The position numbers and the translations under genes were made by a program. Positions 1-34,192 of a stretch of DNA of 34,192 bases are shown here, piece by piece (the stretch's first letter is position 1; each line of letters opens with the position of its first letter). The stretch covers positions 1-34,192 of the forward strand of contig NZ_KB290709.1 of the NCBI RefSeq assembly GCF_000318095.2, written 5' to 3'. The stretch comes from Alloprevotella sp. oral taxon 473 str. F0040 (GTDB lineage Bacteria > Bacteroidota > Bacteroidia > Bacteroidales > Bacteroidaceae). The notes below the pieces were generated by a model that saw only the letters and a list, made by a program, of their open reading frames with translations, did no database searches and had not been told where the DNA came from.

Positions 1-16
1 TAAAGGTCGAAAATAT

Positions 17-343
17 ATGAATCATCAAACGAATATCAATGATATAGAGCTCGTTATCAATAGAAACCGTCTCTGCCTATTCTATGTTAAGGCTCCCGAT
101 TGTGGAGTTTGCAATGTAATGTTTAGCAAAGTTGGAACGTTAACGGAGAATTACGCTCAACTTGTGTCTTTCTATACTGACATAACAGAGGAGCCTTTGA
201 TTGCTAGTCGTTTCCTTGTATATTCAGGTCCAACCGTATTACTCATATTAGATGGCAAGGAAGTTTATCGCAGTTCTCAATTCATAGACCTAAAAGAACT
301 GGAAAGAAAGATTGTTCAACTGGTAGAATTTTGTGATTTATAA
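17..343 (+). CDS. thioredoxin-like protein
   Basis: A 108-residue single-domain protein of the thioredoxin fold. The redox motif C29-G-V-C32 follows a beta strand (LCLFYVKAPD), and a cis-proline lies in S-G-P72-T-V, both at the positions expected for thioredoxins. The length matches a bare thioredoxin domain. There is no signal peptide, so it is probably cytoplasmic. CGVC differs from the classical CGPC, which suggests a thioredoxin-related protein rather than the main thioredoxin; its substrate is unknown. The reading frame is open to the left edge of the window, so an upstream start cannot be excluded, but the ATG at 17 is preceded by AAAGG and gives a full domain. The gene ends just before a long repeat-bearing non-coding region. 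Confidence 0.8.
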   Translation: MNHQTNINDIELVINRNRLCLFYVKAPDCGVCNVMFSKVGTLTENYAQLVSFYTDITEEPLIASRFLVYSGPTVLLILDGKEVYRSSQFIDLKELERKIVQLVEFCDL

Positions 344-734
344 GGTGTGATTGTTTGACTCTACGATTTGAGTTAGAAAAGAATTTACGTGCATATTTTG
401 CTCAACCCCTTCTTGTGAGGATGTTTATATTGGCAGTGAAGGAGTAGATAGAAAGGTAAGAGTTTAGAGCTGGTATTGAAATAGTTTAAGTTTACCAACG
501 TAATATGGTTGAAACCACTCGTGTCATCTGAAGTACTCTTGAGATGTTTTTGTTAAATCCTTTTGGGATTAAATACAAGCTACAATGAAGTTAATCTTCT
601 ATTGTTCTGAGGTGTGCAGTTTGGATTTTATGGTTTTCTTTATTCCAAAGTGAGAACAGAAGATGTAGGAAATGATATATTAGTTTGGCTTTCGCCGTGG
701 AAGTAGATTATTGAAGGGGCACTAAATGGAGGAG
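344..734. other. non-coding stretch before repeat copy 1
   Basis: No credible gene is visible in these 391 bases. They are AT-rich. The only notable sequence is TTGACTCTACG at 355-365, which recurs exactly at 28195-28205 immediately after the IS30-type transposase remnant; it may be an old insertion-sequence end. Confidence 0.5.
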
Positions 735-1112
735 CCCCTATATGTATATGGGAGGATATGAGGCGAAAGAGAGAAAAAATCGAGGAAAAGTGCAGATTTT
801 TCTTGAAGGTGTGTCTATTTTGTAAGGTGGATATGTCAGAATTGCGAGAAAGTGGGCGAATAGTGCAGGTGAAACATAAGCTCTTATCGGGAGCGAATGT
901 TGACGGAGAGTGGGAGGATGGAGGGAACAAAATAGTGGGAGACTGGGAAACAGCGGAGGGGGAGTAATAATCGAAAATACGATAGTGGAAGAATGTGGGG
1001 GATAGGGCAGAATAGAGTAGTGGTGAAGGTGCAGTATGCTTTGGGGAAGTATGCCACCAAAGAGGGGGGAAAATGTGTATAGACATTTTTACATTTCAGA
1101 AAAATCCCCTCG

Positions 1113-1393
1113 TGTGCGTGTGCGCACATCAGGGAGTTGTGACTTTTTGCTTTCACAACCTTCACAGAAATAGAGTAGGGATGCAATATGATGAGTTGTA
1201 AATCAGTGAGTTATGCTGTGTTAAATGCTGCGTTTTAGAATGTTGGTGTGGATTTTGGGCTTTTGATTGTGTTAAAAATTGTCTGAAAATAGGTGGTAAA
1301 TACTTGAAGTATAGAGAAATGCAGAGAAATCTGTGAAGGTTGTGAAAGCAAAAACATAGAAATTGCTGTAATGCGCGCGTACGCGTACGCGCG
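1113..1393. repeat. inverted 22-bp arms with outer C/G palindromes, copy 1
   Basis: The left arm is 1144-1165 (core TGCTTTCACAACCTTCAC) and the right arm is its exact reverse complement at 1333-1354, with 167 bp between. Each arm contains two TTCAC boxes separated by AACC. Outside the left arm lies an alternating purine/pyrimidine stretch (TGTGCGTGTGCGCACA, 1113-1128). Outside the right arm lies a perfect 20-bp palindrome, CGCGCGTACGCGTACGCGCG (1374-1393). Such alternating C/G DNA is prone to cruciform or Z-form structure. Confidence 0.9.
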
Positions 1394-1652
1394 AGAAGAG
1401 CGTTTTTAGAATCGTTCACGTATCGCTCTTTTTCTTCTGGTCGTGATGTTTTCTTCCTTCCTTCGGAGAAGAGAGAAAGTTCCGATTTACTTTAAAAAAC
1501 AAGGGAGGCGTAGCACGAAAAGTCCGACGTTTTCGGAAAACTCTCCGAGAAAATTTAGAAAAACTCCGACGTTTTCTGAGCTTTCTCCCAGAGAAGATTT
1601 CGAGGAAGGGATGTTTAGCAAAAAGCATGAGCATTATCTCGTGAGAAACCCT

Positions 1653-1660
1653 TAATTTTG
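1653..1660 (+). promoter_or_regulatory. candidate -7 box TAATTTTG upstream of umuDC
   Basis: TAATTTTG fits the Bacteroidota -7 consensus TAnnTTTG and lies about 115 bp before the umuD start, at the right edge of repeat copy 1. No clear -33 TTTG is visible at the proper spacing, so the call is moderate. Confidence 0.4.
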
Positions 1661-1774
1661 CAGTTAGCGAGGCTGCGAAAATGGGGCTTGTGGCTCTGTT
1701 TGGACCAGAAAATCCTGTGCATCAGCCCTCGTTGTTCTGCATATTTCCCAACTCCTATTCAGATATTCTTCATC

Positions 1775-2239
1775 ATGTCGCAACTCATCATTCAAGGCGT
1801 AGAATTTGACGAAAGCACTGCCCTCCCATTTGCCGAGAGCGGACCACAGGCAGGGTTTCCCTCGCCTGTGCCTTCGCAGTATCAAGAGAAAATCGACTTG
1901 AATCGAGAACTGGTTTCTCATCCAGAAAGCACTTTTTATGCTAAGGTGGTGGGCGATTCGATGATTGATGCCAACATTTATGCCGGAGATATCCTCGTGG
2001 TGGATCGCTCCATCGATTTTCAAAATGGGGATATTGCAGTTTGCATCGTGGATGACGAATTTACGGTGAAGCACATCTTTGTGGAGGCAAATCATGTGCG
2101 GCTGGTGCCAGCTAATAGCCAATATCCAGAGTTGCGCATCGCGTCGGATCAGCAATTTAGTGTGTGGGGTGTGGTGACTTACGTTATCCATGCTGTGCGC
2201 AGAGAGACGATGCCAAAGGCGCAAAAGAGCAAGAAATAG
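1775..2239 (+). CDS. umuD: UmuD-type SOS mutagenesis protease subunit
   Basis: This is a 154-residue S24-family self-cleaving protein, the regulatory subunit of DNA polymerase V. The catalytic serine is in G-D-S62-M and the general-base lysine is K99 in F-T-V-K-H, at spacing very close to E. coli UmuD (S60/K97). The probable self-cleavage bond is A26-G27 in P-Q-A-G-F. The ATG at 1775 is chosen because it gives the usual family length; a longer frame reaching back to 1658 would add an unrelated Trp/Cys-rich leader. umuC follows 126 bp downstream on the same strand. Cleavage would normally be stimulated by RecA filaments after DNA damage. No LexA-type operator was recognised upstream. Confidence 0.93.
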   Translation: MSQLIIQGVEFDESTALPFAESGPQAGFPSPVPSQYQEKIDLNRELVSHPESTFYAKVVGDSMIDANIYAGDILVVDRSIDFQNGDIAVCIVDDEFTVKHIFVEANHVRLVPANSQYPELRIASDQQFSVWGVVTYVIHAVRRETMPKAQKSKK

Positions 2240-2365
2240 CGCGTCGCTTCGTCACTTCGTGGATGCTCTGGCATTTGCGTTGCGCTATGCGCATTTCATC
2301 TCCAAAACCTCGAGGAAGCTATATTCCTCTTTAGTTTGTTCGTTCCCCACACCTGATTAGTTGGT

Positions 2366-3610
2366 ATGATAGCTGTCATCGACTGTAATAACTTCTTCGT
2401 GTCATGCGAGCGTGTCTTTCGTCCGTGTTTGCTCGACAAGCCCGTCGTGGTGCTTTCCAACAACGATGGGTGTGTGATTGCGCGCAGCAACGAAGCCAAA
2501 GCTCTCGGCATTGGCATGGGAGAACCCTATTTCAAGGTGAAGCATCATTGCCAACAGAGTGGACTCATGGTGTGCTCTGCCAATCACACACTCTATTGCG
2601 ACATGTCGCAGCGCGTGATGCAAATCATCGGGCAATATGCCATGCGGATGGAGCAGTATAGTGTCGATGAAGCCTTTGTCGATTTCAGTGGTATCCCCGA
2701 CGTTCAAAGCGTGGCGCGGCACTTGGTGCAGCGCATCAAGCAGTGCACGGGCATTCCGGTGAGCATTGGCATGGCACCCAACAAGACTTTGGCAAAAATC
2801 GCGAGCCGATTTTCCAAAAAATATCCAGGTTATCAGAGTTGTTGCTTCATCGATAGCGATGAGAAGCGCGTGAAAGCCTTGCAGCTCACGGCGATAGAAG
2901 ATGTGTGGGGTGTGGGACGGAAGATGTTTGTCAAATTAGCAGCTGGGGGAGTGAAGACAGCCTACGACTTCGCACAATGGGGAGTGACGCGTGTGCGCAA
3001 TAGTTTTCACAAACTGGGCGAACAAATGTGGCGCGAACTCAATGGAGAATACATCTTAGACCTTGAAACCCCAGCCGCGCGACAGAGTTTGCAGCACACC
3101 CGTACCTTCAAACACCCTATCATCGATGCAGAAACCCTGCACAGCCTCTTGGTGGACTTTGCGGTGCAAGTGGGCATCAAGTTGCGTAAAGACCGTTCTG
3201 CTGCCTTGCAACTAAATGTCTTTGTGGCTACCGATCGCTTCTCCACACTCCAACCCTATGTTTTTCGCAGCACGTTTCATCGCTTTGAAGTCGCCACCAA
3301 TGAAGCTCGTGAATTGGCAGCCGCTGTGGGGCAGTGTCTTGTGTCGTTGCATCTTGACGGATTGCCCGTGAAGCGTGCAGGGGTGGGGGCAACGCTCATC
3401 GAACATGATGGGGTGCAAGGTGGATTGTTTGACACGATAGATCGTGAAAAGCAGCAACGGCTGCAAGCCACTGTGGACAATCTGCATGCCGTCATAGGAG
3501 AGCACTCCCTCCGTTTAGCTTCGCAGACTGACCCTTCTTCGGTGGTATCGTCAGAGCATCGCTCGCCTCACTACACCACGCGCTTGAGCGATGTGATAGA
3601 GGTGAAATGA
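2366..3610 (+). CDS. umuC: UmuC, catalytic subunit of DNA polymerase V
   Basis: A 414-residue Y-family translesion DNA polymerase, close to the 422 residues of E. coli UmuC. Metal-binding acids are D6 (A-V-I-D-C-N-N-F-F) and D101-E102 in Y-S-V-D-E-A-F-V-D. The fingers motif [14 protein letters not shown] begins near residue 32. The lesion-bypass domain has the helix-hairpin-helix-like stretch [10 protein letters not shown] near 180. A likely sliding-clamp-binding motif Q-G-G-L-F lies at 351-355. With umuD it forms the error-prone polymerase acting on damaged DNA. The start at 2366 gives the conserved M-I-A-V-I-D N-terminus. Confidence 0.95.
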
Positions 3611-3702
3611 GCCGTGGTGATGGCTGCCATTTCTGAAAGACGTAATGAGATAAAATGGAGTTGTACTTTTGCTCAGCTAATCTTGCAAAAGTATATAAAA
3701 TA

Positions 3703-3710
3703 TATTTTTG
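3703..3710 (+). promoter_or_regulatory. candidate -7 box TATTTTTG upstream of a leader hairpin
   Basis: TATTTTTG matches TAnnTTTG, with a possible -33 TTG at 3683-3685 (17 nt spacing). A transcript from here would start almost directly in the 3719-3754 hairpin, so it might be terminated early. Alternatively this box is fortuitous in AT-rich DNA. Confidence 0.3.
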
Positions 3711-3718
3711 AATAATTG

Positions 3719-3761
3719 GCTCCCTTCTGTTTGTATATATAAGCAGAAGGGAGCTGTTTTT
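3719..3761 (+). terminator. intrinsic terminator between umuC and the GH20 gene
   Basis: A perfect 11-bp stem, GCTCCCTTCTG (3719-3729) with CAGAAGGGAGC (3744-3754), is separated by a 14-nt loop and followed by TGTTTTTA. It probably ends umuDC transcription. It could also act as an attenuator for any transcript starting at about 3717. Confidence 0.75.
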
Positions 3762-3795
3762 AGGTGTGGAAAGCGTATATATGACGAAAAATCAC

Positions 3796-3803
3796 TATCT
3801 TTG
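3796..3803 (+). promoter_or_regulatory. candidate -7 box TATCTTTG for the GH20 gene
   Basis: TATCTTTG is an exact TAnnTTTG match, 24 bp before the chosen ATG at 3828 and downstream of the terminator hairpin. No convincing -33 TTTG is seen. Confidence 0.5.
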
Positions 3804-3827
3804 TCATCTGAATTTACAGAAATCTAC

Positions 3828-6800
3828 ATGAAATCTACCTTATTATCCACTTTATTGGCTTGTGCTTTGTTTGGGGCTTCCCAGGTGCAAGCTCAACAGT
3901 TTGTTAATTTGACTCCTGTGCCCATGCAGATGCGTGTGGACAAGGGAACTTATCGTCTGCCTGCGCAGTTCACCATCGGCGGGGCGCAACTTCCCGATAG
4001 CATCAAGGCAGAAGCTCAAAAGTTTGTGACTGATTTCAATAAATCAGCCACTGGTGCTACGGCTTCCTATAGCAAGAAGCCTGAAGGTGCTGCACTGGAG
4101 TTGGTGCACGATAAGACACTCTACAAAACTCTCGGACAAGAGGGCTACAAACTGGCGGTGACTGCTACGGGTATCCGTTTGGAAAGTGCCACCACTACGG
4201 GTTTTTTCTATGGTTTAACCAGTTTGAAGAAGATGCTGCCAGCCTGCATTGCTGCTGGAGTGAAGGATGAAAAGGTAGTCACTTATGAGTTGCCCTTGGT
4301 GCAAATCACTGACAAACCTCGATTCCCTTATCGTGGTTTTATGCTCGACGTGGCGCGCCACTTCTTCACCGTGCAAGAGGTGAAGAAGATGCTCGATGTG
4401 ATGGCGATTTACAAGCTCAATAAGTTCCATTTTCACTTGACCGAAGACCAAGGATGGCGTTGGGAGGTGAAGAAATATCCCAAGCTCACCAAGGTGGGTG
4501 CGGTGGCTTCCAACACCTATGTGACGTCTATGGAACACGGTGCTTATTGGACGAACCAACAATATGGCCCCTATTTCTACACTCGTGAGGATTTGAAAGA
4601 AATCGTGGCGTATGCCGCTGCAAAGCACATTGAGGTGATTCCCGAAATCGACATGCCTGGTCACTTCTCCGCAGCGATGGCGGCTTATCCCGAGTTTTCG
4701 TGCAATCCTGATGGGGTGCACCGCGTGGAAACGTGGGGGGGTGTCTTCACCGACGTGTTGAACGTGGCGAATCCTAAGGCAGTACGCTTCGTGAAAGACA
4801 TTCTCGATGAGTTGATGGAGATTTTCCCCTCCAAAAATGTGCACATCGGTGGTGACGAATGTCCCACGACAGCTTGGGAAAACAACGCAGAGTGTCAAGC
4901 CATGTACAAAAAGTTGAACCTCACGAGCTACCGCCAACTGCAAACGCACTTTATTGCTGAGATTACGGATTATCTCAAGCGCAAAGGTCGCAAGATTTCG
5001 GTGTGGAATGAGACCGTGACGGAAAAGGGGGCGGATCTCCAACTGATGAAGAAGACCGGCGCAACGGTGTATTGCTGGGTGCCTGCTCGAAAAGGCGCGG
5101 AGATTGCCAATAGTTTGGGACTTCCTAGCATCTACACGGTTTATGGTCCTTATTATATCAATCGTGCGCCTCGTAAGGAGGGTTGGATGAAGACGCTCCC
5201 TGGAAATGGTAGCGATCATCTCAAAGCCACTTACAATGAGCAACCCACGGATTTCTCACACTCCATCGGTGTGCAAGGCACGTTCTGGACAGAACACGTG
5301 GCGACTCCCGATGTGATGGAGTTCCTTGCCTTGCCTCGTTTGATTGCCGTGGGTGAAGCTGGTTGGTCGCCTCAAAATAAAAAGAACTTTGATTCGTTTG
5401 TGCAGCGCATGCGTGCTGACACCACGATGTTGAACTATGCAGGTTACAGCTACGACCGTGCTTATCTCAATGAGAATAAGGCTTCTACGATGGTCTATCC
5501 CACGGTGAGCACTGCTGAAAAAGAAGTGTATTATCGCATCGTGACTCGTGGTAATGATAAAGAACGTAGCGGTCGTTGCATCGAACTCTTGAGCAATACT
5601 TCTCCGATTGTGGCTGCCGAAAAGCACAATGGTGCACAGGCTTTGCGCCTTTGGACGGCTCCTCAAGCTAAAGAAGGGGAGGCTGCTTATGATTATCAAC
5701 AATGGAAGTTGGAGGTAGACCCCAAAAATCCCGAACGCTTTGCACTGGTTTCTAAGGCTTATCCCGAAGGTAGCGTGGCCGCTAGTCCCACCGCCGTTGC
5801 GGTGAATGGTCGCTGGAACTACGACACTAAGGCGAAGTACTATGACTTTATCCTCGGTGACAAGGGCTATGGTGTGGCCGATGGTTATCGTTATTACACC
5901 ATTCGTTCGGCAAAACACGACGGACAGTGGTGGAACGCTTCGATGTCGCGTCAAGGATTGGCAGTGAATGTCTACACCAATCCCACAGATGGAAATGGTG
6001 GTTTGTGGAGCTTTGTAGGTGGCACCCCTGTTGGTGAAGAAGTTCCCATGGTGGAAGCTCCTGCCGTGCTCCCCAAAAGTGGACAGGTGTATGTAGTGCG
6101 CAACACGGTGGCTGGACATGCTGGCGCGATGCTCGCTGATGATGGTCAACAACAAGGACTTATTCACACTCTATCTGGACAAAATGCCAATAACGGTTGG
6201 GAAGTGGTGAATGCCTCTGCCTTTGACACCAAAGGAGGTACGATGACCATGCAACTCCGCAACGTAACTACCCAGCGTTTTGTGGGACAACCTGAAACGC
6301 AAAAGGTAGAACGCTTCGGATTTCCTGTGACGATGTCGAAGACTCCTACGAAGATTACCCTCACTTATGCACCTAAAACAACGGATTTCACCCTTGCTTC
6401 GGGTGGTAAATTCCTCTTCCCCGTGTCGGCTTCTGCTCCTCAATTGCAAGGCCGTGTGTCTTCGGGTAGTGGTGTAGGCGGTGACAATGCCGTTCGTCCC
6501 CAAGGTACGGGCTGGGAACTTGTTCCTGCGCGTGCAGTGACCTATCGTTGTGTCACCACTGATGGCAAGGAATTGCAAACCATCACGGAATATCTGCCCA
6601 CAGATGCCACTCAAGTGACGGTGCCTCAGTTCAAGGGGTACAAAGTGAAAGGTGAAATTCCTCAACTTCAACAAGGTAACGAAGCACAAACCTTTACGAT
6701 TGTCTACAAAAAGTCGAAGCACCTGGTTTTTCTAGATGCCATCAATGACGACGGCACGTTGTTGGCACAAGATACTATCGCCGTACCCGTGGGGGAGAGC

Positions 6801-7688
6801 GTGGTGATTCGCGCCCCCAAAATCGACTTTTTTAGTCTGAAAGAATTCCCTGAAGAGGGAATCAAACTAACCCCCACAGACGATGTGTATCGCACGATAG
6901 TCTACACTACTTCAGCGTTGCTCGGTGTGAAAGCCCTAGCAACTCCGCTGAAGGAGTTGAAAGATGGTCAGCAGGTACTCATCTATGACTTCTCTACTAA
7001 GGATCCCAATCGTGCAGGCTTCCGCAATGTCTCTGCTACCTCTGGTAGAGTGTTGCAAGGAGGTCTCAACAATGGGGAAGCTTCTCCGCAGTTTGTGTGG
7101 AAGGTGCAGAAGAAAGGCAGCCACTGGCAGTTTTTCCATCCCGCAACAGCGTTGTTTATGCCGGTGCTCAAAGAGAGCAAAGAGGTCATTGTCGCCAAAG
7201 AAGCGGGACAATTCAGTGCTTCTCGCAATGCCGATGGCACGTGGAAGGTACAAGGCACGAACGGACAATACTGGGATGGCGTAGTTGGTGGAATGACTGG
7301 TTGGCACACCTATGGTCATCCTTATCAGTTCTACACTTTTGTTGCTGCTCCCTACTTCCGTTTGACGGTGCGCTATGTGGATACTGAAGGAAAATCGGTT
7401 CTTCCCTCCGAGCAAAGCATCGTACCAGCAGGAAGTGAAGTGACGGTTGTCGCTCCCGAAATTAAAGATTTCAAGTGGAAAGAAACCATTAGCATGCTCA
7501 GTGACCTCAAACGCATTGATGCGCACGGAGATATCACCGTGGTGTATGAGAAAGCCACGGGCATAGGCAGTGTGACTGGGGCGAAATCCTTTGGTCACGT
7601 CTCTACCTACGACCTTCAAGGTCGCCGTGTGGAAAAAGCGCGCCATGGTCTTTTCATCGTCAATGGTAAGAAACTTCTGAAACCCTAA
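3828..7688 (+). CDS. secreted GH20 beta-N-acetylhexosaminidase with long accessory C-terminus
   Basis: This 1286-residue exported enzyme removes terminal GlcNAc/GalNAc residues. It has a signal peptide at about 1-22 (cleavage near V-Q-A-Q), a GH20b-like domain to about 150, and the GH20 barrel at about 165-505. The catalytic pair is D343-E344 in H-I-G-G-D-E-C. The protein is far longer than a typical GH20 enzyme. After residue 510 come unassigned beta-rich accessory regions, then three related modules near 905, 964 and 1175 that resemble MucBP-like repeats (for example R-Y-V-D-T-E-G-K-S). The protein ends with the tail Y-D-L-Q-G-R-R-V (about 1261) and G-L-F-I-V-N-G-K-K, which resembles type IX sorting tails. 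The ATG at 3828 is preferred because the upstream 40 codons run through the terminator and promoter box. Likely a host mucin or glycan degrader. Confidence 0.92.
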   Translation: MKSTLLSTLLACALFGASQVQAQQFVNLTPVPMQMRVDKGTYRLPAQFTIGGAQLPDSIKAEAQKFVTDFNKSATGATASYSKKPEGAALELVHDKTLYKTLGQEGYKLAVTATGIRLESATTTGFFYGLTSLKKMLPACIAAGVKDEKVVTYELPLVQITDKPRFPYRGFMLDVARHFFTVQEVKKMLDVMAIYKLNKFHFHLTEDQGWRWEVKKYPKLTKVGAVASNTYVTSMEHGAYWTNQQYGPYFYTREDLKEIVAYAAAKHIEVIPEIDMPGHFSAAMAAYPEFSCNPDGVHRVETWGGVFTDVLNVANPKAVRFVKDILDELMEIFPSKNVHIGGDECPTTAWENNAECQAMYKKLNLTSYRQLQTHFIAEITDYLKRKGRKISVWNETVTEKGADLQLMKKTGATVYCWVPARKGAEIANSLGLPSIYTVYGPYYINRAPRKEGWMKTLPGNGSDHLKATYNEQPTDFSHSIGVQGTFWTEHVATPDVMEFLALPRLIAVGEAGWSPQNKKNFDSFVQRMRADTTMLNYAGYSYDRAYLNENKASTMVYPTVSTAEKEVYYRIVTRGNDKERSGRCIELLSNTSPIVAAEKHNGAQALRLWTAPQAKEGEAAYDYQQWKLEVDPKNPERFALVSKAYPEGSVAASPTAVAVNGRWNYDTKAKYYDFILGDKGYGVADGYRYYTIRSAKHDGQWWNASMSRQGLAVNVYTNPTDGNGGLWSFVGGTPVGEEVPMVEAPAVLPKSGQVYVVRNTVAGHAGAMLADDGQQQGLIHTLSGQNANNGWEVVNASAFDTKGGTMTMQLRNVTTQRFVGQPETQKVERFGFPVTMSKTPTKITLTYAPKTTDFTLASGGKFLFPVSASAPQLQGRVSSGSGVGGDNAVRPQGTGWELVPARAVTYRCVTTDGKELQTITEYLPTDATQVTVPQFKGYKVKGEIPQLQQGNEAQTFTIVYKKSKHLVFLDAINDDGTLLAQDTIAVPVGESVVIRAPKIDFFSLKEFPEEGIKLTPTDDVYRTIVYTTSALLGVKALATPLKELKDGQQVLIYDFSTKDPNRAGFRNVSATSGRVLQGGLNNGEASPQFVWKVQKKGSHWQFFHPATALFMPVLKESKEVIVAKEAGQFSASRNADGTWKVQGTNGQYWDGVVGGMTGWHTYGHPYQFYTFVAAPYFRLTVRYVDTEGKSVLPSEQSIVPAGSEVTVVAPEIKDFKWKETISMLSDLKRIDAHGDITVVYEKATGIGSVTGAKSFGHVSTYDLQGRRVEKARHGLFIVNGKKLLKP

Positions 7689-7712
7689 GCGAAAGTGATT
7701 CATTGGCAGTGT

Positions 7713-7872
7713 TGTTCGATGGATACGTTCTTCAATCGTTCATTGTAAGACTAAGCGTTCATTCAGAGCTTGCATAGTTCGGTGATTACGTTCTTCAATC
7801 GTTGCATTGTTCAGAACTTGCATCATTCAGAACTTGCATTGTTCAGAACTTGCATCATTCAGTAGCAACTTA
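7713..7872. repeat. short tandem and direct repeats after the GH20 gene
   Basis: A 16-bp unit alternating ATTGTTCAGAACTTGC and ATCATTCAGAACTTGC is repeated about four times at 7806-7869. Before it, a segment centred on ACGTTCTTCAATCGTT occurs twice (7725-7740 and 7788-7803) in similar flanks. The array lies between the GH20 stop codon and its terminator, so it would be in the 3' untranslated region. Confidence 0.8.
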
Positions 7873-7888
7873 ACATAAGATTAAAACC

Positions 7889-7924
7889 ATCCCCCGATAT
7901 CGTTTGTGATATCGGGGGATTTTG
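7889..7924 (+). terminator. strong terminator hairpin of the GH20 gene
   Basis: A perfect 13-bp stem, ATCCCCCGATATC (7889-7901) with GATATCGGGGGAT (7908-7920), has a 6-nt loop and is followed by TTTG. Confidence 0.8.
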
Positions 7925-7952
7925 TAGTCTGTAAAGAAGAATAGATACTAAC

Positions 7953-7997
7953 ATCTCCGCATTAGAAGTTCTCTTCTCATGCGGAGATATTGTTTTT
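7953..7997. terminator. second hairpin between the GH20 gene and ddh
   Basis: The stem ATCTCCGCAT (7953-7962) with ATGCGGAGAT (7979-7988) contains an inner AGAAG/CTTCT pairing and is followed by ATTGTTTTT on the + strand. It lies between the converging GH20 and ddh genes, so it may be a backup terminator for GH20 or part of the ddh 3' end. Confidence 0.55.
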
Positions 7998-8065
7998 GAC
8001 CCTTAAGCCTGTTTTTGCAGTATTCTGCTGCGAATGCTCAGCGCAAGCAAGGAGAATATTCCCTT

Positions 8066-8968
8066 TTACACAAGGTGAGCAATCAAGGCTTCGCGGTCGC
8101 CTTCGAGATAGTCGATCACCGGAATCTCAATCATGGTGTAAGCACCAGGTTGTTGCTTCATAGAAGCACGAGCCACATTGATGAGCACTTGAGCCGTGAG
8201 AGCAGGATTATTGATGCGCATGTTAAACTCAAAGAGTTGGTTGTGCGTGCAACCCGATACACCCTTGCGCACGAGGTTCACCCCGTGACCCACATCGTTG
8301 AGGGCGTCCACACTCTCCACTTGATTTACGTGCGTTTCATCGTTCACAAAGTAAGGATCAGCCTTAATAGCCGCTGCTACCTGCTTGAAGTCCGCACCCT
8401 CTTCGAGTTCCACATACACCATACGACGATGAATGCCCGTGCCTAGGGGAATAGTCACCGACAAAGCATCACGAACACCTTCGATGGCACGCACAGCCAC
8501 AGAGTGACCCATGGAGCGACCAGGGCCGAAGTTGGTGTAGGTCACTCCCTTGGGAGCCAGACCTTCGATGAGGGTGCGTACCACAGAGTCAGAACCAGGA
8601 TCCCAACCCGCAGCAATCACGCTCACAGCACCATGCTCTTTGGCAGCAGCATCGAGCGAACGGCGCAAATCCACAATTTTAGAGTGAATGTCGAAGGAGT
8701 CCACCGTGTTAATGCCGAGTGCAAGACACTCTTTCGCGTAAGCCTCCACTTGTCGGGTTGGTGTAGCGAGGATAGCCACATCCACATCTTGGAGTTCGGA
8801 GATGTGTTTCACCACAGGATAGTGCGCCAATTCCGCAGGTTGCTCTCCTGTCACGTTGCGGCGCACCACACCAGCGCACACCATGTCGCCAGAAGCCTCG
8901 ATAGCCTCGAGCGCGTATTTGCCAATATTGCCATATCCTACGATGGCAGCGCGAATTTTCTTTTCCAT
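8066..8968 (-). CDS. ddh: meso-diaminopimelate dehydrogenase
   Basis: A 300-residue NADP-dependent enzyme converting L-tetrahydrodipicolinate, ammonia and NADPH to meso-diaminopimelate in one step (EC 1.4.1.16), supplying lysine and peptidoglycan. The Rossmann motif is V-G-Y-G-N-I-G (about 10-16), followed by V-R-R-N for NADPH. Family motifs [15 protein letters not shown] and the C-terminal Y-L-E-G-D-R are visible. The ATG at 8968 (M-E-K-K-I-R) is chosen over one 8 codons upstream because it fits the usual N-terminus. The leader between the candidate promoter (9201-9208) and the start is about 230 nt and carries an array of small palindromes. Confidence 0.93.
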
Positions 8969-9022
8969 ATTACTTGAGCGTTTGGATTTCAAAAAGTGAT
9001 TGTCCGAAAGTTGTGTCTAAAC

Positions 9023-9177
9023 AGAGGAAATCAATCTCTTCTTTAGGAGGGAGAAAAATCTCTCCTTAGAGAAAAATCCTCTCTTTTAAGGAGAAAAGTC
9101 TCTCTCTTTGAGGACATAAACCTCCCTGTTTGAGGAGAACCTCCTTGTTATCAGAGGAGAGAGTCAAGCCTCTGTCA
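9023..9177. repeat. array of about seven 18-28-bp imperfect palindromes in the ddh leader
   Basis: Successive units begin at about 9023, 9045, 9068, 9088, 9110, 9132 and 9150. Most have the form GAGGA-A-rich-TCTCCTTT, for example GGAGAAAAATCTCTCC and GAGGAGAACCTCC. Each can fold on itself, and neighbours can pair with each other. The array lies between a candidate minus-strand promoter and ddh. Confidence 0.8.
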
Positions 9178-9200
9178 GGCATCTATCGTTTTGTGTGCTG

Positions 9201-9208
9201 CAAATTTA
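9201..9208 (-). promoter_or_regulatory. candidate -7 box for ddh
   Basis: On the minus strand this reads TAAATTTG, an exact TAnnTTTG match. It would start a transcript at about 9195, giving ddh a leader of about 230 nt that includes the palindrome array. The nearest TTTG (9235-9238) is 26 nt upstream, longer than the usual spacing. Confidence 0.45.
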
Positions 9209-9241
9209 GAGAGAGCTATCGAAGTGAACAAGCGCAAACTG

Positions 9242-10681
9242 CTATTTTTTGAAACGTCTTAGTGCAAAAAGTCCTAATGCTGTGAGCCCTCCATTGAGTA
9301 TGAGTAGTTCGTAGCCAAAGGTATATCCCCACCAGATCGGAGCATAGTGGTCAAGGAGAGCCGTTGCTATGGGAGCTACTATCACCACCACAGGCACATA
9401 GCGGTCGCGAATCTCCCACTGTGTGTAGAGTCCGAAGGCAAAAAGTCCCAGTAGTGGGCCATAGGTGTAAGAAGCCATCACATAAATCGTGTTGATCACG
9501 TTCGGACTATCGACCAAGCGAAAAATGAGTAAGCACACAAAACAGAGCACCACCACAGCTGCATGCGCCCCTCTTCGCAAGCGCACATCGTCTTCACGGT
9601 CGAGAATGTCGATGCAGAAACTTGTGGTCAATGCAGTTATCGCCCCATCGGCAGCCGAGAAAGCAGCTGCCACTATGCCGATGGTGAAAGGTAACACCAC
9701 TAAATGTCCCAAAGCCCCACTACTCACGAGCATTGGCAGGAGTTCGTCGCTCTTCGCTGGCAAAGCAATGTGTTGCATCTTGCAAAAATGATAGAGCAGC
9801 ACCCCTAGGCCGAGCAACAAAGCATTGATGGGGAGGAAAGAAAGTCCATAGACACACATATCCTTCTGCGCATCGCGGAGCGTGCGGCAAGTGAGATTCT
9901 TCTGCATCATGTCTTGATCCAAGCCAGTCATCACAATCACGATGAAGATACCGCTAAGAAACTGCCGCCAAAACGCCTGCTTGGACGAGGCATCCCACAC
10001 CCACACACGGCTCATCGGACTCTCGTCAATCAACTTCCAAGCACTCTGCCAGTCCAGCCCCATCTGTTGCATCACCGCCCAGAGCGTTCCGACGACAGCA
10101 AGGGTGAGCATCAAGGTTTGCAGCGCATCGGTGTAGAGCAAGCTCGCTTGTCCTGCTCGAAAGGTGTAGAGCCAAATCAAGAGGAGTGTCACCGCAGCGG
10201 TGACAACAAAAGAGATGCCCAGTGGAGCTGCAATAAAAGTGTGGAGCACCAAAGTCGCCACGTAGAGTCGGGCAGTGGCTCCAGCCAATTTGCTGAGGAG
10301 GAAAAACCCCGCCCCCGTTTTGCGTGTGCGGTCGCCAAAGCGGTGCGAGAGATAACCATAGATGCTCGTGAGTTGCAGGCGATAATAGAGGGGCAGTAGC
10401 ACCACCGCCACCACAATGTAGCCCACGATGAAGCCCATGCACATTTGCAGATAGCTCATGCCGATGCCCCCCACCCACGCAGGGACACTCACGAACGACA
10501 CCCCCGAGATACTCCCGGCTATCATGCCAAAAGCCACCATAGGCCAGGGTGCGCGCCGTGAAGCACGATAAAAAGCAGCGTTGCTCGTTTGATGTTTACG
10601 CCCACTCACCCAGTGAGCGATGCCAAGCAACACGAAGAAGTAGACCGCTAACGTGGCGATCATCCAAAGAGAAGTAGACAT
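9242..10681 (-). CDS. sodium:solute symporter (SSS family)
   Basis: This 479-residue inner-membrane protein has about 13 hydrophobic helices spread along its whole length, the normal size and topology for the SSS/LeuT-fold Na+-coupled transporters. Typical features are the N-terminal helix, the S-R-R-A-P-W-P segment, and G-M-I-A-G-S-I-S-G-V-S-F in the second helix. The substrate cannot be read from the sequence; sugars, amino acids and sialic acid are all possible in this family. It starts 18 bp after the DUF4435 gene stop on the same strand, so it is very probably co-transcribed with the ATPase and DUF4435 genes. That pairing is unusual for a transporter. Downstream is a 33-bp gap to the candidate ddh promoter. 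Confidence 0.85.
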   Translation of the reverse strand: MSTSLWMIATLAVYFFVLLGIAHWVSGRKHQTSNAAFYRASRRAPWPMVAFGMIAGSISGVSFVSVPAWVGGIGMSYLQMCMGFIVGYIVVAVVLLPLYYRLQLTSIYGYLSHRFGDRTRKTGAGFFLLSKLAGATARLYVATLVLHTFIAAPLGISFVVTAAVTLLLIWLYTFRAGQASLLYTDALQTLMLTLAVVGTLWAVMQQMGLDWQSAWKLIDESPMSRVWVWDASSKQAFWRQFLSGIFIVIVMTGLDQDMMQKNLTCRTLRDAQKDMCVYGLSFLPINALLLGLGVLLYHFCKMQHIALPAKSDELLPMLVSSGALGHLVVLPFTIGIVAAAFSAADGAITALTTSFCIDILDREDDVRLRRGAHAAVVVLCFVCLLIFRLVDSPNVINTIYVMASYTYGPLLGLFAFGLYTQWEIRDRYVPVVVIVAPIATALLDHYAPIWWGYTFGYELLILNGGLTALGLFALRRFKK

Positions 10682-10699
10682 TGGTTTAGGGGTTGAGAA

Positions 10700-11848
10700 T
10701 CATAGTTTACCGTAAGGTTTCACCTTAGGCGACTTCCGTTTTGAGGAAGCGTTGGAGCGCATCGTCGGTTGCTGTTGCGCATCGTAGTGTTTAGGTCGCG
10801 GAGTTTCCTCTGCTGGGATAGCAGGAAAACTCATTTCTTCCGAATCCTCGGGACAATGCACCAAATCTTCGCATCGAGCCACCAAAGCGTGTGCCGCTGT
10901 CACGATTCGCTCGAAGGCTTCTGTGTGGTGATAGGCAGTTTGTTTGCGCACCATAGCCTCAAAGGGTGCAATCGCATGCTGATAGGCTGCCAATTCGTTG
11001 CGCTTCTGCACCGCATGACAAGCCAATTTAGAAATCTCTCGTTCGCGCTGTCTGCGCAGCATGTCACAAATGCTCGTCATCAATGGCATCACCACGCCAT
11101 CTAGCAAGTCGTGTCCACGCATGTAGAGATAAGCTGTTTGTGGTGTCACGCCCAATTGCAACAGTTGTTCGCGCAGGGGAGCATACGTTTGTCGGCCTTC
11201 GGGAAACATCCGTTGCAGGCGGTTGATCTGCTGATTCACGCGCCGCTTCAAGGCTTGCAGCATCTCCTCGGGGTGGTAAATGTTGATATACCTCAGTTCC
11301 ACCACGCGCGCAAAGTCGGAGAGTGAAAACTGCGTGTAGCGACCGTAGCGATATGCCCACACATTCCACACCAAGAGGGGAAAAATGATTTCAGAAAATT
11401 CCGCGAAGAAAGCCTCATAGTCCATCACCTCCTGGTCATTGAGTGTCGCCATCACACATACGTGCGCCAAGGTTGCAGCGTGGCATTGCAAATTTTCGAT
11501 GGCGTAGACCCCTGTGTGCAAAACAAAGGGCGAACGACACACCATTTCGCTCGTAGGAGTGGCTCCTTGCATGAGAAAATCATAGTCGGCATCCACACAA
11601 GCAATCATGCTATGCCCCAATCGGTTGGAGAGAGCTATCTTCTTGCCCCTTCCGAGCGAGGTTTGCGAGGGCAGCATCACCTCAAACTCCATCGCTTCGG
11701 TTTCCACTTCTCGCAAGACATCTTTCCAAAACAAGATGTCGTCATAGCTTTCCACATAGGCCACCACTATGCGGCGCGCCTTTTTGCCTCGCAAGCGGTT
11801 GGCCGCTGCGATGTAGGCCGAATTGATATGGTGAGAGAGACGAGACAT
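10700..11848 (-). CDS. DUF4435 TOPRIM-like protein (AriB-like)
   Basis: A 382-residue protein recognised as DUF4435. An acidic residue E33 follows a beta strand (V-A-Y-V-E-S-Y-D-D); then D86-A-D88-Y-D90 follows a second strand (M-I-A-C-V-D-A-D). This is the Glu...Asp-x-Asp arrangement of TOPRIM nucleases. The family motif Y-A-I-E118-N119 is also present. The C-terminal half is helical, and the end is basic and low in complexity (K-R-K-S-P-K-V-K). In the PARIS phage-defence system AriB is a DUF4435/TOPRIM effector released by its ATPase partner AriA; here an ABC-type ATPase gene lies 30 bp upstream on the same strand. Whether this pair defends against phage, or is a housekeeping Bacteroidota version, cannot be told from sequence. 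Confidence 0.75.
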   Translation of the reverse strand: MSRLSHHINSAYIAAANRLRGKKARRIVVAYVESYDDILFWKDVLREVETEAMEFEVMLPSQTSLGRGKKIALSNRLGHSMIACVDADYDFLMQGATPTSEMVCRSPFVLHTGVYAIENLQCHAATLAHVCVMATLNDQEVMDYEAFFAEFSEIIFPLLVWNVWAYRYGRYTQFSLSDFARVVELRYINIYHPEEMLQALKRRVNQQINRLQRMFPEGRQTYAPLREQLLQLGVTPQTAYLYMRGHDLLDGVVMPLMTSICDMLRRQREREISKLACHAVQKRNELAAYQHAIAPFEAMVRKQTAYHHTEAFERIVTAAHALVARCEDLVHCPEDSEEMSFPAIPAEETPRPKHYDAQQQPTMRSNASSKRKSPKVKPYGKL

Positions 11849-11878
11849 AAGGCAAAAGCATTTAACCCCAAAAGGTCA

Positions 11879-12709
11879 TTAAAATGTAATCTCCGACACT
11901 TCAGTCACACAGTCCTCCCAGCCATCCATGATCACCGCAGGGGAGTGAGTGGTGAGAATAATCTGCACGTTAGGGTTTAAGCTCCTCACCATCGAGATGA
12001 GGCGTTTTTGCCAATCAAAGTGTAGCGACACCTCTGGCTCGTCCATGAAGAGCGCATAAGGTTGGCGATCTTGCGTGAGCGTGGTGAGGAGAATGATGAG
12101 CATTTGTTTTTCTCCTGAAGAAAGCACGTAGGGCGAAAGCACCTCTTCGTATTGGAAAAAGCGCAGTTCATTGCTTTCGCGGTCGATGCGTTTGCCCGTT
12201 TCGGCAAAGAGTTCGTCCACCAAATCCAGAAAATGCGTCTTAGCCTCGGCAGCGGCAGCCGCTTCTTCGCGCGCCGACTCGCTTCCGCTGGTGAGGAGGG
12301 CAATCATGCGATTGCCGATGTTCACTTGATAGTCGAGATATCGGCGTTGCAGTTGATAGAGTTGCCAGTCGAGTTCGGTCACCACTTGTCCTTCAGCGAG
12401 GGTAGTCACGCGTTCGCTTGTCACCATCTGGCGATCCACCGAGCGCACCACGTCATAGCGTATGCGCTGAGCATCAGTGGGGAAAAGGTCGAGCTTCACG
12501 CCCAGTCGTGCTCCGAGGTGCAGTTCGCCCGAAGCGGAGAGACTGCCCACCTGCTGCACCATGCGCGAAAGGATGGTGCTTTTTCCTGCGCCATTTTTCC
12601 CACTCAGCACATTAACGTCGGGGCGCAGTTGCCAGACGATGTGCTTGTGTCCGCTCCAAAGACTTGAAATCTCGATGCGTGCGATGTAGTCAGCAAAGAT
12701 AGTGTTCAT
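11879..12709 (-). CDS. ABC-type AAA ATPase (AriA-like), partner of the DUF4435 protein
   Basis: A 276-residue soluble ATPase of the SMC/OLD-like AAA_15/AAA_21 group. The Walker A motif is G-K-N-G-A-G-K43-S44. The ABC signature is L-S-S-G-E-K-Q (196-202), Walker B is A-L-F-M-D223-E224-P, and the H-loop histidine is H255 in L-T-T-H-S-P. A short Ala/Glu-rich helical insertion lies near 145-165, much shorter than the coiled coil of SMC proteins. The domain is complete but compact. It heads the operon with DUF4435 and the symporter. The minus-strand box TACTTTTG lies about 25 bp before the start. Other single ABC-ATPases of unknown role look alike; the DUF4435 neighbour drives the AriA-like call. 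Confidence 0.78.
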   Translation of the reverse strand: MNTIFADYIARIEISSLWSGHKHIVWQLRPDVNVLSGKNGAGKSTILSRMVQQVGSLSASGELHLGARLGVKLDLFPTDAQRIRYDVVRSVDRQMVTSERVTTLAEGQVVTELDWQLYQLQRRYLDYQVNIGNRMIALLTSGSESAREEAAAAAEAKTHFLDLVDELFAETGKRIDRESNELRFFQYEEVLSPYVLSSGEKQMLIILLTTLTQDRQPYALFMDEPEVSLHFDWQKRLISMVRSLNPNVQIILTTHSPAVIMDGWEDCVTEVSEITF

Positions 12710-12731
12710 AACCGAAAGATATTTATAACTA

Positions 12732-12739
12732 CAAAAGTA
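12732..12739 (-). promoter_or_regulatory. candidate -7 box for the ATPase-DUF4435-symporter operon
   Basis: On the minus strand it reads TACTTTTG, an exact TAnnTTTG match, 22 bp upstream of the ATPase start codon. A clear -33 TTTG is not evident. Confidence 0.5.
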
Positions 12740-12818
12740 ACGAAAATCTCTGAGATGCTGTCTCGAATGCTGACAAATTATCTCGTGCTTCTTTTTCTTC
12801 TCATTTCTTTGTGTGTGG

Positions 12819-13560
12819 CCCCCCTATTATATATGGGGATGCAAATAGCCGAAAGTGTCACTGTAAATGTTAAAACTAGACGTTCAGCACTGAATTTTGA
12901 GATAGTTTAAGACTCGAGGACGGAGAGCCCTTGCTGCCGTCTCAAAGAGGGTGCGATTTCTTCGCGTGGGCGCGTACGCTCGCGCGCATCCCTGGAATTT
13001 CGTGTTTTTTGCTTTCACAACCTTCACGCAGGGGGTGTTGAATGTTCTATTTTAGGGAGAGAATTTTCTGCTTTTACAAGACAGCTTGGAGCAGTCGAAA
13101 GGTAGGAAAATAGGACGATGGAACCGATGTGTGTTAAAATATGTCCGAAAGATGCGCACTACGAATTGAAACATAATAGGTTACAGAGTTTTCTGTGAAG
13201 GTTGTGAAAGTAAAAATACGAAAATCGCTGTAATGCGCGTGTACATGCGCGCGTGAGGAAGTCTTTTTAAGATTCGTTCACCCTCCGTTTTCTTCTTCCT
13301 CGCTTTGGGCTCTTTGGGGCAAGGAGATAACCTCGTTTCTCGATGACTCTTCGATGAGTAGGCAAACTCTCCGACATTTTCCATTTTTTCTTGGAGATTT
13401 CCAGACAGATGTCGGAGACTTTTCTGCGCATCTCCGAGATTTCCCCCTCTTGTTTCCTACATTTTGTGTGAGATAATCCAATGTCCTTGTAGCACTTGTG
13501 GAGAGTTATCGCGAGACAAAGGCTTAATGAAGTCTTACGAAGGCTTAGCAAAGGGCTATA
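12819..13560 (+). repeat. composite intergenic repeat element, copy 2
   Basis: This fills most of the 1.1-kb gap between the ATPase gene and the TonB-C gene. It begins with the box CCCCCCTATTATATATGGGG (about 12819-12837) and continues with the 22-bp inverted arms and C/G palindromes (12964-13257) and a CTCCGA-rich tract (13364-13446). Its last part (TTAGCAAAGGGCTATAATTTG, split over 13546-13567) recalls the end of copy 1. No credible protein is encoded. From here to 13805 nothing else was recognised. Confidence 0.72.
12964..13257. repeat. inverted 22-bp arms with outer C/G palindromes, copy 2
   Basis: The left arm is 13006-13027 and the right arm 13195-13216, reverse complements except for one base (13211). 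The separation is 167 bp, exactly as in copy 1. GTGTTAAAA sits at about the same offset inside both. The outer C/G-rich stretches are GCGCGTACGCTCGCGCGC (about 12970-12987) and GCGCGTGTACATGCGCGCG (about 13235-13253). Sequence just outside the right arm (TCGCTGTAATGCGCG) matches copy 1. Confidence 0.88.
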
Positions 13561-13805
13561 ATTTGTGCACCGTCGGAAAATAATGGGAGAGATATTTGGC
13601 GAGCCACGAGCAAACCACTAATTTCGCTGTGTAGAACAATGGACAGAACGGCAGATTTTTTCCTCGCTTGCGAAATAGAAAAGTTCGTTTCCTCTGTTCG
13701 TTCTATGTCACTTGCAAGTGCCCCTTGATTTCACCCAGAGTCTTGTCCCTTCCTTGCTTTTCTAGGCGGCAATGCTGGAGCAAAACTCTATAACCTCTAC
13801 TCATC

Positions 13806-14231
13806 ATGAAGAAGATATTCACCCTTCTCGCTTTCTCTTCCTTCCTGCTTACCACCAGCAATGTCGCCATGGCTTGCGCTCCTGTGGAAACGGTGAGCAT
13901 CAGTAGTTCCGAAGAAAAGACTAATGTGCAGACCCAAGCTAAATATGGCACTGGCGATGCGGAACTCATGGCGGATGTAGCCAAACTGATCAGATATCCC
14001 AAAGATTGTATTGAAAAAGAAATTCAAGGGGTCGTTTACGTGAAATTTACGATTAGTGCTAAAGGCAAAGCAGGCGGTTTTAGCATCCTCAAATCACTCC
14101 ATCCTTCGGCAGATGCAGAAGCCATTCGCGCAGTGAAGAAACTGCCCGGCAAATGGAAACCTGCGCTCGATAGCAAAGGAAAGCCCGTGAGCTGCAACTT
14201 CAGTTTGCCCATTGTTTTCCGACTAAACTAA
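13806..14231 (+). CDS. exported protein with a TonB C-terminal domain
   Basis: This 141-residue protein has a signal sequence at about 1-23 (M-K-K-I-F-T-L-L-A-F...A-M-A-C) and a C-terminal domain of the TonB-C type. The domain is recognisable from I-Q-G-V-V-Y-V-K-F-T-I-S, G-K-A-G-G-F-S-I-L-K-S, and A-I-R-A-V-K-K-L-P-G-K-W-K-P-A. A proline-rich periplasm-spanning region is missing, so it is unlikely to be a full energy transducer. It may be a small periplasmic or lipid-anchored TonB-C protein; C24 follows A-M-A, a poor lipobox. It lies 36 bp before the histidine kinase gene and is probably the first gene of that operon, so a role in sensing or envelope binding is possible. Confidence 0.82.
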   Translation: MKKIFTLLAFSSFLLTTSNVAMACAPVETVSISSSEEKTNVQTQAKYGTGDAELMADVAKLIRYPKDCIEKEIQGVVYVKFTISAKGKAGGFSILKSLHPSADAEAIRAVKKLPGKWKPALDSKGKPVSCNFSLPIVFRLN

Positions 14232-14267
14232 GCCACGGAGCGTTCGCTCTCGATAACTCCAAGAATC

Positions 14268-15650
14268 ATGACCTCACGTCTCTCGCTTCATCGACTCGTG
14301 CAACTCATTTCGCTCAGCATCATTGTGATGCTGAGCCTTTTGGGCGTTTGGCAGGTGCAGCGATTGCGTCATGAAGTGGCACAAGCTAACGAACGAGTGC
14401 CAAGTTGCTTGCAGAGTGCCGACGTGGTGGAGATGTTTGTCAGAACCAGTCGTCATCGTGTCACAGACAACATGTATTTTTATCTTCCTGCGAGTCTCGA
14501 GCTCTCCCACCTCATGAAGTTGCCCAAGGCTTCGGACGAAGTGGCACTTGAGATGCAACGCACGCTCCACACCTCTATCGATTCGTGGTTGCCGCCCGAT
14601 GCCGCCTTGCTCGACAGTCTGTTGCATGCCCATCTGATGCGCGAGCAGCTCCCCATTAGTTATGAATTGCAGAAAGTGGATTTAGTCAACGATAAAGTGA
14701 CATTTCGCGCTCTTCACACCCAGCAGTGGATGCCGTGGGGCGGTGATGAATTTAAGCCCTCTGCGCAGGACTTGGCAGACACGCTCTTTGTGAGTGATGA
14801 CTATTCGCAAGCCTATGTGCTGCGCTATGAGTCGTGCTGGAAAGTGGTGCTGCGCAACGAAATTCCGAGTCTTGCAGTTTTTCTGCTTTTTCTCATCATC
14901 TCGATTGTGGTGCTGGCATTGTTGCGTTTGCGGCAGCAGGAAGCCACTGCCACCACGCAGTTCGTGCGCAATCTCTCGCACGAACTCAAAACGCCAATAG
15001 CTGTGGCGCAGGCTGCCCACGAGGCTTTGTTGGATTTTGGTGCAGATCAAGATGTGGGGCGAAGACAACAACTGCTGCGCACTTCGCAACGACAAATCGT
15101 GCAACTGCAACAACTAGTCACTTCGTTGCTTGATGCGCTGCGTCCTCAGCCACAATGGCGCAAACCCCAGTATGAAGGTTTGGCGGTGGAGGAAATGCTG
15201 TTGCAACTGCAAGACGAACACGAACTTGGGCATGACAAACCTGTGAGCATCTTCCTAGATGTGCAACCGAATGATTTGGCTTTTTCGACTGATCGGCTGA
15301 TGTTGCGTGATTTGCTCAACAATCTGATAGACAATGCTATTAAGTATTCCAATGAAGAAGCCGTGGTGGACATTCGAGTGAGGAAAGATGAGGCAGCACG
15401 CGCGGTTATCATCGAGGTGGCAGACCAGGGTGTGGGCATTGCTGCGCGCGATTTGCGCAAAGTGTTCCGAAGGTTTTATCGGGTGGAGCAGGGCGATTTG
15501 CACACAGTGCGTGGTTATGGGCTTGGGCTCTACCACGTGGACTGTCTGGTGCGGCAACTGGGGGGGCGCATCAGTGTGCAGAGTGAGATGGGGAAGGGCA
15601 GTTGCTTCCGTGTCGTTCTTCCTCTCGATGCAGTACCGCAGACATCTTGA
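14268..15650 (+). CDS. sensor histidine kinase
   Basis: A 460-residue membrane histidine kinase. TM1 is at about 10-28, then comes a periplasmic sensor region (about 30-197) of no recognised family, then TM2 at about 198-219. The HisKA phospho-acceptor is H238 in N-L-S-H-E-L-K-T-P. The ATPase domain has an N box N-N-L-I-D-N-A-I-K-Y-S (near 350), G1 D-Q-G-V-G-I-A and G2 G-Y-G-L-G-L-Y. All catalytic boxes are intact. The cognate regulator follows 61 bp downstream. The sensor input is unknown; the co-encoded TonB-C-domain protein upstream is the only hint. Confidence 0.93.
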   Translation: MTSRLSLHRLVQLISLSIIVMLSLLGVWQVQRLRHEVAQANERVPSCLQSADVVEMFVRTSRHRVTDNMYFYLPASLELSHLMKLPKASDEVALEMQRTLHTSIDSWLPPDAALLDSLLHAHLMREQLPISYELQKVDLVNDKVTFRALHTQQWMPWGGDEFKPSAQDLADTLFVSDDYSQAYVLRYESCWKVVLRNEIPSLAVFLLFLIISIVVLALLRLRQQEATATTQFVRNLSHELKTPIAVAQAAHEALLDFGADQDVGRRQQLLRTSQRQIVQLQQLVTSLLDALRPQPQWRKPQYEGLAVEEMLLQLQDEHELGHDKPVSIFLDVQPNDLAFSTDRLMLRDLLNNLIDNAIKYSNEEAVVDIRVRKDEAARAVIIEVADQGVGIAARDLRKVFRRFYRVEQGDLHTVRGYGLGLYHVDCLVRQLGGRISVQSEMGKGSCFRVVLPLDAVPQTS

Positions 15651-15711
15651 CCTTTGCCGACGATGGTGTGGCAAACTGCACCAATCGTTTTCTTAAATCT
15701 CTCATGAAGAT

Positions 15712-16494
15712 ATGAATAAAATTCGCATTCTCCTCGCTGAAGATGAACGTGATCTGGCGGGTATTCTCCGAGATACGCTCGTCACCCTTGATTTTGCCGT
15801 GACCCTAGCGCACGATGGCGCTGCGGCATTAGAGGCTTATGCGGCAGAACGTCCAGATTTGCTGGTGACGGATGTGATGATGCCGGTGATGGATGGCTTC
15901 TCCCTAATCCAAAAACTGCGACAGGAAGATGCGCGACTGCCCATCATCGTGCTCACTGCACGCACCGACACAGACGATGTGGTGCACGGGCTGCAACTGG
16001 GAGCGAATGATTATCTGCGCAAACCCTTTTCGATGCGCGAACTGGTGGCCCGCATTCAGGCTCTGTTGCGACAATTTCCACCCCATCCCGAAAGGGAAAA
16101 TGGAGCAGGGGCAGAGGCAGCACACAAGGGGACGATGGTGGAGATGGTAGAACAGGAGAGTCAGAGTGAGCCAACAGAAAAGGCTAGAAGAGGTTTGAGC
16201 TGTGGGGCCACGACCCTCTATCCTTCGCGAGCGTTGCTGCAGACTGCCGATGGCACGGAGCAACCCTTGACTCAACGTGAAGCTGAGATTCTGCGACGTC
16301 TCTTTGCGCATCCCAATGAAATCGTGGAGCGGCATGGCTTGTTGCTTGACCTGTGGGGCAGTGATACGGCCTACAATGCTCGCTCTCTCCACGTTTTTGT
16401 GTCGCGTCTGCGCACAAAATTGGCTTCCGATGCTCTGCTCTCTCTTCGCAATGTGCATGGGCAGGGTTATCGCCTTGTAGTGGAGGAGAATTAA
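15712..16494 (+). CDS. OmpR-family response regulator
   Basis: A 260-residue regulator. The receiver domain (1-120) has acidic residues E9-D10-E11, phospho-acceptor D54 in V-T-D-V-M-M-P-V-M-D-G, and K104 in L-R-K-P-F. The C-terminal winged helix (about 165-258) shows L-T-Q-R-E-A-E-I-L-R-R-L and S-L-H-V-F-V-S-R-L-R-T-K-L. Between them lies an unusually long, Glu/Gln-rich linker of about 40 residues (roughly 122-163), making the protein longer than typical members of 225-235 residues. It is paired with the upstream histidine kinase. Targets are unknown. Confidence 0.94.
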   Translation: MNKIRILLAEDERDLAGILRDTLVTLDFAVTLAHDGAAALEAYAAERPDLLVTDVMMPVMDGFSLIQKLRQEDARLPIIVLTARTDTDDVVHGLQLGANDYLRKPFSMRELVARIQALLRQFPPHPERENGAGAEAAHKGTMVEMVEQESQSEPTEKARRGLSCGATTLYPSRALLQTADGTEQPLTQREAEILRRLFAHPNEIVERHGLLLDLWGSDTAYNARSLHVFVSRLRTKLASDALLSLRNVHGQGYRLVVEEN

Positions 16495-16495
16495 A

Positions 16496-16511
16496 GGGTA
16501 AGGGTATAGGG
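16496..16511 (+). repeat. GGGTAAGGGTATAG-type dispersed short repeat (1 of 3)
   Basis: GGGTAAGGGTATAGGG lies just after the response regulator stop codon. Related 16-mers are at 18140-18155 (GGGTAAAGATATAGTT) and 21556-21571 (GGGTAAGGATATAGTT). The last two also share flanking sequence (TACTTG...TGAG.CAT). All are intergenic. Confidence 0.5.
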
Positions 16512-16531
16512 AAAATGTGATGTTTTTTTTG

Positions 16532-16539
16532 TAACTTTG
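16532..16539 (+). promoter_or_regulatory. candidate -7 box TAACTTTG for dnaA
   Basis: This is an exact TAnnTTTG match preceded by a T8 run, giving a leader of about 75 nt before the chosen dnaA ATG. The upstream T-run could also serve as the end of a weak terminator for the two-component operon. Confidence 0.5.
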
Positions 16540-16619
16540 CGCCATTGTTTTTGGCTGGCTGCGGCTCTGTCGAAGACGAAAGACATCGAACCCTCCTTAA
16601 CCTCCTCATATCCCGCACT

Positions 16620-18029
16620 ATGTCACAAAAATGGCTCTCTACTTTGCAAATCTTGAAGCCTACCATTTCCGCAAACATCTACACGATGTTTGTGGATCAC
16701 ATGAAGTGTAGCCATGAGGATGAGCAAATATTGGTGCTGGAGGTGCCTACTGCGGCTTTTCGTGACACGATGTTTAAGGCGATGGGGATGCAGTTGCGTG
16801 ATGCCATGGTGAAGGTGTGGGGAACCATGCCCAGCGTGAAGTGGGTGTTCACCGATATGCTCGGGAATAATGATAGCTCGGGACAGGTGTCTGTGCTTTC
16901 GTCTAAAGGCTCGACTACAGCTCCAGCGGTGCACCAGCCCATAGCGCAGCTGACACCTGTGGCGCAACCCTCCAACTTCGATACGCACCTGATCGAAGCC
17001 TATACTTTCGATAGCTATTGCGAGGGTATCAGCAATCGTGCTGCGGTAAATATGGCGCGTGCCATGGCGGAAAATCCAGATGCGCAGACCTTCAATCCCT
17101 TCTTCTTGTATGGGCCTTCGGGAGTGGGAAAAACACACTTGGTGAATGCGGTGGGAAATGCTGTGCGAGAGAAATTTCCAGAACGACGTGTGCTCTTTGT
17201 TTCGGCGCGCAACTTTCAGGTGCAGTATGCGGATGCTGCGATGGCCGACCGCAACAATAAGAATTCCACGGCTATCAATAGCTTTATCCACTTCTATCAA
17301 AGCATTGATATGCTCATCATCGATGATTTTCAAGAAATCAGCGGTGAAAAAACACTCAAGGCCTTTTTCCACATCTTTAATCACTTGCACGCCAATGGGC
17401 GCAAGATGCTTTTCACCAGCGACCGTTCGCCAGCTGAATTGAAAGGATTGGAAGATCGCATTCTCTCGCGTCTGCGCTGGGGAATCACCATTCCGCTAGA
17501 ACAACCTGACCGCACTTTGCGTCGCGACATTATCTTGTGTAAATTGCGTCGTGATGGGGTGGAAGGATTTCCCATGGATGTGGTGGACTATTTGGCGGAT
17601 GTCGTGTCGGAAAATGCAAGAGAACTTTATGGTATGGTCAATTCTATCATTGCCGAGTCTATGAAAACGATAAGCTCTCACATTACGGTGGAGTTGGCGC
17701 AACGTGTGGTGCCACGAATTGTGAACCAAGCGCGCAAAGAACTGAGCTTCCGCGAGATTTCAGAATTGGTGTGTGAACACTATGGCGTGAAATCTAAAGA
17801 GGTATGCTCCAAATCGCGCAAGGGCAACATTGCGGCAGTACGTCATATCGTGTGCTACCTCGGACAGAAGTTCACGGACATCTCGTTGTCGCAAATCGGA
17901 CGTGAACTAGGAGGGCGCGACCACTCCACCATTTTGCATAGTTGTAAAAAGATAGAACGATTGTTTGCTACGGATGCAGCATTCCGCGAGGAGATAGAGA
18001 ATATTGAAATTACTTTGCGCAAGAAGTAG
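16620..18029 (+). CDS. dnaA: chromosomal replication initiator DnaA
   Basis: A 469-residue DnaA of normal length. Domain I begins M-S-Q-K-W-L-S-T-L-Q. Domain III carries Walker A G165-P-S-G-V-G-K171-T and Walker B L-I-I-D235-D236-F. Domain IV ends with the DnaA signature G-R-E-L-G-G-R-D-H-S-T-I, the part that reads DnaA boxes. The ATG at 16620 is preferred over one 25 codons upstream because it follows the candidate promoter at 16532 and gives the usual N-terminus. No cluster of DnaA boxes (TTATCCACA) was seen around the gene, so the origin need not be here; oriC is often away from dnaA in this phylum. It is followed by a strong terminator. Confidence 0.97.
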   Translation: MSQKWLSTLQILKPTISANIYTMFVDHMKCSHEDEQILVLEVPTAAFRDTMFKAMGMQLRDAMVKVWGTMPSVKWVFTDMLGNNDSSGQVSVLSSKGSTTAPAVHQPIAQLTPVAQPSNFDTHLIEAYTFDSYCEGISNRAAVNMARAMAENPDAQTFNPFFLYGPSGVGKTHLVNAVGNAVREKFPERRVLFVSARNFQVQYADAAMADRNNKNSTAINSFIHFYQSIDMLIIDDFQEISGEKTLKAFFHIFNHLHANGRKMLFTSDRSPAELKGLEDRILSRLRWGITIPLEQPDRTLRRDIILCKLRRDGVEGFPMDVVDYLADVVSENARELYGMVNSIIAESMKTISSHITVELAQRVVPRIVNQARKELSFREISELVCEHYGVKSKEVCSKSRKGNIAAVRHIVCYLGQKFTDISLSQIGRELGGRDHSTILHSCKKIERLFATDAAFREEIENIEITLRKK

Positions 18030-18139
18030 TGCGTGAAGGGGTGTCATGCTTTTCTTGATAAAGTAAAATAGGGGAAGATGACATGAGCTTTTCAGGAGTG
18101 AGAAGCCGTGCATCTCGCTTCGACTACTTGGGTGAGCAT

Positions 18140-18155
18140 GGGTAAAGATATAGTT
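18140..18155 (+). repeat. GGGTAAAGATATAGTT dispersed short repeat (2 of 3)
   Basis: Fifteen of 16 bases match 21556-21571, and the preceding 20 bases are also similar. It sits directly before the dnaA terminator hairpin. Confidence 0.5.
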
Positions 18156-18200
18156 TGGAGCAGATTTCTCAGTTTTCTAGAGAAATCTGCTCCAATTTAC
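18155..18200 (+). terminator. terminator after dnaA
   Basis: A perfect 16-bp stem, TTGGAGCAGATTTCTC (18155-18170) with GAGAAATCTGCTCCAA (18180-18195), is followed by TTTACATT. Confidence 0.8.
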
Positions 18201-18270
18201 ATTATTTATCGTTGGCGATAAGTCGGGATTGTTGTGAAGTTTGTAACTTTACGGCACCAACACAAAACAC

Positions 18271-19281
18271 ATGAAACACTATTTATTGCATCGTTCTATT
18301 GCCTTGCTCGCTGTGGTTGTGCTTACACTAGCCGCTTCGGCACAAGGTACCAAGAAGATTGTGCTAAAATGCTATGATACCTTTGGCACTTATTTACTCA
18401 CCGACTCCATAGTGCAACCGCAAGAAAGTTGCTTTTTTTTGATTCCTCCTCAAATACCTTACTATTCTTGTGTCACCTACGATCCTAAAGGCTCAAGTGC
18501 TTGTTTGGTGGGTGGTGAACTGAATGTAGAATACAGAGCCAATGGTTTAACAGGCTTTGATTCACTCACACAGCAGTCTATCGAGATTCATGATAACATG
18601 AGTGTCGTCGTTACAACCATGCGTGAAGGAGAGCCTCACTTGTGGACAGCTCAAGGAAGTACTTCCAAAATGTCTATCATTCCTCTGTCAAAGGCTGCTC
18701 ATAGCCCTGAGGAAACGTGGGTGTTTACGAAGAGTTACTTGGGATGGCAGATTTACAACGAAGCGACAGGTTTATATCTCGCGGGAATCTCTAAGAGCGG
18801 TGATCTCATGGTGGGAGAAGAGCCTGTGATGTTCGCGATGAAGACTAGTCGTGTGACGGGCGAGGCTTGGGAAATCACTGATGCTCAAACGCAACAAACC
18901 TATAGTTTTGTGCCGCGTCGATATGCGGTGCGTCCTTTCTTCAAATTGCAGGAGAATTTTGTGGATGATAAGGACGAGGAAATCGTTGCTTCTCGCGAAT
19001 CTTATGTGAAGGCTGGAGATTCCTTTAAACTCGAGATCAAGAATATCCAGGATTATTCTTATAAATCTTGGCGCATAGATGGGAATGATGGTGGAGATGC
19101 TATGACTTTGCCTAAGATGGAAACGCACCATACGATTGAGTATGTGTATAAGCATGTCACTGCTATCTCACACCAGCGGGAGTTGGTGAAAGAGCTTGCG
19201 CCAGTGGATCTAAGTGGTCGCAGAGTGACTTCTGGCTATCGAGGCTTGGTGATAGTGGGAGGCCGTGTGAAGTGGCAATAA
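18271..19281 (+). CDS. secreted protein of unknown function with GH20-like accessory modules and sorting-type tail
   Basis: A 336-residue exported protein with a signal peptide at 1-24 (cleavage near A-S-A-Q). No enzymatic motif is seen. Residues about 29-70 (K-I-V-L-K-C-Y-D-T-F-G-T-Y-L-L) and about 221-275 (F-F-K-L-Q-E-N-F-V-D-D-K-D) resemble the MucBP-like modules near 964 and 1175 of the GH20 protein at 3828-7688. In both proteins the second module is followed within about 100 residues by the same tail, here D-L-S-G-R-R-V and G-L-V-I-V-G-G-R-V. The middle (about 110-215) is like a beta-trefoil or lectin-type region (W-T-A-Q-G, L-Y-L-A-G) but unassigned. It may be a surface glycan-binding protein without a catalytic domain. 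A weak -7 box TAACTTTA lies at 18244. Confidence 0.8.
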   Translation: MKHYLLHRSIALLAVVVLTLAASAQGTKKIVLKCYDTFGTYLLTDSIVQPQESCFFLIPPQIPYYSCVTYDPKGSSACLVGGELNVEYRANGLTGFDSLTQQSIEIHDNMSVVVTTMREGEPHLWTAQGSTSKMSIIPLSKAAHSPEETWVFTKSYLGWQIYNEATGLYLAGISKSGDLMVGEEPVMFAMKTSRVTGEAWEITDAQTQQTYSFVPRRYAVRPFFKLQENFVDDKDEEIVASRESYVKAGDSFKLEIKNIQDYSYKSWRIDGNDGGDAMTLPKMETHHTIEYVYKHVTAISHQRELVKELAPVDLSGRRVTSGYRGLVIVGGRVKWQ

Positions 19282-19293
19282 ACTGACTAAACG

Positions 19294-19336
19294 AAAAAAA
19301 GGCCGTGATGTAGAGGATTACATCACGGCCTTTTTT
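19294..19336. terminator. bidirectional terminator between converging genes
   Basis: A perfect 12-bp stem, GGCCGTGATGTA (19301-19312) with TACATCACGGCC (19319-19330), is flanked by A7 on the left and T6 on the right, so it can stop transcription on both strands. It serves the 18271 gene (+) and the DUF389 gene (-). Confidence 0.92.
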
Positions 19337-19358
19337 AGGTGATTTTTTTATGCTAATT

Positions 19359-19418
19359 TATAGCAGAGTTCTTATATCTATAGCAGAGCACTCACTTCTA
19401 TGGCAGAGATCACGATTG
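19359..19418. repeat. three 20-bp tandem repeats
   Basis: Units beginning TATAGCAGAG at 19359, TATAGCAGAG at 19379 and TATGGCAGAG at 19399 have an exact 20-bp period with diverged second halves. They lie just before the stop codon of the DUF389 gene, in its 3' region. Confidence 0.8.
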
Positions 19419-19422
19419 AACG

Positions 19423-20817
19423 TTATTGCGCACGGAGAATGAGTTGAAGTTGCTGAGCTTTGGTGCGTGCTTTGAGCCAGTCGTTGAGGCGTGCGCGCTC
19501 TGCTTCCGAGAGTCTTCCTTTATGGGTGACCACTGCTAGGACAATGTGCGACTTTTGCCCTTCGGAAGGGGCAGAGATAGTTGGACTATCAGAGGATGCT
19601 ACACTATCTGTTGGCACTTCCACAGCTTGTGACAGACTGAGCGTCTGAACATTGGGCCACAAAGTCTTGATTTCACCACTGATGCTGCGACTCATCGTTT
19701 CATATTGAGTATAGGATTGGAGTTGCGCTTCAAGATGTTGGATGCGACCAGCCTGTTCTAATAGTTTTTTGTTGTTGGCTTCGGTTGTTGTTCCCAATTT
19801 GTTGAGAGAAGCATTGAGAAGTAACAAACTATCGGATTGTGCACCTTGGAAAACTTGAAGTTTATATTCTCCTAAACTATACTCTTCCAACTTATTTTGT
19901 GCATCTTCAATGTTGCTCGCAGAGATAGGATTACCCACGGCCACCACATTCAATAGCTTTTTCTCCCCATCCTTCTGGTGAGACACGATTTGCGTGCCAG
20001 GATAGCGCAGCTCGTGCTTCAAAAACTTGGTGATGTTATTGTCTATCACGCTCTCACGAATGATTCGCACTGTCATGATTGTAGCTGGAATCATGGTGAT
20101 AAATACAATGCCAATAATAGTGCGATTCACTACCCTCATACGATCTTTGCTCACCACTATCTTAGGACGGAAGCGAAGCATGCGAACCCCAATGTAGGTG
20201 GCGAGAGCAATGAACACCGTGTTGATGAAATAGAGATAGAATGCGCCGAAGAAAAACGACCATTCTCCCATTGCCAAACCATAACCTGCTGTGCAAAGTG
20301 GTGGCATGAGGGCTGTAGCAATGGCCACACCTGGCAATACATTGCCCTTGCCACGTGTGGAAAGAGCCAGAATCCCTGCAGCACCACCGCAGAGCGCAAT
20401 CAACACATCGTAGAGTGTGGGAGAAGTACGTGCGAGGAGCTCAGACTGTGCCTCGGTGAGAGGAGAAATCAAGAAGTAGACCATCGCTGTAAGCACACTA
20501 ATCACTGTGGCTACGAAATAGTTTTTGATAGAACTCTTGAGCAAGGGCAAATCTCCGATACCTACTGCCAATCCCATGCCGATAATCGGCCCCATGAGTG
20601 GAGAAATGAGCATCGCACCGATGATGACTGCGGTGGAATTGACGTTGAGTCCGAGTGAAGCGATGAAGATGGCAAAGACCAGCACCCACAAGTTGGAGCC
20701 GTGGAAGGAAACCCCGCTGCTGATTTGTTCGATGGTCTCAGCTTCATGCTCTTTGTCGGGCAGTGCATTGAAGTATCGCTTGATGGTTTTCCACAAAGTT
20801 TGGGAAGTTTGCGCCAT
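19423..20817 (-). CDS. DUF389 family integral membrane protein
   Basis: A 464-residue inner-membrane protein of the DUF389 (TIGR00341-like) family, whose function is unknown. Six or so hydrophobic helices lie between about 40 and 265. The conserved first pair contains S-L-G-L-N-V-N-S-T-A-V-I-I-G-A-M-L-I-S-P and M-G-P-I-I-G-M-G-L-A. The C-terminal third is soluble and probably extracytoplasmic, with a coiled-coil stretch (A-N-N-K-K-L-L-E-Q-A-G-R-I-Q-H-L-E-A-Q-L) near 360-385, followed by a Ser/Thr-rich linker and a small terminal domain. It lies 72 bp downstream of the outer-membrane protein gene on the same strand and could be co-transcribed. Confidence 0.85.
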   Translation of the reverse strand: MAQTSQTLWKTIKRYFNALPDKEHEAETIEQISSGVSFHGSNLWVLVFAIFIASLGLNVNSTAVIIGAMLISPLMGPIIGMGLAVGIGDLPLLKSSIKNYFVATVISVLTAMVYFLISPLTEAQSELLARTSPTLYDVLIALCGGAAGILALSTRGKGNVLPGVAIATALMPPLCTAGYGLAMGEWSFFFGAFYLYFINTVFIALATYIGVRMLRFRPKIVVSKDRMRVVNRTIIGIVFITMIPATIMTVRIIRESVIDNNITKFLKHELRYPGTQIVSHQKDGEKKLLNVVAVGNPISASNIEDAQNKLEEYSLGEYKLQVFQGAQSDSLLLLNASLNKLGTTTEANNKKLLEQAGRIQHLEAQLQSYTQYETMSRSISGEIKTLWPNVQTLSLSQAVEVPTDSVASSDSPTISAPSEGQKSHIVLAVVTHKGRLSEAERARLNDWLKARTKAQQLQLILRAQ

Positions 20818-20889
20818 AGTTTTATCTTGGTGTGAGGATGTTAGAAGTGAAAAGTCGAGAACCCGCTTTTATACTGTCACAAATCGCGA

Positions 20890-21486
20890 TTAGAACGACA
20901 GACCAAAGGCTATGTGTGGGGCAAATGTGGAATGCTGGCTTACAGAGTATTTGAGGTCTTTGAAACCAGAAAGGACGGCCAGACCCACTCGGAAGAACAA
21001 ACCTTTAGGAGCTTGGTAGCGATAGCTCATTCTCAAACTTCCGAAATAACCAAAGCTAGGATTACTCGTGTTTGTTTTCGTGAGGTTATAAATCTGTTTT
21101 TCCATGGGATCTTCTCCAGTGTCAGACATTTGCATAAAGAACCATGAGTTGTTGGTGCGATCTTGGTAGTAACCGAGGTTCAGACCAATACCGAAATCTA
21201 AGAAATTACGTTTACCACCAATCAAAGTGTTGATTTCGAGAGGTATGGCAATACCCTCACACAGGTAGGAGTCATTGTTTAGGATAGAGAAAGGAGAGTC
21301 CTGGCCGCCGTAGCCAATTCCGACGCTATATCCCAAACCTTTGTTGCCATGAAAACGTGCATCATAGCTCACGGAGAAGCTATTGGAAAGACCACCGAAT
21401 TCTGTGTAGACAGCATGTTGAGGTTTTTGTGCAGCCATAGGCAGTGCCACACAGAGTAAAAGCAAGAAACCTAAGAAGGATTTCAT
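20890..21486 (-). CDS. small outer-membrane beta-barrel protein, paralogue 1
   Basis: A 198-residue exported protein with a signal peptide of about 19 residues (M-K-S-F-L-G-F-L-L-L-L-C...M-A-A-Q). The rest is alternating hydrophobic/polar strands with many aromatic residues, ending H-I-A-F-G-L-S-F with the C-terminal Phe typical of outer-membrane barrels. It is clearly related to the next gene upstream (21618-22139): both share A-V-Y-x-E, S-N-x-F-S, S-Y-D-A-R/N-Y-D-S-R, M-x-Y-R-Y-Q and the closing G-x-S-F. About eight strands are likely. The role is unknown; a tandem duplication gave rise to the pair. Confidence 0.75.
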   Translation of the reverse strand: MKSFLGFLLLLCVALPMAAQKPQHAVYTEFGGLSNSFSVSYDARFHGNKGLGYSVGIGYGGQDSPFSILNNDSYLCEGIAIPLEINTLIGGKRNFLDFGIGLNLGYYQDRTNNSWFFMQMSDTGEDPMEKQIYNLTKTNTSNPSFGYFGSLRMSYRYQAPKGLFFRVGLAVLSGFKDLKYSVSQHSTFAPHIAFGLSF

Positions 21487-21555
21487 AGTAGCTGAGTATT
21501 TAGAAGGAGAATATGAGAAATACTTGTTGAGATGCGTACTTGCTGAGGCATCTAC

Positions 21556-21571
21556 GGGTAAGGATATAGTT
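21556..21571. repeat. GGGTAAGGATATAGTT dispersed short repeat (3 of 3)
   Basis: It lies between the two paralogous barrel genes and matches 18140-18155 at 15 of 16 bases. It is followed by the small inverted repeat GTTGAG/CTCAAC (21569-21584). Confidence 0.5.
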
Positions 21572-21593
21572 GAGATAGCTCAACAAATCTCTA

Positions 21594-21601
21594 CAAATCT
21601 A
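21594..21601 (-). promoter_or_regulatory. candidate -7 box for the barrel gene at 20890-21486
   Basis: On the minus strand it reads TAGATTTG, an exact TAnnTTTG match, giving a leader of about 100 nt. It suggests the two paralogues can be transcribed separately. Confidence 0.4.
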
Positions 21602-21617
21602 GAATGAGTAGTCGATT

Positions 21618-22139
21618 TTAGAATGAATAGCCGATCGCAACATAAGGTTGAAGGACGTTGTCCGTATTCTCGCGGTCGTGAGCGTTGATGCAGAGTCCAG
21701 TACGAAGCACAAGTCCTCGAGTCATTTGATAGCGATAGCCCATATTGAGCGTGAGATAGTAGCAAAACTGCTTTCTCTTGGATTCAATATGGTATTGATT
21801 CTCCTCATCTATTCGAGAAATACGTTCTGTATATCGCAAAAAACCAGGTACAACTCCAGCACCGATTTCAAAATGATGCGCTCTTTTTCCCGTGAGGTAA
21901 TACATGCGCAGTGGCATTGACACATGCGAGAGCTCGTAGCGATAGGAGGAGCCGTAGGTGTCGATGCTGTGTCCTAGCCCCACATCGTAACCCCAATGAG
22001 AGTTGGGAGCAAGGCGAGAATCGTAGTTGGCAGAAAAACCATTGGATGCACCATTAACTTCCACATACACTGCACGTTGCTGCGCTGAAACTCCCAGTGT
22101 GGCCAGTGAGAAGATTATGAGGAAAAGGAATCTATTCAT
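21618..22139 (-). CDS. small outer-membrane beta-barrel protein, paralogue 2
   Basis: A 173-residue exported protein with signal peptide M-N-R-F-L-F-L-I-I-F-S-L...V-S-A-Q and a barrel-like remainder ending V-A-I-G-Y-S-F. It is a paralogue of the protein at 20890-21486, as judged from the shared N-terminal strand (A-V-Y-V-E-V-N-G-A-S-N-G-F-S) and M-G-Y-R-Y-Q-M-T-R-G-L. The ATG at 22139 is chosen because it begins a standard signal peptide; a longer frame to 22217 would add a second hydrophobic stretch and overlap the candidate promoter. Function unknown. Confidence 0.75.
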   Translation of the reverse strand: MNRFLFLIIFSLATLGVSAQQRAVYVEVNGASNGFSANYDSRLAPNSHWGYDVGLGHSIDTYGSSYRYELSHVSMPLRMYYLTGKRAHHFEIGAGVVPGFLRYTERISRIDEENQYHIESKRKQFCYYLTLNMGYRYQMTRGLVLRTGLCINAHDRENTDNVLQPYVAIGYSF

Positions 22140-22203
22140 AAGGATGATAGAATGTTTGTTGATAAATAAAAAGGGAATCAAAATGAAAACAGAAATATGC
22201 ATG

Positions 22204-22211
22204 CAAAAATA
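22204..22211 (-). promoter_or_regulatory. candidate -7 box for the barrel gene at 21618-22139
   Basis: On the minus strand it reads TATTTTTG, matching TAnnTTTG, with about 65 nt to the chosen start codon. This supports the start at 22139 rather than 22217. Confidence 0.45.
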
Positions 22212-22316
22212 GAACATTTTGTAGAATCAACGATGCTTATCTGTCTTTTTTTACGGCAAACAGGTTATAATCTCGGCTTTTTGAGGAGAAGAGTTGGAAA
22301 ATAGCTGTCAAAGTCG

Positions 22317-22324
22317 TAAATTTG
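22317..22324 (+). promoter_or_regulatory. candidate promoter of the GHL10 gene
   Basis: The -7 box TAAATTTG is an exact match, with TTG at 22294-22296 placed 20 nt upstream as a possible -33 element. The leader would be about 160 nt. Together with the opposing box at 22204 this explains the 349-bp divergent intergenic region; nothing else is recognised in it. Confidence 0.5.
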
Positions 22325-22488
22325 TGGTCAAGATTGGTGTCAGAAAGAAAAGCCTACAACAGGAATCACTCACTTGATTTTCAAAACAATTGCAGCTTTT
22401 CCCCGCGCTCTGCTACAAATCCCTTCCACTAAGGATAATGCAAAACTAATTGTTAAAGTAACAACTAGCTAATCTCCAACAATATTCA

Positions 22489-23988
22489 ATGAAAAAATCG
22501 CTCCTATTTCTTCTTCTCTTCGTATTGCACCTTGTCGTGTATGCACAAAACCCCTTTGAAGGGCCGAAGCGCGAGATGCGTGGTGCTTGGATTCAGTGTG
22601 TCAATGGCCAGTTCCAAGGCATGAGTCGCGAGCAGATGCAAGCCAATCTCACCCGTCAGCTCGATGTCTTGCAAGCCTGTGGCATCAATGTCGTGATGTT
22701 TCAAGTGCGTGCCGAAGCCGATGCACTCTACCAGAGCAATTATGAACCTTGGAGCAAATTTCTCACAGGACGTCAAGGTCAATATCCAGGCTGGGATCCC
22801 CTCGCGTGGATGATTGATCAGTGTCACTATCGTGGCATGGAATTGCACGCGTGGATTAACCCCTTCCGTGCCAAAACCAAGGGTACAAAAGAATTAGCCA
22901 CGACCCATCCCTATTTTAAAAATCCCGATCGCTTCTTGCGCTATGATGGACTGCTGCTCTTCGATCCAGGCATCATGGAAAATCAGCGTTACATCTGCGA
23001 TGTGGCTACCGACATCGTCCGCCGCTATGATGTAGATGGACTCCATATCGACGACTATTTCTATCCCTATCCTGCACCAGGGCAAGTGATTCTCGACGAT
23101 GCCACCTATCTCGCCAATCGCAATGGCATACAAGACCGTGCAGAGTGGAGAAGATTTAACGTGAACACCTTCGTGAAGATGCTCTATAACACCGTGCATA
23201 GTGTCAAACCATGGGTGAAGTTTGGAGTCTCTCCTTTCGGCATCTACCACAATCTCTCAGCTGGGAGCAACATTCCTGGAAGTGAAACGCGCGGACTTCA
23301 AAACTATGATGACCTTTACGCCGATGTGCTCTATTGGGTGAACCAAGGTTGGGTGGACTATGTGGTGCCACAACTCTATTGGGAAATCGGACACAAGTCA
23401 GCCGACTACGAACGTCTCATCCGTTGGTGGTCACGCCACACCAATGGTCGCCCTTTAATCATTGGGCAAGATGTGGAACGCACCGTTCGTGCGCGCGATG
23501 TCAACAATCCCACCGTCAATCAAATGGCAGCTAAGTTTGAGTTGCAACGCAATTTGCCCAATGTGGCGGGTAGCTGCCTGTGGTATTCTGCTGCTGTGGT
23601 GCGCAATGAAGGAAACTTTGCTTACGAACTTCAGAACAACTACCACCTTACACCAGCCCTTCAGCCGCTCATGCCTTTCATCGACAACAAGGCTCCTAAG
23701 AAGCCTCGCAAGGTGAAGAAACTCTGGATGCCCGATGGATATTATCTCTTCTGGACAGCACCCAAGGCCAAGACAGAGATGGACGATGCAAAGCGTTATG
23801 TAGTCTATTGTTTTGAAAAAGGGCAAAAGATAGATCTGAATTCTTCTACCCACATCATTGCCATCACCGACCAAACGATGTATAAACTTCCTTATCAGTT
23901 TGGTAAAGAAAAATACACTTACGTCATCACGGCTCTCGATCGTTTACAAAACGAATCGAAACCTGTGAAAGTCAAAGTGAAACTCTAA
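22489..23988 (+). CDS. GHL10 (glycosyl hydrolase-like 10, DUF187) exported protein
   Basis: A 499-residue secreted protein with a signal peptide at 1-19 (V-V-Y-A-Q). The family domain runs from R-E-M-R-G-A-W-I-Q (near 28) to about 400. Conserved stretches are V-V-M-F-Q-V-R-A-E-A-D-A, H-A-W-I-N-P-F-R, D-V-D-G-L-H-I-D-D-Y-F-Y-P-Y, and W-V-D-Y-V-V-P-Q-L-Y-W. The two aspartates of H-I-D-D-Y are good candidates for active-site acids. A small fibronectin-like C-terminal domain follows (about 405-499). Members of this family are related to YngK and are thought to cut peptidoglycan or other glycans; the substrate is not fixed by the sequence. It ends in its own terminator before thrA. Confidence 0.88.
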   Translation: MKKSLLFLLLFVLHLVVYAQNPFEGPKREMRGAWIQCVNGQFQGMSREQMQANLTRQLDVLQACGINVVMFQVRAEADALYQSNYEPWSKFLTGRQGQYPGWDPLAWMIDQCHYRGMELHAWINPFRAKTKGTKELATTHPYFKNPDRFLRYDGLLLFDPGIMENQRYICDVATDIVRRYDVDGLHIDDYFYPYPAPGQVILDDATYLANRNGIQDRAEWRRFNVNTFVKMLYNTVHSVKPWVKFGVSPFGIYHNLSAGSNIPGSETRGLQNYDDLYADVLYWVNQGWVDYVVPQLYWEIGHKSADYERLIRWWSRHTNGRPLIIGQDVERTVRARDVNNPTVNQMAAKFELQRNLPNVAGSCLWYSAAVVRNEGNFAYELQNNYHLTPALQPLMPFIDNKAPKKPRKVKKLWMPDGYYLFWTAPKAKTEMDDAKRYVVYCFEKGQKIDLNSSTHIIAITDQTMYKLPYQFGKEKYTYVITALDRLQNESKPVKVKVKL

Positions 23989-23997
23989 AGACATCTA

Positions 23998-24068
23998 GCG
24001 TTGCGTGCCGCAGCTGTGCACTTGTACTCCCTGCGAGAAAGTCAAGCCTCGGCACGCAACGCCTTTTA
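23998..24068 (+). terminator. long-loop terminator after the GHL10 gene
   Basis: A perfect 12-bp stem, GCGTTGCGTGCC (23998-24009) with GGCACGCAACGC (24051-24062), encloses a 41-nt loop and is followed by CTTTTAT. The large loop is unusual for an intrinsic terminator, so this could instead be a structured RNA in the gap before thrA. Confidence 0.55.
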
Positions 24069-24230
24069 TATAGCAGACGTAGACAGTGGTCGCGCGCTGC
24101 GTATGCCCTTTGGTGGGTCTCTTGTTTAGGCAAATGTTTGTGCGGCTCTTCCATAGGTGACAATGCGCCGTAAAGACTTTCTTCATCAATAGAACTTATT
24201 CCTTCTCTTCACATTTTATTCAGACAGCCC

Positions 24231-26657
24231 ATGAAAGTACTCAAGTTTGGTGGTTCTTCTGTGGCCACACCACAAGCCATTCAGCAAGTCAGACAAATCG
24301 TGCAGCACACTGCTTCTCCCATGGTGATAGTGGTTTCTGCGCTGGGAGGAGTCACTGATCAACTCATCGCGCTCTCCCATCAAGCCACCAAAGGGGGAGA
24401 TGATTATCTGCCTGCGCTCGAAGCCCTCCATCAACGTCATTGCGACATGGTCAAAGCGGTGGTCGAAAAGGCTGAACAACCTGCTCTCTTAGAGTTGGTC
24501 AATCGCCGCTTTCGCGAATTGGGGAGTTTGCTTCAGGGCATCAGTCTTATCCAAGAACTTCCCCCTCGCATCGCCGACACCATCGTGGCTTACGGCGAAC
24601 TCCTTTCATCGGCTATCGTGGCACGCGCCATCGACAAAGCCATCTATATTGATGCACAGAAAATCATCAAAACACGCAAAGAGGGCGCGCGTCAAACCGT
24701 AGATTTTGAAGCCACTCATGCAGCCATTGAGCAGCACATGCACGCGCTGCCACAAATCACCGTCGTTGGTGGCTTCATTGCGAGCGATGTCACCACTGGG
24801 CACACCACCAACCTCGGACGTGGGGGCTCTGACTACACCGCTGCCATCATTGCTGCGGTACTCGGAGCAGAGGTGCTGGAAATCTGGACAGACGTAGATG
24901 GATTCATGACAGCCGACCCAAGAGTCATTCCCACGGCTTTCACCATCGACGAACTCACCTACGATGAGGCCACAGAATTGTGCAACTTCGGGGCAAAAGT
25001 CATCTATCCCCCCACCATCTTCCCAGTGTGCAAGGCGGGCATCCCCATTCTCGTGCGCAACACGTTCAATCCCACCGGTCGCCACACCATCATTCGCCAA
25101 GATGCAGCACCTGGTGAGCGACTCATCCGCGGCATTTCTTCCATCAACCAAACTGCACTCGTCACCGTGAGTGGTATGTCCATGGTGGGGGTAGTCGGTG
25201 TCAATCGCCGCATCTTCTCCTGCCTCTCCGATGCTGGCGTGAGTGTGTTCATGGTGGCGCAATCCACTTCCGAAACCTCCACTTCTCTCGCCGTCACCCC
25301 TTCACAAGCGGAACAAGCCTGCGCCATCCTCGATCAGGAGTTTGCCAAGGAAATCGAGTCTGGAGCCATGAATCCTGCGCAGTGCAACAACGATCTTGCC
25401 ACTGTCGCCATCGTGGGTCAAAACTTGCGCTACCACACCGGTACGGTCGGCCGTCTTTTCTCCGTCTTAGGACGAAATGGTATTGGGGTCAATGCCATTG
25501 CCTTGGGTGCTCTCGAACTCAGTGTGTCGCTTGTCATTCCTCAATCTCAGTTGCGCAAGGCGATTGGTGTGCTCCACGACAGCTTCTTCATGGGCAATTA
25601 CGAAGAGTTCAACCTCTTCCTCTGCGGTGTCGGCACAGTGGGGAGCCAGCTCATCGCGCAACTCCAATCGCAGGCAGAGACCCTGCGCCAAGAACGTGGT
25701 CTCAAAATCAATCTTGTCGGCATCTGCGGCCGTTCTTCCGCTGTTTATGCGCGCGAAGGACTCGACACTGCGCGTTACCGCGAACTCCTCGATGCTTCCA
25801 CCATTTCTGGGGGAATCGAGGCTATGCTCGATACCATCGAAGAGATGAATATGTTCAACTCCGTCTTTGTCGATTGCACAGCTTCAGCCGAGGTAGCAAA
25901 GCACTATGCGCGCTTGCTCGATCACCACGTCCATGTGGTCACTGCCAACAAGATTGCGGCATCGGGTGATTACGACAACTATCAGCGTCTCAAGTCGCTG
26001 GCTCGCCAACGTGGCGTGAAATTCCTCTTTGAAACCAATGTCGGTGCGGGCTTGCCCATCATTCACACCATCGATGATCTCATGGCTTCGGGCGACAAAA
26101 TCAAGAGCATCGAAGCGGTACTCTCTGGCACGCTCAACTATGTGCTCAATGCTCTCTCTTCCGAGGTGTCTTTCTCGCAAGCGGTGCGCCAAGCGCAGGA
26201 GGAAGGTTACAGCGAACCCGATCCACGCATCGACTTGAGTGGCATCGATGTGGTGCGCAAACTCACCATCTTGGCGCGTGAGAGCGGTTATCGTGTCGAG
26301 AGCAGCGACATCGAAGCGCGCCGCTTCTTGCCCGACCATCTGTTTGAAGGTTCGCTCGAAGATTTCTGGGCACAACTTCCTTCGCTCGATGCGCATTTTG
26401 AAGAAGAACGCCAACGTCTCGTGCGCGAAAACAAGTGCTGGCGCTTTGTGGCAGAGTGGCACGAAGGCAAGGGTAAAGTCGGTCTCAAGGAAATCCCACA
26501 AGGTCATCCCTTGTATCATCTCGAAGGCTCTAACAACATCCTTTGCCTCACCACCGAACGCTACGACACGCCCATGATCATTCGCGGTTATGGCGCAGGA
26601 GCTGCCGTCACTGCCGCTGGTGTCTTTGCCGATGTCATGCGTATCGCTCATCTCTAA
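24231..26657 (+). CDS. thrA: bifunctional aspartokinase / homoserine dehydrogenase
   Basis: An 808-residue fusion catalysing the first and third steps of the aspartate pathway toward threonine, methionine and lysine/DAP. The aspartokinase part opens with K-F-G-G-S-S-V-A (3-10) and has T-D-V-D-G-F-M-T-A-D-P-R-V (near 222). ACT regulatory domains lie at about 310-460 (V-S-G-M-S-M-V-G-V-V-G-V). The dehydrogenase part begins at the Rossmann motif G-V-G-T-V-G-S (about 466) and has T-A-N-K-I-A and L-S-G-T-L-N-Y-V-L. Length equals E. coli ThrA (about 820). Threonine feedback control is expected. In many relatives the gene is followed by other thr genes; here a terminator and non-coding DNA follow. 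No leader-peptide attenuator was recognised. Confidence 0.96.
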   Translation: MKVLKFGGSSVATPQAIQQVRQIVQHTASPMVIVVSALGGVTDQLIALSHQATKGGDDYLPALEALHQRHCDMVKAVVEKAEQPALLELVNRRFRELGSLLQGISLIQELPPRIADTIVAYGELLSSAIVARAIDKAIYIDAQKIIKTRKEGARQTVDFEATHAAIEQHMHALPQITVVGGFIASDVTTGHTTNLGRGGSDYTAAIIAAVLGAEVLEIWTDVDGFMTADPRVIPTAFTIDELTYDEATELCNFGAKVIYPPTIFPVCKAGIPILVRNTFNPTGRHTIIRQDAAPGERLIRGISSINQTALVTVSGMSMVGVVGVNRRIFSCLSDAGVSVFMVAQSTSETSTSLAVTPSQAEQACAILDQEFAKEIESGAMNPAQCNNDLATVAIVGQNLRYHTGTVGRLFSVLGRNGIGVNAIALGALELSVSLVIPQSQLRKAIGVLHDSFFMGNYEEFNLFLCGVGTVGSQLIAQLQSQAETLRQERGLKINLVGICGRSSAVYAREGLDTARYRELLDASTISGGIEAMLDTIEEMNMFNSVFVDCTASAEVAKHYARLLDHHVHVVTANKIAASGDYDNYQRLKSLARQRGVKFLFETNVGAGLPIIHTIDDLMASGDKIKSIEAVLSGTLNYVLNALSSEVSFSQAVRQAQEEGYSEPDPRIDLSGIDVVRKLTILARESGYRVESSDIEARRFLPDHLFEGSLEDFWAQLPSLDAHFEEERQRLVRENKCWRFVAEWHEGKGKVGLKEIPQGHPLYHLEGSNNILCLTTERYDTPMIIRGYGAGAAVTAAGVFADVMRIAHL

Positions 26658-26719
26658 TCCCCCTTTGTCACTACCATTACCGCCTTCCTAGGTAGGGTAA
26701 TACCTCATTTCATCGCGCC

Positions 26720-26760
26720 CGTCCGCATCAGAACACAAGTTTTGATGCGGACGAGCCGTT
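26720..26760 (+). terminator. terminator hairpin after thrA
   Basis: An 11-bp perfect stem, CGTCCGCATCA (26720-26730) with TGATGCGGACG (26743-26753), can be extended inward to a 4-nt loop. The T-run after it is weak (CCGTTTC), so termination may be inefficient. Confidence 0.6.
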
Positions 26761-26761
26761 T

Positions 26762-26968
26762 CTGGTGCAACCATCTTTCTTTGCTGCTTTCTTTCCCCTT
26801 CTGCCTTCTCTCCCTTCTCTCTCCCTTCATTCTCTTATCTTGCATTCGCTCTTCTTTCGCTCGCTTTTTTGTCTCCTTGCTTCTTCCTTTCTTCTTTCAC
26901 CCCATTTTCTATCCTTTTCCCTTGTCGCATATCCCTTTATTCATCCGTTCTTTTTGCTTTCCCTCTGC
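26762..26968 (+). other. polypyrimidine tract before repeat copy 3
   Basis: Over about 200 bp the + strand is strongly biased to C and T, with many CTTTCC, TTCTTC and CTCTCCC runs and few purines. Open frames across it are low-complexity Ser/Leu/Phe-rich artefacts. Such DNA can form triplex (H-DNA) structures. Confidence 0.6.
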
Positions 26969-27242
26969 CCCCTATAAGTATATGGGAGGATATGAGGCGA
27001 AAGTGAGAAAAATCGACAGAAAAGTGACATTTTTTCTTTGAGATCTTTCTATTTGAAAAGTCTATCTTGCAAAACTGTGTGATAACGTGCTGCAGAACAC
27101 ACCGACCTTCGCGAACTCTATCTCTTTTAGCGATTTCTTGTTCTGACCTAGTCTGTCTGTTTCCATCCATTTTCCCTAATTCGTGATAGGGTAGTGTAGG
27201 AGAGGACGAGTTCACTCGTCGCACTGTGGAAAACTCTCTCCT

Positions 27243-27676
27243 CGCGCGTACGTGCGCGCGCCCTACAGCGATTTTGCACTTTTTGCTTTCACAACCTTCA
27301 CACTCGCTTTGTCCGTTGTCTTCCTTTTCCCTTATTTTTCAAGGTATTATCCTCCTATAATCTCCCATATTTTTCCGAAAAACTCCGACATTTTTGGAGA
27401 AACCTCCGACGTTTTCTCAAATATCTCCGAGTGTTGTGGATAACTCTCCGATTTTCCCATTTTCTCCCCAAAATCTACTCTTTGCCCCCAGTTGTCCATA
27501 TACGGCTTATTTCATCCCATTTTCCTTGATTTTTTGCTCTTCTGCCACGTTTTTCTAAATGAATGCAAATAAATCGCTTGTATCTCGTTGTGCCCTAGTG
27601 TATTACAACGAAAAGTGTGAAGGTTGTGAAAGCAAAAACTACTATTTTGCAGGGTGCGCGCGTGCACGCACGCGCG
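27243..27676. repeat. inverted 22-bp arms with outer C/G palindromes, copy 3
   Basis: The arms 27280-27301 and 27617-27638 are perfect reverse complements of each other and identical to the copy 1 arms; they are 315 bp apart. The outer near-palindromes are CGCGCGTACGTGCGCGCG (27243-27260) and TGCGCGCGTGCACGCACGCG (27655-27674). Confidence 0.9.
27435..27443 (-). other. single perfect DnaA-box sequence
   Basis: TGTGGATAA is the reverse complement of the consensus DnaA box TTATCCACA. It lies in the CTCCGA tract of repeat copy 3. A one-mismatch copy (CTATCCACA) is at about 27805-27813. Two sites are not enough to call an origin. Confidence 0.3.
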
Positions 27677-27739
27677 AGAAACCTTGATTTTACATTTGTT
27701 AAGTTGGACGGGAAAGTTAGTAGGAACGACTTTCGTTAT

Positions 27740-28179
27740 GTTGGTATACCTAGCGAGGATATACCAGAAGTTACTTCGTACTTTCAAAATCGAAGTGTGT
27801 AGAGTCTATCCACACTTTTCGTGAATTGAAACGCAGCAGCACTAGGTCGGGCAAGTATATTTGGTTCAAGGCGTACGACAAGGCAATGGAACGTCGCAAG
27901 CGTTCCACACGCAATGCTGCCCTTGCTCCCGATTTTGCCGCACACAAACTCATTACAAAGTATTTGGGAGCCGTCGTCTATTTCGCAGATTCTTATGTCT
28001 CATGGCAGAAAGGAGCGATTGAAAATACAAACTCATCAGACAGTATATTCCAAAATAAGCCAACTTTGATGAAGTTACAGATAAAAAGATTGCGATCATA
28101 CAGAAGAAAATCAATAATAGACCCAGGCAAAATAATGTTTGAAACACCAAAAGCAGAGTTCTTCAAACGAGTAGCCTAA
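27740..28179 (+). pseudogene. decayed IS30-family transposase
   Basis: Pieces of an IS30-type transposase appear in more than one frame. There is a probable N-terminal HTH (E-V-T-S-Y-F-Q-N-R-S-V, stop, then F-R-E-L-K-R and R-S-G-K-Y near 27810-27860). An internal deletion follows, then the C-terminal catalytic part: F-A-A-H-K-L-I-T-K, V-Y-F-A-D-S-Y-V-S-W-Q-K-G-A-I-E-N. A frameshift near 28029 moves to K-L-I-R-Q-Y-I-P-K, a stop at 28056, then N-F-D-E-V-T-D-K-K and I-N-N-R-P-R, and back to the first frame for E-T-P-K-A-E-F-F-K-R by 28179. It is inactive. The left boundary is approximate. TTGACTCTACG just after it (28195-28205) may be a terminal repeat. Confidence 0.8.
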
Positions 28180-28273
28180 TTTTGCACTTGCCGGTTGACT
28201 CTACGTATTACGTAATTTTCTGTCTCATAACACAAAAAGACCATGAAAAAATCTTTGTAGAAAAAAAAATGTG

Positions 28274-28281
28274 TATATTTG
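28274..28281 (+). promoter_or_regulatory. candidate -7 box TATATTTG for the receptor gene
   Basis: An exact TAnnTTTG match with TTTG at 28254-28257 (16 nt upstream, slightly short). It gives a leader of about 205 nt. The AT-rich 312-bp gap from 28180 to 28491 holds nothing else recognisable. Confidence 0.45.
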
Positions 28282-28491
28282 CTGTTGTTTTTCAGCTTAG
28301 TATCTATTGTATGGATATTGTACTGCTGTGAAAATGAAATTTTCAGGAGATATCGGTGCTTGCTTATATGGTTGTTTATACATCTATGTTGACGTACCTC
28401 TTTGCAAGTCAATTACATAAAAAGTTATCCGACTCTAATTTGCCAGGAAAGGCGTATATTATAGGCTATTATATTTTATCCCTTTATCCTT

Positions 28492-31311
28492 ATGTCTTCA
28501 AACAGGTTCGTTCTTATATTTTTCGCAATTTTCATTACTGCTGTTTCATACGCGCAAGAGTCCACTGTTACGCTGCAAGGCGGTGTCCAAGATGTCTTCT
28601 TGAAGCGCGGTCTTTTTGATTGCCGTGTCGCCCTCTTCAACTCGGACAGTATTGAGGTGAAAAGCGATATTAAGGTCTATGAGATTGGTGAAGACAGCAT
28701 GCACGTCTCCACCATCTATTCCATCAATACTCCCAACGTGGCCGGCAACTACCTGATTCGCGTCCAAAAGCAGGGATACGCAGATGGATGGGCACAGGTC
28801 GTCATTCCGCAGGACAATCAGAAGAAACAGTTGTCTGTGCCTATGATTTCTTTGCGCAAGTTGATGCGCGAAAATCAATTGGGCGAGGCAGTTGTGCAGG
28901 CCACGCGCATCAAGGTGAAGATGCGCAACGACACCTTGGTCTACGATGCAGCTGCGTTCAACCTTCCTTCGGGTTCAAAGCTCTCTCACTTGATAGAGCA
29001 ACTTCCAGGAGCCACGATGAATGCAGCTGGCGAAATATTCATCAATGGGCGAAAGATTGATGAACTTACCCTCAACTCGCGTTCCTTCTTTCGTGGGAAC
29101 GAAGCCGTGTTGCTGGAAAACTTGCCCTACTACACTGTGAAAGAGTTGAAAGTCTTTGAGCGCCAACGCTTAGAGATGGTGATGCGTGGGCAGAAAGACG
29201 ACAGTCCCGAGTATGTGATGGACGTGAACCTGAAGAATGAATATTCCTTGGGAGCGATGGTCAATGCAGAAGCGGCGGGCGGTACGCACGAAAGGTATCT
29301 TACTCGTATCTTCGGGTTGCTCTTGACGCCTACCTCGACCATTGGAGCCTTTGCGAACTTGAATAATACGAACGACATCAGCCGCGCGATAGCGAGAGGA
29401 TGGAACCAAGGGGAAGGATTTATAATGGGCAATCAAAACAAGCCTTCCACGCGCAAAGCCGCAGGACTGACTTTCGAGTACCAATCGACGGAAAAGGCAA
29501 TGATGGGCTATCCAGCCTTAATGGAGTCTGCACAATTGTCATTCGATCACTATCAGAACTTGGACGCCTCGGGACGCTACAAAGAGAGCTTCCTGCCTTC
29601 GGGGAGTACTTTCGAGCGTATGCAGCGTAACCTGCAAACGACCATCAAAGCCGCGCAGCTCATCAATAAGTTCAATTACTTGCCTTGGTCTCTTAGCCAC
29701 TATTTGAGCGTAGGATACAAGGAAGACAAGGAGGCGTGGGACAAAGCTACGCAGCAGTGGAATGCACAGCAAACAATGGCGAGCCAACAAATCGATGCTT
29801 TGGGCAAAATAAAGCATTATAGTATGCTGTCTATGCTGGGGTTTTCTATACCCCATCTTCGCCGACTGAGTGTCGGTTTCAACAGCTTGTGGGAGCGTTC
29901 TGATCGAGATTATTTCCACCGCCAAACTACGGCTTTAGCTCATCAGTCCAATGATTATCGCCACGAGTACACCGATGCTCGCACTACGGAGTATCGTGTG
30001 GAGCCTTCACTGTCCTTCTACCAGAACTTGTCTTCGCTATGGTCTCTTCACTTCAAAGAGCAATACAAACTGAGCGGCAAGAGTAGTGATGACCAATACT
30101 TCCTGTTGAGCGATTTGAAAGGCTGGGGCTTGGAAGATAGTGTGCAGGTCAATCTCTTGCCCTCCAATCGCGATAGGCTTTGGCAGGCTTACGACAAGAC
30201 GAATAGTACAGCGTCGCACAGCCAACGTCACGAAAACGAATTTTCAGTTACCTTGAAACGGAGCAAGAGTGAGCACTTCCCCATCGACCTCACCTTGACT
30301 TTGCCACTTTACTTCCAGCGCGAACGCTTGGACTATCATCGTGGGGCGATGGACACGCTTGCCCATTACACGATGGTTGCACTTCATCCCTCTTTTTATC
30401 TCAGGCACAAACAGTGGTCGCTTCGTCTCGGATTTACTTCATCCACTCCTGGATTGATGAATATGATTCCCTATCGCGATGCCCGCAACAGCTTGGAGAT
30501 TATCGAGGGTAATCCTCTCTTGAAAACCAATCAGCGTTGGAATGCCAGTCTTTCGTATCAGCCCAAATGGCAAAGCCGTAGAGTCGGTATGACTTCTGGG
30601 CGGGCGGAAACCTCGTTCGTTTATCACCTCCGCTCCGTGGCGCAAGGATTTACCTACCAGGCACAGACTGGAGCAACGACCTATCGACCAGAAAACGTAC
30701 GTGGTAATTGGGCGTGGCAGTCGTCCTATCACACTACCATCTCTCTGCATCAAAATCAGCAGTGGTGGGTGGATAGCCATACCGCGGCCGACGTTTGGCA
30801 CTCGGTGGATTATGCCGCCCTTGATGGAATGGCGGATGCTGCGCTCAACAAGGTCGAAACCGTCAATCTCAACGAGTCGCTCAAATTGAGCTATAAAAGT
30901 CGACATACTAAGGTCGATCTGTTGGGAGGCGTGCTTTGGCGTCGTACTTGGGGGCATCGCCCCACGCAAACCTCCCTTTCGGCTTTCGACTTTCGCTATG
31001 GTTTCAACTTTCAGCAAACCATCCCACAGTGGAAAACGACGCTGAATGTCGAAACGACGGTGTTGAGTCGCCGTGGATATGGGAGCAGCGCGTTCAACAA
31101 GAGCGAGTGTGTGGTCAATGCCTCCCTCACCCAATCGCTGTGGCGCGATAAGTGGGAACTGACTTTAGAGGGACGCGACCTTTTCCACCAGCTTTCCAAT
31201 ACCACCTACGAGGTCAATGCACAGGGGCGCACCGAAACGTGGTATCGTGTCATCCCCAATTACCTCATGCTCCACCTCGTCTATAAGTTCAGCCTAAATC
31301 CAAAACGATAG
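28492..31311 (+). CDS. TonB-dependent-receptor-like outer-membrane barrel protein
   Basis: A 939-residue outer-membrane protein. The signal peptide is at about 1-22 (A-V-S-Y-A-Q). An N-terminal beta-sandwich-like domain (about 23-125) is followed by a plug-like domain (about 128-235) with R-N-D-T-L-V-Y-D-A-A-A-F, L-I-E-Q-L-P-G-A, I-F-I-N-G-R-K-I-D and L-L-E-N-L-P-Y-Y-T-V-K-E-L-K-V. The remainder is a large barrel rich in aromatic residues with alternating polarity, ending M-L-H-L-V-Y-K-F-S-L-N-P. It resembles the Bacteroidota outer-membrane beta-barrel family related to TonB receptors; no SusD partner is adjacent. The substrate is unknown. The gene is bracketed by transposase remnants and has no co-directional operon partner, which hints at acquisition by transfer. 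Confidence 0.85.
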   Translation: MSSNRFVLIFFAIFITAVSYAQESTVTLQGGVQDVFLKRGLFDCRVALFNSDSIEVKSDIKVYEIGEDSMHVSTIYSINTPNVAGNYLIRVQKQGYADGWAQVVIPQDNQKKQLSVPMISLRKLMRENQLGEAVVQATRIKVKMRNDTLVYDAAAFNLPSGSKLSHLIEQLPGATMNAAGEIFINGRKIDELTLNSRSFFRGNEAVLLENLPYYTVKELKVFERQRLEMVMRGQKDDSPEYVMDVNLKNEYSLGAMVNAEAAGGTHERYLTRIFGLLLTPTSTIGAFANLNNTNDISRAIARGWNQGEGFIMGNQNKPSTRKAAGLTFEYQSTEKAMMGYPALMESAQLSFDHYQNLDASGRYKESFLPSGSTFERMQRNLQTTIKAAQLINKFNYLPWSLSHYLSVGYKEDKEAWDKATQQWNAQQTMASQQIDALGKIKHYSMLSMLGFSIPHLRRLSVGFNSLWERSDRDYFHRQTTALAHQSNDYRHEYTDARTTEYRVEPSLSFYQNLSSLWSLHFKEQYKLSGKSSDDQYFLLSDLKGWGLEDSVQVNLLPSNRDRLWQAYDKTNSTASHSQRHENEFSVTLKRSKSEHFPIDLTLTLPLYFQRERLDYHRGAMDTLAHYTMVALHPSFYLRHKQWSLRLGFTSSTPGLMNMIPYRDARNSLEIIEGNPLLKTNQRWNASLSYQPKWQSRRVGMTSGRAETSFVYHLRSVAQGFTYQAQTGATTYRPENVRGNWAWQSSYHTTISLHQNQQWWVDSHTAADVWHSVDYAALDGMADAALNKVETVNLNESLKLSYKSRHTKVDLLGGVLWRRTWGHRPTQTSLSAFDFRYGFNFQQTIPQWKTTLNVETTVLSRRGYGSSAFNKSECVVNASLTQSLWRDKWELTLEGRDLFHQLSNTTYEVNAQGRTETWYRVIPNYLMLHLVYKFSLNPKR

Positions 31312-31396
31312 ATTCATCCCCTAATAAGCTCGTGCAAGCTCGAGACTGACAATGCAAGCTGTTCCCAAAGCCTCAGATAGCAGGTGTCAGAAGTGA

Positions 31397-31630
31397 AAGA
31401 AACACAAACTATTCTGCAAGCGAGCAGGCATAGAACCAACCATCGGACACTTGAAATCAGATCATCGTTTAGGACGCAACTTTTACAAGGGAGTGGTAGG
31501 GGATGCTGTGAACCTACTATTGGCAGCTGCTGCTTATAACTTCAAAAGAGCCATGAGAGCTCTTTTGACCCTGCTAAATAATAAGCGAAATGCTAAGCGA
31601 GAGAGCATCCACGAATGGATTCTCACTTAG
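31397..31630 (+). pseudogene. C-terminal fragment of an IS5-type DDE transposase
   Basis: An open frame without a start codon (in-frame stop at 31394) reads K-K-H-K-L-F-C-K-R-A-G-I-E-P-T-I-G-H-L-K, then D-H-R-L-G-R-N-F-Y-K-G and A-A-A-A-Y-N-F-K-R-A-M, ending at a TAG at 31628. This is the conserved C-terminal end of IS5-like transposases, including the catalytic Glu region (R-A-G-I-E-P). The N-terminal two thirds are absent, so it is a dead remnant. It begins about 85 bp after the receptor gene stop. From 31631 to 31793 nothing was recognised. Confidence 0.82.
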
Positions 31631-31793
31631 CTATGCTTTTTAAGGGACGATTAAATAGAAGAAATACTTATTAAAACAGATAAGCAAATATGAAGAGCTG
31701 TTTAAAAGATGCCTTGGATAAGGTTATGTTTCGTAGTGGAAGTCTAATTGAGACTATTGCTGTCAGATAAAAGTTTTTTGTGTGTAATAAAAT

Positions 31794-31826
31794 AAGGCTG
31801 AAACCCTCTTATTGGATTTCAGCCTT
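31794..31826 (-). terminator. terminator of the sulfatase gene
   Basis: The stem AAGGCTGAAA (31794-31803) with TTTCAGCCTT (31817-31826) has a loop of about 13 nt. On the minus strand it is followed by ATTTTATTA, as expected just after the sulfatase stop at 31863. Confidence 0.75.
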
Positions 31827-31862
31827 GTTTGTTATAGTAAGAGCTATTTCCAGACAGCAAAT

Positions 31863-34016
31863 TTAGAACATCACCTTTTCTCCATGGGGTGTGCCGATGA
31901 CGAAAACACCTTTCTGGGGAAGGCGTCCTGGTTGGACGCGACGACCCGAAAGGTCGTAGAGTTGCACTTCGCGACCACCAGTGTCCAATTTGAAGACACC
32001 ATTTTCTACTACCACTCGATGCTGCTCTTTGGGGAGGGACAAAATGCCGGTCGGCTTCACCTTTTCGCCATCCACAGGGAAGAGGGCATAGGCACAACCT
32101 GCATCGCTCGTGTTGGTGCCGCCACCCCAATCGAGGACTACATATTGTCTACTCTTGTCACCTTGGTTGATTTGCGAGAGTCCACAACCTAAAGCCATGA
32201 GATTTTGAGAGAAACTGTTACCAGTGAATGTCCATCCACGGGTGGGACGTAGTTTGCTCGCGCGTAAAGGTTGAGCCGGTTTTACACCTGTGCCAGGTTG
32301 GAGATACAAACTGTCTTTGCGACACATGATGTCATAGCCCAATCCGTCAGGGCGCAGGATCAATCGCCATTGCGATGCGTTCTCTTCGGGTTTAGGACGA
32401 CCATAGAGGGGTTGCCCTGCTTGGGTGGCTGTGAGATAGCGGTTTTCACGTCGAGGGGTGAATAGATGATAATAGATCGCAGTGCTATCGCCTGCAAGTG
32501 GAAGACGTTGTGCATCGAGAAGTTGCTGCATACTCTTTACTACATCGGGGTGTTTAGCACTAACATCGCGCGTTTCACCTCGGTCGGCAGATATATCAAA
32601 GAGTTGCGCTTGACGACTGTAGCCAGTGGCTATTTGTTCGTCTGCCATTTTTAGCGGACCATTAGAACCTTCGATGTATTTCCAACGATTGGTGCGAAGG
32701 CTCAAGCAGCGATTTAGCGCCATCTCCAGCACGAAGGGGCTGTGCGCATCGCTTTTTCCCAACCATGTGTCAAGGGCATTGCGACTGTCGATAGCTGCTC
32801 CATCGGGGATTTGACTGTTGAGCATGGCAGCCATGGAGGCTACACCGTCTATTTGCGTGACGAGTGCATGGCTCACTTTGCCAGCTGGCACTTTTCCAGG
32901 CCATGTGACGATGAAAGGAACGGCAGTTCCACCTTCGAGAGCACTGTATTTACCGCCACTCCAAGGACCTGCGGGGCGGTGAGAACCGGCAAGACGAACG
33001 GCATCGTCCTTGTATCCATCGTCGAGCACAGGACCGTTGTCGCTGGTGATGACGAGAAGGGTGTTTTGGTCTAAGCCTAGTTTACGCAGTGCTTCCGTCA
33101 CCTTTCCTATGGTGTAGTCAAACTGTAAGATGGCTTCTCCACGCAAGCCCATAGGGCTCTTGCCACGGAAGCGTTCGTGGGGATAGCGTGGTACATGGAC
33201 ATCGTTGGTGCAAAGGTACATGAAGAACGGCTCTTCGCGGTGGTCAGTCATGAAACGCACCGCACTATTGATGATGTTGTCGGCAATGTCTTCATCGCGC
33301 CATAGGGCACGACCGCCTCCCTTCATGTATCCGATGTGCGAAATGCCATTGACGATGCTCTGATCGTGGGTGTGGCTTGGGCGTAACTTGGTGAGGAGTT
33401 CTGGATTCGATTTTCCCGTAGGTTCACCAGGGAAGTTGTTGTTGTAACTCACAGAAATAGGCGCGCTAGGGTCGTGATTGACCACACGTCCGTTCTCAAT
33501 GAACACGCAGGGCACGCGGTCGGCAGTGGCTGCCATGAGGTAGTGATAGTCAAAACCAATGTCGCGAGGAGTCACATCGAGTTCTCCATTCCAGTCTTGC
33601 TCTCCAGTCTTACTACCTAAACCGAGATGCCATTTTCCTATTGCAGCTGTGGCATATCCTTTCTGTTTGAACAAATCAGCGATGGTGAACTGTTCGGGAG
33701 AGATGAGCAAAGCCGCGTTGCCAGCTGCAATGTTGCTGCTAGGATGACGAAAGGCATGCTGTCCTGTGAGCAAGGAATAACGAGAAGGGGTGCTGGTGGC
33801 AGCAGCTGCGTGAGCATCGGTGAAACGAGTGCCGAGCGCAGCAATGCTATCCACGTGGGGAGTATGTACGCGCTGCGCGCCATAGCAGGAGAGGTCACCA
33901 TAACCAAGGTCATCGGCAACGAGAAAGATGACGTTGGGACGAGAGTCTGGAGTCTGTGCAGTAGCGGAGGTTGCCCCCAAGGATGCAATGCAGCTGAAAA
34001 GAAGAGGATGATTCAT
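31863..34016 (-). CDS. secreted Ser-type arylsulfatase with C-terminal accessory domain and sorting-type tail
   Basis: A 717-residue exported sulfatase. The signal peptide is at about 1-21 (A-T-A-Q). Metal-binding D35-D36 are in V-A-D-D-L-G-Y-G-D. The active-site motif is S75-T-P-S-R79-Y-S-L-L-T-G; a serine instead of cysteine means formylglycine would be made by a radical-SAM anaerobic maturase, not encoded here. Further family motifs are G-K-W-H-L-G and S-D-N-G-P. After about residue 500 comes an extra beta-rich domain (R-Y-L-T-A-T-Q-A-G-Q-P-L-Y-G-R) of unassigned type and then the tail Y687-D-L-S-G-R-R-V with G-V-F-V-I-G. It probably desulfates host or dietary glycans. The ATG at 34016 is chosen because it starts the signal peptide and follows a good promoter. 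Confidence 0.92.
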   Translation of the reverse strand: MNHPLLFSCIASLGATSATAQTPDSRPNVIFLVADDLGYGDLSCYGAQRVHTPHVDSIAALGTRFTDAHAAAATSTPSRYSLLTGQHAFRHPSSNIAAGNAALLISPEQFTIADLFKQKGYATAAIGKWHLGLGSKTGEQDWNGELDVTPRDIGFDYHYLMAATADRVPCVFIENGRVVNHDPSAPISVSYNNNFPGEPTGKSNPELLTKLRPSHTHDQSIVNGISHIGYMKGGGRALWRDEDIADNIINSAVRFMTDHREEPFFMYLCTNDVHVPRYPHERFRGKSPMGLRGEAILQFDYTIGKVTEALRKLGLDQNTLLVITSDNGPVLDDGYKDDAVRLAGSHRPAGPWSGGKYSALEGGTAVPFIVTWPGKVPAGKVSHALVTQIDGVASMAAMLNSQIPDGAAIDSRNALDTWLGKSDAHSPFVLEMALNRCLSLRTNRWKYIEGSNGPLKMADEQIATGYSRQAQLFDISADRGETRDVSAKHPDVVKSMQQLLDAQRLPLAGDSTAIYYHLFTPRRENRYLTATQAGQPLYGRPKPEENASQWRLILRPDGLGYDIMCRKDSLYLQPGTGVKPAQPLRASKLRPTRGWTFTGNSFSQNLMALGCGLSQINQGDKSRQYVVLDWGGGTNTSDAGCAYALFPVDGEKVKPTGILSLPKEQHRVVVENGVFKLDTGGREVQLYDLSGRRVQPGRLPQKGVFVIGTPHGEKVMF

Positions 34017-34048
34017 GTATAGGAGGAAAGATAAGGAGGTGTATGTCG

Positions 34049-34080
34049 CAAATTTACATACTTTTTGCGACAGTAGCAAA
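34049..34080 (-). promoter_or_regulatory. promoter of the sulfatase gene
   Basis: On the minus strand the -33 box TTTG (34077-34080) is separated by 20 nt from the -7 box TAAATTTG (34049-34056). Both match the Bacteroidota consensus, the best promoter in the window. The leader is about 25-30 nt. The remaining bases to 34192 show no feature. Confidence 0.7.
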
Positions 34081-34192
34081 CTGAAACTTTCATTTCTCTG
34101 TTGGTAGACGAAGGGAGAGGTGTGTAATCACAAAATAATAACCCCAATTCGGTTTAAGAGCGGTTCTTCATATTAGTGCGTATTCCCGTGAC

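What the first reader, a model, noticed from the sequence alone, without database searches (positions are those of the whole stretch)
735..1661. A composite intergenic element present three times, built from four separable modules
Copies at about 735-1661, 12819-13560 and 26968-27700 share a CCCCTATA..TATGGG box, a pair of inverted 22-bp arms, C/G palindromes outside the arms, and a CTCCGA-rich tract. Each occupies most of a roughly 1-kb non-coding gap upstream of + strand genes or elements (umuDC, the TonB-C/kinase operon, the IS30 remnant). The module order is rearranged in copy 3. It does not look like a classical IS or MITE: no transposase, no obvious target duplication. It could be a non-autonomous mobile element, a structured chromosomal site, or a long regulatory leader. 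I know of no named element with this architecture.
Basis: seen in the sequence. Interest (0 to 1): 0.8.

Follow-up and report, generated by a model that had tools for sequence, protein, structure and literature searches.

The report
Spaced composite sites across the chromosome
The three repeats belong to a family of about 45 non-coding DNA sites per genome that share an ordered build, keep their distance from each other and differ in a short recognition word between related species; they look like protein-binding landmarks on the chromosome, but what they do is not known.

Summary
Confirmed and much extended. The paired arms occur at 46 sites in this genome and 43 in a sister species. They are the core of an ordered composite: box module, CG palindrome, arm, interior, 65-bp module, arm, CG palindrome, with a CTCCGA tract outside (two subtypes) or between the arms (third subtype, window copy 3); box and tract are recognised in part of the copies only. 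Orthologous copies keep the 16-bp arms (96%) while flanks drift to 61%. Paired sites are never closer than 9.7 and 11.5 kb in the two species, and 35 of 43 sister copies lie in the origin half. Other species of the genus carry the palindrome-arm core with other arm words. It does not match BrickBuilt, Rfam, or the phage and plasmid collections, and does not behave as an invertible switch. Best reading: host-maintained nucleoprotein sites for chromosome organisation, like Noc/SlmA sites in layout. Main rival: a non-autonomous mobile element with target immunity. No partner protein was identified.

The parts
735..845 (+). Copy 1 box module (CCCCTATATGTATATGGGAGG plus about 90 bp of partly conserved sequence)
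1110..1129 (.). Copy 1 left alternating CG palindrome, outer edge of the core repeat
1144..1165 (+). Copy 1 left arm TTTTTG + CTTTCACAACCTTCAC (two direct heptamers, period 9)
1271..1288 (-). Copy 1 module of subtype Acgg (TTTCGGACATATTTTAAC type)
1333..1354 (-). Copy 1 right arm
1372..1394 (.). Copy 1 right alternating CG palindrome
1516..1600 (+). Copy 1 CTCCGA tract (about 21-bp units), outside the arms on the module side
12820..12930 (+). Copy 2 box module; its downstream part is the least conserved of the 20 aligned
12963..12988 (.). Copy 2 left CG palindrome
13006..13027 (+). Copy 2 left arm
13133..13150 (-). Copy 2 module of subtype Acgg
13195..13216 (-). Copy 2 right arm (one mismatch, outside the 16-bp core)
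13234..13255 (.). Copy 2 right CG palindrome
13365..13445 (+). Copy 2 CTCCGA tract, outside the arms on the module side
26968..27090 (+). Copy 3 box module
27241..27261 (.). Copy 3 left CG palindrome
27280..27301 (+). Copy 3 left arm
27380..27460 (+). Copy 3 CTCCGA tract, between the arms (subtype Aaac)
27556..27573 (-). Copy 3 module of subtype Aaac (the assignment allowed up to 5 mismatches)
27617..27638 (-). Copy 3 right arm
27657..27678 (.). Copy 3 right CG palindrome

Best explanation
Each copy is a chromosomal landmark, not a gene. A sequence-specific protein (not identified) binds the tandem heptamers of both inverted arms and joins them into one nucleoprotein complex; the CG palindromes bracket the complex as hairpin- or Z-DNA-prone borders, and the box module and 21-bp tract are accessory sites on opposite sides. 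About 45 such complexes, kept about 10 kb or more apart and mostly in the origin half, mark or organise the nucleoid, as Noc and SlmA sites do in other bacteria. Shown: the anatomy, the polarity where box and tract are recognised, conservation of arms, spacing and distribution. Inferred: that a protein binds, that it joins the arms, and that the output is chromosome organisation, segregation or division control. The family probably spread by copying at some time, since positions differ between distant species.
For: Arms are conserved at shared positions: over 24 orthologous pairs chosen, 738 of 768 arm positions are identical (96.1%), against 69.2% of the interior and 60.6% outside. Arm-to-arm length is within 2 bp in 17 of these 24 pairs; the other 7, all longer copies, differ by 20-102 bp. 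In the 14 short pairs taken further it differs by 0-2 bp, while 13 of 20 measurable flank distances (150-410 bp long; 8 of 28 not measurable) changed by more than 2 bp. Of 42 sister copies, 25 had both flanks mapped in order and 21 of these are shared. Polarity: of 24 box matches around 65 one-module copies, 20 lie on the side opposite the module and point inward; the other 4 are loose. CG palindromes keep self-complementarity beyond their purine-pyrimidine alternation: 102 of 165 ends pair 7 of 8 or better, against 48 on average and at most 62 in shuffles. Smallest gaps are 9.7 kb (own) and 11.5 kb (sister); 0 of 5,000 (own) and 0 of 3,000 (sister) uniform placements reach them. 35 of 43 sister copies lie within a quarter chromosome of the GC-skew origin; 0 of 3,000 simulations do (skew). 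In 6 further species a recognition hexamer is 4- to 24-fold denser in the element windows than in flanks (words chosen by eye from the same loci).
Against: No binding protein was found and no binding data exist. Sister gap sizes fit random placement with a 10-kb exclusion (CV 0.635 against 0.627 +/- 0.095), which target immunity of a mobile element would also give. A weak model hit in G057 (E 0.003), left out of the spacing test, would lie 2.6 kb from the next element. The composite is far larger than a Noc or SlmA site. Box is recognised in 20 of 65 copies and tract in 46 of 65 at its usual place. Some copies are present in one species only, and in two more distant species only 10 of 47 mapped flank sides (of 120) lie by a sister copy, where 9% is expected by chance. 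The origin rests on GC skew from partial sequence; dnaA lies about 0.6 Mb from it. The helical-phase signal in arm spacing is weak outside the 198-bp peak: 14 of 18 off-peak lengths under 240 bp sit on an 11-bp lattice, and the two species are not independent.
Confidence: 0.42

Rival explanations
1. A non-autonomous mobile element (MITE-like) whose missing transposase recognises the arms. Mu- or Tn7-like target immunity keeps copies about 10 kb apart, and each species has its own transposase specificity, hence its own arm word.
For: Inverted arms with outer ends shared by many copies; copies of the third subtype align with each other at 68-79% over their length; species-specific sites; gap distribution equal to random insertion with exclusion; Mu cis-immunity is strongest near 5 kb and fades over 5-25 kb (PMC7350765 passages); different positions in distant species.
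Against: Old copies at shared positions keep the arms, and the short class its arm spacing, while everything around them drifts. No autonomous copy was seen, but my parse paired arms only up to 700 bp apart; 2 of 46 own sites had no partner in range. No target duplication could be read at the empty sites. The window copy 1 difference looks like a loss in the sister, whose site holds a truncated box joined to the tract at CGAAA. The Mu-type transposase test (PF09299) gave 0 of 10 genomes, but its control was silent, so it says nothing.
Confidence: 0.33
2. A recombination site: a recombinase acts at the arms, and the elements are the hot spots at which the chromosome inverts.
For: In the five own-genome stretches compared, 8 of 10 synteny junctions with the sister have an element at the junction in one genome or the other; one inversion has both ends at elements and another has one. 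Several neighbouring copies are similar in inverted orientation.
Against: Where the alignment to the sister reaches the interior (about two dozen loci by eye) it runs in the direction of the flanks, and none was seen reversed, so the arms do not act as an invertible switch. Junctions also favour long intergenic gaps, and no null was run for that. Dispersed repeats recombine without a dedicated enzyme.
Confidence: 0.12
3. A gene for a structured non-coding RNA, running from the box to the tract as terminator, with the arms pairing as a long stem.
For: Polarity from box to tract; tract units form hairpins followed by T runs in places (by eye; no terminator scan was run).
Against: The arms are nearly invariant rather than covarying; RNAalifold finds no pairs on the 65-sequence module alignment (it holds one end of each element, so arm pairing was not tested); no Rfam match in the window; in subtype Aaac the would-be terminator lies before the second arm.
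Confidence: 0.09
4. Passive relics of an ordinary repeat without function.
For: Position between genes of at least 100 aa in the 37 sister copies examined.
Against: Conserved arms and short-class arm spacing against a drifting background, and the exclusion spacing.
Confidence: 0.04

Closest known systems
Noc and SlmA binding sites (nucleoid occlusion; PMC4726725, passages read)
   Same: About 70 Noc and 24-52 SlmA sites per chromosome, under-represented in the terminus region; here 43-46 copies, in the sister concentrated in the origin half.
   Different: Those are short palindromic sites (14 bp for Noc); this is a composite of roughly 0.7-1 kb with two inverted arms, palindromes, box and tract. 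No homologue of either protein was sought.
BOX elements of pneumococcus (PMC3049150, passages read)
   Same: Composite, modular intergenic repeats with a variable number of tandem middle units; many copies.
   Different: BOX is described there as having terminal repeats and target duplications; no exclusion spacing appears in the passages seen. I did not compare the sequences.
BrickBuilt MITE of Porphyromonas gingivalis (PMC4596501, abstract and passages read)
   Same: Bacteroidetes intergenic repeat with about 20-bp tandem units and inverted ends.
   Different: Its 23-nt unit (AGAYCATARTATCCTCTCRTRTG) and 12-bp ends (GAGACCTTTGCA type) do not match by eye; its tandem repeat is the core, here it is an accessory.
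REP/BIME palindromes (search-listing abstracts only, PMC2817692 and PMC3733652)
   Same: Dispersed extragenic palindromes, hypothesised to matter for supercoiling.
   Different: REPs are 20-40 bp and most carry GTAG or CGTC tags; membership was not tested here.
Mu/Tn7-type transposons with target immunity (PMC7350765, passages read)
   Same: Mutual exclusion on the 5-25 kb scale; ends with several binding sites (recalled).
   Different: No transposase or transposition seen here; arms look selected at old sites.

Membership tests
MITE (non-autonomous transposable element) | Terminal inverted repeats | tested here: met
   Forward arm before reverse arm at all 44 two-arm own loci; many within-genome alignments end 46-49 bp outside the arms
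MITE (non-autonomous transposable element) | Target site duplication | tested here: inconclusive
   Empty sites found but the flanks have diverged too far to read one
MITE (non-autonomous transposable element) | Parent element or transposase with the same ends | tested here: inconclusive
   Arms were paired only up to 700 bp apart; the transposase family search had a silent control
MITE (non-autonomous transposable element) | Copies similar to each other over their length | tested here: inconclusive
   The third subtype aligns at 68-79% between copies; the other two mostly share only ends and module
BrickBuilt | 23-nt repeat unit and GAGACCTTTGCA-type ends | tested here: not met
   Units and ends printed in PMC4596501 are unlike those read here, compared by eye
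Invertible promoter (phase switch) | Segment between inverted repeats found in both orientations | tested here: not met
   No interior seen reversed relative to its flanks between the two species; one genome per species
Noc/SlmA-type nucleoid occlusion site | Tens of sites, depleted near the terminus | tested here: met
   43 sites in the sister, 8 in the terminus half as placed by GC skew
Noc/SlmA-type nucleoid occlusion site | Bound by Noc (ParB family) or SlmA (TetR family) | not tested
   No binding data and no homologue search made
Rfam RNA family | Covariance model match above gathering score | tested here: not met
   0 matches in the window
REP/BIME | 20-40 bp palindrome with GTAG/CGTC tag and associated tyrosine transposase | not tested
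   Compared by listing abstracts only

The most novel reading that the evidence does not exclude
A new kind of bacterial chromosome-organising site: large composite nucleoprotein anchors that repel each other within about 10 kb, populate mainly the origin half, act as breakpoints of chromosome inversion, and use a short recognition word (CTTTCAC, CCTTCAC, CTTCCAC, TGTCAC, CTACAC, CTGCAC) that the copies read in a species share and that differs between species, presumably in step with a fast-evolving DNA-binding protein.
Probability: 0.35. Interest if true: 0.92.

Novelty: new variant of a known kind. Interest (0 to 1): 0.8.

Why it matters
Dispersed repeats in bacteria are usually judged by sequence similarity. 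Here only short words, palindromy, spacing and order are kept while the rest drifts, so such families are easily missed. If the sites are bound by a host protein, they give an entry to chromosome organisation in Bacteroidetes, where I recall little being known. If they are mobile, they record target immunity in natural genomes. In both cases a recognition word that differs between related species at some 50 sites per genome makes co-evolution of a binding protein and its sites directly testable.

Tried and rejected
BrickBuilt was my first idea from recall (23-bp units in a Porphyromonas MITE); the paper's unit and ends do not match. An invertible promoter was rejected on orthologue orientation. 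An RNA fold of the module alignment gave no pairs. Phage and plasmid collections: no match for the copy 2 core. Viral contigs: one exact 17-mer hit in a stretch that looks like coding sequence, taken as chance. Genome contigs: the arm+AGA 20-mer in 24 stretches, 23 of the sister genome and 1 in a Peptococcaceae MAG, not followed. Paper search for 15 letters of the arm: 0 papers. Searches, of which I saw the listings, showed no title or abstract that describes such an element.

My first figure of a 1.145-Mb empty arc was wrong: the exact 17-mer missed a sister copy at 2549579. One search gives the corrected arcs (650 and 495 kb). That copy is only; the element set holds 42 of 43 sister copies and 44 of 46 own sites (two own sites have one readable arm). 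The first pairing held 81 and became 86.

Rows dropped or set aside: in the G057 list typed into I left out a weak hit at C4:131707 (E 0.003), 2.6 kb from the next element; for G048 I left out 9 single-hit contigs (53 of 62 hits kept). G005 was not in the spacing test; a weak G005 hit (E 0.016) lies about 3 kb from another. Five unpaired arm-like matches in the sister (1 or 2 mismatches of 16) have no CG palindrome beside them and were taken as chance. One search dropped 7 of 172 ends (N or short). One search used 7 of 9 G005 loci, 5 of 8 G008 and 6 of 7 G032, leaving out loci without a visible element. Some single weak model hits (for example G026, G046, G049) look like coding sequence, so the 14 of 58 is an upper figure.

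The crude gene caller keeps open frames of 91-210 aa across 21 of 37 sister elements; I treat these as mechanical and did not test them for coding. The CG-palindrome pattern over 150 relatives stands out in 4 species only and is a rough guide.

Full report
WHAT WAS CLAIMED AND WHAT IS THERE. The window holds three copies with the box, inverted arms, CG palindromes and CTCCGA tract at the places given. The own genome has the 21-bp arm 44 times forward and 45 times reverse at up to 3 mismatches, with 0 for the reversed control. I took 46 sites; at 44 of them both arms are there, forward arm first. In the same genus, one of the 57 other genomes held has the exact 17-bp arm, 39 forward and 39 reverse. 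That genome, G033, matches record LT608321.1, 'Prevotellaceae bacterium Marseille-P2826'. I call it the sister species. It has 43 copies. Five further single arm-like matches lack the palindrome and were taken as chance.

ANATOMY. The arm is two direct heptamers, CTTTCAC AA CCTTCAC, after a T run. Outside it come about 18 bp and an alternating CG palindrome; many alignments between copies of one genome stop near its outer edge, 46-49 bp from the arm, while some run on. The palindromes vary in letters but stay self-complementary: 102 of 165 ends pair at 7 of 8 or better, against 48 (maximum 62) when pyrimidines and purines are shuffled among their own places. Of 172 ends, 75 have a 65-bp module of three variants (38 TTTCGGACA.., 21 TATTAGGAAC.., 16 TTTATAACAT..) and 97 have none; 65 of 86 copies have the module on one side, 5 on both, 16 on neither.

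POLARITY. I oriented the 65 one-module copies by the module. Of 24 box matches, 20 lie on the opposite side and point inward, 189-455 bp before the arm; 3 opposite-strand matches and 1 wrong-side match are loose. The other 45 copies show no box by this pattern at its usual place. The box begins a conserved stretch of about 110 bp. The CTCCGA tract lies outside on the module side in 21 of 34 copies of the first variant and 10 of 15 of the second, and between the arms in 15 of 16 of the third; 4 copies of the first variant have units on the other side. Orthologues of the two species are counted apart here. Window copy 3 is of the third variant, which explains its 'rearranged' order. The tract also occurs without arms.

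CONSERVATION. In 24 orthologous pairs that I chose, the arms are 96.1% identical (738 of 768), the T run with its neighbours 87%, palindrome 77%, interior 69.2%, outside 60.6%. Arm-to-arm length agrees within 2 bp in 17 of the 24; the other 7, all longer copies, differ by 20-102 bp. In 14 short pairs the change is 0-2 bp, while 13 of 20 measurable flank distances changed by more than 2 bp. Of 86 copies 51 are under 240 bp from arm to arm, and 33 of these are 197-200 bp. Off-peak lengths sit near 11-bp steps in 14 of 18, suggestive only. Of 42 sister copies, 25 had both flanks mapped in order in the own sequence held: 21 are shared and 4 absent; 16 had one usable flank or flanks in different places, and 1 had none. 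For window copy 1 the sister site holds a truncated box joined to the tract at CGAAA, which reads as a loss in the sister.

SPACING AND PLACE. The smallest gap is 9.7 kb in the own genome and 11.5 kb in the sister; in two further species 5.9 kb (74 listed sites, one weak close hit left out) and 9.1 kb (53 of 62 hits). Uniform placement never gave such minima in 5,000 runs for the own genome and the two further species or in 3,000 for the sister. Sister gaps vary as in random placement with a 10-kb exclusion, so the rule is 'not close', not 'even'. In the sister 37 of 43 copies lie in 40.5% of the chromosome, and 35 of 43 within a quarter chromosome of the skew origin. The origin near 1.70 Mb and terminus near 0.3 Mb come from GC skew on the 1.6 Mb held; dnaA is elsewhere, at 1.08 Mb, and in this window at 16545-18029. 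With a crude gene caller, neighbouring genes of 37 sister copies show no preferred orientation.

REARRANGEMENT. In five own-genome stretches compared with the sister I count 10 junctions of collinear blocks. Five have an own-genome element within 600 bp; three more have block ends that abut sister elements 2025691 or 2054766; two have none. One inversion has both ends at elements, another one end. The two junctions without an element were read and show no arm; the third C10 junction shows a box-like sequence beside a 20-N gap. No null was run for the preference of junctions for long gaps.

OTHER SPECIES. A sequence-only model of the module side (136 positions, 65 sequences) finds matches at E 0.01 or better in 14 of 58 genomes of the genus: own, sister, G057 (133 half-elements when searched alone), G048 (62), G005 (56 at E 0.05), and few in nine others, some of which look like chance. 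In 201 genomes drawn from the family, 7 match at 0.001, two of them in other genera and weakly. The relatives keep the CG palindrome and inverted arms, mostly with the T run, but change the word: CCTTCAC in G057 and G048 (G048 also CTTTCAC and CCTTCGC), CTTCCAC in G005, TGTCAC in G008, CTACAC in G032 (CG palindrome weak or absent there), CTGCAC/CTACAC in G038. I read 30 loci each of G057 and G048 and fewer of the others; box and module were not sought in them. The hexamer of each is 5.7-8.6 per kb in the element windows against 0.3-1.6 in the flanks (words chosen by eye from the same loci). G057 and G048 have their own 20-21-bp tract, CTACCTCNGAGGTAG, beside many elements. Their positions are mostly different: 47 of 120 flank sides mapped, and 10 of these lie within 1.5 kb of a sister copy, where 9% is expected.

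READING. Old copies keep two words and, in the short class, their distance, while everything else drifts. That is what selection on a protein-binding site looks like, and it is hard to explain for dead mobile elements. The exclusion and the move of positions between distant species are what a mobile element with target immunity would leave. Both can be true: spread as an element, kept as a site. I put the host-site reading first at 0.42 and the mobile reading at 0.33. In layout the nearest functional parallel is the set of Noc and SlmA sites, tens of sites depleted near the terminus (PMC4726725, passages). Nothing here shows a protein, a transcript or a phenotype.

NOVELTY. No Rfam match in the window, no phage or plasmid match for the copy 2 core, no paper in the library with the arm letters. 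As a repeat it belongs with composite intergenic repeats such as BOX (PMC3049150, passages), hence 'new variant of a known kind'. The combination of exclusion, origin-half bias, polarity and species-specific words is one I know from no named family; that statement is recall plus the listings of searches.

Going back over the calls I corrected the box count, the arm-length counts, the similarity of the third subtype, the inversion ends and several lists of dropped rows. None of these moved the odds.

Noticed in passing
L053:1064-1255; also G033:C6:1758819-1759010, 1871775-1871966, 2009149-2009338: A second dispersed repeat of about 195 bp (77-89% alike between copies).
   Followed up: no
window 16545-18029: dnaA lies in this window, about 0.6 Mb from the GC-skew origin when mapped on the sister genome.
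   Followed up: partly
window 9033-9139: A 22-bp minisatellite (AATCTCTCTCTTTGAGGAGAAA, 5 copies) in a gap between long open frames, of about the same period as the CTCCGA tract but another sequence.
   Followed up: no
window 7724-7862: Tandem 16-bp and 64-bp repeats just after the glycoside hydrolase family 20 gene.
   Followed up: no
L035, L037, L044, L047, L048, L050, L053, L060: Runs of 20 N beside an arm, mostly with the arm present on both sides: the arm repeat seems to break the assembly.
   Followed up: no
L197:2158 onward: Beside a G005 element an open frame begins MKEKKILGLDLGTNSIGWALVKE, which looks like a Cas9 start (recall; read by eye).
   Followed up: no
G033:C6:1795053-1795635 and 1802069-1802651: Two copies of one stretch with a CTCCGA tract, identical as printed and 7 kb apart.
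   Followed up: no
G000:C10:238060-238460 (L230): A box-like sequence without arms beside a 20-N gap, at a synteny junction with the sister.
   Followed up: no
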